From positions 62,001 to 126,000 of the forward strand of contig NZ_JAACFS010000001.1 of NCBI RefSeq assembly GCF_029051645.1: DNA of 64,000 nucleotides, in the 5' to 3' direction. A program made the position numbers and the translations under genes. Under the pieces are notes generated by a model, which had not been told where the DNA came from, made no database searches, and saw only the letters and a list, made by a program, of their open reading frames with translations. Positions within the stretch are counted from its first letter, which is position 1. Every line of letters begins with the position of its first letter. Of this stretch, positions 1-64,000 are shown piece by piece. Source of the stretch: Bradyrhizobium sp. CSA112. GTDB lineage: Bacteria; Pseudomonadota; Alphaproteobacteria; Rhizobiales; Xanthobacteraceae.

Positions 1-1
1 G

Positions 2-1411
2 GCAAGCCGCAACGTGTTGAACGTCATCCCGCGCGGGGATGGCTACGGCCCGTTTCCGAGTTTTTCGGCCTATACCTCGGCGCTTCCCGCTGCGTGTCGC
101 GGGGCATTCTATGCGCTGAAGTCGGATGGAACGGTCGTTACGTTCGCCGGCACAGCAACCAAGCTATACCAGCTCAACAACACCGATTTTACGTGGACGG
201 ATGTTTCTCTCGGGGCGTCAACTTACAGCGCGTTGTCGGCAACGGCGCAATGGCAATGGGCGCAGTTTGGCAACCTTGTCTTTGCCACGCAGGCCAACGC
301 CGTCTTGCAGGTATTCGACCTTAGTTCCTCGTCTGCATTTGCCAATTGCGGCGGGTCGCCTCCGCAGGCGGCGTATATTGCTGTGGTTGGGCGATTCCTG
401 GTTCTCTCTGGGCTACTGTCCAATCCATACCGCATTCAATGGTCCGGACTGAACGCAACGACGACGTGGACGAGCGGCACGAACAGCTCCGACTTTCAGG
501 ACTTTCCGGACGGCGGCATTGTCCGCGGCGTTGCGGGCGGGGAGGCTGGCGTCATCTTCCAGGATCAGGCCATCCGGCGCATGTCGTATGTACCGGGATC
601 GCCGATCATCTTCCAGATTGATCGTATTACGCAGGACAAGGGACTGTTTGCGCCATACTCGATCATTCGGGCGGGCGAAAAGATTTTCTTCTTTGCTGGT
701 CAGGGCTTTCACAAGATCGAACCCGGCGGCGTCCCCGAGCAGATCGGCCGCGAGAAGGTAGATCGCACATTTCTCGCCGATCTCGATAAGGGGCATCTTG
801 AATTGTTCATCGGCGCGGCTGACCCGCGCTCTACCAAGATTTACTGGGCGTATCGGTCGGCAAACGGTGTCAACCCGGCGAACTATGACAAGCTCCTGGG
901 GTATGACTATCTGCTTGATCGATTCTTCCCGCTGTCAGTCACGGGCGAATATCTTCTCGGTATTTCTCAGACCGGCCTGACGCTGGAAAATCTCGACACG
1001 ATTTCGGCGTCGCTGGACGCGCTAACGCTTTCGCTGGACTCCTACGCTACGGCCGTTCAGCCGCAGATTGCTCAATTCAACGCCTCCCATGTGCTGGGCT
1101 TCTTTGCCGGGGCGAACCTTGAGGCCACGATCGAAAGCGCAGAGCAGGGAACAGACGAAAACCGCGTTACCCTGCGCGGGTTCAGGCCGGTTACGGATTC
1201 CGCAACGGTTTACGGCTCGGTGACCTATCGCGATACACAGTCGGCAGCGTCAACATCGGGCGCTGAGGTGCTGATCAACGCGCGGACCGGACGTTGCGAC
1301 ATGATGCGCGACGCTAGATATATGCGCTTTAAGAACCGCATTCCCGCAGCCGAGACGTGGACGTTCTTTGCGGGCGTTGTCCCTGACATCACCACGAGCG
1401 GCACGCAGTGA
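2..1411 (+). CDS. Prophage virion structural protein (5' partial)
   Basis: The frame is open to the left edge of the window, so the true start lies outside; a TTG at 14 is only the first possible start inside. At least 470 residues are visible. The protein is rich in Gly, Ser, Thr and aromatic residues with short beta-type stretches, and has no signal peptide or membrane segment. It is the first of six closely spaced plus-strand genes whose later members carry phage tail domains, which makes a tail or head-completion role likely. The layout resembles podovirus-type modules, but that is inference. No catalytic motif was recognised. It could be a DNA-stabilisation or tail-hub protein. Confidence 0.65.
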   Translation, partial: ASRNVLNVIPRGDGYGPFPSFSAYTSALPAACRGAFYALKSDGTVVTFAGTATKLYQLNNTDFTWTDVSLGASTYSALSATAQWQWAQFGNLVFATQANAVLQVFDLSSSSAFANCGGSPPQAAYIAVVGRFLVLSGLLSNPYRIQWSGLNATTTWTSGTNSSDFQDFPDGGIVRGVAGGEAGVIFQDQAIRRMSYVPGSPIIFQIDRITQDKGLFAPYSIIRAGEKIFFFAGQGFHKIEPGGVPEQIGREKVDRTFLADLDKGHLELFIGAADPRSTKIYWAYRSANGVNPANYDKLLGYDYLLDRFFPLSVTGEYLLGISQTGLTLENLDTISASLDALTLSLDSYATAVQPQIAQFNASHVLGFFAGANLEATIESAEQGTDENRVTLRGFRPVTDSATVYGSVTYRDTQSAASTSGAEVLINARTGRCDMMRDARYMRFKNRIPAAETWTFFAGVVPDITTSGTQ

Positions 1412-1479
1412 CGGAAAAGCTTAAGCTCAGACTTTTAATGATATCGCTCATTCGAACCGGCAAAAGGTGGGCAGAGATA

Positions 1480-1800
1480 ATGGTCGCATTCGTTCCCGGC
1501 CTGACCGAGACCGATCTGAAGAAGATCGTCTTGGCAATCCAGCAACTGGCGTCGGGGCGGTCGAACGCGGTTGGTACGGTGACGCTGACGCAGAACTCGG
1601 CGACGACGGTAGTAACGACGGCGACGGGAACGTGCTTCACGGGTTCTGTGCCGATTCTTGTACCGACGACAGCGAACGCCGCAACCGAGTTCGGAGCGGG
1701 GTCTTTGTATATCTCTTCGATTGGCAAGGACACGTTCACGATAACCCACGTCAACAGTGCGACGGCTTCGCGGACGTTCCTTTATGCCATCCACGGCTAG
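1480..1800 (+). CDS. Small prophage structural protein
   Basis: 106 residues. The ATG at 1480 is preferred because AGGTGG lies nine bases upstream and the protein then begins MVAFVPGLTETDLKK. A GTG at 1408 that overlaps the previous stop would add 24 residues. The N-terminal third is helical (ETDLKKIVLAIQQLASGR); the rest is Thr/Ala-rich and beta-prone. It sits between structural genes and overlaps the next gene by 17 bases. It is probably a minor virion component; no specific function was recognised. Confidence 0.6.
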   Translation: MVAFVPGLTETDLKKIVLAIQQLASGRSNAVGTVTLTQNSATTVVTTATGTCFTGSVPILVPTTANAATEFGAGSLYISSIGKDTFTITHVNSATASRTFLYAIHG

Positions 1801-2179
1801 TCTTGTCTGCGTTGATCCAGAGCAGATATTCGAGTTCTGGCCGCACGCGAGAGGCTTAATCAAGGCCGCGATCGACGCGACCAACCTGAGCGACTTCGCC
1901 GATATCGAAAGCGACGTGCTCGAAGGCAAGCAGCTTCTTTGGCTGGCTTGGTCAGATCACATCGAAGCGGCTGCCACCACGCATCTATCGCGCGGGGTTT
2001 GCACGCTGACGGCATGCAGCGGACATCAGCGGGAGCGCTGGCTTCCCTTGTTCGCGAGAATTGAGAAATACGCAAAAGACGAGAGCTGCAGAGCTATGCG
2101 GATAATCGGAAGGCCCGGTTGGGAACGCGTTCTCGACGGCTATCGCCGCGAGTTCGTCATACTTGAAAAGGCACTTTAA
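1784..2179 (+). CDS. Conserved phage protein, possible GNAT-like fold
   Basis: 131 residues from the ATG at 1784, inside the end of the previous gene; an upstream in-frame start at 1757 has poorer context. The protein has charged helices, a central segment KQLLWLAWSDHIEAA and a C-terminal part RIIGRPGWERVLDGYRREF. The Gly-Arg-x-Gly-Trp and Tyr-Arg-Arg-Glu pattern recalls acetyltransferase-like phage proteins found near internal virion genes, but I cannot prove this. Its stop overlaps the ATG of the next gene, which suggests translational coupling in the late operon. Confidence 0.6.
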   Translation: MPSTASLVCVDPEQIFEFWPHARGLIKAAIDATNLSDFADIESDVLEGKQLLWLAWSDHIEAAATTHLSRGVCTLTACSGHQRERWLPLFARIEKYAKDESCRAMRIIGRPGWERVLDGYRREFVILEKAL

Positions 2180-3282
2180 TGGGCGGCACTAGCAAGACGA
2201 CGCAGACGCAGAGCAGCACCACGGCCCCTTGGACCGAAGCTCAACCTGCGCTTCAGGGCATCCTGAGCCAGTTGCAGGGCAACCTTAGCAATACCGGCGT
2301 GACGGGGGCTGAGAGCGGGGCGCTTTCGACGCTGGTCAGCAACGCCAACAACGCATCATCGACCTATGCGCCGCAGATCGCCGACTTCGCCAAGACGCTG
2401 CTTTCAGGTGGCGGCGCGACCGATCATGCGGGGAACGTCAACGCCAACTATCAGCGCTATGTCGATCAAACCAACCCACTTGCGTCGAACACCAATTATA
2501 ACCCCTATGACACTCCAGGGTTCAAGGATGCGCTGAGCACCACGATCGCCGACATCACGAACGCGACTAACGGGCAGTTCGCGGCGGCGGGGCGTGACTT
2601 CAGCGGGATGAACTCGCAGACGCTCGGGCGCGGCATCATGCAGGGCGTGGCTCCGACCATTGCATCGCAGTACAACCAGAACGTCCAGAACCAGCAAGGC
2701 GCGGCCGGCAATCTCTACAACGCCGGCAACACCAATGCAGGGATCTTGGCTGGATTGCAGCAGCAGAAGCTCGCCAACCAAGGGCAGGGCGTTGCGGCTG
2801 CGGGCGCGGCTACGGACGCCGCAAATGCCGGTGCCAACGCGACGTTACAGGCTGAGGCGGCGCGGCGCGGCATTCCCGTGCAGTCGCTCGGGCTGCTGGC
2901 GCAGATCGGCATTCCGATTGCGGGGCTCGGGTCGCAGAGCAGCGGCACGGCTACCGGCACCAAGCAGGATTCCGGTGCAATGCAGTTTGGGCAAATCGCG
3001 GGCGGCCTCGGCTCGCTGTTTGGCGGCGGCGGCGGAACTACTGTCGGCAATATCTTCAAGATGATCTCCGATCGCCGCGCAAAGGAAGACATTACGCAAG
3101 TCGGGACGCTGTTCGATGGAACGCCTGTCTATCGCTACCGCTACATCGGCCAGCCCGCATTCCAGATCGGTTTGATGGCGCAGGACGTTGAAAAGACAAC
3201 GCCGGAAGCCGTTGGTCAGATCGGTCGGTTCAAGGCGGTTGATTACAAGCTCGCGACTGACAAAGCTGTGGAGGCTGCATAA
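2179..3282 (+). CDS. Phage virion protein with C-terminal S74-type chaperone segment
   Basis: 367 residues. The first 290 residues are Ala/Gln/Asn/Gly-rich and low complexity (many QNQ and NAG clusters), as in fibre-associated or internal virion proteins. From about residue 295 there is an SDRRAKEDI motif followed by GLMAQDVEKTTPEAV and AVDYKLA. These match the peptidase S74 intramolecular chaperone of tail fibres, where the Ser of SDRR is the self-cleavage site. The segment is short, about 70 residues, so it may be a minimal or truncated chaperone. The start overlaps the previous stop (TAATG). Confidence 0.7.
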   Translation: MGGTSKTTQTQSSTTAPWTEAQPALQGILSQLQGNLSNTGVTGAESGALSTLVSNANNASSTYAPQIADFAKTLLSGGGATDHAGNVNANYQRYVDQTNPLASNTNYNPYDTPGFKDALSTTIADITNATNGQFAAAGRDFSGMNSQTLGRGIMQGVAPTIASQYNQNVQNQQGAAGNLYNAGNTNAGILAGLQQQKLANQGQGVAAAGAATDAANAGANATLQAEAARRGIPVQSLGLLAQIGIPIAGLGSQSSGTATGTKQDSGAMQFGQIAGGLGSLFGGGGGTTVGNIFKMISDRRAKEDITQVGTLFDGTPVYRYRYIGQPAFQIGLMAQDVEKTTPEAVGQIGRFKAVDYKLATDKAVEAA

Positions 3283-4569
3283 GTGGGCTTGCTCGACTCC
3301 CTCTTCAATCAATCGACCTATGGCGGCCAAGGCGGCGGCTTGCTGGATTTCCTGCGCACCACACAGATGCAGCAGGAGAACTACCAGCCAAGCGCTGGCT
3401 TCCCCGGTCAGGCTTCGCCAATCGCCGTTGGTGGCTATCAGATGCCACGTATGGGCGACGCCGCGCAGTTCATGCCGCCCCCGAACGACCCCGCTGCACT
3501 CCCGCCGAATGCGCAGCCCGCACAGGGCCAGTTGCCCATGCAACCGCCCCAGCAACAGGGCTTTGGCGGGTTCTTGGAAGGGCTCAACGAAAACTTCCAG
3601 AACATGGGTAACGGCGGCTCACTCATTGGAGCGCTGACCGGCCAGCGTCCGAACAACCAGACCGCGCAGTTCCTCGTTTCCAAGGGTCTCGATCCCGCGC
3701 TGGCAAGAACCGTTGTCTCGGATCCGGGGCTGCTTCGCGCTGTCCTTCCCCAAGTTATGGGCATTGGAGGCCAGACCGACGACATCAAGGAATATCAGTT
3801 CGCCAAGCGCGAAGATCCGACACTGACCTTTGACAAGTTCATGGCGCGGAAGAAGTCTGTTTCTGGCGAATACGGTATGCAGCCGATCTGGGGCATGAAG
3901 GACGGCAAACCCGCTATTGTTCAGCTCGGTAAGAGCGGGGAAGCGAAAGAATCCGTTCTCCCTCCGGGATTTTCGCCCGCTCGCGATCCGATCAAGATTG
4001 AGGGGCCGACTGGAACGACAATCCTTGATCCTCAGACCCGTGAGTTTGTCAAATTCATCCCGAAGGACGTTGCCGGCGCCGCAAAGTCTAAGGAGATCGG
4101 CGAGGCGGAAGGGCAAGCGACAGTAAACTTGCCGACTGCCATTGCAACTGCGGAAAACACACTCAAAACTATCAAGCAACTGGAAGAGCACCCCGGAAAG
4201 AAGGCTTGGGGCGCCTTTGGCGTGGGCGCAATGCTGCCCGACATCCCCGGCACAGATACCCGTGGGTTCGGCGCGCTGGTTGATCAGGTCAAGGGTCAGA
4301 ACTTCATGACGGCGTTCCAGTCACTGAAGGGCGCGGGAGCAATTACAGAGCAGGAGGGCGCGAAGGCAGAGAAGGCTCAGGCCCGACTCGATCGCGCGCA
4401 ATCTGAGAAGGATTTCGACATCGCTCTGAAGGATCTGAAGGAAGTAGTCATGGCTGGCATGGAGCGTGCTCGCCAAAAGGCCGGCATTAAGAACAACCAG
4501 CCATCCCCTACGACCGATTCCGCTCCGAAACGTATCCGCCTCAATGCTGACGGGACCATCGCTCAATGA
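3283..4569 (+). CDS. Prophage structural protein, probable internal virion component
   Basis: 428 residues, GTG start directly after the previous stop. The first 120 residues are Gly/Gln/Pro-rich and probably unstructured, beginning MGLLDSLFNQSTYGGQGG. The middle part is mixed, and residues 270 to 410 are helical and charged with probable coiled coil (ARLDRAQSEKDFDIALKDL). No enzymatic motif is seen. It overlaps the next gene by four bases (ATGA), which suggests coupled expression. An injected or scaffold-like role is an inference from position and composition. Confidence 0.6.
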   Translation: MGLLDSLFNQSTYGGQGGGLLDFLRTTQMQQENYQPSAGFPGQASPIAVGGYQMPRMGDAAQFMPPPNDPAALPPNAQPAQGQLPMQPPQQQGFGGFLEGLNENFQNMGNGGSLIGALTGQRPNNQTAQFLVSKGLDPALARTVVSDPGLLRAVLPQVMGIGGQTDDIKEYQFAKREDPTLTFDKFMARKKSVSGEYGMQPIWGMKDGKPAIVQLGKSGEAKESVLPPGFSPARDPIKIEGPTGTTILDPQTREFVKFIPKDVAGAAKSKEIGEAEGQATVNLPTAIATAENTLKTIKQLEEHPGKKAWGAFGVGAMLPDIPGTDTRGFGALVDQVKGQNFMTAFQSLKGAGAITEQEGAKAEKAQARLDRAQSEKDFDIALKDLKEVVMAGMERARQKAGIKNNQPSPTTDSAPKRIRLNADGTIAQ

Positions 4570-6563
4570 TTGAGGTCGAGCTTCCGGACGGCCGAGTTGT
4601 CGAGATCAATACGACTGATCCGTCTGTCGCGGCTCAGGCTGCTCAGAAGTTCTTGGCATCCAGTGCCCCGAAGCCGGACAAGTATCAGCAGGCCGCGATT
4701 GACGAGCAGGCCAACCTAAAAGCCAAGGGAATCGATCCCGGCGCCGGCCTGACCCGTCGTCTCGCCCACGGCGCGACGCTTGGGGCCGACAGCACCATCA
4801 TGGCCGCGGCGATGACGCCGCTGGAAATGTTCAAGCGCGGCATCAACCCCATTGAGGGCTACAACTACGCGAAAGCCCGCGAAGACCAGATCATGGGCGA
4901 TGCGCGCAAGAACACGGGCGCGCTGGGAACGGCGGCTGAAGTCCTTGGGGGCGGCATCAGCGGCGCTGGACTGGCAAGCGGGGGAATTACCGCGGCTCGG
5001 TTTCTCTCGCCTGAGGCCGGCCTACTGGCCCGCACAGGGGCATCTGCGGCCGATGCTGCTGGCCTTGGTGCGTTTTCGGGGGCGATGGAGGGCAACGGGC
5101 TCGCCGAGCGTGGCATGAACGCGCTAAAGGGCGGTCTGCTAGGCGGCGTTCTCGGTTGGGCTACACCAGCCGCGCTATCACTCGGCGGCGTTGTCGCCTC
5201 TCCCATCATCAGCAATATCCGAGCCCGCATCAACCCGACTGGGTTTGCGCAGTCTCAGGTCGCCCGCGCCGGGTCGGAGAGCGGCATGACGCCGGCCCAG
5301 ATCGCGGGTGAGGTCAGGACGGCTGCCACTGAAGGGCAGAACATGTTCACCGCGGCTGATGCCATGGGGAACGCCGGCCAGCGCCTTCTTGCGACAACGG
5401 CTCGATCACCCGGTCAGGCCAGAACCGATGTCGTTAACTTCCTCGACAACCGACAAGCTGGACAGGGGCGGCGCGTTTCCGGGGCACTTTCTGAGGGCTT
5501 TGGCAGCCGTTTGACGCCAGACCAAATGCGGACGGCGATGACTGCTGAGCGCGGCGCGATGGCCGATGATGCCTACGGCGCAGTTCGCGCGGATGCGGGG
5601 CGGACCGATATTGTGCCGGCCATAAACACTATTGACCGGACCATCGGGACAGGTCCGGGCCAAGCCTTGCAGGCGACCAATGACAGCGTTGAGGGTGCAT
5701 TGCGTCCCTTCCGTGAGCGGCTTGCGCGGGTTAACCCGGACGACTTCGAGGCGGTCCAGCGCATTCGGTTCGATATGGCAGATGCGGCGCAGAATGCCAG
5801 ACAGACCGGCTACAATAACCGTGCTAGGGAAATCGGAAATGCGGTGCGGGAATTAGACGCCGCGATGGAGAACGCTAGTTCCGGGTATCGGCAAGCCAAC
5901 CGAAACTTCGCCGCGGCGTCGCGCAACATTGATGCGGTGGATCAGGGCCGGGAAGCCGCTATGCGCGGCCGAACTGAAGACATCATCCCGGCTTTCCAAG
6001 CACTGCCTCCGCGCGGCCAGCAAGCATACCGAACCGGCTACGTTGACCCGCTAATCCAGCAGACACAGGGTGCGGCGTTTGGCGCCAACAAGGCTCGCCC
6101 GCTTATCAATGACGCCTTTGCGGATGAAGCTGCGGTGATCGCGCCAGGCAATGCGCTGATGCAGCGTCGCATCGGCCGCGAAAACACCATGTTCCAGACC
6201 CGCAACGCGGCGCAGGGCAACTCCAAGACAGTCGAAAATGCGAACGATGATGCCGCCATGGGGCTTGACCCGACGGTTATCGGTTCGCTGGTTACCCAAG
6301 TTGGAAGCGGGAATTTCAGCGGCGCGTTGCGGACCATGCTCGGAGCTGGCCAGAATGCTTGGACAGGCAATACGCCAGCCGTTCGGCAAGCAGTCGCGGA
6401 TATTCTCTTAACGCGCGGCGGCAACGTCAACGCGGCTCAGTTTCAGCGCATGCTTGATGAAACCGTCCAGCGGATTCAAAACGTGCAGCGGATGGCCCGA
6501 TCAATGGGGCGTGGCGCGGCTGGCGGCCTTGCGGTCACTGGCCCCGGCCAGAGCCGTCGTTAG
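4566..6563 (+). CDS. Large Ala-rich internal virion or ejection-type protein
   Basis: 665 residues. The N-terminus MIEVELPDGRVVEI followed by an Ala-rich helix is a common opening in phage internal proteins. Residues 110 to 220 hold several Gly/Ala-rich hydrophobic stretches that could be amphipathic or membrane-active. The remainder is Ala/Arg/Asn-rich and helical. There is no recognised catalytic motif. Position after the other virion genes and before the tail lysozyme gene fits a DNA-ejection protein, by inference. The last gene before a probable terminator at 6632. Confidence 0.6.
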   Translation: MIEVELPDGRVVEINTTDPSVAAQAAQKFLASSAPKPDKYQQAAIDEQANLKAKGIDPGAGLTRRLAHGATLGADSTIMAAAMTPLEMFKRGINPIEGYNYAKAREDQIMGDARKNTGALGTAAEVLGGGISGAGLASGGITAARFLSPEAGLLARTGASAADAAGLGAFSGAMEGNGLAERGMNALKGGLLGGVLGWATPAALSLGGVVASPIISNIRARINPTGFAQSQVARAGSESGMTPAQIAGEVRTAATEGQNMFTAADAMGNAGQRLLATTARSPGQARTDVVNFLDNRQAGQGRRVSGALSEGFGSRLTPDQMRTAMTAERGAMADDAYGAVRADAGRTDIVPAINTIDRTIGTGPGQALQATNDSVEGALRPFRERLARVNPDDFEAVQRIRFDMADAAQNARQTGYNNRAREIGNAVRELDAAMENASSGYRQANRNFAAASRNIDAVDQGREAAMRGRTEDIIPAFQALPPRGQQAYRTGYVDPLIQQTQGAAFGANKARPLINDAFADEAAVIAPGNALMQRRIGRENTMFQTRNAAQGNSKTVENANDDAAMGLDPTVIGSLVTQVGSGNFSGALRTMLGAGQNAWTGNTPAVRQAVADILLTRGGNVNAAQFQRMLDETVQRIQNVQRMARSMGRGAAGGLAVTGPGQSRR

Positions 6564-6706
6564 TTCCTGAAATAGTACAGTATCGCCACAACGGCGAACA
6601 TTCCGATCAAGTAGGCGACAGCATCAGGAAGCCCCGGCCCAAAAATGGGTTCGCGGGGTTTTTTGCGTTCTGAACTGTAATCCTTAGGCGGCAGATCGAT
6701 ATCCAT
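6560..6706 (-). CDS. Possible 48-aa single-span membrane protein, antisense
   Basis: The frame reads MDIDLPPKDYSSERKK, then a hydrophobic segment AVAYLIGMFAVVAILYYF, then FRN and stop. Soluble charged N-terminus plus a single C-terminal membrane span is typical of small phage membrane proteins. The start codon is palindromic with the start of the plus-strand lysozyme gene (CATG at 6704-6707), and the stop overlaps the stop of the upstream gene. No good ribosome binding site is visible, and the same DNA contains a terminator-like hairpin, so it may be chance. Confidence 0.35.
   Translation of the reverse strand: MDIDLPPKDYSSERKKPREPIFGPGLPDAVAYLIGMFAVVAILYYFRN
6632..6664 (+). terminator. Probable rho-independent terminator after virion genes
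   Basis: Nested complementary arms CCCCG/CGGGG enclose CCCA/TGGG around an A-rich loop, followed directly by six T residues. It lies 70 bases after the 665-residue protein gene and 40 bases before the tail lysozyme gene, so it may separate two late transcripts or reduce readthrough. It overlaps the candidate antisense small gene at 6560-6706. Confidence 0.5.
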
Positions 6707-7388
6707 GGACAATGCTCGATTAGCTTTCGACTATTTTGTCAGTCAAGGCCTGTCGCCGGTTCAAGCGGCGGGCATTGTCGGCAATCTTCAGGGCGAATCC
6801 GGTCAAGGTCTAAATCCTCTTGCAGTCAATCCTGGTGATGGGCGGGACGGCAGCGATAGCGTCGGTATCGCCCAATGGAACGCGGGGCGGGCGCAGGCAC
6901 TCAAGGATTACGCTGCATCCAAGGGTTCATCCTGGAACGATCTTAACACACAACTTGAATTTCTTCACCAAGAACTAAAGGGGCCGGAAAGCGCTGCCTA
7001 TAGCCGTCTATTGGCAGCCAAAACGCCAGAGGAGGCCGGGCAGGCCATGCTGGCGTTCGAGCGCCCCAAGGACTGGAATAAGCCCGGAGCGCACCCAGAG
7101 CGCGGCCAGTACGCAGCCAAGGTCTTCGCCGCGTATGGCGGCGGCCAGCCAGTAGCCGCCCCAGAGACTCCCGCAAGCCCGCCTAGCGCCCCTCTGATGG
7201 CACCCCAGCAGGCCCCGATCTTTCCGGCCGCTCAACCGCAGGCCCAACCACAGGGCGGCTCCATGTTCGCTTCCATGCCTGCCGAGCAAATGCAGGCCCC
7301 GCCGATCTTCTTCGCGCCTCGCCGCGCTCCCGATCTTTCGAAACTCCGATCGGCCTTTAAGGCCCCAATCTTCCGAGGACAAGCATAA
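6705..7388 (+). CDS. Tail lysozyme-like protein (Phage_lysozyme2-type)
   Basis: 227 residues. Residues 1 to 150 match the phage tail-tip lysozyme pattern: a helix with LSPVQAAGIVGNLQGESG (Glu as the likely catalytic acid), SVGIAQWNAGRAQAL, and LEFLHQELKGPE. Such proteins cut peptidoglycan during DNA entry and are virion parts. The remaining 75 residues are Pro/Gln/Ala-rich and probably unstructured, ending in a basic tail. The start codon overlaps a possible antisense start. The stop overlaps the start of the collar protein gene. Confidence 0.8.
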   Translation: MDNARLAFDYFVSQGLSPVQAAGIVGNLQGESGQGLNPLAVNPGDGRDGSDSVGIAQWNAGRAQALKDYAASKGSSWNDLNTQLEFLHQELKGPESAAYSRLLAAKTPEEAGQAMLAFERPKDWNKPGAHPERGQYAAKVFAAYGGGQPVAAPETPASPPSAPLMAPQQAPIFPAAQPQAQPQGGSMFASMPAEQMQAPPIFFAPRRAPDLSKLRSAFKAPIFRGQA

Positions 7389-8407
7389 TGGCGCTTCAGC
7401 ACTACCTTTGGAGCCGCACGGCTGCATCCAACGCGACCGCCGATCCGTCGGTCAACTGGCAGGAAGGACAGGCACCTTCCAGCGTCAACGATTCCGCTCG
7501 CGCTATGATGGCGTCTGCCGCTGGCTTTCGAGATGACATTTCGGGGGCGATCGCGACTGGCGGCACCTCGACCGCTTACACCGTGGCTTCATACCAAGTC
7601 TTCAATTCCCTGGCGAACATGAGCGGCCAGATGATCGCCTTCACACCGCACGCCACGAACGGCGCCACCGTAACTTTAAACGTGGACGGTCTCGGGGCCA
7701 TGCCACTGCGTTCGGCTCCATCAGTTGAACTGCCTGCCGGCGTTCTGGTGCAGGGCTCGCCCTATATCGCGCTCTACAATTCGAGCGATTCCGTGTTTTA
7801 CCTGCACGGCTACTACGTCAACCCGTATTCGATACCGATCGCGGGCGGCATTGACTATTGGGGGACAACCGCGCCCAACAGTTCGTTCGCATTCCCTGCT
7901 GGGCAGGCAATCAGCCGGACGACCTATTCGACGCTCTTCGCCATTATCGGCACGGCTTATGGCGTCGGTGACGGTTCAACAACCTTCAATCTGCCGGACA
8001 AGACCGGCCGCGTTTCTGCGATGAAAGAGAGTTCGGCGACACGTCTAACTTCAGCCTATTTCGGCGCCAGCGGCGCTACGCTCGGTGCAACTGGCGGCTC
8101 AGAGAGCAACACGCTTTCGCTCGCGAAAATCCCCACCGGCATCCAGTCAACAAACAACGGGAGCATTGCTCTCACCGTCACGACAACCCAGAAAGTCGTC
8201 AACGGGCCGAATGGCGGCTCGGCACAGGCCGGCGGAACACAGGTTACGGCGGCCGACCCTGGGTCGGGGGGCGCCCTAAGTCTTCTGGCGTCAACCGGCA
8301 CCCTTGCGGTTGGCGATGTTGACGTAACGTCGATCAACACCAGCGGGGAGCCTCACGCCAACGTGCAGCCGACCATCGTCTGCAACTACATCATGCGAAT
8401 TATTTGA
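7388..8407 (+). CDS. Phage tail collar domain protein (tail fibre)
   Basis: 339 residues. The N-terminal half is a virion-anchoring beta-rich segment with NWQEGQAPSSVNDSARAMM. At about residues 150 to 205 lies a tail collar domain: the Gly-rich IAGGIDYWG opening, FAFPAGQAISRTTYSTLF, and GDGSTTFNLPDKTGRV, a pattern seen in short fibres and collar proteins of many phages. The C-terminal third is Ser/Thr/Gly-rich and ends NYIMRII. It likely contributes to receptor contact. Its end overlaps by eight bases the end of a minus-strand small gene, marking the edge of the cargo cassette. Confidence 0.8.
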   Translation: MALQHYLWSRTAASNATADPSVNWQEGQAPSSVNDSARAMMASAAGFRDDISGAIATGGTSTAYTVASYQVFNSLANMSGQMIAFTPHATNGATVTLNVDGLGAMPLRSAPSVELPAGVLVQGSPYIALYNSSDSVFYLHGYYVNPYSIPIAGGIDYWGTTAPNSSFAFPAGQAISRTTYSTLFAIIGTAYGVGDGSTTFNLPDKTGRVSAMKESSATRLTSAYFGASGATLGATGGSESNTLSLAKIPTGIQSTNNGSIALTVTTTQKVVNGPNGGSAQAGGTQVTAADPGSGGALSLLASTGTLAVGDVDVTSINTSGEPHANVQPTIVCNYIMRII

Positions 8408-8519
8408 TGGCCCGCCACCACTCATCTTCCGCTGGGTCGGGTTGGGGCGGGGACAGACGACGAGCAATAGCGGCGGCTACAGCGATCGCGACCAGCGGAA
8501 TAGCGATAAGCGACCACAC
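8400..8519 (-). CDS. 39-aa membrane protein of the cargo cassette
   Basis: GTG start at 8519, three bases after the stop of the SGNH hydrolase gene. The protein begins MWSLIAIPLVAIAVAAAIA, a single membrane span, followed by RRLSPPQPDPAEDEWWRAIK at the cytoplasmic side. Arg-Arg after the span predicts the C-terminus inside. It ends tail to tail with the collar protein gene, overlapping it by eight bases. Unknown function; the tight spacing argues for co-translation with the hydrolase. Confidence 0.6.
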   Translation of the reverse strand: MWSLIAIPLVAIAVAAAIARRLSPPQPDPAEDEWWRAIK

Positions 8520-8522
8520 TGT

Positions 8523-9161
8523 CTAACCGCATCCAAGGGCGCTAGTCAGTTTATCCAAGACAGTGCGAAACCAAACTGCTTGTGCTACTGGCGAGAGGTG
8601 TACGCCGTCCAGGGTCGGGGTTTTCGCTTGGACAAGTGCAGACCTGATATCGATATATTTTCGGCCGGCATAATAGCGGATCATGTCGTCAATCTTGTCT
8701 GATGACGCCCGGTCGAGCGAACCGGTGGCGGGGCCAGACTCTAGCGGCGGGATGCCAGCATACAGGACAACATCAGATCGCGTCCTAAGTGCCTTGTCCA
8801 GAAAATTGTAGCGATCCGGAAACTCGGACAGGCTTGCCGGTTCTGCGTCATTGGTGCCGATCGCAATGACAACCGCGGCGGCTCTGAACGCGAGGCGCCT
8901 AGCCGTTAATGCGTACTGGTAAGTTGTCGCGCCCCCTATCCCGGCGTTGACGACACGATGCCCGCAAATCTCAGCGGGCAATAACGCGGATTCTACGATG
9001 CTGTCGCCAACAAACACAATGGAATTAGCGCCCGCCTGAGCGAGCTGGCTGCGAATGACGAATATCCTGACCTCCGTGTGGTCGTGCGCGGTGGCCGGCC
9101 CAGCCACAGCAAGAGCTAGTAGAGCAGCGAATGCTGTTGTTCGATTTGTCACCTTGGTCAT
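8523..9161 (-). CDS. Secreted SGNH/GDSL-family hydrolase (prophage cargo)
   Basis: 212 residues with a signal peptide of about 25 residues (AFAALLALAVAGPATAHD). SGNH blocks are present: FVGDSIVES with nucleophile Ser54, NAGIGG around residue 75, IGTND with Asn104, and DGVHLS with Asp185 and His188. The family includes esterases, lipases and acetyl-ester hydrolases of polysaccharides. Export to the periplasm fits action on a surface polysaccharide or lipid; the substrate cannot be read from sequence. The ATG overlaps the stop of the upstream gene (ATGA). It reads against the phage late genes, which is typical of prophage-carried host-modifying genes. Confidence 0.85.
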   Translation of the reverse strand: MTKVTNRTTAFAALLALAVAGPATAHDHTEVRIFVIRSQLAQAGANSIVFVGDSIVESALLPAEICGHRVVNAGIGGATTYQYALTARRLAFRAAAVVIAIGTNDAEPASLSEFPDRYNFLDKALRTRSDVVLYAGIPPLESGPATGSLDRASSDKIDDMIRYYAGRKYIDIRSALVQAKTPTLDGVHLSPVAQAVWFRTVLDKLTSALGCG

Positions 9162-9592
9162 CTAACCAAAATTTCGGTCACGATAAGGCCGTCCTCTGTA
9201 ACCGATACCGGGTTGTGTAGCAGGGTGACAGTGAATGGGCGGTCAACCTTGTCGATCGTCGCGATACCGGACACGGCGATGTTTATCAGATCGTCGGAAA
9301 TATCGACGCGGAAGTCCTTCCCGCCGCAAGACGGTAGCATTACTGGAGTTGGCCTGACGTGGTGCCTGACGGCCTTCTCGGCGAACAGACAGGCTGTCAA
9401 TTTGATGGCGGGAATCATTGCCGCAAGTTTGGCTTTGCTAAATTCGACCTTCTCGTACCGCATCGGCCCAGACGGCTCTAGCCGCGTCGGGTCGTCAGTT
9501 TGCTTCTCGGATAGCAAAAACGGGTACAGCGTCGGCGAAAGCAGCAGCGCCGACAAAAACAGATAGACCGGAACATCAGAGAGGCGAGGCAC
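9158..9592 (-). CDS. Membrane-anchored protein upstream of SGNH hydrolase
   Basis: 144 residues from a GTG at 9592 that overlaps the stop of the preceding small gene (TAGTG). A membrane span lies at residues 8 to 27 (PVYLFLSALLLSPTLYPFLL), leaving about 115 residues, probably periplasmic and beta-rich (DFRVDISDDLINIAV, RPFTVTLLHN). The frame stays open far upstream across the 207-residue plus-strand gene, but that extension is a shadow of that gene. Overlap with the hydrolase gene suggests joint function. No family recognised. Confidence 0.65.
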   Translation of the reverse strand: MPRLSDVPVYLFLSALLLSPTLYPFLLSEKQTDDPTRLEPSGPMRYEKVEFSKAKLAAMIPAIKLTACLFAEKAVRHHVRPTPVMLPSCGGKDFRVDISDDLINIAVSGIATIDKVDRPFTVTLLHNPVSVTEDGLIVTEILVR

Positions 9593-9681
9593 TATTGGCG
9601 CCCTTGATATTTTGCGCGCCAGATTTCGAACTCGACCCACAGCCAAACCGCGGCCGGAACAATAAGCGTTAACCACCACAT
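9592..9681 (-). CDS. 29-aa Trp-rich membrane peptide
   Basis: ATG at 9681 preceded by a strong purine-rich ribosome binding site (GGGGAGGGGCGG). The peptide MWWLTLIVPAAVWLWVEF is one membrane span and is followed by a short polar tail with WRAKYQGRQ. It begins the four-gene minus-strand cassette and its stop overlaps the next start. Function unknown; it may be a leader or a small partner of the following membrane protein. Confidence 0.55.
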   Translation of the reverse strand: MWWLTLIVPAAVWLWVEFEIWRAKYQGRQ

Positions 9682-9793
9682 CCGCCCCTCCCCAAGGTTG
9701 GGCGCGAATCCTACCACCACAACCCCGAATAGAGCAAGTCGATGAAACCCAGCACCAGAGCGGGCGCGGGCAGCCTCGCCGTGAGGAGAACCC

Positions 9794-10417
9794 ATGCCTG
9801 AACCAGCAGCAATCCGCCACAAAAACCCCGGTGCGATGTGGCCGGGAGCTATCGCCACGAAGTGGGGCTCGAAGAAGTGGGTTTATCTCAACGACGGCAC
9901 CGGGCAGGGCGGCAACGGTAAGGGCAACAAGATCGCCACGTTTGACAACTGGGTCGATGGTATTTGCGCGCAGCTCGATCTGTGGCGCACCTCGCCGAAC
10001 TACAAGAACAAGCGCTTCGCCGAAGCTATCCGTATTTGGTCCGGTGGCAACAACGTCCCGGCGTACATCAGCTACGTCAAGGCGCGCATTCCGGGGATGG
10101 ACGAAAACACCGTCATGAACGATGCGTTCTGGCGCGGGCCTATGGGGGTCAAGTTTCTCCAGGTGCAGGCTGGGCACGAAGCCGGGAAGCCAATTCCGGC
10201 TCCCGATGCGGACTGGATCGAGGCGCAGCGGCGCGTGTTCTCCGGTGCAAAGCCCTTGACCTCCACTACCCAGAAGGCGGGTGGCGCCATCGCTGCTGCC
10301 GGCACGGCGGCGACTATCGCCCATCAAGCCGGGTTCAATCCCGCCATCATTATCGCAATCGGCGCTGCGGTCGCAGTGGCCGCATTCCTCATCATCTGGA
10401 AACTGAAAGGCAAATGA
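9794..10417 (+). CDS. Phage muralytic-type protein with C-terminal membrane anchor
   Basis: 207 residues, preceded by a strong GAGGAGA ribosome binding site. Residues 7 to 130 form a globular domain with RHKNPGAMWPG, IATFDNWVDGICAQLDLW and ISYVKARIPGMDE, a pattern I associate with phage transglycosylase-like or P5-like virion lysozyme proteins. Residues 183 to 203 form a hydrophobic span (AIIIAIGAAVAVAAFLIIW) followed by KLKGK. It opens the lysis-type cassette, so a membrane-tethered endolysin is likely. The catalytic residue is not certain. Confidence 0.65.
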   Translation: MPEPAAIRHKNPGAMWPGAIATKWGSKKWVYLNDGTGQGGNGKGNKIATFDNWVDGICAQLDLWRTSPNYKNKRFAEAIRIWSGGNNVPAYISYVKARIPGMDENTVMNDAFWRGPMGVKFLQVQAGHEAGKPIPAPDADWIEAQRRVFSGAKPLTSTTQKAGGAIAAAGTAATIAHQAGFNPAIIIAIGAAVAVAAFLIIWKLKGK

Positions 10418-10569
10418 CAATGTTCGTATTCGGATCTGTTCTCGGCTTCGTCGCTGGCGGTGCTCTCATCTGGTTCTGTCGTGAGCCCGTGACCGTCTGG
10501 TATAAAGGCGCTGAAAACTATGTCGGCGCGCTCAACGACAAAATCAACGCGATCAAAGCCAAACTCTGA
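10414..10569 (+). CDS. 51-aa small membrane protein of lysis cassette
   Basis: The ATG overlaps the previous stop (ATGA) and the stop overlaps the next ATG (TGATG). The peptide has a hydrophobic segment FGSVLGFVAGGALIWF near the N-terminus and a charged helical C-terminus ending KINAIKAKL. Size, position and topology fit a holin-type or accessory lysis protein; this is inference. Confidence 0.6.
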   Translation: MTMFVFGSVLGFVAGGALIWFCREPVTVWYKGAENYVGALNDKINAIKAKL

Positions 10570-10769
10570 TGGACTTCGCCGCGCCACTCTCCCGCGTTGC
10601 GCTGCGCTATGTCGTCGGCTTTCTGATCGCGAAGGGCTACCAGATCAGCCCCGAGACAGCAACGGACCCCGACCTAGCACAGCTCGCATATTTTCTGATT
10701 GCAGGCGGCCTTGCCATGCTTAGCGAAGGCTGGTGGTGGCTCGCCCGCAAGTACGGGTGGGCACAGTAG
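10569..10769 (+). CDS. 66-aa two-span membrane protein, holin candidate
   Basis: Hydrophobic segments lie at residues 10 to 23 (ALRYVVGFLIAKG) and 39 to 60 (LAYFLIAGGLAMLSEGWWWLA). Start overlaps the stop of the previous gene by one base. The short length, two possible spans and location between a muralytic protein and another membrane protein suggest a holin or antiholin. No family certainty. Confidence 0.6.
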   Translation: MDFAAPLSRVALRYVVGFLIAKGYQISPETATDPDLAQLAYFLIAGGLAMLSEGWWWLARKYGWAQ

Positions 10770-10770
10770 C

Positions 10771-11208
10771 ATGTGGACCGCCATCATCGCCTTCTTCAAG
10801 GCAATCCCCGCCATCACTGGCGGCATAACGGCGTTCACCCAAGCCTACTACAACGCCAAAGTTCAAATCATTCAGGCCCGCGTCGGCGGTGATGTCGAAG
10901 TAGCGAAGCAACTTGCAACCGGCATTGTTGCCGAGGGGCAGACGCGCGTCGAGTTCTTGAAGGTCGTCGCGCAAAGCAAATTCCTGATGTTCCTAGTGGG
11001 CGGCTTTGCTTTCCCCTGGATGTTCTACCAGGCGAAGGTGGTCATGTGGGACAAGATCATCTGCAAGTGGGTTCTCGGCGTCTACGGATACACCCCTCCG
11101 GTTGATGGCTCGGTTGGTGAGTGGGCTGGGTGGATAATCGGCGGCATCTTCGGCACTGGTGGCGTGATGGCGCTGGGGCAAATGTTTTATAACCGGAGAG
11201 AGCGATGA
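10771..11208 (+). CDS. 145-aa phage membrane protein, holin-like
   Basis: The ATG at 10771, one base after the previous stop, gives MWTAIIAFFKAIPAITGG. An amphipathic helix with VEVAKQLATGIVAEGQTRVEFLKVVAQ separates it from two membrane spans at about residues 68 to 85 (FLMFLVGGFAFPWMFYQ) and 119 to 137 (WIIGGIFGTGGVMALGQMF). A basic tail YNRRER ends the protein. This topology is common for uncharacterised phage membrane proteins next to lysis genes. A holin role is plausible but unproven. Confidence 0.6.
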   Translation: MWTAIIAFFKAIPAITGGITAFTQAYYNAKVQIIQARVGGDVEVAKQLATGIVAEGQTRVEFLKVVAQSKFLMFLVGGFAFPWMFYQAKVVMWDKIICKWVLGVYGYTPPVDGSVGEWAGWIIGGIFGTGGVMALGQMFYNRRER

Positions 11209-11414
11209 GGATACTAGCCGCGGCGGCGGTTGCACTGTTGTTGGCAGGGTGCGCGAGCATTCCTGAACCTGCACCCAAGCCGCAAGTGCATCGCAGTTAT
11301 ACTAAGCCTGCGAAAATAGTCCAACCGGCGCCAGTCGAGAAGCCGGCTGCTGAGAAAGCCAAGACATTCAAAGAGCGTTGGCTCTCGCGCTTCTTCAGGA
11401 ATCGCGCACAATGA
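11205..11414 (+). CDS. Small lipoprotein, spanin-like
   Basis: 69 residues. The signal peptide ends with lipobox LLAGC (Cys at residue 17), followed by a Pro-rich segment (IPEPAPKPQ) and a basic C-terminus RWLSRFFRNRAQ. A short Pro-rich lipoprotein inside a lysis cassette resembles the outer-membrane spanin Rz1, but no embedded inner-membrane Rz partner was found in another frame. It overlaps the previous stop and the next start by four bases. Confidence 0.65.
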   Translation: MRILAAAAVALLLAGCASIPEPAPKPQVHRSYTKPAKIVQPAPVEKPAAEKAKTFKERWLSRFFRNRAQ

Positions 11415-11587
11415 GCGACGATATCCAGCGTTCATTGGGCCGCGTCGAGGCCAAGGTTGACCTACTTCTAGATCGAGAAAGCGCAAACAACAAGCGCATC
11501 AGCGCCGTAGAGAAAAAGGTCTGGTACGCCTCTGGAGCCTCCGCGGTCGTCGCATTTTTCGCAACACATCTCATCGGCAAACACTAG
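11411..11587 (+). CDS. XhlA-like coiled-coil membrane protein
   Basis: 58 residues from the ATG at 11411 that overlaps the previous stop. The N-terminal 35 residues form a charged coiled coil (LGRVEAKVDLLLDRESANNKR) and the C-terminal part is a membrane span YASGASAVVAFFATHLIG. This order is that of the haemolysin XhlA family of phage membrane-associated proteins, often placed with lysis genes. Assignment rests on topology only. Confidence 0.6.
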   Translation: MSDDIQRSLGRVEAKVDLLLDRESANNKRISAVEKKVWYASGASAVVAFFATHLIGKH

Positions 11588-11597
11588 GGGGCTTCAA

Positions 11598-11918
11598 ATG
11601 CTCAGACTCGCTATCGCGCTGCTAGCCATGCTAGCGGCAACGCCGGCCTATGCCGTGAACGAACTCCAGGGACAGCCGCTCTCCAAGATCGAGGAGATGG
11701 GGAGGTCTCACGGAGTCATCATTGAGAAGCTGAGCGCAGCGGACACCGCGATGGTTGACGCCGCATCGCCCGGCCGCCCGCAGCCATCCACGATCTACCT
11801 CCTGACGCTCGGCTCCAGCGCGATGCTGGCTCTGGTGCGCGACGGGGTGGTCATCTTCTCTAGCGATCCGGTACCGCTGGAGGAAGTGAACAAGGTTCTC
11901 AAGCGTAGTGGTGCGTGA
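11598..11918 (+). CDS. Exported small protein of unknown function
   Basis: 106 residues with an N-terminal signal peptide (LAIALLAMLAATPAYA) cleaved near residue 19. The mature part of about 87 residues is mixed alpha/beta with SKIEEMGRSHGVIIEKL and STIYLLTLGSSAMLALV. No Cys and no family recognised. A ribosome binding site AGGGGG lies upstream. Its stop overlaps the next start. Prophage location after the lysis genes suggests a cargo or lysis-accessory gene. Confidence 0.6.
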   Translation: MLRLAIALLAMLAATPAYAVNELQGQPLSKIEEMGRSHGVIIEKLSAADTAMVDAASPGRPQPSTIYLLTLGSSAMLALVRDGVVIFSSDPVPLEEVNKVLKRSGA

Positions 11919-12352
11919 TGTTTCTGGGCATCCTCCTTTTCATTGCCGGCATGTTCATTGCCACCCAGAACACGCAAAGCAAGATCGCTTGGCCCCTGAT
12001 CATTGTGGGCCTTGTGCTGATCGCGGTGCCGGTGAGGGCTCATGACCACGACCATCCAGAACTGGATGCCTGGTACGCGGGCCTGATGCAGCCCGACAAT
12101 CCAACGGCATCCTGCTGCGGCAAGACAGATGCCTATTGGTGCGACGACTACTACGCCAGAGACGGAAAGGCATATTGCAGGATCACGGACGACCGGGTTG
12201 TCGATGGACGCCCTCCGGTGCCGGTTGGCACTGAGATTGAGATACCCGCGCGCAAGCTGAAATGGGATCGAGGGAATCCGACTGGACATTCCGTCGTGTT
12301 CCTGAGTAGCGGCGGTTCGGTTTTCTGTTTCGTCCAGGCTGGAGGTGTCTGA
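11918..12352 (+). CDS. Exported Cys-containing protein, Rhizobiales-type
   Basis: 144 residues from the ATG at 11918; a GTG three bases earlier is also in frame. Two hydrophobic segments (FLGILLFIAGMFIA and WPLIIVGLVLIAVPVRA) precede a mature region starting HDHDHPELDAWYAGL. It contains a Cys cluster (ASCCGKTDAYWC), later YCRI and FCF. Proteins with the opening pattern HPELDxWYxxL and a CC pair are common, uncharacterised secreted proteins in Rhizobiales and their phages. The first span may simply be an extra membrane helix. Confidence 0.65.
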   Translation: MFLGILLFIAGMFIATQNTQSKIAWPLIIVGLVLIAVPVRAHDHDHPELDAWYAGLMQPDNPTASCCGKTDAYWCDDYYARDGKAYCRITDDRVVDGRPPVPVGTEIEIPARKLKWDRGNPTGHSVVFLSSGGSVFCFVQAGGV

Positions 12353-13585
12353 ATGGCTTTTTCGCCGGCCATCACCGACGAAGAATGTATTCAGGCGGCA
12401 AAGGCTAGCCAATCCCACCGCAGGTTTTCTGAGGCCGCTGCCTCGATCGGCATATCGGTATCTGCGCTCAAACATCGCACAAAACTTGCCGCAGAGCGTG
12501 GCCTACTCGGCACGAAGCCCGTTCTACCGGGTTTCCGCCTCTCGAAAACGACAGCCGTTACCAATGAAGACGGCGATGTTGTCCGCGAGTTCATCCAGCA
12601 GCGGCCAGAGTTGGGGGCGCCATTTGAGGTTCCTCCAGGACATGCTGTTAAAGGTGTGTCTGCTCTTGTTGATTCTGACGGTCGTACTATCCAGCAATGG
12701 ATCAAGACCAAAGAGCAAACGCAGACCGATCTGATAGCAGCGATCAAGGAAGAGTTCGACCAATACCAGGGCGCTGCCAAGCTCGTTGAGCCTCCGAAAG
12801 AAACCAACTCCGATCTGATGCAGGTGTACCCCGTATGCGATCCGCATATCGGAATGCTTTCCTGGGGGCCGGAGACCGGCGAATCCAACGACCTCAAGAT
12901 TGGTGTGGAGCGCGTTGATAGCGGGCTCCAGCGTCTGATCTCGCTCGCGCCTCCGGCTGAGACCGCCGTCATTATCCAGACTGGCGACTTCCTGCATGCC
13001 GATTCGCAGTCTAACGCGACGCCAGCGTCAGGCCACCAACTAGACGTGGATGGAAGGGCGCAGAAGGTCAAGCTTGCTGGCGTCCAACTCTTGCGTCGAT
13101 CGATCGACTACGCCCTGCAAAAGCATCAGCGGGTTATCGTCAAGAACCTGAAGGGCAACCACGACCCTGAAAGCGCGGCTTGGCTCAACATCGCATTGGG
13201 AATGTTCTATTCCGACGAGCCGCGGGTAGAGATCGACCTTGAAGACGGCAACAACGATATCTGGCTGCATCTGTTCGGCGTCAACTACATCGGGGCAACG
13301 CACGGCCACACCATGAAGCCAGAGCGAATGGCGATGGTGATGGCGGACGATAACCCGGAATATTGGGGCGCCTCCAAATATCGCTGGATGATCTTCGGCC
13401 ATATCCATCACGAGACGGTCAAGGAGGTGGGTTCGGTTCGCTGCGAGTCCTTCCGCCAGCCGGTCCCCAAGGATGCCTACGCGCACAGCCACGGTTACCG
13501 GGCGGGCAATTCAATGTCTGCGGTGACGCTGCATAAGACTGACGGCGAGATCGGCCGGCACAAGATCAACTTCCCGAGGGGCTGA
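12353..13585 (+). CDS. Phage calcineurin-like metallophosphoesterase with N-terminal HTH
   Basis: 410 residues. Residues 8 to 50 look like a helix-turn-helix (ECIQAAKASQ to SVSALKHRT). Residues 158 to 360 hold all metallophosphoesterase blocks: DPHIG (Asp163, His165), QTGDFLHAD (Asp212), GNHD (268-271), ATHGH (His317, His319) and FGHIHH (His350, His352). It should bind two metal ions and hydrolyse a phosphoester, possibly nucleic acid. Fused HTH and phosphoesterase proteins recur in phages. It follows the previous gene directly and its stop overlaps the next start. Confidence 0.8.
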   Translation: MAFSPAITDEECIQAAKASQSHRRFSEAAASIGISVSALKHRTKLAAERGLLGTKPVLPGFRLSKTTAVTNEDGDVVREFIQQRPELGAPFEVPPGHAVKGVSALVDSDGRTIQQWIKTKEQTQTDLIAAIKEEFDQYQGAAKLVEPPKETNSDLMQVYPVCDPHIGMLSWGPETGESNDLKIGVERVDSGLQRLISLAPPAETAVIIQTGDFLHADSQSNATPASGHQLDVDGRAQKVKLAGVQLLRRSIDYALQKHQRVIVKNLKGNHDPESAAWLNIALGMFYSDEPRVEIDLEDGNNDIWLHLFGVNYIGATHGHTMKPERMAMVMADDNPEYWGASKYRWMIFGHIHHETVKEVGSVRCESFRQPVPKDAYAHSHGYRAGNSMSAVTLHKTDGEIGRHKINFPRG

Positions 13586-13950
13586 TGAGCCTTCCGCTGA
13601 ATGCCGAGATGGTGGCGACGGCTTACGACTTCCTGAACACAACGCCGCCGTTCAACAAGTGGAACTTGCCGGATGCCGAAGATGTAGGCTTCCGTCTGTC
13701 GCGCCGGAAGAAGGAGCTTGGTCGCTATCAGTGGGACGGCAAGAGGCACACCATCATCGCCTCTAGCCTCGCCATCGGCCACACGTCTACGCTGATGCGC
13801 TTTCTCTGCCACGAGATGATACACCTGCATCTCGAAGCAACCGGCACAGAGAGCCGTCGAGGGGGCGAGGACACACACAACGTAGCGTTCCAGAAGTTCG
13901 CTGCAGAGGTCTGCAAATATCACGGCTTCGACCCGAAGGCTTTTTACTGA
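13585..13950 (+). CDS. SprT-like zinc metallopeptidase domain protein
   Basis: 121 residues. The motif LCHEMIHLHLEATG contains HExxH (His76 to His80). Upstream residues 35 to 60 form the beta strands GRYQW and HTIIAS of SprT-like domains. The C-terminal helix includes HNVAFQKFAAEVCKYHGF; its conserved His may be the third metal ligand. SprT-like proteins in phages are thought to cleave or remodel host or phage proteins, but the target is unknown. Coupled by ATG/stop overlaps on both sides. Confidence 0.8.
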   Translation: MSLPLNAEMVATAYDFLNTTPPFNKWNLPDAEDVGFRLSRRKKELGRYQWDGKRHTIIASSLAIGHTSTLMRFLCHEMIHLHLEATGTESRRGGEDTHNVAFQKFAAEVCKYHGFDPKAFY

Positions 13951-14096
13951 TGATGTCTCCCGCGCTCGTGGCCTTCGTGGGCCTTTTGTACGCATACATT
14001 GCCGTCGAACAATTCTACCTCGAAAATCCGGGTATGGGCATTTGCTACTTTGGCTATGCCGTGGCGAATATCGGCATGTGGTTTTTGGTAAAATAA
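13950..14096 (+). CDS. 48-aa two-span membrane protein
   Basis: ATG at 13950 overlaps the previous stop (TGATG). The sequence has two hydrophobic segments, ALVAFVGLLYAYIAV and CYFGYAVANIGMWFLV, linked by EQFYLENPGMG. It ends with Lys and stop at 14096. The coupling with the SprT-like gene supports expression. Function unknown. Confidence 0.55.
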   Translation: MMSPALVAFVGLLYAYIAVEQFYLENPGMGICYFGYAVANIGMWFLVK

Positions 14097-14143
14097 CCCG
14101 CATTTTGTAGGCTTTCGCGCGATTCCGTGTTACTGTGATTTGC

Positions 14144-14314
14144 ATGAACCGCGAGCGTATTTTCCACTATGCGCGCCATCACGCGCTACTAGATTGGGTC
14201 CGCCTCGGCTGGATAGTCGCCAAGCCGAACTGCCAAGGGATGTATATGGATGAGTTTAGTGTCACCGTTGAATGGCTTTGCCAGTGCAAAATCGTCAGAC
14301 CCAAAGACCGCTAG
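14144..14314 (+). CDS. 56-aa conserved-type phage protein
   Basis: The frame reads MNRERIFHYARHHALLDW, then LGWIVAKPNCQGMYMDEF and WLCQCKIVRPKDR. Balanced composition, three Cys and several aromatic residues make chance unlikely. It overlaps the next gene by 65 bases in another frame. Small proteins with this RLGW and QG-MD pattern are frequent in rhizobial phages, by memory. No function is known. Confidence 0.6.
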   Translation: MNRERIFHYARHHALLDWVRLGWIVAKPNCQGMYMDEFSVTVEWLCQCKIVRPKDR

Positions 14315-14462
14315 GTTCTTTCGCATCACCTTCCCCGAGAAGGGAAAGCCGCAGCTTTCAATCGGGCCGGGCGACCACACGATGCAGCGCTGGCAGCTAT
14401 CAATGGAAGAAATCCGCGGGCTCGTTCTCGACTGCCTGCCTGAGCTGCTGAACTCCCGATAA
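14250..14462 (+). CDS. 70-aa phage protein
   Basis: The frame starts with ATG at 14250; the first 20 residues overlap the preceding gene, and the remainder reads ARFFRITFPEKGKPQLSIG and WQLSMEEIRGLVLDCLPELL. The C-terminal 50 residues are balanced and protein-like. Its 3' part overlaps the 3' part of a convergent minus-strand gene by 137 bases, so one of the two tails may be longer than real. No function recognised. Confidence 0.5.
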   Translation: MSLVSPLNGFASAKSSDPKTARFFRITFPEKGKPQLSIGPGDHTMQRWQLSMEEIRGLVLDCLPELLNSR

Positions 14463-14577
14463 CCTCGTGCTCGAATGCGACGCCTTCGGGGTCGTTCTCA
14501 TCGAACCATTTCTGAGCAGCTTCAGCGGTTGCAAAGACCTTGATCTCGTCGCCGCGCTGATAGATCCAGACAGTCAT
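14326..14577 (-). CDS. 83-aa phage protein with MTVWIYQRG opening
   Basis: The ATG at 14577 gives MTVWIYQRGDEIKVF, then ATAEAAQKWFDENDPEG and VAFEHEV, which looks like a compact conserved fold. Such WI-x-KVFA-x-AA-W-ENDPEGVA proteins are common in rhizobial phages. The following 40 residues (after EVIGSS) are Ala/Arg-rich and overlap the convergent plus-strand gene, so they may be poorly constrained. It is the last gene of the minus-strand early cluster. Confidence 0.55.
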   Translation of the reverse strand: MTVWIYQRGDEIKVFATAEAAQKWFDENDPEGVAFEHEVIGSSAAQAGSRERARGFLPLIAASAASCGRPARLKAAAFPSRGR

Positions 14578-14599
14578 GCTCGATTCCTCAGGGTCATCG

Positions 14600-14776
14600 C
14601 TAGAGCCCCGATTCCCATTTGTCGAAGTCATTTATCTTCGACCAAAGAACCATTGGCTGGCCGTCGTCGTTGACAGCGTAACGCGGCTCTCCGCACCTCT
14701 GGCATCCGACAATCGGCGTTGTTGGGAGTATGGGCTCTTCGATCCGGCAACTCTTGCATACAAGCCAAGTCGTCAT
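14600..14776 (-). CDS. 58-aa zinc-ribbon-like phage protein
   Basis: ATG at 14776 gives MTTWLVCKSCRIEEPILP, with a second pair in VGCQRCGEPRY. Two CxxC pairs about 20 residues apart form a small zinc ribbon. The C-terminus LWSKINDFDKWESGL is acidic and aromatic. Upstream AUGs are in frame but have worse context. No partner is known. Confidence 0.6.
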   Translation of the reverse strand: MTTWLVCKSCRIEEPILPTTPIVGCQRCGEPRYAVNDDGQPMVLWSKINDFDKWESGL

Positions 14777-14799
14777 GGGGCTACCTCGGTGGTTGGCCA

Positions 14800-15081
14800 T
14801 CATCGGCGGTGGTAACTGCCGGTCGCCTCATTGTATTTGAAATTCGGGTCATTATAGGCCGGGAGCGGCGGGGTTGACTCCAGCGCGGCCTGTGCCGCGT
14901 CGATTCCGCGATACTGCCCGGCTCGATCAAGCCTCTCGTACAGTGCCTTGCGAGCCAGATAGAGAGCATTACCGTTCTTGGTGCTACGGTCGCAGCCGAC
15001 AACCCAGAGAAGGCCGTATGCAAGCTCCATCGCGTCGGTGTCGCTCATGTTGGGGCTGATTACCTTATCGACTAAATTCAT
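14800..15081 (-). CDS. 93-aa small early phage protein
   Basis: The ATG at 15081 follows GGAGG at good spacing and gives MNLVDKVISPNMSDTDA. The protein is helical with a single Cys, YGLLWVVGCDRSTKNGNALY and AQAALESTPPLP. A longer frame starting with GTG at 15186 lacks a binding site. No function recognised. Confidence 0.6.
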   Translation of the reverse strand: MNLVDKVISPNMSDTDAMELAYGLLWVVGCDRSTKNGNALYLARKALYERLDRAGQYRGIDAAQAALESTPPLPAYNDPNFKYNEATGSYHRR

Positions 15082-15158
15082 GGGGGTTCCTCCGTGTTCG
15101 CTTATCACTTTCAGTGTGCGGCCTAATCTATACCGGCTGCCGCTCGCATCCCCGTGGC

Positions 15159-15461
15159 TCAACCAATCAAACTGGCCTTTTGCCACAGAAGAACCTCCGC
15201 TCCACTTAGCCGGCTAGCTCGGCTTGGCAGGGGCCGCCAATCGCTGCTCAAGACGGTGGAGGGTGCGGCGGTTTTGCCGCAGATGTCGCAGTGCTCGCCC
15301 GGCGGCAGATGACATTCGCCACAATGCTTACCTTCCATTAAGATTGCCTCAAGATCGTCAATGATGCAGATCACGGCGCGGTCGTAGTCATCGCGCTCGG
15401 CGTTCGATAATTCGCGGCAGCGGTCGCGCATTGCTTGCGTTGACTTCAAGTCGGGTTTCAT
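15159..15461 (-). CDS. 100-aa early phage protein with Cys cluster
   Basis: Begins MKPDLKSTQAMRDRCREL, helical and charged, then HCGECHLPPGEHCDICG, a compact Cys-rich finger (four Cys and two His). The C-terminal third is less ordered. The ATG overlaps the stop of the preceding 37-residue gene (ATGA). A metal-binding role is an inference. Confidence 0.65.
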   Translation of the reverse strand: MKPDLKSTQAMRDRCRELSNAERDDYDRAVICIIDDLEAILMEGKHCGECHLPPGEHCDICGKTAAPSTVLSSDWRPLPSRASRLSGAEVLLWQKASLIG

Positions 15462-15571
15462 TTGCTATCCCAGCATTTGCAGTTCGGATGATTCCAATCG
15501 CCCTTCGGGAAGCATTGCCAGTACGGCGGGCAAGCCGCGGCGCAGAGCAGGATGACTAGAAGCGCCTTCAT
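15458..15571 (-). CDS. 37-aa Cys-rich secreted peptide
   Basis: The frame reads MKALLVILLCAAACPP, then YWQCFPKGDW, then CKCWDSK. The N-terminus is a short hydrophobic signal with a possible lipobox-like Cys. The mature part has further Cys residues and Trp. Overlaps at both ends with neighbours by ATGA junctions support translation. It is too short for family assignment. Confidence 0.6.
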   Translation of the reverse strand: MKALLVILLCAAACPPYWQCFPKGDWNHPNCKCWDSK

Positions 15572-15948
15572 GATTTACTCAACGTGGTTGAGTTCTCTCC
15601 TGCAATCGCAAACCGCAGCGCGCGACGGGCTATCTCTTTAGCGTCCGCCATCGAAATCAGCGGCTCACCCGGAACGGCGGGATCAGTTTCTGTGCGAACG
15701 GCGACGCCATGGCCGGTAAATTCGCGCTCAATCCAGTCTTCGATAGTGCAGGGATCGATGGCCATAAGGCCCGCCCCGATCTCGCTATCGCCTTCCAGAT
15801 CAGCCATCCGCATGCACCAATCTTCCGAGAAAATGCGATGCAGTTTTGGCTTGTTCGGGCAGTCGGCACTGTCGCAGGTTGGGGCTGTGTTGGCTTCTCC
15901 AATCTGGAGGCAGCCCTTCATGAATCTTTCGCAATAGACTTGTGCCAT
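15568..15948 (-). CDS. 126-aa early phage protein
   Basis: Begins MAQVYCERFMKGCLQIG and includes TCDSADCPNKPKLH, so several Cys in the first 35 residues. The middle is acidic with MADLEGDSEIG and the C-terminus is helical (ADAKEIARRALRFAIAGE). The stop overlaps the start of the 37-residue peptide gene. Zinc binding is possible. No function recognised. Confidence 0.65.
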   Translation of the reverse strand: MAQVYCERFMKGCLQIGEANTAPTCDSADCPNKPKLHRIFSEDWCMRMADLEGDSEIGAGLMAIDPCTIEDWIEREFTGHGVAVRTETDPAVPGEPLISMADAKEIARRALRFAIAGENSTTLSKS

Positions 15949-16037
15949 CAGGGGCTCCGGTGTTTGGTTATACTATCTTCGCGGCTTGAGTATAACGACT
16001 GGTTCTCGCCATCCTCGGTCAAAAAGAGCGTGATAGT

Positions 16038-16532
16038 TCATGCGTATATTCGTGCATCCGACCACCGCTCAAGCATGCAAACGATAGCTCGGCTGACAAA
16101 GGCGGCGAGCTCGGATCGCGTGATCAGCGCCATCTCTGGGTATTCTGCCGGCGAGGTGCGGTCATCTTTTTCGATCAGCTCTTTCCAGAACGTAGAAATG
16201 TCAGCTTCGCGCTCCCCGCTCAAAGAGCGTGAGACACTACAATCACAAGGCCCGTTCGGGTACGCGGGCATGTTGTGGGTGGCGCAGTCGCTGTCGTGGC
16301 TTGCGACCATTTCTGGTATGGAGCGAAGGGCAGCTGCGGCGTTCATATCGGTGCACCATGACGATATCTGCCCCTTGTCGCCGTAATTCTGGCAGTGGCA
16401 GCGGTCCATCCAAAAGCCGTTTTCTGATCTCTCGACGCAATCACACGGCTGCTTGCCTGCCACCCTCTCGATGAGAGCCGCAGCTTCTTCGCGCATCGAA
16501 ATGCGACCTTGTAAAAATTCCGGGCTGGTCAT
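16038..16532 (-). CDS. 164-aa early phage protein, Cys-rich centre
   Basis: An N-terminal helix (MREEAAALIERVAGKQ) is followed by PCDCVERSENGFWMDRCHC and later ISSWCTD and CDCSVSRS, which makes several Cys pairs. The C-terminal helices are charged (SELAAFVSRAIVCMLERW). AAGGA lies upstream of the ATG at 16532. Composition suggests one or two small metal-binding segments. Function unknown. Confidence 0.65.
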   Translation of the reverse strand: MTSPEFLQGRISMREEAAALIERVAGKQPCDCVERSENGFWMDRCHCQNYGDKGQISSWCTDMNAAAALRSIPEMVASHDSDCATHNMPAYPNGPCDCSVSRSLSGEREADISTFWKELIEKDDRTSPAEYPEMALITRSELAAFVSRAIVCMLERWSDARIYA

Positions 16533-16607
16533 TTGATCGATTCCTTGTTTAAGGGCTCAGTCCTCGTCTGCTCTCAAGGGCCGATTAAGTGCGTTAAGCG
16601 GCTGTCC

Positions 16608-16856
16608 TTAGCCAATCGGCGTGTGACCAAGCGGCCGGCTCGGCCGTGGTGGTCCATCGCGTGCATCCATTTTGGCGAAACGCTCACGCATGCGGCTCTG
16701 ATGGATATCGACGCGGGCCAGGATCATGGCGGCTTTTGCTGACTGCACTGACGCCAGTGCCTTGGTGAGTTCAGGATGAGCTTCCAGCGCTTCGATGCGG
16801 TGGACCATGCTGTCGAGATCGTTGACGATGATACTCATGGTGGAATCTTTGTTCAT
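16608..16856 (-). CDS. 82-aa early phage protein, helical
   Basis: ATG at 16856 has GAGGAG upstream at proper spacing. The protein is a helix-rich sequence, VNDLDSMVHRIEALEAHP and LASVQSAKAAMILARVDIHQ, probably coiled coil. A basic, Pro-rich C-terminus ends it (PPRPSRPLGH). Function unknown. Confidence 0.6.
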   Translation of the reverse strand: MNKDSTMSIIVNDLDSMVHRIEALEAHPELTKALASVQSAKAAMILARVDIHQSRMRERFAKMDARDGPPRPSRPLGHTPIG

Positions 16857-16867
16857 GTTTGTTCTCC

Positions 16868-17221
16868 TCACTGGTTGTCGGGCGTGTTGGCCGGCCACGG
16901 TGTCACCAACTTGGCAATAGCGCGAGTGAGCAAGGCCTCGGCTTCCTCGGCGCGCTTTCGCCATGCGCGGTGCATCACACGTTCGGTCGCTAACGCGGAG
17001 CGCCATTTCAGTGAACATGTGCAGTTGCTTTCGCCATAGCTACCGTACCAGCCGCAATTCATAGCGTGCTTTGACAGGTCGCCTAAGCCGGCGTCGCCGC
17101 CGACTGGCGCGCCTTCAGGCCATTTGCTACCCGGCGTCAGACCGGCCAGATGAACCATCTTGCGACGGCAAAGACTGGTCGCGCAGACCTCAGTTGTGAA
17201 CTCGCACTCGCAGATTGCCAT
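16868..17221 (-). CDS. 117-aa early phage protein with Cys motifs
   Basis: Begins MAICECEFTTEVCATSLCRR, with more Cys in NCGWYGSYGESNCTC. The C-terminal half is a helix (AWRKRAEEAEALLTRAIAKL). It lies two bases from the preceding gene, so the two are one transcript. Zinc or iron binding is possible from the Cys spacing. Function unknown. Confidence 0.65.
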   Translation of the reverse strand: MAICECEFTTEVCATSLCRRKMVHLAGLTPGSKWPEGAPVGGDAGLGDLSKHAMNCGWYGSYGESNCTCSLKWRSALATERVMHRAWRKRAEEAEALLTRAIAKLVTPWPANTPDNQ

Positions 17222-17222
17222 A

Positions 17223-17705
17223 TTAATTCTCCGTTGCTACCCGCGCTTGGTCGGGTGAGTATGGCGTGTCGGCGTCTGGCGGAACTTGGGGTTGGATATG
17301 AGGAAGTAAAACCTTTTCCAGCAACTCAAGGCACATGGCCCGAAGAGCGTAGACGCCACCGCTCGCGCCCTCCCATGCCCGCGCGACCTCGAAAATCTGC
17401 TCGAATAGTTGATCCTTGTCCGGCGCCGCCGCCTCGCTGGCGCCTGAGCCTTTGGCAGCACCAGCGTAGAGGGGCCGGTATTCGTTGTCTGGATTTCTCC
17501 AGCCATCCCAGCCATCAGAGAGCGTTGACCACTCTGACCACTCTCCAGCCCATCGCTTGTATCGGTACTGCCACGCGACCGGCTCTTGCCGTGTCGCCGC
17601 TTCGCCGCGCATCTTGCGAGTGCACCCCAGGCCGCAGCCACCCTTGCAATCGGGATACCATGGACATTGTGCTCCATAGAAAGCGGCTTTCACGTCAGTC
17701 ATCAT
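17223..17705 (-). CDS. 160-aa early phage protein
   Basis: ATG at 17705 with GGAGAGA upstream gives MMTDVKAAFYGAQCPW, then a dense Cys block YPDCKGGCGLGC. A central segment EPVAWQYRYKRWAGEWSEW and later YRPLYAG matches a pattern common in small phage proteins, EPVAW to YRPLYA, as in Eaa/Ea22-type proteins. The C-terminal half is helical. Function unknown. Confidence 0.65.
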   Translation of the reverse strand: MMTDVKAAFYGAQCPWYPDCKGGCGLGCTRKMRGEAATRQEPVAWQYRYKRWAGEWSEWSTLSDGWDGWRNPDNEYRPLYAGAAKGSGASEAAAPDKDQLFEQIFEVARAWEGASGGVYALRAMCLELLEKVLLPHIQPQVPPDADTPYSPDQARVATEN

Positions 17706-17862
17706 TCTCTCCGTGGTGTGGTGGTGTTCGATCAGGTCTTGGGGCGCTGTCGGCGATTCCAGTGGCGGGCTCTGCCGTTCTGGGCAAGCCAGAACTTCAA
17801 AACGGTTCGAAACCCGTACCGTCGATGCTTGGGCCACTTAAAATATAGACGGGGCGGAAGGT

Positions 17863-18057
17863 TCACTTGCGCTCTCCATTCGCGGCCCGATTGTGCGCCT
17901 CAACGATAAGTTCGGCGTTGGCCTTGGTCATGCACGGGTAGACCAAGATTGCCTCGTTGTTTTTGACCGAGTCGGGGTCATTCGTCTCGATGCCGTACAA
18001 CCCTCTCGGGTAGGTCGGAACTTGAATGATGCGCCACTTGGTTGGTTCTTTGGTCAT
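17863..18057 (-). CDS. 64-aa early phage protein
   Basis: Begins MTKEPTKWRIIQVPTYPR and ends AELIVEAHNRAANGERK; it has a mixed, balanced composition. It lies inside the 3' part of the preceding minus-strand gene for 80 bases in a different frame. A ribosome binding site GAGGAACCC lies upstream of the ATG. No family recognised. Confidence 0.6.
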   Translation of the reverse strand: MTKEPTKWRIIQVPTYPRGLYGIETNDPDSVKNNEAILVYPCMTKANAELIVEAHNRAANGERK

Positions 18058-18241
18058 GGGTTCCTCGGTGTTCGGTATATTCGTCCCGTAACGACAGCAC
18101 TACGCGACCCCGGCAGGGTTTGTTCTGGTCGTCGGCGCGCCTGACAACCCCGCACTTTCGGCAACACTCATAGCCAATGAACTGAGGCGCGAACCAGTCG
18201 TGGATGCCGACGCCTAGAAGGTCTGGAAGAGGGTTCTCCAT
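17978..18241 (-). CDS. 87-aa early phage protein with zinc-finger-like Cys
   Basis: ATG at 18241 gives MENPLPDLLGVGIHDWFA, then YECCRKCGVVRRADDQ and NKPCRGRV, a short Cys cluster resembling a zinc ribbon. The last 35 residues overlap the next gene and are low confidence. GAGGAAC lies upstream of the start. Function unknown. Confidence 0.55.
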   Translation of the reverse strand: MENPLPDLLGVGIHDWFAPQFIGYECCRKCGVVRRADDQNKPCRGRVVLSLRDEYTEHRGTHDQRTNQVAHHSSSDLPERVVRHRDE

Positions 18242-18261
18242 GGGGGTTCCTCGTTGATCGG

Positions 18262-18414
18262 TCAACTGCGGGCGGCTAGGGCGATTTCGTCTGCGATCTC
18301 TTCCAGCAGTTCCTGGGTGTCTATGTTCAGGATGCGCTGGTTATTATCGTAGTCGCGCTTGCGCTTCGCCATGATGCGCCGAAGGATCAGTTCTAGGCGT
18401 TCAAGATCGGTCAT
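18262..18414 (-). CDS. 50-aa charged helical phage protein
   Basis: The frame reads MTDLERLELILRRIMAKRK, then NNQRILNIDTQELLEEIA, ending AALAARS-like and stop. It is highly charged and helical. Its ATG overlaps the stop of the previous gene (ATGA), a standard coupling arrangement in this cluster. Function unknown. Confidence 0.6.
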   Translation of the reverse strand: MTDLERLELILRRIMAKRKRDYDNNQRILNIDTQELLEEIADEIALAARS

Positions 18415-18701
18415 TTTGCCTCGCTCTGTTGATGACCATTCGTCACTGGTGGGAAGTCCTCGGGGTCGAGCGTTTCGCCGCGGGCAAGAGCCGCGCGAGC
18501 GCCGGCTTCCGTCAGGTAGAAGTGAGCGAGCTTGCCGCCACCCTTCTCGCGGGCCGCCATACCGTCCTTAACGAGTTCGTCCCATTCGCGTTCAACGGCC
18601 GAGCCGCAAGACGTGAAGTATCGGTTTCGATATGATTGGCCGCTCTCGTTCGGCAACCCAAGCGCATGGCGCGCCATGGCAATTTGCTCGGTAGTCATCA
18701 T
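18411..18701 (-). CDS. 96-aa early phage protein
   Basis: Begins MMTTEQIAMARHALGLPNE followed by SYRNRYFTSCGSAVEREW, a pattern common among small phage proteins (ALGLPN and YRNR), then FYLTEAGARAALARGETL. It looks like a winged-helix-type small domain (LTEAGARAAL), but assignment is uncertain. GGGAGACCGAGGC precedes the ATG. Stop overlaps the next start. Confidence 0.65.
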   Translation of the reverse strand: MMTTEQIAMARHALGLPNESGQSYRNRYFTSCGSAVEREWDELVKDGMAAREKGGGKLAHFYLTEAGARAALARGETLDPEDFPPVTNGHQQSEAK

Positions 18702-18719
18702 GCCTCGGTCTCCCTATGC

Positions 18720-19001
18720 CTACTGAATACTGCGGTGCCCGTCGCCGAACAGCGCATTCCAAAGTTCGTTGGCCTCGGTGCTAGCCTGTTCCATTTCATG
18801 GGTGGTCCAGATCGCGCCGTTGACCATCAATTCGCCGTTGACAATGTAAATGTAACTCCCCGGTTGGAGGTCTACGCGCTGGCTTTCCATGACCAGCAGA
18901 AGCGGAATCCAAAACGGCCACTCCTCGCCGTTCCGCACCGTCCGGCCCCAGACGATGCCGTCATCAACCTCATCGATCCAGCCTTCTTCAATCATGGGCA
19001 T
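18720..19001 (-). CDS. 93-aa early phage protein
   Basis: ATG at 19001 is preceded by AAGGAG at good spacing, giving MPMIEEGWIDEVDDGIVWG. The sequence is acidic and aromatic with beta-type stretches (WPFWIPLLLVMES, GSYIYIVNGELMV). No motif is seen. It lies 18 bases from the next gene in the cluster. Confidence 0.6.
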   Translation of the reverse strand: MPMIEEGWIDEVDDGIVWGRTVRNGEEWPFWIPLLLVMESQRVDLQPGSYIYIVNGELMVNGAIWTTHEMEQASTEANELWNALFGDGHRSIQ

Positions 19002-19017
19002 CAACGCTCTCCTTGCC

Positions 19018-19239
19018 TCACTGAGCAGCTAGAAGCCGCTGCAAGCCATCCATCTGCCGTTTGAGCAGGTCGGCTGGCGGATTGGGCAGCTTGATCAGCT
19101 CGGCTATGTTTGAGCAGTGGCAGCCGACCGCGCTCTTGGCCCCGTGCTTGACCCTGGTAGCGATCAGGTTGGCCCTGAGAACGTCCCGTGAACTCCCGTG
19201 TGCCGCTGGCGTGTCAGTTTTTGAATCTGTTCTATCCAT
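19018..19239 (-). CDS. 73-aa first strong gene of the early minus-strand cluster
   Basis: ATG at 19239 has AGGAGCGAAC upstream. The protein begins MDRTDSKTDTPAAHGSSR and is basic and helical, with a single CHC pair (VGCHCSNIAELIKL) and C-terminal KRQMDGLQRLLAAQ. It is the first convincingly translated gene of the minus-strand cluster. Function unknown. Confidence 0.55.
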   Translation of the reverse strand: MDRTDSKTDTPAAHGSSRDVLRANLIATRVKHGAKSAVGCHCSNIAELIKLPNPPADLLKRQMDGLQRLLAAQ

Positions 19240-19302
19240 GTTCGCTCCTGTTCTTCCGTTATCGGAAGGGCTAGACGCAAAAAGCGTAATAAAATCATTG
19301 GT

Positions 19303-19322
19303 GGTGTTCTCCTATGAACACC
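19303..19322. promoter_or_regulatory. Perfect inverted repeat upstream of the early minus-strand genes
   Basis: GGTGTTC and GAACACC are separated by six bases (TCCTAT), a perfect seven-base palindrome with the form of a repressor operator. It lies 64 bases upstream of the first strong minus-strand gene. On the minus strand an AGGAG in the right arm is followed by a 44-codon frame (19298 to 19164) that overlaps the first gene and could be a leader. Operator function is inferred. Confidence 0.35.
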
Positions 19323-19659
19323 CCCCGGACGGGTCTTTTATTTTCGGCCTGATTTTCAGAAAATGCCGCGTCGGGCCGACTTGCAGACCGCAAGCTCTCC
19401 GTCCGCGTGACGCCTCGATTCCCCGCGTCTTTTCAAACAAAGTTATCGAGCGCGTTTCGCAACGCGGCCATGCTGCCGTGCAGCTTGACGGTGAATAGAA
19501 CTGACAACTCCGTACTTGTCCGGGTTTCTTCGATCCGTTGCGCGCTCCATAACGCCACGTACTGGACAAGGAGAAAGTTTTCCACAGAATATACCTGTCA
19601 CGTCCAATTGATTCGTCTCAGGTAGCGTCTGCGTCCGTCTCTCTCTTACGGGCTGATTT
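19323..19659. other. Prophage/host boundary region without clear gene
   Basis: 337 bases between the early prophage cluster and the host TIGR03809 gene. Open frames here are weak and lack ribosome binding sites. The right attachment site probably lies here, because phage-type genes end to the left and a host gene begins to the right, but the left end is outside the window, so no core repeat can be matched. Confidence 0.4.
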
Positions 19660-20172
19660 ATGGCACATCCTGCAGACGTAGCGCGCGGCCGCAATATCGT
19701 TGCGCGCTGGTGCAACCTTGCCGAGCAGCGGCTGGAATACCTCACCGAACTGTTCGAGACCGGGCGCTGGCGCCGCTATCACACCGAAGTCGAATTTCTC
19801 GAAAACATCCAGGAAGCCAAGGCCGCCGTCGAAACCTGGCGCGACCTGTTGAGCCAGGAGGCCGCGCTCGACAACACGGCGATCGACATGGCCTGGCTTG
19901 GCCGCCGTCGCACGACGCCAATGCTGCTGACGCCGCTGCCGCGCGATGAAGGGTTCCGTCAGCCGGTTGTGCAGCTTCAGCCAGCGCCGGTTGCCGCCGC
20001 GCCGCCGCGCGACGTTCCCGCCGACGTTCTGGTCGCGCTGGAAAGCCAACTCGTCGCTGCGGACGAGGCGCCTTCCGTGCCCGACGCACCGCCGCTGGAC
20101 GAAATGCCGTTGCCGGCACTCAGTCTCGATGTGATGAAGGAACGCTATCCGCTGCTGCGCAACGCGCTGTAG
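19660..20172 (+). CDS. TIGR03809-type conserved protein
   Basis: 170 residues beginning MAHPADVARGRNIVARWC. The helical first 85 residues (WCNLAEQRLEYLTELFET, RYHTEVEFLENIQEAKAAV) match the family known as TIGR03809, found in Bradyrhizobiaceae next to TIGR03808. The C-terminal half is Pro/Ala-rich. It is convergent with the TIGR03808 gene on the other strand, which supports this as undisturbed host DNA beyond the prophage. Function unknown. Confidence 0.8.
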   Translation: MAHPADVARGRNIVARWCNLAEQRLEYLTELFETGRWRRYHTEVEFLENIQEAKAAVETWRDLLSQEAALDNTAIDMAWLGRRRTTPMLLTPLPRDEGFRQPVVQLQPAPVAAAPPRDVPADVLVALESQLVAADEAPSVPDAPPLDEMPLPALSLDVMKERYPLLRNAL

Positions 20173-20193
20173 CCGAGCGAGGGAGGGCGCCAA

Positions 20194-21564
20194 CTAACGC
20201 CGCACCGCGTTGCCTCCGACCACCACCTGCGCGTAGCGCTGGGCGCCTTCGGCTGACAGATCGGTCGTGATGGTGCGGGCGTGATCGAGGCCGACCACGG
20301 CGCCGCGCGGGGTTTCCGAAATCATGTTGTTGTTGACCAGCGCCGTGCCGGCGCCGGGCACCACCGATACTCCGACACCGACAAAGGCGTTGCGGATGAC
20401 ATTGCCCGTGATGGCGACGTTGCGGAGATATTTGCCCCAGCCGGCAATGATGCCGAATGAGGGCGCGTTTTCGATCACGTTGCCTGACACCGTCGAGTCC
20501 GCCTCGACATAGATGCCGATACCGGCGTCGTCGTCGGGCGCGGTACCGATCGGCCGTTTCGGCAGCAGATTGCGGATGATGTTGCCCTGGACCACGGCGA
20601 TGCGGCCGCCTTCGTTGAAATTGCAGACGGAGACGCCGACGGCGGCGCCGTCGACGGTGTTGTTGGCGATTACGGCGGCTTCGAACGCGAATTCCGAATA
20701 GAGCGCGACCTCGCGGACGTTGCTGACGCTGTTGCCCGTGATCTGGATGTTCGAGGCCGAATTGCCGCGCACCGCCGAGTAATCGCAATTCTTGATGCGG
20801 TTGCCGCGCACGATCACATTGCCGGCGCGGTAGGCGTTGATGGCGTTGCCATACTGCCCGGAGCCGCCGGGCCCGGCCTTGATGTCCTCGATGCGGTTGT
20901 CGAGAACCAGCGTGCCGTCGTCACCGATCGACGTGCGGAGGATCTCGATGCCGTTGTCATTGGTATCGATGATGGTGTTGCGCGACACGATCAGGCCCCT
21001 GGCGTCGAAGGACACAACCGCGGTAGTCGCGATCTTCGTGAAGATGTTGCCGGAGATGTCGCCCGAGACTTGCTCCAGCCAGATGCCGTTGCCGCCGCTG
21101 CCTGATATTTCGCAGTCGGCGATGCGGACGTCGCGACCGCCGAGGCAGTGCACGAGCCCGCGGCGCGTCGGCAATGCAATATTGCCGCCGTCGAAGATGA
21201 TACCGGTCAGGTCGATGCTGTTGGCGCTTTCGCCCTGCAGCATCGATGCGCCGCCAGTGAATACGAGCTTGGTCGCGCCGCGCACGCCGACCAGTTGGGT
21301 GCCGTTCGAAAGGCGCAGCATGCCGGTGCGGTAGACCCCCGGCGGCAGCGCCAGCGGCACTTGCGCGCGCGCAGCCTCGTCGATCGCGCGCTGCAGTTTC
21401 GCGGTCTGATCGTCCGGGCTGCCCGGACGCACGCCATATTGCGTGACGTCGCGCCCAAGCGCGGAAGCGGGCGGCGCCGCGCGGGCGGGCTCCGGCGACA
21501 TTGCGAGCGCGCCGGCCATACCGGCGGCGGATGCTCCAATGAGGTGGCGGCGGTTCATGTCCAT
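20194..21564 (-). CDS. TIGR03808-type Tat-exported parallel beta-helix protein
   Basis: 456 residues from the ATG at 21564, giving MDMNRRHLIGASAAGMAG, a Tat signal (NRRHLIG) with cleavage after AARA-type Ala residues. A YGVRPGSPDDQTAKLQRAI segment is typical of pectate-lyase-like folds. Residues 120 to 450 are repeats of NxIxN type (GNIFTKI, NTIIDTND, NRIEDI), a right-handed parallel beta helix. These features match TIGR03808, a twin-arginine exported repeat family. Carbohydrate binding or cleavage is possible but unproven. The open frame extends 74 codons upstream but without signal features. Confidence 0.8.
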   Translation of the reverse strand: MDMNRRHLIGASAAGMAGALAMSPEPARAAPPASALGRDVTQYGVRPGSPDDQTAKLQRAIDEAARAQVPLALPPGVYRTGMLRLSNGTQLVGVRGATKLVFTGGASMLQGESANSIDLTGIIFDGGNIALPTRRGLVHCLGGRDVRIADCEISGSGGNGIWLEQVSGDISGNIFTKIATTAVVSFDARGLIVSRNTIIDTNDNGIEILRTSIGDDGTLVLDNRIEDIKAGPGGSGQYGNAINAYRAGNVIVRGNRIKNCDYSAVRGNSASNIQITGNSVSNVREVALYSEFAFEAAVIANNTVDGAAVGVSVCNFNEGGRIAVVQGNIIRNLLPKRPIGTAPDDDAGIGIYVEADSTVSGNVIENAPSFGIIAGWGKYLRNVAITGNVIRNAFVGVGVSVVPGAGTALVNNNMISETPRGAVVGLDHARTITTDLSAEGAQRYAQVVVGGNAVRR

Positions 21565-21723
21565 GGTGAATGGCCCTCGCGCAATGCAGATCGCTGCGTC
21601 AGCGCCTTCATAGGTATCGCGAAAATGCGGCCGGGCATGGTGAAGACCGGGAAGAAGGGCGGCGATTGTTTGGGGTAGGGTTAATGTTGGGTAGGATGAC
21701 GAACTGCGCTCCGAAGCAATCAT

Positions 21724-21833
21724 TAAACCCTCATGGTGAGGAGGCGCGTAGCGTCGTCTCGAACCACGAGGCCCGGCTGGTGCCATTCATCCTTCGAGAC
21801 GCCGCTGCGCGGCTCCTCAGGATGAGGTCTGAC
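21724..21833. repeat. Palindromic intergenic repeat (Bradyrhizobium-type)
   Basis: About 110 bases made of two related half-palindromes: one runs from CCTCATGGTGAGGAGGCGCG to CGTCTCGAACCACGAGGCC and the other from CATCCTTCGAGACGC to GCTCCTCAGGATGAGG. The shape (TCGAGACG and GGATGAGG ends) is that of short repeats dispersed through Bradyrhizobium-like genomes, by memory. It fills the gap between divergent pieces and carries no gene. Confidence 0.7.
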
Positions 21834-21851
21834 ACCGGTGAGCCAGCGAAG

Positions 21852-22496
21852 CTACGCTGCCCTTCGCGTCAGCCTTACCATTTCCAGCAGCATCGCTTCG
21901 CCGGCGTCGACCAGCTCGTCCAGCGTGATGCGCGGAAAGCCCTTGCGCCTGACAGCGCCGCCGCGCGCGAGCGGCGGGATGTGGACGAAGGCGGCGAGGC
22001 GGGGACCGTTGTCGGTATCGACCGCTTCGATCGCGCGCCAGCTCAGGTAGTTGCAGAGATAGCTTCCTGCGTCGCGCGAGGCGCGGGCATCGAGGCCGGT
22101 GCCCCTGGCTGCACGCAGCAGCTTTGCGGTATGCGGGCCGAACTTCTGCGAATCAGCACCGTCGGCGATCGATCCCTTGTGGGAACGTGTCTGAGCCGCG
22201 TCCGGCCACAGCATGGTGACGGCGTTGCGGGCGCGGGTCTCGACCCGGAGATATCCGGTGCGGCCGGCGAGGCCGAACATCAGGAGCGCGTGCGGTTTGT
22301 GCTGTGCCAGCGCGACCGGCAATTCGCGATCGACCGCCTTGTAGGTCACGGGAAAGATGTGGCTGGACAGTTCGACCTCGGCGAAGGCAGGACGTCGCAG
22401 CCGCGTCAGGCGAACCACCAGCGACTGCGTGGGATTGTGGGGCGCACCGGGAAACGGGCCGAAGCCGGTGACGAGAATGCGAAGTTTTTCGCTCAA
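21852..22496 (-). CDS. pcp: Pyroglutamyl-peptidase I (peptidase C15)
   Basis: 214 residues. It begins KLRILVTGFGPFPGAPHNP, the family opening. The catalytic triad is visible: Glu86 in GYLRVETRARN, Cys148 in SYLCNYLSW and His172 in FVHIP. It removes N-terminal pyroglutamate from peptides in the cytoplasm. Length fits the family. It reads on the minus strand upstream of a repeat and is not clearly in an operon. Confidence 0.85.
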   Translation of the reverse strand: MSEKLRILVTGFGPFPGAPHNPTQSLVVRLTRLRRPAFAEVELSSHIFPVTYKAVDRELPVALAQHKPHALLMFGLAGRTGYLRVETRARNAVTMLWPDAAQTRSHKGSIADGADSQKFGPHTAKLLRAARGTGLDARASRDAGSYLCNYLSWRAIEAVDTDNGPRLAAFVHIPPLARGGAVRRKGFPRITLDELVDAGEAMLLEMVRLTRRAA

Positions 22497-22515
22497 ATGA
22501 ATCAGCTTCTCCTCT

Positions 22516-22618
22516 CGTCATGCCCGCGAAGGCGGGCATCCAGTAAACACCGACATACGTGTGATCCCAACTGACAACTGTGGAATACTGGATCGTCCGC
22601 CTTCGCGGACGATGACAC
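22516..22618. repeat. Palindromic intergenic repeat between meaB and pcp
   Basis: The left arm CGTCATGCCCGCGAAGGCGG ends GGGCATCCAGTA and the right arm begins TACTGGATCGTCCGC and ends CGCGGACGATGACAC. The arms are mostly complementary, so a long hairpin is possible. It is a common type of intergenic element in Bradyrhizobium-like genomes. No gene lies inside. Confidence 0.7.
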
Positions 22619-22638
22619 AAACATCGTATCGAGCCAAC

Positions 22639-23631
22639 CTAGCGCAGCATCTCCGCTATCTGCTCCGCGGCGACGGCCGGCGTGATGCGGCCGTCGGCGA
22701 CCTCAGCCTCGGTCTTCTTCACCTTGGCGCGGATCGCGGCATCGGCGCGCAGCCGCGCCATCATGCGCTGCTCCAGCATCGACCACATCCATTTCACCTG
22801 CTGCTCACGCCGCCGCGCGGCGAACTCGCCAGAGGCGTTCATGGCGGTGCGGTGATCGAGGATCTTCTGCCATAGCGCGTCCATGCCGGTGCCGGTCAAC
22901 GCCGAATAGGTCAGGACCGGCGGATGCCAATGCTGCGAGCGGGCGCTCAGAATATGCAGCGCGGAGCGATATTCGGCCGCCGCCAGGTTGGCGCGCTTGA
23001 CGTTGTCGCCATCGGCCTTGTTGATCGCGACCATGTCGGCGAGCTCGACCAGCCCCTTCTTGATGCCCTGCAGTTCGTCGCCGGCGCCGGGCAGCATCAA
23101 CGCAAGGAAGAAATCGGTCATGTCGCAGACCGCGGTTTCGGACTGGCCGATGCCGACGGTCTCCACCAGCACCACGTCGAATCCGGCCGCCTCGCACAGC
23201 AGCATCGCCTCGCGGGTTTTTGCGGCGACCCCACCAAGTGTACCGGACGAGGGCGAGGGTCGGATGAAGGCGGCTTCCGAATTCGCCAGCCGCGCCATCC
23301 GCGTCTTGTCACCGAGGATCGAGCCGCCGGTGCGTGCCGAAGAGGGGTCCACCGCCAGCACCGCGACCTTGTGGCCGCGCTCGATCAGGAACATGCCGAG
23401 CGCATCGATAGTGGTGGATTTGCCGACCCCGGGCGAGCCGGTGATGCCGACACGGACTGCCTTGCCGGTGTCTGATAGCAGCGCTTGCACCAGATCGCGG
23501 GCAGCCGCCTGATGATCGCCGCGCCGGCTTTCGATCAGCGTGATCGCCCGCGCCAGCGCCGCACGCTGGCCGGCGCGGAGATCCTTGGCAAGCTTCTTGA
23601 AATCGGGAGGAACATTCTTCGGCAGGGTCAT
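22639..23631 (-). CDS. meaB: Methylmalonyl-CoA mutase-associated GTPase MeaB (ArgK family)
   Basis: 330 residues from ATG 23631 (MTLPKNVPPDFKKLA). GTPase motifs: GITGSPGVGKST (62-73), VETVGIGQSE (156-165) and NKAD (204-207). The C-terminal helical arm LEQRMMARLRADAAIR is that of MeaB dimers. It gates cofactor loading and protects adenosylcobalamin in methylmalonyl-CoA mutase, whose genes lie 5 kb away on the same strand. The open frame runs further upstream into the tctA region but that is a shadow of tctA. Confidence 0.9.
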   Translation of the reverse strand: MTLPKNVPPDFKKLAKDLRAGQRAALARAITLIESRRGDHQAAARDLVQALLSDTGKAVRVGITGSPGVGKSTTIDALGMFLIERGHKVAVLAVDPSSARTGGSILGDKTRMARLANSEAAFIRPSPSSGTLGGVAAKTREAMLLCEAAGFDVVLVETVGIGQSETAVCDMTDFFLALMLPGAGDELQGIKKGLVELADMVAINKADGDNVKRANLAAAEYRSALHILSARSQHWHPPVLTYSALTGTGMDALWQKILDHRTAMNASGEFAARRREQQVKWMWSMLEQRMMARLRADAAIRAKVKKTEAEVADGRITPAVAAEQIAEMLR

Positions 23632-23684
23632 GCCATGGTTTACAACGGCCGTGCCGTGCAGGCGAGGGGGCCTGCGCGGTCCCG

Positions 23685-25196
23685 TCAGCCGGCCGACGTG
23701 GCCGGGGCATGCGCGCGCTTGAGCCGCCGCCACACCCAGACCAGCACCGGCCAGATCAGCGCGCCGATCGCCAAGGCGGCCAGGATCGCGGCGATCGGAC
23801 GCTCGAAGAACGGGAATACGCTGCCGTCGGATTTGATCAGCGAGGTGACGAAGCTCTGCTCGATCATGGTGCCCATCACGATGCCGAGCACCATCGCGGC
23901 GACCGGATAGCCGTTCTCCTCCATCACATAGCCGATAACCCCGAAGGTCGCGACGATAACGACGCCGAATATGTTGTTGCCGATGGCAAAGGAGCCGACC
24001 GCGCAGCACAGCATGATTACCGGCATCACGGTGGAACGCGGCGCGCGCAGCACGTAGCTCGCAAGGCGAATCATGACGATGCCGAGCGGGATCATGATGA
24101 TGTTGGCGATGATGAACATCAGGTAGATCGCATACATGCTCGACGCTTTTTCGGTGAACAGCGTCGGGCCGGGATTGAGGCCCTTCATGTAGAGCACGCC
24201 GATCGCGATCGCTGCGATGGTGTCGCCGGGGATGCCGAACAGCAGCGAGGGCACCCAGCCTGAGGCGATGCTGGCGTTGTTGCTGGCGCCGGCTTCGACC
24301 AGGCCCTCGACATGGCCGGTTCCGAACTTCTCGGGCTCCTTCGAGAAGCGTTTTGACATGGCGTAACTGACCCAGGCGGCCATGTCGGCGCCGGCACCAG
24401 GCAGCACGCCGATGATGATGCCGATGATGTTCCCGCGCGTCATCTGCCAGTTGTATTTTTTGGTGAGCTTCCACTGGCCCGCCAGTATGCTTCCGAATTT
24501 CCGCCGCGGGATCGGCGGCGGTTCCGGCGTCAGCATCGCGCGCATCACCTGCGCCACGGCGAAGACACCGACCAGCGCCGGGATCGGTTCTATGCCGCCG
24601 AACAAATTGGTCATGCCGAAGGTGAAGCGCGGCACTCCACCGGGATTTTCGATACCGATGCAGGCGACGAGCAGGCCGATGAACATGCTCGCGATCGCCT
24701 TCACCGGAGAAGAGCGTGCGACCAGCGTGGCGCACATCAGGCCGAGGAACGCGAGCCAGAAATATTCGAAGGTCGAGAACGACAGCGCGATCTCGGCGAG
24801 CGGTGGCGCCAGAATCATCAGCGAGAGGGTGCCCGCGATGCCGCCGACGGCGGAGAACCAAACGCCGGCGCCGAGCGCAAGTTCAGCCTCGCCCTTGCGG
24901 GTCATGGCATAGGCTTCGTCCGCGTAGGCCGCCGAGGCGGGGGTACCTGGGATGCGGAGCAGCGCGCCCGGGATGTCACCGGCGAAGATCGCCATCGTGG
25001 ATGCCGCGACGATGGTGGCGACCGCGGCGATCGGCGACAGATAAAAGGTGACGGGGACCAATAGCGCGGTCGCCATGGTCGCTGATAGCCCGGGCAGCGA
25101 TCCGATGACGAGGCCATAGACCGATGCCGCGAGCATCGCGACGATGACTTCCCAGGTGGTAATGAGCGCAAACGCTTGGGCAAGGGTGTTGAGCAT
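23685..25196 (-). CDS. tctA: Tripartite tricarboxylate transporter large permease (TctA)
   Basis: 503 residues with about 10 to 12 membrane spans. The TctA signatures are present: GSLPGLSATMATALL, GDIPGALLRIPGTPA, and PGAGADMAAWVSYA. It is the main membrane subunit of a TTT-type solute symporter. The genes for TctB and TctC lie directly upstream on the same strand, so an operon tctC-tctB-tctA is likely. It ends in a positively charged tail. Confidence 0.9.
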   Translation of the reverse strand: MLNTLAQAFALITTWEVIVAMLAASVYGLVIGSLPGLSATMATALLVPVTFYLSPIAAVATIVAASTMAIFAGDIPGALLRIPGTPASAAYADEAYAMTRKGEAELALGAGVWFSAVGGIAGTLSLMILAPPLAEIALSFSTFEYFWLAFLGLMCATLVARSSPVKAIASMFIGLLVACIGIENPGGVPRFTFGMTNLFGGIEPIPALVGVFAVAQVMRAMLTPEPPPIPRRKFGSILAGQWKLTKKYNWQMTRGNIIGIIIGVLPGAGADMAAWVSYAMSKRFSKEPEKFGTGHVEGLVEAGASNNASIASGWVPSLLFGIPGDTIAAIAIGVLYMKGLNPGPTLFTEKASSMYAIYLMFIIANIIMIPLGIVMIRLASYVLRAPRSTVMPVIMLCCAVGSFAIGNNIFGVVIVATFGVIGYVMEENGYPVAAMVLGIVMGTMIEQSFVTSLIKSDGSVFPFFERPIAAILAALAIGALIWPVLVWVWRRLKRAHAPATSAG

Positions 25197-25199
25197 CGA

Positions 25200-25685
25200 T
25201 CACCAGGGCATCGGCAAAACGCCGGGCGGCAGCGGCACGCGCAGCAATTTCGAGAAAATCAGGTGGATGCCGATCGGCGCCAGCAGCGCGAGCGGCAACG
25301 CAACCTTCCAGCGGGCGCCGAGCGCGGTCGAGGTCACGTAGACGATCATCGCCGCCGTGAGGATGAAGCCGAGCCGCTCGGCGACCGCGACGTAAAGCAG
25401 CAGCAACGCCGGCGGGAGCAGGGCGCGCAGACCATAGAGCTTGCTGGTCGGCGGCGGCGGCTGGCCGCCCTCGACCGGAATGAGGTGTTCTTCCTCTTCA
25501 AAGCTGCGGCCGATCCCCAATGCAATCGCGAGCCCGCATAGCGCGAGGCCCGTTCCGATCACGAGCGGAAAGACGTTCGGCCCGACCGGCTGGCCGGGCA
25601 CCGGCGGCAACTGCCATCCGCCATAGGCGGCAGCCGCGCCGAGACCAACGAGGAACAATCCCGTGACGCGATCGGGAAGACGCAT
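25200..25685 (-). CDS. tctB: TctB-family small permease subunit
   Basis: 161 residues, four spans, three bases from the tctA start. Membrane segments include GLFLVGLGAAAAYGG, FPLVIGTGLALCGLAIAL and AMIVYVTSTAL. Size, topology and position match the small TctB subunit of a tripartite tricarboxylate transporter. Ends with LGVLPMPW-like residues. Confidence 0.85.
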   Translation of the reverse strand: MRLPDRVTGLFLVGLGAAAAYGGWQLPPVPGQPVGPNVFPLVIGTGLALCGLAIALGIGRSFEEEEHLIPVEGGQPPPPTSKLYGLRALLPPALLLLYVAVAERLGFILTAAMIVYVTSTALGARWKVALPLALLAPIGIHLIFSKLLRVPLPPGVLPMPW

Positions 25686-25727
25686 GAACTGGCTCCGCAG
25701 ATATCGGACGAGGTCAGCCGATGAAGA

Positions 25728-26723
25728 TCAGGCCTTCGACAGGCCGGCGGCCTTCATCGCCACGCCCATCTGGGCGTCGCCCTTGTCCATAAAGGCTGCG
25801 AATTGGGCCGCATCGCCCCACACCGTTCCGAAGCCGCGATTGCTCATGAAGTCCTTGAACTCCTTGGAGTCGTAGACCTTCTTCAGCGACGCCGTGAGCT
25901 TGGTCGCGACATCAGCTGGCAGGCCTTTGGGACCGGCAATGCCGCGCCACGCGCCGGTCGAATAGTCGATGCCTATGGCTTCCTTCAGCGTCGGCACATC
26001 GGGGAATGCCGGATTGCGCGCCGTAGCCATGACGGCGAGGCTGCGCGCCTTGCCGGCCTCGATGATCGCGCGGGCTTCCGGCACCGAGCAGGTGGTAAGG
26101 TCGAGGCCACCGGCCGCGAGATCCTGCATCGCGGGGGCGGCGCCGTTCGACGGCACCCATGCCACGTGGTTTGGCGCAAGTCCCATCGCCTGCATCCAGC
26201 CTACCAGCGCCAGATGCCAGATGCCGCCCTGGCCGGTGCCGGAGGCCTTGAACTTGCCGGCAGGCGCGGCCTTGATGGCGTCGGCGAGCTCTTTCACGGT
26301 CTTGTAGGGCGATGTGGAACTGACCTGGATGCCGGGCGGATCCTCGTTCATCAGCGCGAGCGGTGTGTAGCTCTTCGGCGCCAGTTCGGTGAGCCCCTGC
26401 CAGTGCATCATCGAGATTTCCACCGTCAGCATGCCGATGGTGTAGCCGTCGGGCTGTGCGGTCGCGATCGCCGAATGGCCGACCACGCCGGAACCACCGG
26501 TGCGGTTGACCACGTTGAACGGCTGGCCGAGGTCTTTTTCCAACAGCGCCGCAACAATGCGCGCGGTCGCGTCGGTGCCGCCGCCGGCACCCCAGGGCAC
26601 GATCACGGTCACCGGCCGTGCCGGATAGGCCTGCGCCAGAGCCGGCTTAAAACCAAAGCCCGCGACAGCGGCGGCAGCAGCGGATGAAGCCGCAAAGGCG
26701 CGGCGCGTGATCTTTTTGGACAT
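25728..26723 (-). CDS. tctC: TctC-family extracytoplasmic solute-binding protein
   Basis: 331 residues with a Tat-type signal (MSKKITRRAFAASSAAAAA) and cleavage near residue 30. Mature features: YPARPVTVIVPWGAGGGTDA, the conserved family opening, GGSGVVGHSAIATAQPDGYT, and RGIAGPKGLP. This periplasmic protein captures the substrate of the TctA/TctB transporter. The ligand, likely a carboxylate, cannot be told. First gene of the operon. Confidence 0.88.
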   Translation of the reverse strand: MSKKITRRAFAASSAAAAAVAGFGFKPALAQAYPARPVTVIVPWGAGGGTDATARIVAALLEKDLGQPFNVVNRTGGSGVVGHSAIATAQPDGYTIGMLTVEISMMHWQGLTELAPKSYTPLALMNEDPPGIQVSSTSPYKTVKELADAIKAAPAGKFKASGTGQGGIWHLALVGWMQAMGLAPNHVAWVPSNGAAPAMQDLAAGGLDLTTCSVPEARAIIEAGKARSLAVMATARNPAFPDVPTLKEAIGIDYSTGAWRGIAGPKGLPADVATKLTASLKKVYDSKEFKDFMSNRGFGTVWGDAAQFAAFMDKGDAQMGVAMKAAGLSKA

Positions 26724-26942
26724 TGGTGGTCCTCCCTGCGGCGTCCGTGACGCCGGACGCTCTTGTGATCAGACATTCTAGGCGGCTTTGCGTTGTGCTC
26801 GCAAGGCATTGGCGCAAGAGGAAGATTGTCGCCGGTGGGCATCTCGCCGCATCCGGAAATCGGGTGGCGGCGATCAGGCTACCCGAAATAGGTATTCCAT
26901 GTGCGGCCAGTCAGCGTGCCGCGATCGATTGCGGAGAGAACC

Positions 26943-27410
26943 ATGACGACAGCCTACTACAGCACCGTGCTGAACCATCCCCTGGAAACCGTGTGGGCCC
27001 TGATCCGCGATTTCAACAACTACCCGGCCTATATCGATGGCGTCAGCGAAAGCGTGATCGAGGACAACAAGGGCGGCGACGAAGTCGGCGCCATCAGGCG
27101 CTTCTGCTACCTCGGCAACTGGATCCGGCAGCGGCTGGCCGGCCATTCCGACCAGGCGCATATGCTGACCTATGCGGGCATCGATCCGCTGCCGTTTCCG
27201 GCCGAGGCGACGGCAGATTCGCCCGCGCCGACGCGCTACGAGGGGACGATGCATCTGCTGCCGGTCGTCGAAGGCAACCGGACTTTTATCGAATGGAAGG
27301 TGCAGCTCGATGCCGCGCCGCAGGATGCCGATCGCTGGCAGACGCTGTTCCAGTCATGGATCCCGGACTGGACGCATTCGCTCGAGCGGGCGCTGGGCCG
27401 GAGCGCTTAG
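26943..27410 (+). CDS. SRPBCC-family protein
   Basis: 155 residues from the ATG at 26943 with GGAGAGAA upstream. The start MTTAYYSTVLNHPLETVWAL, RDFNNYPAYIDGVSESVIE and the final helix (WQTLFQSWIPDWTHSLERAL) match the SRPBCC (START/Bet v1-like) fold, which binds hydrophobic ligands in a long cavity. The divergent tctC gene lies upstream. Role is unknown. Confidence 0.85.
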   Translation: MTTAYYSTVLNHPLETVWALIRDFNNYPAYIDGVSESVIEDNKGGDEVGAIRRFCYLGNWIRQRLAGHSDQAHMLTYAGIDPLPFPAEATADSPAPTRYEGTMHLLPVVEGNRTFIEWKVQLDAAPQDADRWQTLFQSWIPDWTHSLERALGRSA

Positions 27411-27424
27411 TCAAAGCGCAGCCG

Positions 27425-28221
27425 CTATTGCGGCCGGTCTTCGTCGTCCCTCGGTCGCGCACCGCCGAAAATTTTGACGCCTTCCGGCGTCAGATACGGC
27501 TTCAACGCCTCCCACGGCACGAAGGCGATGTACTCGCCTTCGGCATAGGAGCCGACCGCGTAAGGCGCGTAGTGAAAGGTCAGGCCGGAGCTCTTGCCTT
27601 CCGCGGTCGATGGCGCCAGCGAGACCGGACCGATCCTGAGAAGTTTTGGCTCGATGCCTTCGATGGTGCTGGCGTCAGAGCCTTCCGCGCCGCGCTTCTT
27701 TTCTCGGCCTCGAGAGATGCAATGACGCCTTGCCGCATCGCTTTCAGCGTCGGGCCGTTGTCAGCCGTTTCAGTGAAGAACGGGCGGATGCTGATGCGTT
27801 TGCCCGCTGACTTGTCCCACAGGATCGTGTCGGACGAAGAGTTGGGGTGCGCGCCGCCAGTATATTCGTAGTCGGACCTGACGATGCTGACATAGCGGCC
27901 GTCGACCACCGAGCGCGTCTCGTATTTCCGTTCAAACGACCATGCGTTGCGGAACAGGTCCGGATCCTGCTTGCGTTCCTTGTCGGCATCGGCGCGGTTC
28001 TTCTGCGCCCAGGCTTTTCCCTCCGCCAGGCAGTTCGCCGCCAGCGCCGGATCGGCCTTGATCGTCGTGTCGAGGGTGACGCTGGCCTCGACCCATTTGG
28101 TCTTGATGGAAAAGTCCGGCTTGGGCTCGGCGGCCAACGCTACACCAAGTGCTGCACTGCATGCGACCGCGCCCGCAAAACCAATTGTCCGGGCAAGTGT
28201 AACGAATGCGATGCTGCGCAA
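27425..28221 (-). pseudogene. DUF3298-type secreted protein, disrupted by a frameshift
   Basis: The N-terminal part reads signal peptide (GAVACSAALGVALA), then TKWVEASVTLDTTIKADP, and YVSIVRSDYEYTGGAHPNSS, the DUF4163/DUF3298 pattern of periplasmic proteins. At 27699-27702 the run GAGAAAAGAAG shifts the frame; before it the protein ends EAEKRSAARKAL. Reading on in the -1 frame restores a family-like sequence, DASTIEGIEPKLLRIGPVSL then YAVGSYAEGEYIAFVPWEA, up to a stop at 27425. One missing A in the A-run explains it. It could be a real mutation, a sequencing error or programmed slippage. Confidence 0.75.
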
Positions 28222-28256
28222 GGACGATCCTTTGGAAATGACTGGCCGCCGGAGAC

Positions 28257-30416
<2,160 letters not shown>

Positions 30417-30458
30417 GGTACCCATTGTAGCACATGTGATTGTCGGGGAGCGTAACCC

Positions 30459-30923
30459 CTAATCATGGTCCGGATGCTGGTGGCTGACGATGCGGTTAAG
30501 CGTTTCGGCGCCCACAGCTTCAAGCGTGCTTCGACCAGGTAGACAGGCAATCCTGCCGACCCAAGCCAAATGGGACTCGGTGCCCGTGGCATAGGTCGGA
30601 ACGACGAGGTCCGGCCGGTCGAAGCTGCCGGTAGTGAGCTCAATCACGTCAACGCCGATCGCCCGATAGCTGAGTGGTGTTCCGCAGGCAGCACAGAAAT
30701 CGCGCTCGGCGATCGATGACGAGCGGAAGGTTGCCGGTTTGCCGTGTGTCCACGCAAAATCCTCATGCTTGACCTCGGCGAGCGATATGAATGGACCGCC
30801 AACCGCTTTCTGGCACATCCGGCAATGACACAGCCCTATTTTCACCGGGGTCGCGTATACGGCGAAGCGTACCGCGCCGCACTGACAGCCGCCGGTCAGA
30901 ATAGCCTTTCTGTCCGATGTCAT
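30459..30923 (-). CDS. GFA-family (CENP-V/GFA fold) zinc protein
   Basis: 154 residues. The Cys pattern is complete: CQC (13,15), CHCRMC (32,34,37) and FCAAC (77,80), with GTPLSYR following. These bind zinc in the glutathione-dependent formaldehyde-activating enzyme fold; most family members have unknown substrate. The ATG overlaps the stop of the mutase small subunit gene (ATGA), so it is co-translated. Its place between the two mutase subunit genes is unusual. Confidence 0.85.
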   Translation of the reverse strand: MTSDRKAILTGGCQCGAVRFAVYATPVKIGLCHCRMCQKAVGGPFISLAEVKHEDFAWTHGKPATFRSSSIAERDFCAACGTPLSYRAIGVDVIELTTGSFDRPDLVVPTYATGTESHLAWVGRIACLPGRSTLEAVGAETLNRIVSHQHPDHD

Positions 30924-32797
30924 GTTCCCTCCATCCGCCGCCAGGCTTCCTGCAGCACCGCCAGCGCATCGCCGCCGGCAAAGATGAAATCGCCGACGCC
31001 GGCCGAGCGTAGCGCGGCCTCCTGCTCGCCGGGCCGCCCTGCCAGATAGATATGCTTGGCGCCGGCGGCTTGAAGGGCCTTTGCGGCCGCCGCCGCGTGT
31101 TCCGCATAGACCTTGCCGGACGAGCACAGGCAGGCGATCGCAGCCCCTGACGTCTTGAACGCTGTGGCCAGCGCCGCAGGGTCGGCAAATCCTTGCATAT
31201 CGATTGCCTCGATGCCGCCGGTCTCGAAAAAACTCTTGGCAAAGGTGGCGCGTGCGGTGAAGTCGGCGGGCGTGCCGAGATTGGCGAGGAAGATTTTTGG
31301 CCGCGCGCCTGACGTCTTGAGCTTTTCGTCCGATTTGTCGCGGAGCGCTTCGAAGGGCGTGGCCAGCCGGAGCGGCGCCAGCGGATCGAATTTGAATTTC
31401 GCCTCGCCATAGGGCGGCAACACGACGGGTACCTCGTCAAGGACGGCGATCTCAGCCTCATGCAGGTTCGGGAATTCGCTCGCGCCCGTCAGCACATCCT
31501 TGCGCTTGGCGATATTGGCCTCGCGCACGGCCCGCGTCGCGGCGACCTTTTTTTGGATCAGACTCTGCTCGAGTGCGGCGAAGATGCCGCCGGCCTTTTC
31601 GATCTCCTGGAACAGCGACCATGCGGCTTCGCAGAGCTGCTGGGTCAACGTTTCGATGCCGCCGGAACCGGCCGCGGGATCTGAGACTTTTGCGAGGTTG
31701 GACTCTTCCAGGAGCACCAGTTGCGTATTGCGCGCGATGCGACGCGCGAAGGGATCGGGCAATCCCAACGCCAGCGTGTGCGGCAAGACCGTGATGGCGT
31801 TGGCGCCGCCGAGACCCGCGGAGAAGGTCGCCATCGTCGCGCGCAGCATGTTCACGTTAGCGTCGCGCTGCGTCAGCATGCGCCAGGCCGTATCCGCCGC
31901 GACGACCAGCGGCTTGGGCGTCAGGCCGCAGGCCTGTTCGATCCGCGCCCAGAGCAGCCGCAGCGCCCGGAACTTCGCCAGCGTCAGGAACTGGTCCGCG
32001 TCGGCGCTGAGCCGCGCATACACCATGCCCTGTACGTCTTCGAGCGCGAGGCCTGACTGCTCGATCGCGCGCAGATAGGCAACGCCGCAAGCCAGCACAA
32101 ACGCCAGTTCCTGGACTTCCGATCCGCCGGCATCGTGGATGACCCGTCCATCGGCAACGGCGAGCGGACCCTTGAAGCCCATCGCGGCGAGGCCCTTGAT
32201 CGCGCTGGTGACCGCGGTCGCGATCTCCTCCCAGCTATAGGGACTGGAGCCCCACACCGCACAGGAGCCGAGCGGATCGAGGCCGAAGCGGATGTCACAG
32301 GCCGCGGGATCAATGCCTTTGCCCTTGATGTACTCGGCGACGTGAACGGCCGCCATTCGCGACTGCGGCCCGATCTGAAGTTCGATGCCGATGCCGGCAT
32401 CGAGATAGATGCCGTCGAGAATCTGCGCGATCGCATCCGCCGAAGGATCCAGACCAAACCCGTGCGCGCCATTGGCGCCGGCGAACACAAGTGTCAGCCC
32501 CGTTGCCCCGTTCTCCAGATCGTGCAGCGCCTGCGCGTTGGCCGCCTTCGCATCGGGATGATCGATCCGCTGCATGATCTGCCAGGGCGCAGCCGCGGCA
32601 CGGCCGGCGACCGGCGCGGCGCCTTTCGCGCGGCGATAGATCGGATCGATCCTCAATTCATCGGACGTCTTGCTGACTAGTTTCTCGAACGGCGCGCCCT
32701 TCAGCACCCCGTCGACCAGCTTACGCCAGTCCTCAAAGGTCGCCTGCGGAAATTCCGCGCCCAATGTCAGCTCGTCAGTATTGGTCATCCGGCCCAT
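30920..32797 (-). CDS. mutA: Methylmalonyl-CoA mutase small (accessory) subunit
   Basis: 625 residues from the ATG at 32797 (AGGGA upstream); MTNTDE at 32788 is an alternative. It is a large-subunit paralogue: the barrel has VHVAEYIKGKGIDPAACDIRF and the substrate-loop region ARNTQLVLLEESNLAKV. The C-terminal domain keeps the fold (PKIFLANLGTPADFTARATF) but lacks the DxHxxG cobalamin motif, as in accessory subunits. It forms a dimer with MutB. It begins the operon mutA, GFA gene, mutB. Confidence 0.9.
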   Translation of the reverse strand: MGRMTNTDELTLGAEFPQATFEDWRKLVDGVLKGAPFEKLVSKTSDELRIDPIYRRAKGAAPVAGRAAAAPWQIMQRIDHPDAKAANAQALHDLENGATGLTLVFAGANGAHGFGLDPSADAIAQILDGIYLDAGIGIELQIGPQSRMAAVHVAEYIKGKGIDPAACDIRFGLDPLGSCAVWGSSPYSWEEIATAVTSAIKGLAAMGFKGPLAVADGRVIHDAGGSEVQELAFVLACGVAYLRAIEQSGLALEDVQGMVYARLSADADQFLTLAKFRALRLLWARIEQACGLTPKPLVVAADTAWRMLTQRDANVNMLRATMATFSAGLGGANAITVLPHTLALGLPDPFARRIARNTQLVLLEESNLAKVSDPAAGSGGIETLTQQLCEAAWSLFQEIEKAGGIFAALEQSLIQKKVAATRAVREANIAKRKDVLTGASEFPNLHEAEIAVLDEVPVVLPPYGEAKFKFDPLAPLRLATPFEALRDKSDEKLKTSGARPKIFLANLGTPADFTARATFAKSFFETGGIEAIDMQGFADPAALATAFKTSGAAIACLCSSGKVYAEHAAAAAKALQAAGAKHIYLAGRPGEQEAALRSAGVGDFIFAGGDALAVLQEAWRRMEGT

Positions 32798-32881
32798 TAT
32801 TCCCTGGTCGTCTCTTGGTTTGGCCGGAAATTGCCACGGGGCGGCCGCCAAGCCAAACGGTTGTTTTGGGGACTTTCAGGG

Positions 32882-33373
32882 TCAATCGAGGTCAGGCAAC
32901 CGCTGGATACCCTCGGTTGAAAGCTGCGCCAGCGCCTCGCGAACGCGGCGTCCCGCAATGATACGATCGGGCGCGATTTCGGCCAGTGGCACCAGCACGA
33001 AGGCGCGTTCGAAAAGGCGCGGATGCGGCAGCGTCAGTTCCGGCTTGTCGAGCCTGACATCGTCATAGGCGATCAGGTCGAGGTCGAGGGTGCGCGGGCC
33101 CCAGCGTGTCTCATGGGCGCGGTCGCGGCCGAACTTCTTCTCGATCTTGTGCAGCGTAAACAGCAGCGCATGCGGATCGAGGCTGGTGTCGATCTCGATG
33201 CAGGCGTTGGTGAACGGCGCCTGGTCTTCCTCGCCCCAGGGCGGAGTGGTGTAGTCAGAGGAACGCGCGAGCAGGGCGGCCTGCGTCATGCCGCAGATAT
33301 TGCTGATGGCTTTGCGGAATGTCGCGCGGACGTCGCCGACATTGCCGCCAAGCGCTATCAGCACACTTGCCAT
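32882..33373 (-). CDS. folK: 2-amino-4-hydroxy-6-hydroxymethyldihydropteridine pyrophosphokinase
   Basis: 163 residues. Family opening VLIALGGNVGDVRATFRKA and the signature RWGPRTLDLDLIAYDD (metal-binding Asp residues) are clear, as is LPHPRLFERAFVLVPL. It transfers pyrophosphate from ATP to hydroxymethyl-dihydropterin in folate synthesis. It overlaps folB by one base and is third in the folP-folB-folK operon. Confidence 0.93.
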   Translation of the reverse strand: MASVLIALGGNVGDVRATFRKAISNICGMTQAALLARSSDYTTPPWGEEDQAPFTNACIEIDTSLDPHALLFTLHKIEKKFGRDRAHETRWGPRTLDLDLIAYDDVRLDKPELTLPHPRLFERAFVLVPLAEIAPDRIIAGRRVREALAQLSTEGIQRLPDLD

Positions 33374-33744
33374 CAGGGCGATGGCCGATTGCGCATCAGC
33401 ACCACGCCGACATCCTCGAAGATCTCGGCAATCGGCGCATGCGGCTTGTGGACCGTAACCTTGACCGCACGGACGCGCGGGAACGCCGCGAAGATCGCGT
33501 CCGAAACGGCGCCCGCCGCGCGCTCCAGGAGCTTGTAATTAGCGTTCGTGAACGCAGCGGTCGCGGTCTCGACCACGCTGGCATAAGAAACGGTGTCGGA
33601 CAGCCGATCAGAGTGCGAGGATTCCGACAGGTCGATGGAGAGTTCGAGATCGATCACGAACCGTTGCCCGACTTTGGTCTCGTGCTCCATCACGCCGTGG
33701 CGGGCATGGGTTACGAGGCCGGCGATGAAGATCGTATCGCTCAT
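33373..33744 (-). CDS. folB: Dihydroneopterin aldolase
   Basis: 123 residues. Matches FolB: FIAGLVTHARHGVMEHETKV (aldolase active-site strand), DLSESSHSDRLSDTVSYA and VRAVKVTVHKPHAPI. It converts dihydroneopterin to the hydroxymethyl form in folate synthesis. Coupled with folP (four-base overlap) and folK. Confidence 0.92.
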   Translation of the reverse strand: MSDTIFIAGLVTHARHGVMEHETKVGQRFVIDLELSIDLSESSHSDRLSDTVSYASVVETATAAFTNANYKLLERAAGAVSDAIFAAFPRVRAVKVTVHKPHAPIAEIFEDVGVVLMRNRPSP

Positions 33745-34589
33745 CCCTGTTCCCTGATTGCAGCGGCCACGCGCAGCGCCTGTACGGTTTCGGCGACGTC
33801 GTGCGCCCGGATGATCCGCGCCCCATTCTGGGCCGCCAGCAGATGCGCGGCAATCGAGCCGCCGAGCCGCTGATGCGGCTCCGACGGCGTCACCGTGCTG
33901 ATGAAACGCTTGCGCGAGGCGCCGACCAAGAGTGGCAGTCCGAACGACTGCAACTCGCCGAGCCGAGCCAGCGCGGTCAAGCTCTGCTCGGGCGTCTTGC
34001 CGAAGCCAATGCCTGGGTCGAGCACGATCTTGTCGGATGAAATTCCAACCTTCGCTGCGATGTCGAGCGACCGCGCAAAGAAATCGGCGATGTCCTGCAT
34101 AATGTCGATTGCGGGATCGGCGCGCTCCCGGTTGTGCATGACGATGACGGGCACGCCGCGCTCGGCGACGAGGCCAGCGATGCCGGAATCGCGCTGCAGG
34201 CCCCAGACATCGTTGGTGATGGCGGCGCCCTGATCGAGCGCCCAGGCGACGACGGCCGATTTCATGCTGTCGATCGACACGGGAATGCCGAGCGCAACGA
34301 TATCAGGCAGCACCGGCTGCAGGCGCTTCAATTCTTCTTCCGCTGAGATCGGTTCCGAGCCGTAGGGCCGGGTGGACTCCGCACCGACGTCGATGATGTC
34401 GGCGCCCTCGGCGATCATCCGCCGGGCCTGGGCCAGCGCGCGCTCGGGCGCGGTGAATTGCCCGCCGTCGGAGAATGAATCGGGTGTCACATTGAGGACG
34501 CCCATCACCGCCGGATAGGGCCTGGACAGCAGCGCAGGCAGCACCGGATGACCGGTCGCGGCGGTGGGGCTGGGCTTGGCTGCGATCAT
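33741..34589 (-). CDS. folP: Dihydropteroate synthase
   Basis: 282 residues. Signatures: VMGVLNVTPDSFSDGG, the pterin-site GADIIDVGAESTRP and the C-terminal LLVGASRKRFIS. It joins p-aminobenzoate to the pterin. First of the folP-folB-folK operon. Length is normal. Confidence 0.93.
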   Translation of the reverse strand: MIAAKPSPTAATGHPVLPALLSRPYPAVMGVLNVTPDSFSDGGQFTAPERALAQARRMIAEGADIIDVGAESTRPYGSEPISAEEELKRLQPVLPDIVALGIPVSIDSMKSAVVAWALDQGAAITNDVWGLQRDSGIAGLVAERGVPVIVMHNRERADPAIDIMQDIADFFARSLDIAAKVGISSDKIVLDPGIGFGKTPEQSLTALARLGELQSFGLPLLVGASRKRFISTVTPSEPHQRLGGSIAAHLLAAQNGARIIRAHDVAETVQALRVAAAIREQG

Positions 34590-34665
34590 GCGGTCGCTTT
34601 GCGCGGTCCGTGCCGCCGAGTCAAGGCGTTGAGAGCCGCCCGCCCGCGGGCCGGCCTGACCGGCT

Positions 34666-35073
34666 TCAGTAGCTGATCATCGGCGGAAGCTTGCGTGCCT
34701 GCTCGATCAGTTGCTCGACCGATCTTTCCGAGGGCAAAACCCGGACGAGTTTGCGCTTTGTGTTCACGTCTTTCATGTTCTGGGCCAAGCGCGCAGGGTT
34801 GCGGTGGGCAAGTTCGCGTACCGTGGTGACACCGGCCGCGCGCACCAGGCCCACCTTGGCCTTGCCCATCCCGGGAATGCGCATGTAGTCGGAAAAATTG
34901 GCCCATTCGAGCAGTTGCTGCTCGCTGATGCCGGTCTTCGCCGCGAGCGCCTTGCGCCCCTTGACCGTGCGGGCGGCTTCCAGCAGCGCTTCCGTGGTGC
35001 GAATGCCCTGCGATTTCAGCTTCGAGGCAGAGTAGGCGGTCAAGCCTTCGATCTCGGAGAGGGGATATGTCAT
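34666..35073 (-). CDS. DUF4332-family helix-hairpin-helix protein
   Basis: 135 residues from the ATG at 35073. It repeats short helix-hairpin-helix-like units: IEGLTAYSASKLKSQGIRTT, LEWANFSDYMRIPGMGKAK and VRAAGVTTVRELAHRNP, the DUF4332 pattern. These could bind DNA or nucleoprotein. It is transcribed alone or with nearby minus genes; no strong link is visible. Confidence 0.8.
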   Translation of the reverse strand: MTYPLSEIEGLTAYSASKLKSQGIRTTEALLEAARTVKGRKALAAKTGISEQQLLEWANFSDYMRIPGMGKAKVGLVRAAGVTTVRELAHRNPARLAQNMKDVNTKRKLVRVLPSERSVEQLIEQARKLPPMISY

Positions 35074-35127
35074 GATACTCAATGAAAAAAATGTGCTCAG
35101 GCCGAATGTGCTCAGAAGAGATGCGCT

Positions 35128-35493
35128 TTACGCGAACTGGCTGAGACCCGGTGTCCCCGAAATGATTTCGCCCATTTGATCCGCTCCGATTTTGTCGCGG
35201 CCGAACCTGAAAAGTTCACGCGCCACGTTTTGAATCTCGCTCATGCCCAGACCAAGCGCCATCAGCCTGGTGCCGACCGCCATCAAGCCTCCGCCCATCA
35301 GCCTTGAGAATCCACCATTGCTGCTGGAAGCCGCAATCGCAGCCTCGGCACCCGGAATTTGGTCGATCAGGGCCTGAACCTTGTCGGACGGCCCCTCGTT
35401 ACGGAGAAAACCCAGAACGATTCCGACGGTTTTTTCAGCGACAGCGCTATCGATGCCGGCCTTGGAGGCCAGCCGTCCTACCAGTTCGTCCAT
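35128..35493 (-). CDS. DUF2267/DUF2780-like small helical protein
   Basis: 121 residues from the ATG at 35493 (MDELVGRLASKAGIDSAVA), preceded by a GGGG-rich stretch. The repeated helices AEKTVGIVLGFLRNEGPSDK and GLMAVGTRLMALGLGMSEIQ fit the small DUF2267/DUF2780-type families. Function unknown. It lies divergent from the HerA-like gene at 35832. Confidence 0.7.
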   Translation of the reverse strand: MDELVGRLASKAGIDSAVAEKTVGIVLGFLRNEGPSDKVQALIDQIPGAEAAIAASSSNGGFSRLMGGGLMAVGTRLMALGLGMSEIQNVARELFRFGRDKIGADQMGEIISGTPGLSQFA

Positions 35494-35831
35494 ATTGCCC
35501 CGTCCCCAACCGGTTTTACCGGGTCGTCTACTTGTCAATTTGATCTTGAGCGCCTGCGATCTGAAATACAAGCGATCCGCGCACATCAAGACGAGTTTGG
35601 TTCTAGATCGCGCCGCGAGTGTTGCAGCAATGCAAGAGTGAATGCCGGATTCACGCTGGCTTATTGCGCTGCGTTCTGGATTTCACCGCCGGAGGTCGGA
35701 AAAAAGTATGAAAAATGCGAACGGCGAGGTAGGCGAACGGTCGCGTATACGCTGCTGACGGTTTCAATCGGCGGGCAGGATGCGATATGATTGCCACCAA
35801 ATCTGTCCGATGTGCGCGAAGAGGCGATGCG

Positions 35832-37454
35832 ATGACCTCCGATAACAAGACGGCCGATACCGATGAGAAGATTTTTATCGGAAAGGGTGAACAGACGGCC
35901 TGGCTGTCGCTGGCGCTTGCCAATCGGCATGGCCTTGTCACCGGCGCGACCGGCACCGGCAAGACCGTGTCGCTGCAAGTGATGGCGGAGGGCTTTGCCC
36001 GCGCCGGTGTTCCCGTGTTCGCGGCCGATATCAAGGGTGACCTGTCCGGAATCTCAGAAGTCGGCGAGGCCAAGGACTTCATCCTCAAGCGCGCCGGAGA
36101 GATGGGCCTCAATTTTCAGCCCGACCAATTCTCGACGGTGTTCTGGGACGTGTTCGGCGAGCAGGGCCACCCGGTTCGCGCCACGGTCACGGAAATGGGG
36201 CCGCTATTGCTGTCACGGATGCTCGATCTGAACGACGTGCAGGAAGGCGTCCTCAATGTCGCATTCCGCGTGGCGGACGAAAACGGCCTGACGTTGATCG
36301 ACATGAAGGATCTGCGGTCGCTGTTGGATGCGATCGCGCCAATGGGCGGCAAAAAGGGGCCGGATGACGAGGAGGATGAACTCGCCGAAATCCGAAAGGC
36401 CGCGCAGAGCTTCGGCAACGTCAGCAAGGCGACGATCGGGACCATTCAGCGCCAGCTTCTGGTGCTGGAAAACCAGGGCGGAACGAAATTTTTCGGCGAG
36501 CCGGCGTTGTTGCTGAAAGATTTCATGAAGACTGACAGCGACGGCCGGGGAATGGTCAATATTCTGGTCGCCGATAAGCTGATGCAGAATCCGAGGCTCT
36601 ATGCGACCTTCCTGCTGTGGATGCTGTCGGAGCTGTTCGAGGAACTGCCGGAAGCCGGCGACCTGCCAAAGCCGAAACTGGTGTTCTTCTTCGACGAGGC
36701 GCATCTGCTATTCAACGACGCGCCGAAGGCGCTATTGGACAAGATCGAGCAGGTGGTCCGCCTGATCCGCTCCAAGGGCGTCGGCGTCTATTTCGTCACG
36801 CAAAACCCGATCGACGTGCCGGACAAAGTGCTGGCGCAGTTGGGCAACCGCGTGCAGCACGCGTTGCGCGCCTTCACGCCGCGCGACCAGAAGGCGGTCA
36901 ATGCGGCGGCGCAGACTTTCCGGCCTAACCCCAAGCTCGACACCGCCCGCGTCATCATGGAACTCGGCAAGGGCGAAGCGCTGGTGTCGTTCCTCGAAGG
37001 CGGCGGCACGCCGACCATGGTCGAGCGCGTGATGATCCGGCCGCCGACGGCGCGGATCGGGCCGATTACGCCGGAAGAGCGTAAGGCGATCATGAGCAAG
37101 AGCCCGGTCAAGGGTAAATACGATACCGCGGTCGACGCCGAATCTGCCTATGAGATGCTGCAGAAGCGCGTCGCTGGAACGGCGGCGCCTGCAAACGGTG
37201 CGGATGCCGGCGGAAGCGGCGGCGGGATTCTCGGCCAGATCGGTTCCATCGTCGGCACGATCTTCGGCACCAACGTCAAGCGCGGCAGGCTGTCGACCGG
37301 TCAGGTCATCGCGCGAGACGTTACCCGTTCGGTCACCAACAGGGTGGTCGGCGGCATCGTCGCCGATCTCGGCAAGTCGGTCGGCGGATCGCTTGGCGGT
37401 TCCGTCGGGCGCGCGCTGGTGCGCGGCGCGCTTGGCGGACTGCTGCGGCGGTAA
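35832..37454 (+). CDS. HerA-like P-loop ATPase (DUF853 family)
   Basis: 540 residues from the ATG at 35832 with GAGG upstream; a start at 35787 is possible. Walker A GATGTGKT lies at residues 38-45 and Walker B VFFFDEAHLLF at about 280. Conserved DIKGDLSG and GVYFVTQNP-like loops follow. The Gly-rich C-terminal tail (GGSLGGSVGRALV) ends in RALGGLLRR-like basic residues. HerA/FtsK-type ATPases pump or process DNA, but this family's substrate is unknown. Confidence 0.85.
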   Translation: MTSDNKTADTDEKIFIGKGEQTAWLSLALANRHGLVTGATGTGKTVSLQVMAEGFARAGVPVFAADIKGDLSGISEVGEAKDFILKRAGEMGLNFQPDQFSTVFWDVFGEQGHPVRATVTEMGPLLLSRMLDLNDVQEGVLNVAFRVADENGLTLIDMKDLRSLLDAIAPMGGKKGPDDEEDELAEIRKAAQSFGNVSKATIGTIQRQLLVLENQGGTKFFGEPALLLKDFMKTDSDGRGMVNILVADKLMQNPRLYATFLLWMLSELFEELPEAGDLPKPKLVFFFDEAHLLFNDAPKALLDKIEQVVRLIRSKGVGVYFVTQNPIDVPDKVLAQLGNRVQHALRAFTPRDQKAVNAAAQTFRPNPKLDTARVIMELGKGEALVSFLEGGGTPTMVERVMIRPPTARIGPITPEERKAIMSKSPVKGKYDTAVDAESAYEMLQKRVAGTAAPANGADAGGSGGGILGQIGSIVGTIFGTNVKRGRLSTGQVIARDVTRSVTNRVVGGIVADLGKSVGGSLGGSVGRALVRGALGGLLRR

Positions 37455-37490
37455 AGTTACGATCTCCCCTCTGACCTCTGGAACGAGCGC

Positions 37491-38813
37491 GTGCTGAGAT
37501 ATCCGTCGCTGCGAAGGCCGCTCGATATCCTGTTTCTGGTCTGCTGCATCGCCTTGACCGCCGATGTCCTCGTCCCGGAAATCTGGGGCAACGGCAAGAC
37601 CAAGGACTATCCGCTGTGGTTCTGGGCGGGGCAGCAGGTGCTGCAGGGCAAGAATCTCTACCCCGACGATCCCGCCAGCTATTTCGAATTCATCTATCCG
37701 CCGCTGTCGGCCCTGCTGCTCGCGATCCCGAGCTGGTTCGGCAAGATCCCGCTTTATCTGTGCCTGTCGTTCCTCAACATCGTCGCGTGGTGGATGACAG
37801 CGCAGTTCTCGCACGCGATGGCGGGATCGGGGCGGAAACCCGGGCCGTGGCTGGAAGCGCTGCCGGGCTTCGTCACCGTCACCTTCGTGTTCGACATGTT
37901 CGACCTCGGTCAACCGAACCTCCTGCTGCTGGCGCTGATGCTCTACGGGTTCTGGCTGCTGCGAAGCGAGCGAGGCTGGATGGCAGGCAGCATGTTTGCG
38001 CTGGCGACCGCCATCAAGGTGTTTCCGGTGGCGGTGTTGCCTTATCTGGTGTGGCGAAGACAGTGGGCGGCGGCCGCGAGCATGCTGGTGTTCACCTGCG
38101 TGTTTCTGTTCGTGCTGCCGGCGCCGTTTCGCGGCTTCCAGCACAACGTCACGGAGCTGAAGACCTGGTACCAGGGCATGGTGGGGTCCAGTTCGGAGAA
38201 GGGGTTCGGACAGCGCGACGAGCAGAACTGGTCGTGGGTCAACCAGTCGATCATCGCGGTGACGCACCGCCTGACGCGGCCCGTGAATTACAATCAGGAC
38301 GACCCGTCCAAGCCCGTGCGCACGATGAACGTCGCCAATCTCGACTACAAGACGGCGAACTGGATGGTGCTCGCGATATCGCTCGCGATCGGGCTCGGCT
38401 ATGTCGCCGTGATGCCGCCGGCATCGCGCCGGACCGAGCGGTCGGATGCCGAGGAACTCGGCATCCTCTTCTGCCTGATGACGGTCGCTTCGCCGTTGGC
38501 GCGACAATATTACTTTCTGTGGCTGTTCTTTCCGATCACCGTGTTGGCCCATCGCGCCGCTTATGATCCGAGGCCCGCGGTCAGAACCGGCACATGGGCG
38601 CTGCTCGCCGTGGCGGGCGGTTTGTTGTGTTTGTCGCTTCCACTGTTCCCGATCGACCTGCAGGCCTATGGCAACAATCTCGCTGCCACCATCCTGCTCA
38701 CGGCAGGGCTGGTCTGGCATATGCGCCATCCGCCTGCGGCGGATGCCGCCTTGCCTCGGGCCGCAGGCAAGCTACAACTCGATGTTAATAACAAGGCTCA
38801 CAGCCAGGGATGA
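37491..38813 (+). CDS. Membrane glycosyltransferase, GT87/DUF2029 family
   Basis: 440 residues, GTG start, about 9-10 spans. Family features: WFWAGQQVLQGKNLYPDD, FEFIYPPLSALLLAIPSW and ATAIKVFPVAVLPYLVWRR. GT87 enzymes transfer sugars from polyprenyl phosphate donors to periplasmic glycans or lipids. The next gene begins at its stop. A role in envelope polysaccharide is inferred. Confidence 0.85.
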   Translation: MLRYPSLRRPLDILFLVCCIALTADVLVPEIWGNGKTKDYPLWFWAGQQVLQGKNLYPDDPASYFEFIYPPLSALLLAIPSWFGKIPLYLCLSFLNIVAWWMTAQFSHAMAGSGRKPGPWLEALPGFVTVTFVFDMFDLGQPNLLLLALMLYGFWLLRSERGWMAGSMFALATAIKVFPVAVLPYLVWRRQWAAAASMLVFTCVFLFVLPAPFRGFQHNVTELKTWYQGMVGSSSEKGFGQRDEQNWSWVNQSIIAVTHRLTRPVNYNQDDPSKPVRTMNVANLDYKTANWMVLAISLAIGLGYVAVMPPASRRTERSDAEELGILFCLMTVASPLARQYYFLWLFFPITVLAHRAAYDPRPAVRTGTWALLAVAGGLLCLSLPLFPIDLQAYGNNLAATILLTAGLVWHMRHPPAADAALPRAAGKLQLDVNNKAHSQG

Positions 38814-38818
38814 TCAGC

Positions 38819-40234
38819 ATGTCCAACGCAAAGATCCAGCCGGTCCTCGATCACATCGACGCCGATTTCGACAACAGCCTCGAGCGGCTGTTCGCCCTGC
38901 TGCGGATCAAGTCGATTTCGGCCGATCCGGCCTTCGCCGGCGACTGCAAGGCGGCTGCCGATCATCTTGCGAAAGATATCGCGACGCTCGGCTTCAAGGC
39001 CGAGGTGAGGCCGACGGCGGGGCATCCCGCGATCGTCGCCAAGAACAATGGCAGTACCAATGGCAATGCGGGCGGCCGGCCTCACGTCCTGTTCTACGGC
39101 CACTATGATGTGCAGCCGGTCGATCCGCTTAATCTCTGGCACCGCCCGCCGTTCGAGCCTGTGGTCACCGATCACGCCGATGGCCGAAAGATCATCGTTG
39201 CGCGTGGCGCGGAGGACGACAAGGGCCAGTTGATGACTTTCGTCGAGGCCTGCCGCGCCTGGAAAAAGGTCACGGGATCGCTGCCGGTCGACATCACCAT
39301 CATCATCGAGGGTGAGGAGGAAATCGGATCGAAGAATTTCGTGCCGTTCCTGGAAGCGAACAAGAGCGACCTCAAGGCCGATTTCGCGCTGGTCTGCGAC
39401 ACCGGCATGTGGGACCAGAACACGCCGGCGATCACGACCTCGCTGCGCGGGCTGGTCTATGACGAGGTCAAGATCAAGGCCGCCAATCGCGACCTGCATT
39501 CCGGCATCTTCGGCGGCGGTGCGCGCAACCCGATCCGGGTGCTGACGAACATTCTCGGCCGCCTGCACGACGACAACGGCCACATCACCATCCCCGGGTT
39601 CTACGACGGCGTGAAGGACCTGCCGCCGGATATTCTGGCGCAGTGGAAGAATCTCAACCTCACGCCGGAATCATTCCTGAAGCCGATCGGCCTCTCCATT
39701 CCTGCCGGCGAGAAGGACCGTCTCCTGATCGAGCAGGTGTCCTCGCGTCCGACCTGCGACATCAACGGCATCATCGGCGGCTATACCGGCGAGGGCTCCA
39801 AGACCGTGATCCCGGCGGAAGCCTCCGCCAAGGTCTCGTTCCGGCTCGTGGAAGGGCAGAACCCGGAAAAGATCCGCAACGCCTTCCGCGACTATGTGCG
39901 GACGCGCGTGCCCGCCGACTGCAAAGCCGAGTTCACCGACCATTCCAACGCGCCGGCGATTGCGCTCGACTGGAACATGAAGCCGCTGGCGGCAGCCAAG
40001 CGCGCGCTGACGGACGAATGGGGCAAGGAGGCGCTGTTGATCGGCTCGGGCGCCTCGATCCCGATCGTGGCGGATTTCAAGCGTACGCTCGGCCTCGATA
40101 CCGTGCTGGTCGGCTTCGGCCTCGACGACGACAACATCCATTCCCCGAACGAGAAGTACGACCTGAAGAGCTACCACAAGGGCATCCGCTCCTGGGCGCG
40201 GATCCTCGGCGCGTTCGCGGAAGGGGCGAAGTAG
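38819..40234 (+). CDS. M20-family zinc metallopeptidase (dipeptidase)
   Basis: 471 residues from the ATG at 38819 with AGGGA at good spacing; an ATG at 38810 that overlaps the previous stop is also possible. Metal-site motifs: FYGHYDVQPVDP (His95, Asp97), ARGAEDDKGQL and EGEEEIGS, with GGVLGDLDD-type C-terminal HSPNEKYDLKSY. It hydrolyses dipeptides or N-acyl amino acids; the substrate is unknown. Forms a likely pair with the GT87 gene. Confidence 0.9.
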   Translation: MSNAKIQPVLDHIDADFDNSLERLFALLRIKSISADPAFAGDCKAAADHLAKDIATLGFKAEVRPTAGHPAIVAKNNGSTNGNAGGRPHVLFYGHYDVQPVDPLNLWHRPPFEPVVTDHADGRKIIVARGAEDDKGQLMTFVEACRAWKKVTGSLPVDITIIIEGEEEIGSKNFVPFLEANKSDLKADFALVCDTGMWDQNTPAITTSLRGLVYDEVKIKAANRDLHSGIFGGGARNPIRVLTNILGRLHDDNGHITIPGFYDGVKDLPPDILAQWKNLNLTPESFLKPIGLSIPAGEKDRLLIEQVSSRPTCDINGIIGGYTGEGSKTVIPAEASAKVSFRLVEGQNPEKIRNAFRDYVRTRVPADCKAEFTDHSNAPAIALDWNMKPLAAAKRALTDEWGKEALLIGSGASIPIVADFKRTLGLDTVLVGFGLDDDNIHSPNEKYDLKSYHKGIRSWARILGAFAEGAK

Positions 40235-40261
40235 GGAGGGGACGGGTGGCGTTGTAGAAGT

Positions 40262-40354
40262 GTAGGGTGGGCAAAGGCGCATTGCGCCGTGCCCACCATC
40301 TATCCGATGGGTTGGTCTTTGAATGGTGGGCACGCTTCGCTTTGCCCACCCTAC
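40262..40354. repeat. Inverted repeat element after the M20 gene
   Basis: GTAGGGTGGGCAAAG at the left is matched by CTTTGCCCACCCTAC at the right, with imperfect pairing between. This 93-base palindromic element recurs widely in Bradyrhizobium-like genomes, by memory. It lies between the M20 gene and a terminator. Confidence 0.75.
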
Positions 40355-40360
40355 TGAATA

Positions 40361-40390
40361 AAAACGCCGCCCGGGATTGGGCGGCGTTTT
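40361..40390. terminator. Bidirectional rho-independent terminator
   Basis: A 12-base stem AAAACGCCGCCC/GGGCGGCGTTTT with a six-base loop GGGATT is flanked by T-tracts in both directions. It lies between the convergent M20 gene (plus) and epimerase gene (minus) and can serve both. Confidence 0.85.
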
Positions 40391-40467
40391 GATTCCTGAC
40401 GTGTAGAGGTATATGGGCGATAGTTTAGCGCATTCGTGCGGCGCGTCCAACGGATATTTCCGGCGCC

Positions 40468-41451
40468 TCACTCCACCGGATAGGGGCCATCGCGAAAGAG
40501 GCGGTCGTGATAACCCTTGCTGCCTATCTCGCGTGCCAGCGGGCTGCGAATGTCCTCGTCGGCCCGCAGCCGCGCAATCAGCGCGCGGAAGTCATGGCGT
40601 GGCTGCCAGCCGAGTTCGGCCCGCGCCCGGTCGTTGACGTAAACGCGATCGATGCCTGGAATCATCGTCCAGCCGCGCCGCGCAAATTCGGCTTCATAAT
40701 CCGGCACGTAACGGCGGACTACAAGCGGCGCGTCGGTGCGCAGTTCCGCGGCGTCGTGGCGCGTGAAGGGCGTAGTAGCGCTGATGATGTATTTCGCGAA
40801 ACCGGCCGCTGGCGCGTGACGGGCCGCCAGCAGATGCGCGCTGACTACGTCTTCGATATCGACGCGGCGATAGAGGAACTCGTTGGTTTTGGCGTTGGCA
40901 TCGGTGTAGGCCTCGCGTACCGCGCGATTGTCGTCCTCTTCGGGAAAGAAGCGCGAGGTGCGCAGCACGATGGCGCGAAGTGAATGATTGCGCGCGAATA
41001 GCTGGCACAGATCCTCCGCAGACGCTTTGGTGACGCCGTAGATATTTTTCGGTACCGCCGTGACGTCTTCGGTTATCCAGGCGGCCGGCTCGCCCGGCGG
41101 CGGAACCAGCGCATCGCCGAAGACGCTTGTGGTGCTGGTGTAGACGAACGCCGTGACGCCGCCGGCAGTGGCTTCTTCAAGCAGATTGAGCGTGCCGGTG
41201 ATATTGACGTCAACGAAGTCCTGGCGCCTGTGCGTCGCAACGTGCGGCTTGTGCAGCGTGGCGGCGTGCAGCACGGTCGTAACGTGCTTCATGCAACGGC
41301 GCACGAAAGCCCGGTCGGCGATCGAGCCTACCTGGTGCGTAAACGCGCCAGGCCGAACATCAATGCCAACGGTCTCGCGGCGCTGCGCCTGTAGCGTACG
41401 CACCAACGCCTCGCCCAAATGGCCGGAACTGCCGGTCACCAATACCGTCAC
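40468..41451 (-). CDS. NAD-dependent epimerase/dehydratase
   Basis: 327 residues from GTG at 41451 (AAGG upstream), giving VTVLVTGSSGHLGEAL, the GxxGxxG dinucleotide fold. The YxxxK motif is YGVTK (Tyr138, Lys142). Further: ITGTLNLLEEATAGGVTAFV and VYNDRAR-like end DRVYVNDRARAELGW. It is an extended SDR, likely acting on a nucleotide sugar. The class II aldolase gene lies just upstream on the same strand. Confidence 0.85.
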   Translation of the reverse strand: MTVLVTGSSGHLGEALVRTLQAQRRETVGIDVRPGAFTHQVGSIADRAFVRRCMKHVTTVLHAATLHKPHVATHRRQDFVDVNITGTLNLLEEATAGGVTAFVYTSTTSVFGDALVPPPGEPAAWITEDVTAVPKNIYGVTKASAEDLCQLFARNHSLRAIVLRTSRFFPEEDDNRAVREAYTDANAKTNEFLYRRVDIEDVVSAHLLAARHAPAAGFAKYIISATTPFTRHDAAELRTDAPLVVRRYVPDYEAEFARRGWTMIPGIDRVYVNDRARAELGWQPRHDFRALIARLRADEDIRSPLAREIGSKGYHDRLFRDGPYPVE

Positions 41452-41482
41452 GCCGCTGTAACCTTTCGCGCGCCTGCCTGGC

Positions 41483-42262
41483 TCAGGTCTTGTAGCTCGG
41501 GTCGATTCGATCCAGCTTGCGCAATAGCGGCGGCCACACCAGCTCGGTCGAGCGCCGTTCCGCGAAATCGGCATTGGCGAACAACCGCTCGTTCTTGTCG
41601 ATCACGGCCTGTTCGATCGGATAGGCGGTCGGACCCAGCATGCGGGTGCGCACCTGCATCGTGCAGGCCCGTTCCAGATGGTACATGCGCTCGAAGGCGG
41701 AGGCGACCGAACGGCCGACAGTCAGCGTGCCGTGGTTGCGCAACAGCATGTGGTTCTTGTCGCCGAGGTCCTTCTGCAGCCGTGGGCGTTCGTCGTGATC
41801 CAGCGCCACGCCTTCGTAATCGTGGTAGGCGAGGTCGTGGGTGACGAATTGCGCGGTCTGGTTCATCGGCAGCAGGCCTTCCATGCAACTCGCGACTGCC
41901 GTGCCGTCAGGCGTGTGCAGATGAAGCACGCAGCCGGCATCCTCGCGCACTTCGTGGATCGCCGAATGGATGGTGAAGCCGGCCGGATTGATGCTGTACT
42001 CGCTCTCGCTGAGCTGATTGCCATGGAGATCGACCTTGACCAGGCTCGACGCCGTGATTTCCTCGAACATCAGGCCGTACGGGTTGATCAGGAAGTGATG
42101 GTCGGGGCCCGGCACGCGCGCCGAGATGTGGGTGTCGACCAGATCATCCCAGCCATACAGCGCGACGAGGCGGTAGCAGGCCGCGAGATTGATGCGCTGG
42201 TTCCACTCGGCGTCCGTCATGCCGGAGGGAACTTGCTTCAAGCGAGCTTTAGCTGGCGACAT
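41483..42262 (-). CDS. Class II aldolase/adducin-family protein
   Basis: 259 residues. Zinc ligands in CVLHLHTPDG (His114, His116) and MLLRNHGTLTVG, plus NPYGLMFEEITASSLV, mark the fold. Family members cleave sugar phosphates or act as related adducin-like proteins; substrate is unclear. It starts an operon with the epimerase (31 bases apart). Confidence 0.88.
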   Translation of the reverse strand: MSPAKARLKQVPSGMTDAEWNQRINLAACYRLVALYGWDDLVDTHISARVPGPDHHFLINPYGLMFEEITASSLVKVDLHGNQLSESEYSINPAGFTIHSAIHEVREDAGCVLHLHTPDGTAVASCMEGLLPMNQTAQFVTHDLAYHDYEGVALDHDERPRLQKDLGDKNHMLLRNHGTLTVGRSVASAFERMYHLERACTMQVRTRMLGPTAYPIEQAVIDKNERLFANADFAERRSTELVWPPLLRKLDRIDPSYKT

Positions 42263-42369
42263 GGCGCGCTTTCTCCCGTGCGTTGCTGATTTTCGAGAGC
42301 AAGCCTAATCCCGTGCCGGACGGCCAGCAAGGCAGTCGTCACGGGTGGCAGTCATGCCTTTGCGGGCTA

Positions 42370-44019
42370 CTACGGCGCCGGAATTGCCAGCAGTGTGGAG
42401 ATGCCACGGCCGCGGATATCGTAGACACGCGCGAACACGACATCGTCACGCTTGATTTCCACCATGACCGGCGCGGTGAGGCCCTTGCAGTAGAACTCGC
42501 CCAGCGTCATCGCGAAATCGGCGGACTGGCTGTCCCAGCCGATCGTGAAGTCGGGGCCGAGCGCCACCTGCGCCGGACGCTGCGGGCCGCACACCGCGAC
42601 CTTCCATTTACGTCCCAGCGGCGGCACTTCCTGCCGCTCGACCAGCTCTTCGCGCAGGCCGTCAGACGCCTGCTTCAGCGCCAGCCCCCAATAATCGAGC
42701 ATGAACAGGCTGTCGGCGCCACGAACGGTGCCGGCGATATGATTGAAATGGGTGTACTCGTAAGGGTGCAGGCGGATCATCTCGCTCAGCGGCAACAGCA
42801 AGCCGAACGTGAACACCGCCAGTGCGGCAGGTTGCCAGCGGCGGTGATTATCCTTGAGCCAGGTCATGGCCCAGGAGAACGATACGCCGGCGAGCACCGC
42901 CATCGGCGGGATGACGAAGACGAAATGCCGGATGCCGTTATAGAGCGCCGGCCGCTTCACCATCGCGATCACCAGCGGCAGGCTGGCCGCCAGCGTCAGC
43001 ATCAGCAGGATCGTCTTGCGGCGGGCCGACACATCGCCGCGCGACAGCGACATGAAGGTGCCGACGACGCCGGCGAACAACAGCGCGAGCAATACCTCGG
43101 GAAGCTGCAGCGCGAACAGCGTCGGCAGGTAGGACCACGGCATATCGGGCACCGATACCAGCGCGCCGTCGAACATTTCCTTCCATGGCTTTTCGAAGAA
43201 GTGCGAGAAATAGGTCAGCGCCTTGAAGGGATGGTCCGCCTCCATGATGGACCATGGCCACACCAGGCCCATGATCAGGTATCCAAGCACGAGGCCCGGC
43301 AGCAGCACGTATACGACATGGGCGAAGCGGCGGATCGCTTCGCGCCGGCCTTGCGTGCGAACTTCGTCGATCAGCAGCGGGACGAAGCCGACCATCGCGT
43401 AGACCACCGCCATCCCGCCGAGAATCCGGCAGCCGATGGAGAGACCGGCGCCGAGGCCGACAATCAGGATGGTTCGCGGCGAGGGCGCGGGATATTCCTC
43501 CGCCAGGCGCACCAGACCCAGGATCAGGATCACCATCGAGACGGCAAACGGCGCGTCCTTCGGGTTCATGAACATGTGCCCGTAGAAGGTCGGGCACAGC
43601 GTCAGCAGCAACAATGTCGCAAGCCCGGCAAGCGGGCCGCCGACACGCCGCGCCAGCCGCCAGGTCACGGCAAGGCCGATCACGCCGACCACGGCGCCGA
43701 GCAGACGGCGCGTTTCAAACAGTTCGAGCGGGATGACCTTGTGCAGCAGGGCCGCCGCCATGTCGAAGCCGCCGCCATACATATAGAGGTTGGCGAACGA
43801 CAGCGCGCCGGTGTCCTTGAAGCCGGAACCGTACATCCGCAGCAGCAGGTCGGCATATTCGGCGTGCGTGTAGTCGTCCCAGCCCAGTCCGTAGTCCCGG
43901 AAGGTCAGACCCGCGACGAGAGTGACCACGGCCAGCACGAAGATGGCAAGGTCGTCGCAGGTCCGCTCCAACGAGCGCCGCGCGGGCGTATCGAGAGCAG
44001 AAGTCGTGATGGCTGACAT
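42370..44019 (-). CDS. Membrane glycosyltransferase, PMT/GT39-like
   Basis: 549 residues with about 11-12 spans. The N-terminal loop has the acidic motif GLGWDDYTHAEYADLL, the catalytic-type DD of the PMT/ArnT superfamily, and PTFYGHMFMNPKDAPFAVSM. The C-terminal 100 residues are periplasmic. It probably moves a sugar from a polyprenyl donor to lipid or protein in the envelope. The plus-strand open frame opposite is a shadow. Confidence 0.85.
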   Translation of the reverse strand: MSAITTSALDTPARRSLERTCDDLAIFVLAVVTLVAGLTFRDYGLGWDDYTHAEYADLLLRMYGSGFKDTGALSFANLYMYGGGFDMAAALLHKVIPLELFETRRLLGAVVGVIGLAVTWRLARRVGGPLAGLATLLLLTLCPTFYGHMFMNPKDAPFAVSMVILILGLVRLAEEYPAPSPRTILIVGLGAGLSIGCRILGGMAVVYAMVGFVPLLIDEVRTQGRREAIRRFAHVVYVLLPGLVLGYLIMGLVWPWSIMEADHPFKALTYFSHFFEKPWKEMFDGALVSVPDMPWSYLPTLFALQLPEVLLALLFAGVVGTFMSLSRGDVSARRKTILLMLTLAASLPLVIAMVKRPALYNGIRHFVFVIPPMAVLAGVSFSWAMTWLKDNHRRWQPAALAVFTFGLLLPLSEMIRLHPYEYTHFNHIAGTVRGADSLFMLDYWGLALKQASDGLREELVERQEVPPLGRKWKVAVCGPQRPAQVALGPDFTIGWDSQSADFAMTLGEFYCKGLTAPVMVEIKRDDVVFARVYDIRGRGISTLLAIPAP

Positions 44020-44364
44020 GGCGATTGGTAACCCAGCGTCCCCTATGGCCCAGCGCGGATATTCTTGAGCCTCATTCCCCGGGTACCCATATAGCGCAGT
44101 TCCATTTCCAAGTAATTGGGAATTGTGGCTTTAAATCCCTGATGCGATGCAACAAAAGGGCGGTAATTGATAGTTGGTAAAACTACGGTCGGCGGGCTGA
44201 ACGGTATCTGAATGGCAAAGATCGCGGTGAGCGAAATCCTGCAACCAGACGAAGCGGGTACGGAACCCTGGACGCAATTGGCGGTTGGCGGTGCACACAA
44301 TATGACGGTATCGTGGCGTGGGGCGGCTTGCGAGCGTTTCGGGCGCGGCTGAGGGGTTAATTCG
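44020..44364. other. Intergenic region, no gene seen
   Basis: 345 bases between the divergent glycosyltransferase and the 281-residue protein. It contains AT-rich stretches near 44110-44190 (TTCCATTTCCAAGTAATTGG, GGTAATTGATAGTTGG) that may hold promoters for either side, but no open frame with protein-like composition and no obvious hairpin. Confidence 0.5.
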
Positions 44365-45210
44365 ATGATGGTTGTCATGTTGATCGCCGGAATCGGCCTT
44401 GTTTTGGCGGGCCTGCTGGCGATCGGCTTCGGTATCCCGATCAAGGAATTCAGCACCGGCAATACGCTGATTATCGCCGGCGTGATCGGCGTTTGCAGCG
44501 GCGCGATCATGCTCGCGCTCTGGATGACGGTCCGGGAATTGAAGAACATCGCGCGGCGGCTCGGTACCGGCGTGCCGGAAGCGCGTAGCGACGTCGCGAT
44601 GCGGCCGGCGCTCCCCCTCGGCGCGACGCGGGATTCCGCTTCCAATGGTGGCGGCTTCCCGGCCGCCGAACAGCCTGGCGGCCCAATGGCCGCACCGCCG
44701 CCTTGGCAGAATGAAGCTGTCCTGCGCGACCATCCGGTTCCCGAGCCGATGTTTCCGGAAGAGGCGGCGCCTCCATCGGCATCCAAGCCAAAGCGCAACC
44801 TGTTGTTTTCCTCGACATCGCGGAAAGAGCGCGAGCGCGCCCAGGCCCGGGCCGGTGAACCGCCCGATCTGTTGTCATCCGACCTTCGCTCCAAGCCGCC
44901 CGCCGTGCCTCCGGCCGAGCCGCCTCCGCCATCGTTCGAAGATGCCTGGCCGAAGGCGGACCGCGCAAAGCCCGGTGAAGGTCCGCTGCAGCGGCGCGGC
45001 GGGCGTACGCCCCAGCCGAACGCAGAAACCAATGGCGGACCGGCGCGCGCCGAGGATCAGCCGGCGGTGACGGTGCTGAAGTCGGGCGTTGTCGATGGCA
45101 TGGCCTATTCGCTCTATTCCGATGGTTCGATCGAGGCCCAGATGCCGGAGGGGATGATGCGCTTTGCCTCGATCGATGAACTGCGTGAGCATCTCGATCA
45201 GCGGCACTGA
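44365..45210 (+). CDS. Membrane-anchored proline-rich conserved protein
   Basis: 281 residues. Two spans near the N-terminus (VVMLIAGIGLVLAGLLAI and TLIIAGVIGVCSGAIMLAL) precede a long Pro/Ala/Arg-rich linker of about 150 residues. The C-terminus has a compact SVVDGMAYSLYSDGSIEA-type domain (GMAYSLYSDGSIEAQMPEG) and ends RFASIDELREHLDQ. Similar proteins are widespread in Rhizobiales; function unknown. Confidence 0.75.
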   Translation: MMVVMLIAGIGLVLAGLLAIGFGIPIKEFSTGNTLIIAGVIGVCSGAIMLALWMTVRELKNIARRLGTGVPEARSDVAMRPALPLGATRDSASNGGGFPAAEQPGGPMAAPPPWQNEAVLRDHPVPEPMFPEEAAPPSASKPKRNLLFSSTSRKERERAQARAGEPPDLLSSDLRSKPPAVPPAEPPPPSFEDAWPKADRAKPGEGPLQRRGGRTPQPNAETNGGPARAEDQPAVTVLKSGVVDGMAYSLYSDGSIEAQMPEGMMRFASIDELREHLDQRH

Positions 45211-45391
45211 AACCGGCAATACTTGCGGCGAGGCCGGTCTTTGAAAATAAAGCGCCGCCGTTCTTGTCAGTTTCCCGGCACTTCGTTCATATTCGCCAAG
45301 TTGTACGAGGTTCCGCGGATGTATAGGCACGGTTGATGCTGCTCGAACCGTGTGGCCGCCCGATACATTCGCGATCCCAGAAGGTTGAGCC

Positions 45392-45805
45392 ATGACCGAT
45401 TCCGCCGGCAAAACGCCCGTCGAACTGACCGCCAACATCGTATCGGCCTATCTCAGCAACAATCCGACCCAGGCCTCGGAAATCCCGAACCTGATCAGCC
45501 AGGTCCATGCCGCGCTGATGCGGGTGTCGAGCGGCCGCCCCGAGACGCCGCTCGAGCCGGCCAAGCCGGCCGTGTCGGTGAAGAAGTCAATGACGCCCGA
45601 ATATCTGGTGTGTCTTGAGGACGGCAAGCGCTTCAAGTCGCTCAAGCGCCATCTGCGCACGCAGTACAACATGACGCCTGAGCAATATCGCGACAAATGG
45701 GGCCTGCCGCCGGATTACCCGATGGTGGCGCCGAACTACGCGGTGGCGCGTTCACAGCTCGCCAAGAAGATGGGACTGGGCCAGCAAGCGCGGAAGCGAA
45801 AATAG
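45392..45805 (+). CDS. MucR/Ros-family transcriptional regulator
   Basis: 137 residues. The core is VCLEDGKRFKSLKRHLRT and QYRDKWGLPPDYPMVAPNYA, the MucR DNA-binding domain. A single Cys precedes the DGKRF loop where Ros-type zinc fingers have CxxC, so the metal site may be absent, as is known for Ml-type MucR proteins. MucR represses many genes, including polysaccharide and motility genes, by binding AT-rich sites. The N-terminal part has the oligomerisation helices (LTANIVSAYLSNNPTQ). Confidence 0.9.
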   Translation: MTDSAGKTPVELTANIVSAYLSNNPTQASEIPNLISQVHAALMRVSSGRPETPLEPAKPAVSVKKSMTPEYLVCLEDGKRFKSLKRHLRTQYNMTPEQYRDKWGLPPDYPMVAPNYAVARSQLAKKMGLGQQARKRK

Positions 45806-45810
45806 ACCCC

Positions 45811-45988
45811 CTCATTGCGAGCGTAAGCGACGTGTCCGCCGTAGCTCAAAGAGCGAAGGCGGAAGCAATCCGTCTCTTGGTCCGGGGATAGATGGATTGC
45901 TTCGTCGCTTCAGCACAAAATTGCTTTGCAATTTTGTCGCGAGCTCCCTTGCGCAAACGCTTCGCGTTTGTCGCAGGCAATGACGGTG
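45811..45988. repeat. Compound intergenic repeat
   Basis: Contains CTCATTGCGAGCG at the left and CAGGCAATGACGG at the right, with GAAGCAATCC and GGATTGCTTC as an internal inverted pair. A small hairpin AAAATTGCTTTGCAATTTT follows. This repeat style is common in Bradyrhizobium intergenic spaces. It lies between mucR and sufE ends and holds no gene. Confidence 0.75.
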
Positions 45989-45989
45989 T

Positions 45990-46418
45990 CTACGAAGCCG
46001 CAGCCAGCGCCTCGCGCGCGTCGGAGCGAATGCGCTCGACCATCGAGCGCAGGCCGTTGGAACGCTGCGGCGTCAGGTGATCGCGAAATCCGAATTCGTC
46101 GAATACGGCAAGCGCATCCGCTGTCAGAATCTGCTGCGGCGTGCGGCCCGAATAGAGCGTGAGCAGGATTGCGATCAGGCCGCGCACGATATGGGCGTCG
46201 CTATCGCCCAAATATTTCAGCCGCGGCTCGCCGTTGCCGCTACGGTCGATCTGCTTGGAGAGCCAGACCTGGCTGACGCAGCCGTTGACCTTGTTCTCGG
46301 CGGAATGCTCGGCCTCCGGCATCGGATCGAGTGTGCGGCCGAGCTCGATGACGTACCGGTAGCGGTCGTCCCATTCCTCCAGCAGCTCGAAATTGTCCCT
46401 GATTTCGTCGATCGTCAT
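45990..46418 (-). CDS. sufE: SufE-family sulfur acceptor
   Basis: 142 residues. Persulfide-accepting Cys47 lies in VNGCVSQVW. Family segments LEEWDDRYRYVIELGRTL and VRGLIAILLTLYSGR are clear. It takes sulfur from SufS for Fe-S cluster assembly. No suf genes are next to it here. Confidence 0.92.
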   Translation of the reverse strand: MTIDEIRDNFELLEEWDDRYRYVIELGRTLDPMPEAEHSAENKVNGCVSQVWLSKQIDRSGNGEPRLKYLGDSDAHIVRGLIAILLTLYSGRTPQQILTADALAVFDEFGFRDHLTPQRSNGLRSMVERIRSDAREALAAAS

Positions 46419-46500
46419 GTTGGCCCGCGTCGGTTTCCTTAAGGCCTATATAGGATGCGGATCAAACGAAAGCGATGGAAATGGAACCGGTTCCGTGGCC

Positions 46501-46920
46501 TTATTTTTCGGCCAACGGCGTCCGCGGCAGACGCCATTCGATCGCCACGTCGTCCTCCGTCAAAGCTTCGGAGGGCGACGCCACTAGGGCCTCAGCGTCG
46601 CCGGCGGTGCCGATCGAACTGGTATGGTCGGACTTCTTGTCCGGGACGCTGGGCTGATCGGGCTTGGTGATGATCTTGTACAACTGGCGAGCGCCATCCT
46701 GCGCGCGCTGGCCGATCGCAGTCGCGGCCTGACCGCCGATTTCGCAGGCCGCCGGCTGACGCTTGCAGAATTGGCTCATGTCGGAGACGGCGGCGGTCGC
46801 AGCCGATACCGCTTCGGACGCGCCGATCTGCGGCACCTTGTCCAAGTCAGGCGTCTTTTCCCTGGGCAGCAGCACGAGCACCAGCCCGAGCCAGAATGCC
46901 ATGCGAAGCAGAAAAAACAT
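46501..46920 (-). CDS. DUF5330-type membrane-associated protein
   Basis: 139 residues, N-terminal span (FFLLRMAFWLGLVLVLLP) followed by KVPQIGASEAVSAATAAVSD and FCKRQPAACEIGGQAATAIG, the DUF5330 pattern with two Cys. The C-terminus is unstructured and Ser/Asp-rich. Function unknown; it lies next to sufE on the same strand. Confidence 0.8.
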   Translation of the reverse strand: MFFLLRMAFWLGLVLVLLPREKTPDLDKVPQIGASEAVSAATAAVSDMSQFCKRQPAACEIGGQAATAIGQRAQDGARQLYKIITKPDQPSVPDKKSDHTSSIGTAGDAEALVASPSEALTEDDVAIEWRLPRTPLAEK

Positions 46921-47330
46921 CTCGCGATCCCGGTCGTCTTATGGTTGTGCTGCGGTTAACCCGCAGCTTCGTTTCTGACTACCAGTCGTGGATAAATCGT
47001 AAGTGTTTGCATTGAGGTAAATTCGGCGAAAATTTGCAGAAAATTTCAATGATCTGATTCTGCGTAAATATTCGATTGATGACGGTGAGTGCGGGAAAAG
47101 CGGCGCATCCACCATTTCGAAACCATAGACCGGTCGCGCTGGAAACCTGTCGTTCACCATCTGCGTCGAATGAAGGTCGCGCAAGGTGCCAAATTTCCGG
47201 CGAAGACGCGGTGTCGGGGCGCTGATCCACTGCGCCTTAGCGTTCGCTTAAGTTCGCTCTGACACGGTGGCGCAAAGAATAGGGGGCGTTCCGGCGCGTC
47301 TGTCTGACGAACAAGCCGAAGCGCGGAGCC
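46921..47330. other. Intergenic region upstream of the histidine kinase
   Basis: 410 bases without a convincing gene. The stretch 46980-47080 is AT-rich (TGGATAAATCGTAAGTG, GCGAAAATTTGCAGAAAAT) and may contain promoters. A CtrA-like box is at 47237. Open frames in this region are short and poorly composed. Confidence 0.5.
47237..47251. promoter_or_regulatory. Near-consensus CtrA box (TTAG-N7-TTAA)
   Basis: TTAG then seven bases then TTAA, one mismatch from the full TTAA-N7-TTAA CtrA consensus. It lies 80 bases upstream of the DivJ/PleC-like kinase. In alphaproteobacteria, kinases of this type act upstream of CtrA, so feedback control is a plausible idea. Confidence 0.4.
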
Positions 47331-49148
47331 GTGACTGTTTTGAGTATCATACGCGATTGTCTCGATGCGTTGCTGCATCCCTCGGCACGATATGATGCGC
47401 TGACGCGTGCGCGTCATCGCGCGTTCATGGCGCCGCGGCTGCTCGGCAGCCTGGTGGCGCTTGCGGCTTTTCCGGTTTATCTGGCGATGCGCGGCGCGCC
47501 CACGGCGCTCGAGGTCGCAGCCTTCGCCTGGCTGACCGCGCCCATTCTGTTGTCCTGGTTCCTGTCGCGCACCGGCCGCTACGAAGGCACGCATATTCTC
47601 TCCGCGCTGGCGCTGGCTGGCCTCGTCATGATGGTCGCCGTGACCACCGGCGGTATCGAATCATTCGCCGCGGTCTGGCTCATCGTTGTTCCCCTCGAAG
47701 CGGCGCTGTCGGCTTCGCGCCGCGTGGTCGCATTCGCCTCCGCGCTGGCGCTATCATGCGCCGCCTTGCTGATCGCGCTCGGACATTTTCACCTCCTGCC
47801 GGTGGCAGAGCCGAATGCGGCCCTGCACGGCGTGCTGATGGGGGCTGGCGTCGCCTCCGCAACGCTCTATGCCGCGGGATTGGCCGTCAGCGCGGAATCG
47901 CTGGCGCGCACTTCCGTGGCGTTGCTCTATCTCGAGGAAGACCGCTATCGCTTGCTCGCGCGAAACATGAGCGACGTGATTTCGCGGCACAGCCGTAACG
48001 GCGCAGTGGAGTTCATTTCGCCGGCGGCGGAAGCCATGCTCGGCACGCCGGTCGCCCGGCTCACCGGTCATGGCCTGTTCGACCGCGTCCATGTCGTCGA
48101 TCGTCCGGCCTATCTCACTGCGCTAGCGGATGCCGCGCGCGGCAGCGAGCAACGCGTCGAATTCCGTCTCCGCCGCGACGCGGTTCGCGGCCAGAACATT
48201 TCCGCCGATTTCATCTGGGTCGAGATGGGTTGCCGGCCGCTCGAGCAGGGCTCGCCCGAGGCTGAGGTTGTCGCCGTGATGCGCGACGTCACTGACCGCA
48301 AGATCCAGGAGCAGGCACTCGAACTGGCGCGCACCGCTGCCGAGCAGGCGGATGCCTCCAAGACGCGATTCCTGGCCACCATGAGCCACGAACTGCGCAC
48401 GCCGCTCAACGCCATCATCGGTTTCTCCGAGATGATCGTGCACGAAGAAGCGATGATGATCGACGCCGCGCGCCGCAAGGAATACGCGCAGCTCATCAAC
48501 GATTCCGGCCAGCATCTGTTATCGGTCGTCAACGGCATCCTCGACATGTCCAAGATGGAAACCGGCAATTTCGAAATTTCGCCGGAGCCGTTCGCGCCGC
48601 GCGCGGCGCTGTTGCACTGCTGCGATTTGCTGGCGCTGAAGGCGCGCGACAACGGCGTCGACCTGATCACCCGCGCGGCGGAGGACTTGCCCGTGATGAA
48701 CGGCGATCCGCGCGCATTCAAGCAGATCGCGCTGAACCTCGTCGTCAATGCCATCAAGTTCACCGAGCGCGGCGGCAGCGTGACGGTTTCCGCCGAGGTC
48801 GAGGGATCGCGGCTGATGCTGACCGTCACCGATACCGGGGTCGGCATCGCCGCCGAGGATCTCGCGCGGATCGGCGATCCGTTCTTCCAGGCCGGCAAGA
48901 CCTATCAGCGCAAGCACGAAGGCACCGGCCTCGGCCTGTCGATCGTGAAGGGCTTGGTCGGATTGCACAATGGTGAGATGAACGTGGAGAGCAGGGTGGG
49001 CGAGGGCACCACGGTGGCTGTTGCCTTGCCGCTTGACATTGCGCCGTTGCTGACGACTTCAAACAACGTCGCGACGCTGAAACCGGCGCCGCGGCCGGAA
49101 TCGCAGGATCAAGTCCATCAGGTGAAGAAACGTGCCCAGGCGAATTGA
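47331..49148 (+). CDS. PAS-domain sensor histidine kinase, DivJ/PleC-like
   Basis: 605 residues. GTG start. About six spans occupy residues 35 to 190. A PAS domain lies at 203-325 (MSDVISRHSRNGAVEFISP). The HisKA segment has the phospho-acceptor His353 in ATMSHELRTPLNAIIGFSEM, which is the PdhS/DivJ/PleC form that pairs with DivK. ATP-binding boxes: NLVVNAIKFTERGG, DTGVGIA and GTGLGLS. The C-terminus overlaps the next gene. Likely a cell-cycle or envelope-linked kinase. Confidence 0.85.
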   Translation: MTVLSIIRDCLDALLHPSARYDALTRARHRAFMAPRLLGSLVALAAFPVYLAMRGAPTALEVAAFAWLTAPILLSWFLSRTGRYEGTHILSALALAGLVMMVAVTTGGIESFAAVWLIVVPLEAALSASRRVVAFASALALSCAALLIALGHFHLLPVAEPNAALHGVLMGAGVASATLYAAGLAVSAESLARTSVALLYLEEDRYRLLARNMSDVISRHSRNGAVEFISPAAEAMLGTPVARLTGHGLFDRVHVVDRPAYLTALADAARGSEQRVEFRLRRDAVRGQNISADFIWVEMGCRPLEQGSPEAEVVAVMRDVTDRKIQEQALELARTAAEQADASKTRFLATMSHELRTPLNAIIGFSEMIVHEEAMMIDAARRKEYAQLINDSGQHLLSVVNGILDMSKMETGNFEISPEPFAPRAALLHCCDLLALKARDNGVDLITRAAEDLPVMNGDPRAFKQIALNLVVNAIKFTERGGSVTVSAEVEGSRLMLTVTDTGVGIAAEDLARIGDPFFQAGKTYQRKHEGTGLGLSIVKGLVGLHNGEMNVESRVGEGTTVAVALPLDIAPLLTTSNNVATLKPAPRPESQDQVHQVKKRAQAN

Positions 49149-49863
49149 CGACGATGACGAGATGCCGCGCCGCCGCCGTCGCAGCGCGAAAGCGGTTGCG
49201 ATCGAAGCGGAGGAGCAGCGCGGCCTCGTGATGCGCATCTTCCTGCACAGTCCGAAAGACATGGTCGCGGGCCTGCTCGCCGCTGCCGCGATCTGCGCCA
49301 TCGTCGCCAATGCACTGTTCCTGCAGGCCGGCCGCCATCCCTCGCCGATGTTCGGCTCGGTCGTAACGCTGCCGGCGCCGCAAGGCCCCGTCGTGAGCCC
49401 GTTGCCGCGCCCGCGCCCGGTCGAACTGACCGCAAGGCCGGTCGAGGCGGAGCCGCCGGAAATCAGGCCCGTCGAGGTGAGGAGCGCTGATCCCAAACAC
49501 GCCGAGACCAGGAGTGCCGATCCCAAGAGTGATACCAGGAGCGATTCCAAAAACCCTGACCCGATGGCCAATCTGGTGGTCAAGTCGACCGGTGCGCCCA
49601 CGGCTGCGCCTTCGAATGTGGCACGTCCGCCGGCGTCGATACCGGCCACCGCGCAAAGTGCCGGCGCACGCCGCGTGGCGGCGGTGCAGCGCGCGCTCAC
49701 GCAATATGGCTACGGCCAGTTGAAGCCGACCGGCGCGGTCGGTGCCGACACGCAGGCCGCGATCTCGAAATTCGAGCGCGACCGCAAGCTCCCGGTGACC
49801 GGCCAGATGTCCGATCGCCTGGTGAAGGAGCTCACGGCGATGATCGGCCACCCGATCGACTAG
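49132..49863 (+). CDS. Membrane-anchored peptidoglycan-binding-domain protein
   Basis: 243 residues from the GTG at 49132, overlapping the kinase stop by 17 bases. A basic N-terminus (RRIDDDDEMPRRRRRSAK) is followed by one span (MVAGLLAAAAICAIVANALFL), a long Pro-rich periplasmic linker, and a PG_binding_1 domain at residues 175-240 (VAAVQRALTQYGYGQLKPTG). It likely sticks to the wall. Coupled with the kinase, so perhaps functionally linked. Confidence 0.8.
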   Translation: MPRRIDDDDEMPRRRRRSAKAVAIEAEEQRGLVMRIFLHSPKDMVAGLLAAAAICAIVANALFLQAGRHPSPMFGSVVTLPAPQGPVVSPLPRPRPVELTARPVEAEPPEIRPVEVRSADPKHAETRSADPKSDTRSDSKNPDPMANLVVKSTGAPTAAPSNVARPPASIPATAQSAGARRVAAVQRALTQYGYGQLKPTGAVGADTQAAISKFERDRKLPVTGQMSDRLVKELTAMIGHPID

Positions 49864-49898
49864 CTTCCGGCAACATGCTGGCCTATACCGTCGCCATC

Positions 49899-50243
49899 AT
49901 GCGATTGAAATCAAGCATCTGGGTGGCCGCTTATCTGCGCCGCTGCCAGAACGAGGGAATCTTTGGCGCCGTGCGCAAGCGCGGGGCGGAGGAGGCGGGG
50001 GCGGTGTTCGTCAAGGTGGCGCTGCTCGACGGCAACGCCATGCTGTATGCACCGGCGCCGCAGACCGTCTATGACGAGAGCCGCCCGGCCGAGCGCTTGT
50101 TCGCGCCGGCTTCGCCGCAGCCGGTGCCCGAGCAGTCCGTGGAAGAGCGCCTCGCCAAGGAACTGCGGTTCGATCCCGATGCCTGGATCGTCGAGACCGA
50201 GGACCGGGCAGGGCGGCATTTTCTGGATCTGGCGAAGTCTTAG
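49899..50243 (+). CDS. DUF1491-family protein
   Basis: 114 residues from the ATG at 49899 (MRLKSSIWVAAYLRRCQNEG). Family features: GAVFVKVALLDGNAMLYAPAP and FDPDAWIVETEDRAGRHFL. It overlaps the DUF2336 gene at its end. Function unknown. Confidence 0.85.
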   Translation: MRLKSSIWVAAYLRRCQNEGIFGAVRKRGAEEAGAVFVKVALLDGNAMLYAPAPQTVYDESRPAERLFAPASPQPVPEQSVEERLAKELRFDPDAWIVETEDRAGRHFLDLAKS

Positions 50244-51217
50244 CGTTTCGGGCCGTCGGTGCCGGTGCGTGTCGCCGGAGAGCTTCCGGGCTGCACCGAG
50301 GGGCGTGTTTGCGAGGTCGCCGCGCGGGCGTGATGTCGCTCATCGTCGTACAGCGCTGAGCGATATTTGGCGCGGGTGACGGCCATGGTCGAGCCGCGCC
50401 ACGCCGCCAGCATCACGAGCGCGGATCGCTCGCTCAGGCGGTCGTAGAGCCGCGACAGCCTGTAGACGTGGTGCACTGAGGAGCCGAACTCGGGATTGAG
50501 GAACAGCAGCACGCGCTGGAATGCGGCGCTCGACATGTCCAGTGCGCGCGCGGCGCAGGCCAGCGGCTCGCCACCGGGATCGTGGACCACCTGTTCGGCA
50601 ATCCGCTGCGGCAGGATCAGCGCTTCGCCGAGTTCGAGCGCGAAGTTTGCGGTGTCCTCAGCGAATGCGGCCATTTCCAGGATATGGATCGCGCGCGCGG
50701 CGCGGGCTGCAGGAATGCGCGCCGAGGCTTTCAGTGGCGTGTCGGCGAGATTGTGCAGGATCAGCGCGCGCTCGCTGGCGCCGGCCGCGAAGAACATGTC
50801 GCTGATTTCGGCGGCATCGTTGGGCCGCATCGACAGGCTGGACGCCATCCGCAATTGCGCTTCAGTCGGCGGTTTCACCGCCGGCGCGCTGGTTGGAGCT
50901 GCGGCAATCGCAGCCGCGAGCGGAAGGGGCTCGCCGCGGTGCGAACGCTGCAGCCCGAGCTTGTCCATGATCTCGGCCGGCGTCGCCGGATAGATCGCGA
51001 GCCGCGCCCGCACCGCGGCGCGGGTGGCGTCGTCGACCTGGTTGATCAGGCGGGACGTCAGTTCGACGAACTGCCGCTCCTCGTCGGCGGAATGGGCGTT
51101 GGTCTGGACATAGAGGTCGGTCAGCACGCGCAGCAAGGTCGGCCTGATATCAACGCCCTCGCGGCGCGAGAGCGTCATCAGCCCGTCGAATCCCGGAAAC
51201 AATGGAGTGGCGGTCAT
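50240..51217 (-). CDS. DUF2336-family helical-repeat protein
   Basis: 325 residues, helical throughout with HEAT-like repeats, such as LTDLYVQTNAHSADEERQFV and VRARLAIYPATPAEIMDKLG. DUF2336 proteins are alphaproteobacterial and often under cell-cycle control. Its start faces two perfect CtrA boxes in the divergent upstream region, so CtrA control is likely. Confidence 0.85.
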   Translation of the reverse strand: MTATPLFPGFDGLMTLSRREGVDIRPTLLRVLTDLYVQTNAHSADEERQFVELTSRLINQVDDATRAAVRARLAIYPATPAEIMDKLGLQRSHRGEPLPLAAAIAAAPTSAPAVKPPTEAQLRMASSLSMRPNDAAEISDMFFAAGASERALILHNLADTPLKASARIPAARAARAIHILEMAAFAEDTANFALELGEALILPQRIAEQVVHDPGGEPLACAARALDMSSAAFQRVLLFLNPEFGSSVHHVYRLSRLYDRLSERSALVMLAAWRGSTMAVTRAKYRSALYDDERHHARAATSQTRPSVQPGSSPATRTGTDGPKR

Positions 51218-51269
51218 GTCAGGTGTACGCGACTTCGGTAATCCCTCGCGTCAGCCTATGCACGGCGCT

Positions 51270-51284
51270 TTAAGAGTTGGTTAA
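51270..51284. promoter_or_regulatory. Perfect CtrA box 1 (TTAA-N7-TTAA)
   Basis: TTAAGAGTTGGTTAA matches the full CtrA consensus. It lies 53 bases upstream of the minus-strand DUF2336 start and 187 bases from the plus-strand small gene. Confidence 0.7.
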
Positions 51285-51369
51285 GGAAAACAGCCCGTGA
51301 AGGAATCCGATAAAATGCGAGCTTTCGGCAAGGGAGCGCCGGGATCCGTAACTGTACCGCCCACACAAA

Positions 51370-51384
51370 TTAAGATGCCGTTAA
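51370..51384. promoter_or_regulatory. Perfect CtrA box 2 (TTAA-N7-TTAA)
   Basis: TTAAGATGCCGTTAA matches the full CtrA consensus and lies exactly 100 bases from box 1 and 73 bases upstream of the plus-strand small gene start at 51457. Confidence 0.7.
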
Positions 51385-51456
51385 CCACGTTCTGTTCTGA
51401 ATAATGGCATGTCGCTGGCCGGATCGTGTCCGTGCGGCAACCAGAGAGAACGGAAC

Positions 51457-51657
51457 ATGGGCACCATCATTGAATTTCCGGCGGATGCGGCTTCGCGGCG
51501 GCCGGGCTCAACCATGGATGGCGCTCCGCGCGATGGCTTGGGAACCGTGCTGATCCTTCCCGTTGTCCGCATCGAACGTAAAGCCGGCGAGACCGGCGAC
51601 GGGCGCGGACCGGAAGAGGGGGCTGCGCCCGGTCGCCGTCGCCGTCGGCGCCCCTGA
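51457..51657 (+). CDS. 66-aa small basic-tailed protein
   Basis: ATG at 51457 with a purine-rich stretch upstream gives MGTIIEFPADAASRRPGST, with LGTVLILPVVRIERKAGE and an Arg-rich tail (RRRRRRP). It lies 16 bases before the lipoprotein gene and downstream of two CtrA boxes. Function unknown. An ATG at 51409 is in frame but has worse context. Confidence 0.55.
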   Translation: MGTIIEFPADAASRRPGSTMDGAPRDGLGTVLILPVVRIERKAGETGDGRGPEEGAAPGRRRRRRP

Positions 51658-51673
51658 ACGACGGACATTTGAA

Positions 51674-52447
51674 ATGCCGGAGCTGTGCCTCCCGATCCGG
51701 ACCACCGGGCTTCGGTCACTCCCGGTCCTTATGCTGCTGGTGGCAAGCACCGCGCTCGGCGGCTGCAGCGGCGGCGATTTCGGCCGCACCCGTGCGGATA
51801 TGCGCAACGACGACATGCACCGCTGGCTGGGTGCCGAGGCCACGGCCAGCGTCGGCCTCAAGCCCTCGCACTTCCAGCTTACCGAAAACGAGCGCCAGCT
51901 TCGCGATCTCGCCTATCCCCTGATCGAGCCGCCGCACTCGCGCCCGGCCTGGAAGAGCGTGTTCGGCGATTACCAGCCGTTGCCCTCGCCGTGGCGGCAG
52001 AAGGTGGTGTTCGACCGCACCACCTATGGACGCGCTTTGATCGACGAGCCGCACCGCTCGCACACCTCGCGTTATCAGCAGTTGATCGAGGACGTCCGCA
52101 ACGACATCACGAGGTTCGAGCCGTTCTTTGCCTCCGCTACGAGCGTCATCGAGCTCGACCGCAAGCGCAGCGCCAGCCTGAAGATGGTCTCGGAACTGTC
52201 GCCGGCCGAGCAGGCCGATGCGATCGCCCGCATGGAAGAGAACACGCTGATCGTGCAATGGGTCCAGCAATGCCTGGAGCGGCGCATTTCATCGTACCGC
52301 TGGGCGCTGGAGCGGCTGGTGATTCACGCGCCCGACGGTATCGCATCCGACGCCGACCGCCTGATCGGCGAACTCGCCGCGCAAACCGCCAACCCGCCGG
52401 TCGCCGCCCAGCCGGTGATCGGGCGTGCGGTGACGGTGAAGGGGTAG
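51674..52447 (+). CDS. Conserved lipoprotein
   Basis: 257 residues from the ATG at 51674. Signal and lipobox: VLMLLVASTALGGCSGG, Cys about residue 27. The mature part is helical (HFQLTENERQLRDLAYPLIE, ALERLVIHAPDGI). The last 36 codons (52341-52447) recur in a diverged copy at 56874-56980. Function unknown; likely an outer membrane component conserved in Bradyrhizobium-like bacteria. Confidence 0.75.
   Translation: MPELCLPIRTTGLRSLPVLMLLVASTALGGCSGGDFGRTRADMRNDDMHRWLGAEATASVGLKPSHFQLTENERQLRDLAYPLIEPPHSRPAWKSVFGDYQPLPSPWRQKVVFDRTTYGRALIDEPHRSHTSRYQQLIEDVRNDITRFEPFFASATSVIELDRKRSASLKMVSELSPAEQADAIARMEENTLIVQWVQQCLERRISSYRWALERLVIHAPDGIASDADRLIGELAAQTANPPVAAQPVIGRAVTVKG
52341..52447 (+). repeat. 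Direct repeat, left copy (end of the lipoprotein gene)
   Basis: 107 bases ending in the lipoprotein stop codon. It aligns without gaps to 56874-56980 with about ten to eleven differences. Those in the last 32 codons are all synonymous, so the copies are homologous coding ends, not simple slippage. It marks the left edge of the sulfatase cassette. Confidence 0.8.
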
Positions 52448-52951
52448 AGGCGTGGACTCATTAGCACGCAGCGAAATGGCCAGCGGTGGCGCCGGAATGT
52501 TCTGAATTTACTTCGGCTTTCTTGAGCGGACCGGAAGTCGGTAGTCCTGCCAAACCGGACGTGAATCACCCATCTCGGACTTGATAGGGTCCTTGATAGG
52601 GTCCTTATGTGCCTGCGCGGTCGATCTCAGAAATTGCACCGCCAATGTCAGCCGGTTCACACTTACCCGCACGTTTCGTCCCACGCCCACAGATTGCAAA
52701 GATCACCGACGTGAAGTTTGTGCCACCGCCTAATGGAACGGAAGCCTAACCCGGATGTCCGCCCGTCAATAAAGCGGGGCAGAAGCGGCTCCGCTAAATT
52801 TCTGCGTGTCGAGGCTGCATTGCAGCAATTCTTCAGGCGCGCGCCAAAAACGTCATTCAGGTGCCAAACCCGGAACTTACAACCACAGGACGGCGTTACC
52901 GCTGGCTTGTCGGCCTCATTTCCATATCTGTACTGCGTTGGGAGAAGAGCT
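52448..52951. other. Intergenic region before the AraC regulator
   Basis: 504 bases with no strong gene. A 12-base unit TTGATAGGGTCC is repeated in tandem at 52581-52604. The region is likely the upstream control region of the araC-type gene and the scar of integration next to the lipoprotein gene. Confidence 0.45.
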
Positions 52952-53917
52952 GTGGTCACCGGTACGGTCACGAACTTCACCGACCCACTACCCTTTCAGC
53001 GGGCGCTTCCGGCGGGCGATTTTGAGCTCTTGCCCACAACGCGCGGCGCGTTCCGCGGCAAGCTTGTTCAAGCCAAACTCAACAAGATATGGATGACGCG
53101 AGGCCAGGAAAACCTGCCTCGCGTTCTGATACGTTCTACAACCGCGGATCGGGCAACGATCGCCTTCCATACTGATTGCAATCAGCCAAGAATGCATCAT
53201 TGCGGAGCGGACGTCGCGCATGACGCTCTGATCGTCAACAATTCCAGTGTGATGCATCGTCGGACCTATGGAGCCAGTCGCTGGGGGTCAATGTCGCTTG
53301 CTCCGGAAGAACTGGCCTCGGCCAGCAGGGTCATTTGTGGACATGAACTGGACGTATCGCAGGTGGCTCCTCTTGTGCATCCCGGTTCAGCACTGATGGG
53401 CCGATTGCTCGATCTGCATCGCCAGCTCGGCGGACTTGTCGAAGAATCCGATGAAAAACTTGCGAACGTCGAAGTCGTGCGAGCGATCGACGATGAGCTG
53501 GCTTACCTGATGGTGAGATGCCTGGACGAAGGTTTGCCGGTCACAACGACACAAGCTGAACGAAACCACTCCAGGATCATCCGGCGTTTCGAGGAATTTC
53601 TCAGGGAGAATCTGCTTCAGCCGCTGTATGTCGCGGAAATATGCGCGGCGACGGGAGCTTGTGAACGCAGCCTGCGGGCCTGTTGCCTTGAGCATTTCGG
53701 CATGGGTCCGGTTCATTATCTTTGGCTGCGCCGTATGCATCTCGTGCGGCGGACGCTGCTGCTGGCCACACCGGAAACCGCCACCGTCACCCGAACTGCG
53801 ATGGATCACGGCTTCTGGGAGCTTGGAAGATTTTCGACGCAATACCGTTCGCTGTTCGGCGAGCCCGCCTCGGCAACATTGCAGCGCTCGCCGCCGCCAG
53901 GATTGATCTTCCACTGA
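52952..53917 (+). CDS. AraC-family transcriptional regulator
   Basis: 321 residues from the GTG at 52952 with GGAG at good spacing; the open frame extends 78 codons upstream. The C-terminal 100 residues hold two helix-turn-helix units: LYVAEICAATGACERSLRAC and TRTAMDHGFWELGRFSTQYR. The N-terminal 200 residues should be the effector domain. It lies 160 bases upstream of the FGE gene, so it is the probable regulator of the sulfatase cassette. Confidence 0.8.
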   Translation: MVTGTVTNFTDPLPFQRALPAGDFELLPTTRGAFRGKLVQAKLNKIWMTRGQENLPRVLIRSTTADRATIAFHTDCNQPRMHHCGADVAHDALIVNNSSVMHRRTYGASRWGSMSLAPEELASASRVICGHELDVSQVAPLVHPGSALMGRLLDLHRQLGGLVEESDEKLANVEVVRAIDDELAYLMVRCLDEGLPVTTTQAERNHSRIIRRFEEFLRENLLQPLYVAEICAATGACERSLRACCLEHFGMGPVHYLWLRRMHLVRRTLLLATPETATVTRTAMDHGFWELGRFSTQYRSLFGEPASATLQRSPPPGLIFH

Positions 53918-54076
53918 AAATTTGCCGAATTTGCATAGTGTGACGCAACGCGCGCTGTTTCTCTGGACGCAGGAAGTATCGTGCCGGAAGCCGGGCTCAA
54001 ATGATCCTGAGTCATCCGCACGCCGGCACTTGGCAGACCAGAAAAATTCCTCGGGGATTTCACGAGGAGAACAGCC

Positions 54077-55090
54077 ATGGTGTGCACCGAGCACGCCACT
54101 ATCATGGCCGCGTCCGGATTCCGCGAAGGGATGATCTGGATCCCCGGTGGTACGTTCCGCATGGGCTCGGACAAGCATTATCCGGAAGAGGCGCCTGTTC
54201 ATCGCGTCACCGTGGACGGCTTTTTTATCGATCGGACGCCCGTCACCAACCGGCAGTTCAAGGCATTCGTTCGTGCGACCGGATATGTCACGCTGGCCGA
54301 GATCCCGCCCGATCCGACGCAATATCCCGGCGCGCTGCCGCACATGCTGTTTGCCGGCTCGCTGGTGTTCACACCACCCAAACACGCGGTCGACCTCCGC
54401 GACTGGTCACAGTGGTGGGACTTCACCAGGAATGCGGACTGGCGTCATCCCTATGGACGCAAGAGCAACATCAACGCGCTCGACAACCATCCTGTCGTGC
54501 ATGTCAGCCATGACGATGCAGCCGCCTATGCCAAATGGGCGGGCAAGGAGTTGCCGACGGAAGCCGAATGGGAATTCGCCGCGCGTGCCGGACTGGACGG
54601 CGCCGAATATGCCTGGGGCGACGAACTGATGCCCGGCGGCCGCCACATGGCCAATACCTGGCAAGGCAATTTCCCGTACCAGAACCTGAACGAGGACGGT
54701 TTTCCGCGCACCTCGCCGGTGACGGCGTTTCAGCCGAACGCCTACGGCGTCTACGACATGATCGGCAATGTCTGGGAATGGACGAACGACTGGTATTCGC
54801 CGAAGCACCAGGCGGAAGCGCCGAAGGCGTGCTGCATTCCCGAGAACCCTCGCGGCGGCCCCGAGGCCGCGAGCTATGACCCCAGCCAACCCACGATCAG
54901 GATTCCGCGAAAGGTCATCAAAGGCGGCTCGCATCTGTGCGCGCCGAACTACTGCCGTCGCTACCGGCCGGCTGCGCGCCATGCGCACCCGGTCGATACG
55001 TCCACGAGCCACATCGGATTCCGCTGTGTGGTGCGTGGAAGCCGACCTGCTGGAACAGAAACCAAGAACGGGAGAATTGATGATGAGTGA
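54077..55090 (+). CDS. Formylglycine-generating enzyme (SUMF1/FGE family)
   Basis: 337 residues; GAGGAG upstream of the ATG. Domain signature: GMIWIPGGTFRMGSD, VHVSHDDAAAYAKWAGKELP, EWEFAARAGL, YDMIGNVWEWTNDWY and the copper-site GGSHLCAPNYCRRYR with Cys288 and Cys293, five apart as in human SUMF1. It oxidises the sulfatase active-site Cys to formylglycine with O2. Overlaps the sulfatase gene. Confidence 0.92.
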   Translation: MVCTEHATIMAASGFREGMIWIPGGTFRMGSDKHYPEEAPVHRVTVDGFFIDRTPVTNRQFKAFVRATGYVTLAEIPPDPTQYPGALPHMLFAGSLVFTPPKHAVDLRDWSQWWDFTRNADWRHPYGRKSNINALDNHPVVHVSHDDAAAYAKWAGKELPTEAEWEFAARAGLDGAEYAWGDELMPGGRHMANTWQGNFPYQNLNEDGFPRTSPVTAFQPNAYGVYDMIGNVWEWTNDWYSPKHQAEAPKACCIPENPRGGPEAASYDPSQPTIRIPRKVIKGGSHLCAPNYCRRYRPAARHAHPVDTSTSHIGFRCVVRGSRPAGTETKNGRIDDE

Positions 55091-56726
55091 CCAGTCCAAG
55101 AGTTCAACACCGGACCAGGCGACGGATTCGTCCAGTCAACTTGACCGCCGCAACCTGCTGCTTGCCGGTACCGCACTCGTGGCGGCCTCGGCAGTCGGCT
55201 CGACCGCCGCAGTCCAGACGGCTCAGGCCCAGCAACAGCCGGCCGCGACTGGCGGCCGTCCGCCAAACGTCCTGGTGATCTGGGGCGACGACATCGGCAT
55301 CTGGAACATCAGCCACAACAACCGCGGCATGATGGGCTACATGACTCCGAACATCGACCGGATCGCCCGCGAGGGCATATCCTTCACCGACTACTACGGA
55401 CAGCAATCCTGCACGGCCGGCCGGGCTGCTTTCATCGGCGGCAACGTGCCGGTCCGCACCGGCATGACCAAGGTCGGCCTGCCTGGCGCCAAGGAAGGCT
55501 GGCAGAAGACAGACGTGACGATGGCAACCGTCATGAAGAGCCGGGGCTACGCGACCGGCCAGTTCGGCAAGAACCATCAGGGCGACCGCGACGAGCACCT
55601 GCCGACCCAGCATGGTTTCGATGAGTTCCTCGGCAATCTCTACCACCTGAACGCGGAAGAGGAGCCGGAAAACCGGGATTACCCGAAAGATCCGGAATTC
55701 CGGAAGAAGTTCGGTCCGCGCGGCGTCATCAAGGCTTCGGCGGACGGCAAAATCGAAGACACGGGCCCGCTCACCCGCAAGCGGATGGAAACGATTGATG
55801 ACGAGACGGTGGCGGCCGCCAGTGACTTCATCCAGCGTCAACATCGCGCCAACAGGCCTTTCTTCTGCTGGTGGAACGCCACCCGGATGCACTTCCGCAC
55901 GCATGTGAGGAAGGAGCACGAAGGGTTGTCGGGACCGAACGGCAACGAGTACCAGGACGGAATGGTCGAACACGACATGCATGTCGGCCAGTTGCTCAAG
56001 CTGATCGACGATCTCGGCATCGCCAACAACACGATCGTGTTCTACTCCACCGACAACGGACCTCACTTCAACAGCTGGCCGGATGCCGGAACGACCCTGT
56101 TCCGCAGCGAGAAGAACTCGAACTGGGAGGGCGCGTACCGCGTACCGGCGTTCGTGCGATGGCCGGGCAATTTCCCGGCCAACACGACGCTGACCGGCAT
56201 CGTCTCGCACGAGGACTGGCTGCCGACGTTCGCCGCTGCAGCCGGCGATCCCAACATCAAGGACAAGCTGCTGCAGGGCGTCGAGTTGAACGGCCGCAAG
56301 TATCGCAACTACATCGATGGCTACAACATGCTGGATTACCTTACCGGCAAGGCGAAGGAATCGCCGCGCAAGGAGTTCATGTACGTCAACGACGACGGCC
56401 AGGTCGTGGCGATCCGTTACGACGCCTGGAAGGCTGTATTTCTGGAGAACAGGGGCCAGGCATTCGAGGTCTGGCGAGAGCCATTCGTCGAACTCCGGGT
56501 CCCCCTGCTCTTCAACCTGCGGCGCGATCCGTTCGAACGCGCCCAGCACAACTCGAACACCTACAATGACTGGTTCATCTCCCGGGTCTTCGTCATTGTG
56601 CCGCTACAGACCATGGCCGGCAAATTCCTGATGTCCATGAAGGACTATCCGCCGAGCCAGTCGCCGGGCTCGTTCAATCTGGAGAAAATCCAGAAGCAAA
56701 TTGCTGCTGCCAGCAGCGGTGGCTGA
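55080..56726 (+). CDS. Tat-exported Cys-type sulfatase (arylsulfatase family)
   Basis: 548 residues, with ATG at 55080 overlapping the FGE stop. Tat signal DRRNLLLAGTALVAASA is near residue 22. Sulfatase motif SCTAGRAAFIGG with Cys111 (CTAGR) is the formylglycine site; other marks are VLVIWGDDIGIWNISHNNRG and YRVPAFVRWPGNF. It hydrolyses sulfate esters in the periplasm; the substrate is unknown. Coupled with the FGE gene, so the maturation pair is complete. The open frame extends upstream without signal features. Confidence 0.92.
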   Translation: MMSDQSKSSTPDQATDSSSQLDRRNLLLAGTALVAASAVGSTAAVQTAQAQQQPAATGGRPPNVLVIWGDDIGIWNISHNNRGMMGYMTPNIDRIAREGISFTDYYGQQSCTAGRAAFIGGNVPVRTGMTKVGLPGAKEGWQKTDVTMATVMKSRGYATGQFGKNHQGDRDEHLPTQHGFDEFLGNLYHLNAEEEPENRDYPKDPEFRKKFGPRGVIKASADGKIEDTGPLTRKRMETIDDETVAAASDFIQRQHRANRPFFCWWNATRMHFRTHVRKEHEGLSGPNGNEYQDGMVEHDMHVGQLLKLIDDLGIANNTIVFYSTDNGPHFNSWPDAGTTLFRSEKNSNWEGAYRVPAFVRWPGNFPANTTLTGIVSHEDWLPTFAAAAGDPNIKDKLLQGVELNGRKYRNYIDGYNMLDYLTGKAKESPRKEFMYVNDDGQVVAIRYDAWKAVFLENRGQAFEVWREPFVELRVPLLFNLRRDPFERAQHNSNTYNDWFISRVFVIVPLQTMAGKFLMSMKDYPPSQSPGSFNLEKIQKQIAAASSGG

Positions 56727-56784
56727 TCTTCATGCCGGGCTGCATCAAGAGGGTGCAGCCCGGCTGAACTTTTGGAGATGCCAG

Positions 56785-57120
56785 ATGAAGCGTCGCAAAA
56801 TTTCTGCCTTGGCCAGGAATTTCGTCGTCGCCACCGTCGTGGCGGCGATGTGCCTGCCCGCCCGCGCGCAGAATCGCCGCCGATGCGGACCGCCTGATCG
56901 GCGAACTCGCCGCGCAAACCGCCAACCCGCCAGTTGCGGCCCAGCCCGTGATCGGGCGCGCCGTGACGGTGAAGGGGTAGACCAACGCGTTACTCATAAA
57001 TCTGAAAAGAGCCATGTACATGGCGATGTCGGGATTCCGCTCAGAAGCGGACATCTGGGCAGGTCTTCAGCGAGTCTGCTATGTGGCCAAGAGGCGACAT
57101 GGCATCGCATCTGCAAATGA
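56785..57120 (+). pseudogene. Secreted protein gene truncated at the cassette edge
   Basis: An ATG at 56785 with GGAG upstream reads MKRRKISALARNFVVATVV, a signal peptide ending AMCLPARAQ. Directly after it (about 56873) the DNA becomes the repeated lipoprotein end in another frame, and the frame runs on to 57120 as nonsense. The gene is thus cut after about 29 codons; its product was probably a periplasmic partner of the sulfatase. Confidence 0.75.
56874..56980 (+). repeat. Direct repeat, right copy of lipoprotein gene end
   Basis: 107 bases matching 52341-52447, ending GTGAAGGGGTAG-like (stop at 56978). The differences fall at third codon positions (for example CCG/CCA, GTC/GTT, GCC/GCG). 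It is the right edge of the sulfatase cassette and fuses to the truncated signal peptide gene. Confidence 0.8.
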
Positions 57121-57151
57121 AAAGAGGCCGCCTCAGTTGGCTGCCTCTTTT
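57120..57151. terminator. Terminator-like hairpin
   Basis: Nine-base arms AAAAGAGGC and GCCTCTTTT enclose a 14-base loop and are followed by further T and C. It lies after the truncated secreted-protein frame and before the Cys-rich peptide gene and may separate them. Confidence 0.5.
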
Positions 57152-57434
57152 CCCATACTGGAGCTTACTTGGGCCGTCTTTGTACGCAGATGGCGGGATA
57201 CATCCAGAACGCGGAGACGCCCCCGAGACCGCGTAGACCGCCCCGGCTTCGAGCCGCCGCTATGAGAAACAGGATTCTGCTCAACCAAAAGCGGCTATGT
57301 GTCGATTTCGTTCATGAAGATGAATGGGAACTCGATGGGACGGTTCGCATCTTAACGCACATGCAACCCTTGCGCGCCGGATTTGCCGAGCGCACACTTG
57401 CCACCTCAAGCAGAACTTACGGAGGATGCAGACC
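57152..57434. other. Region between terminator hairpin and Cys-rich gene
   Basis: 283 bases. It contains frames with low-quality composition, such as CRAHTCHLKQ, and a GGAGG ribosome binding site at its end. Presumed promoter and leader of the Cys-rich peptide gene. No operator recognised. Confidence 0.4.
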
Positions 57435-57866
57435 ATGCCACGGGTCAAGCAAGCTTCGAAGCAGAAACGCACAACCAAAGCCGCCGCCGTGACGGTGCTG
57501 GGTGCCACCGGACTGGGTTTTTCGCTGCTGGATAGCGCATCAGCATCCACGATGCCCGCTGCTGATATCGCGCAATCTGACAATACCTCGCCCAATCAGC
57601 GTTTCGTTCTTAGCGAAGAGGAAATGGCCGACGTCAGTCTCGCCACGTTCCATCTCCTCGATAAGGAAAACGTTGGCAGCGGCGTGCAGCTAGCCGCCCG
57701 CGGTGGCTGCCGTGGCTGCGCGGCCCGTGGCTGCCGTGGCTGCGCGGCCCGTGGCTGCCGTGGCTGCGCAGTCCGTGGCTGCCGTGGCTGCGCGGTCCGT
57801 GGCTGCGCGGTCGGTTGCGCGGCCGGCAGCTGTTGCGCATCTTGGGGATATTGCCGCGTGTGCTAA
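57435..57866 (+). CDS. Cys-repeat peptide, RiPP-like precursor candidate
   Basis: 143 residues from the ATG at 57435, GGAGG upstream. Basic N-terminus (MPRVKQASKQKRTTK), a hydrophobic signal-like stretch (AAAVTVLGATGLGFSLLD) and a conserved-looking leader RFVLSEEEMADVSLATFHLL precede a core from residue 91: four repeats of the eight-residue type CRGCAARG/CRGCAVRG, then CAVGCAAGSCCASWGYCRVC. There are 14 Cys in the last 52 residues. Leader plus repetitive Cys/Gly core suggests a modified peptide (RiPP) or metal-binding exported peptide. No maturase is adjacent. Confidence 0.7.
   Translation: MPRVKQASKQKRTTKAAAVTVLGATGLGFSLLDSASASTMPAADIAQSDNTSPNQRFVLSEEEMADVSLATFHLLDKENVGSGVQLAARGGCRGCAARGCRGCAARGCRGCAVRGCRGCAVRGCAVGCAAGSCCASWGYCRVC
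57705..57800 (+). repeat. 24-bp tandem repeat encoding the Cys motif
   Basis: Four 24-base units starting GGCTGCCGTGGCTGCGC encode the Gly-Cys-Arg-Gly-Cys-Ala core units in frame. Differences between units are few (GCC/GTC, GCG/GCA). A fifth partial unit follows at 57801. It shows the core grew by tandem duplication. Confidence 0.85.
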
Positions 57867-58109
57867 GTCCCACGACCTAACGGCCCGACGCTGAGAAAAT
57901 TGCATCCAACGAGCTCAATAGCCGATTTTCCCAAGGTCGCCTTCGGGTCAAAACGCGAAGTCCGGGCGGCCTTGCTCCACGTCCGCTCTAACCCAAGCAA
58001 GCAGACGTCGACGGGGGCGCTGCCTGCGTCACATTGTCGTCGCTCCCCTCGTCCTTGCCAAACAGCACCTGCCACCACCATCCGACCAGCGCAGCGTGCG
58101 TGCGGACCT

Positions 58110-58712
58110 CTATGCTGCCAGAAATGGTATCTCGACCGCCAGTGTATAGCCGTTGACCATCAGCAGACCACCCGCGGCACCGACGATGCCGCCGACGATC
58201 GCAAGCCAGGGCAGCGTCGCGACGATCGAGACCGAGATCAGCACGATGGCGATCTGCAGAAGCGCTTCGGCATAGTCGAAGTAGGGATCCTGCTTCAGCG
58301 CATGGTCGCGCCTGCTCTCGTAGTCCTTGGCCCGCGCCATCAATTCCTTCTTGCCCTCCTGCGTCTCGGGCTCGGACTCGTAGCGTGCCGCCGTCTTGCG
58401 ATAGGCCTCCGCTTTTGCCTTCAGGGCGGTCCTGGCCTCGGCGTTGAGGCTTCCGTCCTGCAGGAACGCCAGTTCGATCGCGTCGGCCGCGAGGTTGTAG
58501 TCGGTCTGGCGGATGTTCTTGGCCTGGTAGAAGGCATAGTGGTTCGCGGCATAGATGTTGTTGTTGGTCGCCTCCTTGCCGGCGTTGGCGCCGCCAAGCC
58601 CGGTGATGGCCAGCAGCATCGCCAGAATGGCGATGCTGACCGCCGCTCGCTGCTTGAAGCGGTCGTTCGCCTTCTCCTGATCCATCATGTCGGCGGCGTC
58701 TTCGGCTTTCAT
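58110..58712 (-). CDS. DUF4337-family membrane protein
   Basis: 200 residues from the ATG at 58712 with GAGGAGGAG upstream. One span near the N-terminus (VSIAILAMLLAITGLGG), a long helical region with FYQAKNIRQTDYNLAADAIE and LKAKAEAYRKTAARYESEP, and two C-terminal spans (ALLQIAIVLISVSIVA, VGGIVGAAGGLLMVNGY). This is the DUF4337 layout. Function unknown. Confidence 0.82.
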   Translation of the reverse strand: MKAEDAADMMDQEKANDRFKQRAAVSIAILAMLLAITGLGGANAGKEATNNNIYAANHYAFYQAKNIRQTDYNLAADAIELAFLQDGSLNAEARTALKAKAEAYRKTAARYESEPETQEGKKELMARAKDYESRRDHALKQDPYFDYAEALLQIAIVLISVSIVATLPWLAIVGGIVGAAGGLLMVNGYTLAVEIPFLAA

Positions 58713-59243
58713 CGATCGGCTCCTCCTCGCTCCTAAAGGGCAGGCACCATAAACAACGGCGTTATGTCACCATCGCGACGCACGAGCATATTGATTTGTT
58801 CCGCAGAATGCTGCAGGCGCGATCGGTCATACGAAGGGATCGGCAATTCCCATGCAGCGATCAGGGTTTACGCAAACGTTCGGATGCTTGAGTTCAAGCG
58901 TCCGAGGAACGGCGCGCCTTTACGGGAGAGAAGTCGGCCAATATGAGGTCGAAACAGGCCAGCCACAAGGCCAATACAAACGGTCCGCTCCGGGTCCGAA
59001 AGCGGACGTCGTTTCAGAAGTTCATAGGCTTAAGAATGACCTGCCTCACTAGTACCGCTGCACAGAGATTGTGACAGGTCTGCGCGGTTGCCTTTTGATG
59101 AATTCCCTCGCGCTCGAGCGTTAACACCATCGTTCACTACCTGAAGATCCCGGTGAAGCTGGCGAGTTGAGGCGCCGGCGCGGCAGCCGGACTGAAACTC
59201 CCGCGGCACCTTGGCCGTACTTGTGCGCTGGGAGGATCAAATC
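58713..59243. other. Intergenic region with IS-end-like sequence
   Basis: 531 bases with no strong gene. At 59050 the sequence CTAGTACCGCTGCACAG is almost identical to the edge of the IS630 remnant at 60472 (CTAGTACCGCTGCACGG), both in the same orientation. The region upstream of the DUF1624 gene therefore looks like the scar of an older element. No complete transposase here. Confidence 0.5.
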
Positions 59244-60473
59244 ATGAATGCGAGCCTCGAAGCCGGGCAACGGGGAGGCCTGTCCTGGACCGGCCAAGCG
59301 AGGAAAGGAATCGCCGGGCAGACGGCGGCGCGCACGCGCATCGATTCCGTCGACCTCGTGCGCGGCCTCGTGATGGTATTGATGGCCCTCGACCATGTGC
59401 GCGATTTCTTCGCCCCGGGTGGATTCAACCCGCGCGACGTGACCGATCCCGCGCTGTTCATGACGCGCTGGATCACGCATTTCTGTGCACCCGCCTTCGT
59501 CTTTCTCGCAGGTGTGTCGGCATTCCTCTACGGTGAGCGTGGCCGTAGCACGCGGCAGCTCAGCCGCTTCCTGCTCACGCGCGGGATTTGGCTCGTACTG
59601 ATCGAGCTCACGCTCGTCCGCCTTGCATGGACCTTCAGCTTCGATCTCGGCTACTTCTTCAGCCAGGTCATCTTCGCTATCGGCGCGTCGATGATTGCGC
59701 TCTCAGTACTGGTCTTTCTACCGCGCAGTGCTGTCGCGACCATCGCGCTCGTCTTGATCGCCTGGCACAATCTACTCGATCCCATCAAGGCAGAGGCCTT
59801 TGGCCCGGCCGCGGCAATCTGGAATTTCCTGCATGAGCCGGCCTTGCTGCAGTTCGGCGCCACCGTGAAGTGGTTCGCGGTCTACCCGTTGATCCCGTGG
59901 ATCGGCGTGATGGCGGCGGGCTACGCGTTCGGTCCGGTCTTCACGCTCGATCATGCGAAGCGGACGCGCCGGCTCGTTGGATGGGGCACCGTCGCTGTGG
60001 TCGGTTTCATCCCGCTGCGGGCGAGCAACGTCTACGGCGACCCCGCGCCCTGGAGTGTTCAAGCCGGTGCAATTGCGACGTTGCTGTCCTTCATCAACTG
60101 CGAAAAATATCCGCCATCGCTGCTGTATCTGGCCATGACGATGGGGCCGACATTGCTGCTGCTTGCTGCGGTTGAGAACGCGCGCGGCCGCTTCGCGGCG
60201 TGGGTCACCACCTTCGGCCGCGTTCCATTCTTCTATTATGTGATTCATGTTTTTGTCATCCACGCGCTCGCCGTGATCTTCGCGTGGGTGAGCGGTGCGG
60301 AGACCGGCTGGCTGTTTGGTCCATTCCCTGCCGACAAGCCGAACGGATACGGCGTCGGCCTCCTGGGCGTCCTTTCCGTCTGGCTTGCGGTTGTGGCGGC
60401 GCTCTATCCGCTTTGTAACTGGTTTGCCGGCATCAAAAAACGTCGCAGCGACTGGTGGCTATCCTACCTCTAG
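59244..60473 (+). CDS. DUF1624-type (heparan acetyltransferase-like) membrane protein
   Basis: 409 residues from the ATG at 59244 with GGGAGG upstream. The start of the fold IDSVDLVRGLVMVLMALDHV and DFFAPGGFNP, with about 9-10 spans, match DUF1624 proteins related to heparan-alpha-glucosaminide N-acetyltransferase. It may acetylate a sugar from acetyl-CoA across the membrane. Its stop (TAG) is part of the CTAGTACCGC IS-end sequence, so the C-terminus may have been altered by insertion. The IS630 remnant follows directly. Confidence 0.8.
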   Translation: MNASLEAGQRGGLSWTGQARKGIAGQTAARTRIDSVDLVRGLVMVLMALDHVRDFFAPGGFNPRDVTDPALFMTRWITHFCAPAFVFLAGVSAFLYGERGRSTRQLSRFLLTRGIWLVLIELTLVRLAWTFSFDLGYFFSQVIFAIGASMIALSVLVFLPRSAVATIALVLIAWHNLLDPIKAEAFGPAAAIWNFLHEPALLQFGATVKWFAVYPLIPWIGVMAAGYAFGPVFTLDHAKRTRRLVGWGTVAVVGFIPLRASNVYGDPAPWSVQAGAIATLLSFINCEKYPPSLLYLAMTMGPTLLLLAAVENARGRFAAWVTTFGRVPFFYYVIHVFVIHALAVIFAWVSGAETGWLFGPFPADKPNGYGVGLLGVLSVWLAVVAALYPLCNWFAGIKKRRSDWWLSYL

Positions 60474-60720
60474 TACCGCTGCACGGTGATTATGACTCAT
60501 TGGTCGAGGCGTTTGGCCCGCCTGCCAAGGCGGTAGGTGCGGCCATTTGGGCACGAGCTTTCGCGGTTGTGAGCATCCATCTGATGCGGGCGCGTGATGC
60601 GTTGCGCTGTCGCTCGCAAGCAGCGATCTCGGATACGAGTTGTTGCCGGTTGGCGATGCGCCTGTCCAGACACTGGCTGCGCAGCACGCCAATCTCGATC
60701 TCCACGATATCTTCTGGTCA
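60474..60720 (-). mobile_element. IS630-family transposase C-terminal remnant
   Basis: The minus strand frame reads VEIEIGVLRSQCLDRR and SEIAACERQRNASRARIRW, then TTAKARAQM, a typical IS630-family C-terminal segment. It lacks the catalytic N-terminal part, and the last residues are frameshifted (ALAGG instead of the usual Tyr-Pro end). The left edge is CTAGTACCGCTGCAC. It is a dead fragment. Confidence 0.7.
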
Positions 60721-61193
60721 CTGCAACCAAATGATCAATAACCTCTGTATATCCTTGAGGCCAGCCAGCACCCTGTTGACGTCCTGGCAATTACACCGGG
60801 CCGCAGCTTCGCGTCAGTACCGGACATCCCGCCCAGTAGCGCCAGACAACCGCTCGCCATCCATTTCGGGCGATCAATTCGCTGGGGGGAATGACCGCTT
60901 TGGTTCAAAGTCGGAAGTTGGCTCGCTTGAACGGCATGTCCGCTCTGCCCCTAACAGCGGACCTCATCAGACCGACCCGGGTGGTCCGGTTCGTGCCAAT
61001 AAGCGACGTAGTAGGTTTATGCGAAAGATCGTCTGACAATCGGCCGTCGAACTGTTAGGTGCGCGAACGGAACGTCAGATGCACACTTCCACCATATTTC
61101 AGCATTTAACGCCTGTATCCACGAGCGAATCGAACCCTTGAGCACCAACAAGCTGCGTGGCATTGTGACCCTCAAGGTCCAGGCCGGAGCAAC
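60721..61193. other. Remnant-rich region before the radical SAM gene
   Basis: 473 bases with no strong gene. It contains a 95-base dispersed repeat at 60905-60999 and frames with low-complexity junk translation (FGSKSEVGSLERHVRS). The rSAM gene has its own GGAG at 61183. Confidence 0.5.
60905..60999. repeat. 95-bp dispersed repeat, copy 1
   Basis: Starts TCAAAGTCGGAAGTTGGCTC and ends GGTTCGTGCCAA. It matches 63287-63381 without gaps at 93 of 95 bases. A related, more diverged stretch is at about 57945-58010. The translation style (FGSKSEVGSLERHVRS) is common in Bradyrhizobium intergenic repeats. Confidence 0.85.
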
Positions 61194-62810
61194 ATGACGA
61201 TTCCCTGCCGCGTCCTAATGATCTATCCGAAGTTCGTCCCGGACTCGTTCTGGAACTATACGGAAGCTTGCGAACTGGTCGGCGCGAAGTATCCGGCGGC
61301 GCCACTCGGCCTGATCACCGTCGCTGCCATGCTGCCGAAGCATTGGGACATCCGTCTCGTCAACCGTAACACCGAGCCTTTGACGGACGCGGACCTCGAC
61401 TGGGCCGATCTCGTGATGATCGGCGGCATGCTCAACCAGCAGCCTGATTTCATCTACCTGATCGATCTCGCCCACCTGCACGGCAAGCCAGTATGCGTCG
61501 GTGGACCTGACGTGTCCTCCAGCCCGCATCTTTACGCGGACGCGGACTTCCAGGTGATCGGCGAGGCCGAGCAAATCATCGAGCAATTCATCGCCGCCTG
61601 GGAAAGCGGCGAGCGCAAGGGCGTGTTCATCGCCGAGAAATTCAAGATCGACGTCACGCTAAGCCCGATGCCCCGCTACGATCTGATCAAGTTCGATCAC
61701 TATCTCTTCATCGGCGTGCAATATTCGCGTGGCTGCCCGTTCACCTGCGAGTTCTGCGATATTATCGAGCTGTATGGTCGCGTGCCGCGCACCAAGACCA
61801 ACGATCAGATTCTCGCCGAGCTGCAAGCACTCTACGATCACGGTTATCGCGGGCATGTCGATTTTGTCGACGACAATTTCATCGGCAACAAGAAAAACCT
61901 TCGCACGCTACTACCGCGGCTCAAGGCCTGGCTGGAAGAGCGCGACTATCCGTTCGAGTTCTCGACCGAAGCCTCGATCAATATCGCGGACGATAGCGAG
62001 CTGTTGCAGGCAATGAAGGACGCGAACTTCTTCGGGATTTTCGTCGGCATCGAGAGCCCGGATCCAGAGACGCTCGTGCAGATGAAGAAGAAGCAGAACA
62101 CCAGGCGCAACATCGCCGAGTGCATTCATAAGATCTATGGCTACGGCATGTTCGTCACCGCGGGTTTCATCGTCGGGTTCGATACCGAGAAAGTCTCGAT
62201 GGGGCAGGCGATGATCGACTTCATCGAGGAGGCGAACGTTCCAGTCTGCATGGTTGGACTGCTCTATGCGCTGCCTGGTACACAGCTGACGCGGCGGCTA
62301 GCCAAGGAAGGTCGCCTGCACAACGGCCATGACCTCATGAAGGTCGAGCAGGCGGGCGACCAATGCACGCTCGGCTGCAATTTCGACACCAAGCGTCCGC
62401 TTCGTGACATCCTTGCGGATTACAAGGCCGTGCTCGGTCACGTGTTCAGCCCGACGGCATATGCAGGACGGCTGTCGCGGCTTGCCGTCATGCTCGACCG
62501 GTCCGACCGGCGCCGCGACCTGCCGGATGGCGACATGCGCAAGAGGCTTGGCGGCATCGACAGCGTGCACAAGATCATGCGCGCCCTGCCGGAGGTTTGC
62601 GAGCCGTTCTGGAAGACCTTCGTCGAGGTCGCCAAGACCAATCCACGCGCGCTGCGTTACATTGTGATGCTGATGGCGCTGTACCTGCACCTCGGGCCGT
62701 TCTCGAAGCGCGTGATCAGTGAGATTGACCGCCGGATTGCCGAGCTGGACGGTATGCCTCCGGTGAGGGCCACGGGGGTTAAGCAGACGCTACCGCCAGC
62801 GACGGTGTAG
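61194..62810 (+). CDS. B12-binding domain radical SAM protein (DUF4070-type C-terminus)
   Basis: 538 residues. An N-terminal cobalamin-binding-type domain (VLMIYPKFVPDSFWNYTEAC, VCVGGPDVSSSPHLY) precedes the radical SAM motif GCPFTCEFCDI with Cys181, Cys185 and Cys188. Following VDFVDDNFIGNKKNLRTLLP and TAGFIVGFDTEK are standard for this family; the last 130 residues match DUF4070. Such enzymes methylate or rearrange unactivated carbons in lipids or peptides. The substrate here is unknown. Its 3' end overlaps an acyltransferase remnant on the other strand. Confidence 0.88.
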   Translation: MTIPCRVLMIYPKFVPDSFWNYTEACELVGAKYPAAPLGLITVAAMLPKHWDIRLVNRNTEPLTDADLDWADLVMIGGMLNQQPDFIYLIDLAHLHGKPVCVGGPDVSSSPHLYADADFQVIGEAEQIIEQFIAAWESGERKGVFIAEKFKIDVTLSPMPRYDLIKFDHYLFIGVQYSRGCPFTCEFCDIIELYGRVPRTKTNDQILAELQALYDHGYRGHVDFVDDNFIGNKKNLRTLLPRLKAWLEERDYPFEFSTEASINIADDSELLQAMKDANFFGIFVGIESPDPETLVQMKKKQNTRRNIAECIHKIYGYGMFVTAGFIVGFDTEKVSMGQAMIDFIEEANVPVCMVGLLYALPGTQLTRRLAKEGRLHNGHDLMKVEQAGDQCTLGCNFDTKRPLRDILADYKAVLGHVFSPTAYAGRLSRLAVMLDRSDRRRDLPDGDMRKRLGGIDSVHKIMRALPEVCEPFWKTFVEVAKTNPRALRYIVMLMALYLHLGPFSKRVISEIDRRIAELDGMPPVRATGVKQTLPPATV

Positions 62811-62930
62811 CCACAGCCACTGATCGGGATATTCGCGGATCCAGCCCTCGATCGCCGACGTGACCGCCTGCATCGTTCCCTGAATGTCGATTTGCCCGGC
62901 GGCGTCGCGGTATGCCCCGGTGAACGGACA
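62790..62930 (-). pseudogene. LpxL-type lipid A acyltransferase C-terminal remnant
   Basis: The minus strand frame reads YRDAAGQIDIQGTMQAVTSA, then IEGWIREYPDQWLWLHRRW and stop, the classic C-terminus of LpxL/HtrB family acyltransferases. About 45 codons remain, without upstream catalytic part. It overlaps the end of the radical SAM gene by 21 bases. A recombination scar. Confidence 0.7.
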
Positions 62931-62958
62931 TTCTCAGGATAGGCGAGCATAGTTGTCC

Positions 62959-63219
62959 TTAGAACTGGATGGGCTGGGGCAAAAGTCCCGATAGTTGCAA
63001 AATGAACACTATCAAAACAACCGGCCACAATAACCCGGTGGCTAGGTGGTATGATCCGATGATCGCTAGATCAGCCAAACTGTGCGGACGATCAAAGCCT
63101 CCACCTTGGTAAGCACTCAGAAGCAAAAGCAATTCGCATATCAGAAGACCCACGAGGTAGGCTGCAAGGATGACCTTCCATCGACGCCTTGGAATGAATG
63201 CAGGTGGCTGTGTCATCAT
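62959..63219 (-). CDS. 86-aa small membrane protein
   Basis: Begins MMTQPPAFIPRRRWKVIL, with two spans (KVILAAYLVGLLICELLLLL, and HLATGLLWPVVLIVFILQLS). The ribosome binding site is weak. No family recognised. It sits between the acyltransferase remnant and the repeat copy, so it may be recently acquired. Confidence 0.6.
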   Translation of the reverse strand: MMTQPPAFIPRRRWKVILAAYLVGLLICELLLLLSAYQGGGFDRPHSLADLAIIGSYHLATGLLWPVVLIVFILQLSGLLPQPIQF

Positions 63220-63286
63220 CCAGATCACTATAGCAACAGGACACTCCTAACAGGAAGTGGCCGTCCGACCAGATGTCTGCTTGGGG

Positions 63287-63381
63287 TCAAAGTCGGAAGT
63301 TGGCTCGCTTGAACGGCATGTCCGTTCTACCCCTAACAGCGGACCTCATCAGACCGACCCGGGTGGTCCGGTTCGTGCCAA
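63287..63381. repeat. 95-bp dispersed repeat, copy 2
   Basis: 93 of 95 bases equal to 60905-60999, same orientation; the two differences are at the CCGCTCTGCC / CCGTTCTACC segment. It lies between the small membrane gene and the DUF1127 gene. The two copies bracket the radical SAM gene, so recombination between them would delete it. Confidence 0.85.
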
Positions 63382-63450
63382 AAGCCGACTTCATCGACTT
63401 TCCCCGGCAGATCTAAGGCAGCATCGCCCCGTCCGGCCAAACTAGGGCAG

Positions 63451-63684
63451 CTATAATGTGAAACGCGGATCGGCTGAGAGCGCCGATCGGGCGACGTAGT
63501 CGAGTTCGCCCCGTGCAATCCCGATATCCATCAACTCTCTGTCGCTCAGATCGTCCAGCGCAGCACGCAGCCTCTCGCGTTTGCGCCACTCACGAAATGC
63601 ATTCCAATACGCCTCGAGGGGACTGTAAGGCTGCCGCCTCGCCGTCGCTAGTCCAAACTCACTGTTTCCGTGGATGGTGCTCAT
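63451..63684 (-). CDS. DUF1127-family protein
   Basis: 77 residues. The C-terminal 45 residues carry the DUF1127 motif LDDLSDRELMDIGIARGELD after a helix (AYWNAFREWRKRERLRA). Such small proteins are widespread in alphaproteobacteria and some bind RNA or regulate phosphate and metabolism genes. Function here unknown. Confidence 0.88.
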   Translation of the reverse strand: MSTIHGNSEFGLATARRQPYSPLEAYWNAFREWRKRERLRAALDDLSDRELMDIGIARGELDYVARSALSADPRFTL

Positions 63685-63822
63685 TGGAGTGTCCAGGTTG
63701 CTCTATTTCTGCCAAGCGAGATTGCCGGAAAATCCCCTGGCGCGTTTAACAGTTGGCTTACATTTCCCTTACCGACAGCTTATTCTTGGGGTTTCAGAGG
63801 TGGCCGCGAGAGGGAATGCAGC

Positions 63823-64000
63823 TTGCGTTTTCTTTTTGAGGATTACGCATTGGATACTGACAGGCGCGAACTGCAGCGCGCAAGGGAAGAGGTCGTTGTC
63901 ACACCCCAAGTATTCGACCTGATTGAATACCTGATCCGGAACAGGGAGCGCGTCGTCAGCAAAGACGAACTCGTCAGCGCCGTTTGGAAGGGTCGCATCG
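63823..64000 (+). CDS. Winged-helix (OmpR/PhoB-type) regulator, 3' partial
   Basis: TTG start at 63823 with GAGAGGGA upstream; runs off the window. It reads LRFLFEDYALDTDRRELQRA, then VTPQVFDLIEYLIRNRERVV and SKDELVSAVWKGRI, a DNA-binding winged helix of the Trans_reg_C type. In this genus such a domain is often fused to TPR or adenylate cyclase domains, which would be to the right. Confidence 0.75.
   Translation, partial: MRFLFEDYALDTDRRELQRAREEVVVTPQVFDLIEYLIRNRERVVSKDELVSAVWKGRI

Follow-up and report, generated by a model that had tools for sequence, protein, structure and literature searches.

What is a small cysteine-rich peptide gene doing in the 64,000-nucleotide stretch of Bradyrhizobium sp. 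CSA112 DNA analysed here (called the window throughout, at its full length), where no maturase gene adjoins it, and which enzymes, if any, act on its product? An earlier reading, made from the sequence alone, had taken the peptide for a modified natural product (RiPP) precursor, a thiol-rich metal trap or an envelope protein, and had pointed to a B12-type radical SAM gene downstream as a possible partner. The reading frame runs from an ATG at 57435 to a TAA at 57864–57866 and encodes 143 amino acids; its ribosome-binding region is kept as GGAGGATGC(A)GACC in most members of the family described below. Three features remarked upon in the sequence-only reading hold good: hydrophobicity is maximal at residues 16–32 (Kyte-Doolittle mean 1.78 over 17 residues), a signal-like stretch that is followed by an ASA motif; all 14 cysteines lie within the last 52 residues; and there are four eight-residue units (two CRGCAARG and two CRGCAVRG, starting at residues 92, 100, 108 and 116) within a tandem repeat with a period of 24 bp, 5.0 copies and 91% matches. 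Searches of Pfam and NCBIfam with the protein gave no match up to E = 1, and no nitrile hydratase- or Nif11-like leader (NHLP/Nif11, proteusin-type) was found by them; a search of the leader against PDB chains, aimed at PatE, gave none even at E = 10. The AlphaFold model of the precursor is of low confidence (mean pLDDT 45), and a scan for promoter and terminator found none on the plus strand of the conserved cassette around the gene. The features discussed here are collected in Table 1.

Table 1. Features of the window and of the partner cluster on contig C108 (L031 coordinates are those of the cluster locus)
Feature	Position	Strand	Basis or location
Conserved cassette around the gene, the sole stretch in common with its closest relatives	57243..57935	+	
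Shine-Dalgarno sequence GGAGG, 9 bases ahead of the ATG	57421..57425	+	sequence
Probable detached (orphan) TOMM precursor gene, 143 aa	57435..57866	+	ORF, RBS, family alignment, genus-wide relatives
Residues 1-38, signal-peptide-like (Lys/Arg-rich start, hydrophobic stretch, ASA motif), kept in relatives	57435..57548	+	
Residues 59-72, LSEEEMADVSLATF, presumed cyclodehydratase recognition element, with L(X)4M (residues 59-64)	57609..57650	+	
Residues 88-143, presumed core, 14 Cys	57696..57863	+	
24-bp tandem repeat coding for CRGCA(A/V)RG units	57703..57824	+	Tandem Repeats Finder
C-terminal motif CCASWGYCRVC	57831..57863	+	family alignment
DUF4337 gene, between peptide and radical SAM genes	58110-58712	minus	
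HGSNAT_cat (formerly DUF1624) protein gene, between peptide and radical SAM genes	59211-60473		
B12-binding radical SAM gene, 3.3 kb downstream, same strand	61194-62810	+	
Tandem VOC-domain protein (Rv0577-like), divergent from the clustered precursor	L031:8696-9658 = G000:C108:448198-449157	minus	
Paralogous precursor heading the cluster	L031:9812-10312		own genome, contig C108
748-aa fused TOMM cyclodehydratase (RRE, E1-like, YcaO), downstream of the paralogue	L031:10565-12811		
485-aa ThcOx/SagB-type dehydrogenase, after the cyclodehydratase	L031:12824-14281		

The genome has a second copy of the gene, 62% identical, on contig C108, and relatives occur throughout the genus, the best with an E-value of 1e-75. 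A scan of the named genomes yielded 100 relatives, and the neighbourhood work used the best 80 of them. The record titles of these best 80 of 100 name Bradyrhizobium with a single exception (L130), which is titled Frankia sp. RB7; this locus has a Bradyrhizobium-type cluster and a near-identical leader and groups with Bradyrhizobium on the leader tree, and the record is probably misnamed or contaminated. More distant relatives are present in other families of the same order, and also in Methylovirgula.

The copy on C108 heads a complete cluster (Table 1). Its fused cyclodehydratase scores 307 bits against PF02624 and 145.8 bits against TIGR03882 (cut-off 36.9), falls narrowly below the TIGR03604 cut-off (218.7 versus 219.25 bits), and aligns over its full length, RRE and Cys pairs included, with LynD (4v1t, E 4e-141) and TruD; in an AlphaFold model of low confidence, built with 11 sequences (mean pLDDT 43), solely the N-terminal pattern of strands and helices at residues 16–95 looks RRE-like. 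The dehydrogenase scores 182.2 bits against TIGR03605 (cut-off 78.4) and aligns with CyaGox (5lq4, E 2e-51). Both enzymes are encoded directly downstream of the precursor in 46 of the 80 loci (tblastn; best 80 of 100 relatives), two more loci group with these clustered copies but end at a contig edge, and neither enzyme is present at the other 32 (a few of them with short flanks; L055 and L058 end less than 600 bases downstream), which together with the window make 33 copies that we call detached. When genes around the best 80 of 100 relatives were clustered, three families besides the precursor proved to be widely shared, namely YcaO, SagB and VOC, and no transporter was linked to the cluster. 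No cyclodehydratase or dehydrogenase of the C108 type was found by tblastn anywhere in the 64-kb window, in agreement with the earlier statement that no maturase is adjacent; since the same genome carries a complete cluster on C108, the window gene is a candidate for an extra, detached substrate. The examination of homologues' neighbourhoods proposed in the sequence-only reading thus found modifying enzymes, and among the maturase families named there YcaO/TOMM was the right class, although the enzyme lies on another contig and not nearby. MNIO/DUF692, also named, fared less well: the precursor has no Pfam match, and the bufferin arrangement of a DUF2282-type precursor beside a DUF692 enzyme is not seen in the Pfam search or among the shared neighbourhood families. 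The window's B12-binding radical SAM gene likewise has no homologue in the relatives' neighbourhoods. Besides the C108 enzyme the genome encodes two further YcaO proteins (contigs C11 and C129). That on C11 (L137, 160-2637) is a second TOMM-like cyclodehydratase of 825 amino acids, beside a gene for an FAD-dependent oxidoreductase-like protein, and divergent fused cyclodehydratases with 35–38% identity, which probably represent another TOMM system, are found in Bradyrhizobium at G359:C1:4138073, G467:C11:82292, G390:C1:6584429 and G379:C3:2941.

The homologues share both leader and core, which supports the reading of the peptide as a RiPP precursor. Nearly all have the Lys/Arg-rich, hydrophobic, signal-like N-terminus, and nearly all have a leader motif of the form [LF][GSDN][ED]EE[MIL]xD[VI]SLATF; 81 of 81 members have the motif, including the L(X)4[LIM] element. 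In the family the spacing is that of L59 and M/I/L64, the second position being M in all detached copies and I, L or M in clustered ones. The C-terminus is shared as ..CCASWGxCRxC, with WGxCRxC in 78 of the 81 members (48/48 non-detached and 30/33 detached). Three detached copies (L007, L018 and L056) have a GNTSG(F/Y)GGGQASQSGGQPQ tail in place of this end. Between the leader and the end motif the Cys core varies in length and spacing among members, with 21–28% Cys and little Ser or Thr, and all 81 Bradyrhizobium-type members are free of Cys up to residue 80. The window core has Ala or Val between its cysteines, where the clustered cores have mostly Gly.

Precursor and enzyme follow one another closely across the genus. 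The precursor is present in 107 of 249 Bradyrhizobium genomes, all 107 of which encode the cyclodehydratase (at least 69% identity over the aligned length), and the 142 precursor-less genomes contain one, a fragment in an incomplete genome (Fisher p 3e-71 over the 249 genomes, uncorrected for ancestry). The VOC protein (E <= 1e-60) is found in exactly the same 107 genomes and in none of the 142 others. This co-occurrence partly reflects ancestry common within one genus. Clustered genes travel together, so the informative cases are the 32 of 249 genomes with two to eight precursors, every one of which has the cyclodehydratase, and the rearranged Methylovirgula locus, in which the VOC gene again adjoins those of the enzymes, convergent with the dehydrogenase gene, and an unlisted precursor of the family lies upstream of the cyclodehydratase. 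VOC relatives are also present where there is no cluster, for example in Sinorhizobium, so this family is wider than its role here.

The 33 detached copies fall into a single clade (SH-aLRT 98) adjoining two clustered copies on a tree of the leaders, which was built from 89 columns with a short search and has many unresolved forks; this suggests that detachment may have arisen once and then spread. Window-type copies (seven genes, about 87–93% identical in DNA to that of the window) share a cassette of about 0.6–0.7 kb alone, and their flanks beyond it are unrelated to those of the window. At a gene identity of at least 85%, flanks are shared by 0 of 47 detached pairs and 66 of 124 clustered pairs (the pairs are not independent). 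One relative is carried by a conjugative plasmid of Bradyrhizobium, with IS elements around it. The cassette ends on its 3' side (57935) almost where the synteny of the DUF4337 module does (57945). Other genomes have the right-hand module without the gene (synteny to 57945), but their left flank differs, so a clean empty site or target duplication was not found; no terminal repeats of the cassette were recognised. A weak intergenic match (67%) connects positions 57936–58009, a stretch that begins exactly at the cassette's 3' end, with 63275–63347, and similar short frames are also present near 60900. Pairwise counts among the seven window-type genes give a dN/dS of 0.29 overall and of 0.14 for the core (whose repeats align less reliably), low values which indicate that the reading frame behaves as a working protein gene. 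From its genus-wide relatives and this purifying selection, the window gene is real, and more than a chance frame or a repeat.

Taken together, these observations make it very probable that the window gene encodes the precursor of a linear azol(in)e-containing (TOMM) RiPP that is separated from its enzymes and modified in trans, and it is from the co-occurrence that we infer the latter. In LynD-type enzymes it is the RRE domain that recognises the leader, by way of an L(X)4L element (PMC12455567). The RRE domain of the C108 cyclodehydratase would similarly bind the detached peptide at its L(X)4[LIM] element, the enzyme would turn cysteines of the CRGCA(A/V)RG core into thiazolines, and the dehydrogenase would oxidise these to thiazoles. 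Because no transporter is linked, the signal-like N-terminus may serve for export, and a protease might cut near the VQLA/A site; a TOMM leader does not usually begin in this way, which might indicate that export precedes modification. Bleomycin-resistance proteins of the VOC fold bind a thiazole compound, and the VOC protein may be an immunity protein of the binding type or a tailoring enzyme. We would guess that the product is probably antibacterial, like other Gly/Cys-rich TOMMs.

A detached paralogue might have ceased to be heterocyclised and acquired a new job, as a thiol-rich peptide that is exported to bind metal or to act as a redox buffer. Such a change would be in keeping with the signal-like N-terminus, the 14 cysteines, the lack of an enzyme nearby and an AAR/AVR spacing that differs from the GG/RG spacing of the clustered cores, but a free exported peptide would have no need of the leader motif, which is kept in 33 of 33 detached copies. 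The enzyme is moreover present in every genome that bears a detached copy, and 30 of the 33 have the WGxCRxC end in common with the clustered copies, and we consider a changed role improbable. The metal-trap and envelope-protein readings first offered are in general less likely, given that cysteine is what the partner enzymes use up. That the window gene is instead a decaying, functionless copy is very unlikely: its scattered positions and unrelated flanks might be so explained, one relative (L030) is a fragment and some (L056, L058) have lost the C-terminal motif, but the dN/dS values given above, changes of length that are in-frame, and a ribosome-binding site and frame that are intact in the window-type copies (L055 is cut off by the end of its contig) are not those of decay. 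It is a little more doubtful still that the peptide is the substrate of one of the other two YcaO proteins of its own genome; one of these is a TOMM-like cyclodehydratase, but it is the C108-type enzyme whose distribution in the genus follows that of the precursor family, and the clustered substrate of that enzyme has the same leader. The suspected link to the B12-binding radical SAM gene has next to no chance of being right: its position 3.3 kb downstream and the DUF1624 protein between are as first described, and same strand and distance speak for it and nothing else, but the gene is absent from all related loci examined, those of the closest relatives among them, the intervening genes include one on the opposite strand, and the enzyme does not reach the cut-off of any curated NCBIfam model of peptide-modifying enzymes.

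Upstream in the window, a formylglycine-generating-enzyme-like gene (FGE, 54077-55090) was considered as the peptide's Cys-modifying enzyme and rejected, as the peptide has no CxPxR/CxAxR and the adjacent arylsulfatase has CTAGR; the two genes (54077-56726) form an ordinary pair of maturase and substrate that has nothing to do with the peptide. A direct partial duplication (52271-52448 and 56805-56981, 77% identical) of the last part of an upstream gene frames the block of regulator, FGE and sulfatase, which looks like an inserted or duplicated segment.

If the detached genes are TOMM precursors, as we believe, a broader picture can be sketched, in which our confidence is appreciably less than even. 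One four-part cluster (VOC, precursor, LynD-like and ThcOx-like genes) would be a hub that processes up to eight precursors; the spokes would be cassettes of about 0.7 kb with their own upstream region, mobile within genomes and onto a conjugative plasmid; a built-in signal would replace the transporter; and the VOC protein would neutralise or tailor the product. With the TOMM reading, what was an isolated Cys-rich frame becomes a substrate that can be tested with a defined pair of enzymes. This reading also means that mining around YcaO genes misses many precursors, as extra copies are present in 32 of 249 genomes, up to eight per genome. The VOC protein, whose presence matches that of the precursor exactly, may be an immunity factor, and in nodule bacteria dispersed, varying families of thiazole peptides would be candidates for a part in competition between strains.

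According to the passage of PMC2674419 that cites them, Lee et al. had recognised a CRG-repeat precursor of the thiazole (TOMM) type in Bradyrhizobium (japonicum), so the clustered form is already known, as a prediction. The text of a TOMM survey (PMC4603692) does not include Bradyrhizobium, and distant precursors were left unannotated there. In the literature searched, which covered few subscription journals, we found no description of the detached clade, of the VOC partner or of the exporter-less cluster, nor of any VOC-fold protein as part of a TOMM system.

As in TOMM systems generally, there are a YcaO cyclodehydratase, a SagB-type dehydrogenase and a precursor with a conserved leader and Cys-rich core; adjacency to the enzymes is found for the paralogue and 46 of 80 relatives (the best 80 of 100), but not for the window copy. 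Both Bradyrhizobium enzymes are related in sequence to the cyanobactin enzymes LynD/TruD and CyaGox/ThcOx, the cyclodehydratase over its full length, and in both systems the leader has an L(X)4L-type element for the RRE domain (PMC12455567). Unlike cyanobactin systems, the Bradyrhizobium system has no gene for a PatA/PatG-type protease or macrocyclase among the shared neighbourhood families, its leader is long and signal-like, and its Gly/Cys/Arg repeat core has no short cassettes or repeated flanking recognition sequences. Phazolicin (also rhizobial) and klebsazolicin likewise come from LAP clusters of precursor, YcaO cyclodehydratase and dehydrogenase (PMC6783444), but theirs encode C and D as separate proteins, together with an efflux pump of their own, whereas the Bradyrhizobium enzyme is fused and no transporter is linked; the precursors have no family-level match to one another. 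The proteusin cyclodehydratase MprC acts through an L(X)4L element on ten MprE precursors (PMC12455567), a parallel for one enzyme with many substrates, although the NHLP leader there has a folded helical bundle and the window protein has no such domain in Pfam or NCBIfam. A precedent for the separation is heterocycloanthracin (Haft 2009; PMC2674419), whose precursor lies far from the enzymes and is present if and only if they are in the genome; since it too breaks the rule, adjacency of the enzymes is usual but not required. The two differ in several respects: heterocycloanthracin is a Bacillus system with a truncated, F-protein-dependent cyclodehydratase, whereas the C108 enzyme is full length relative to LynD, RRE included; the leaders are unrelated, and the window protein has no NCBIfam match, TIGR03601 included; no VOC partner has been described for it; and the distant Bradyrhizobium copies are extra to a clustered one. 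In both, nevertheless, a TOMM precursor with Cys-Xaa-Xaa repeats lies far from the maturation operon (PMC2674419), and one cassette may serve several precursors.
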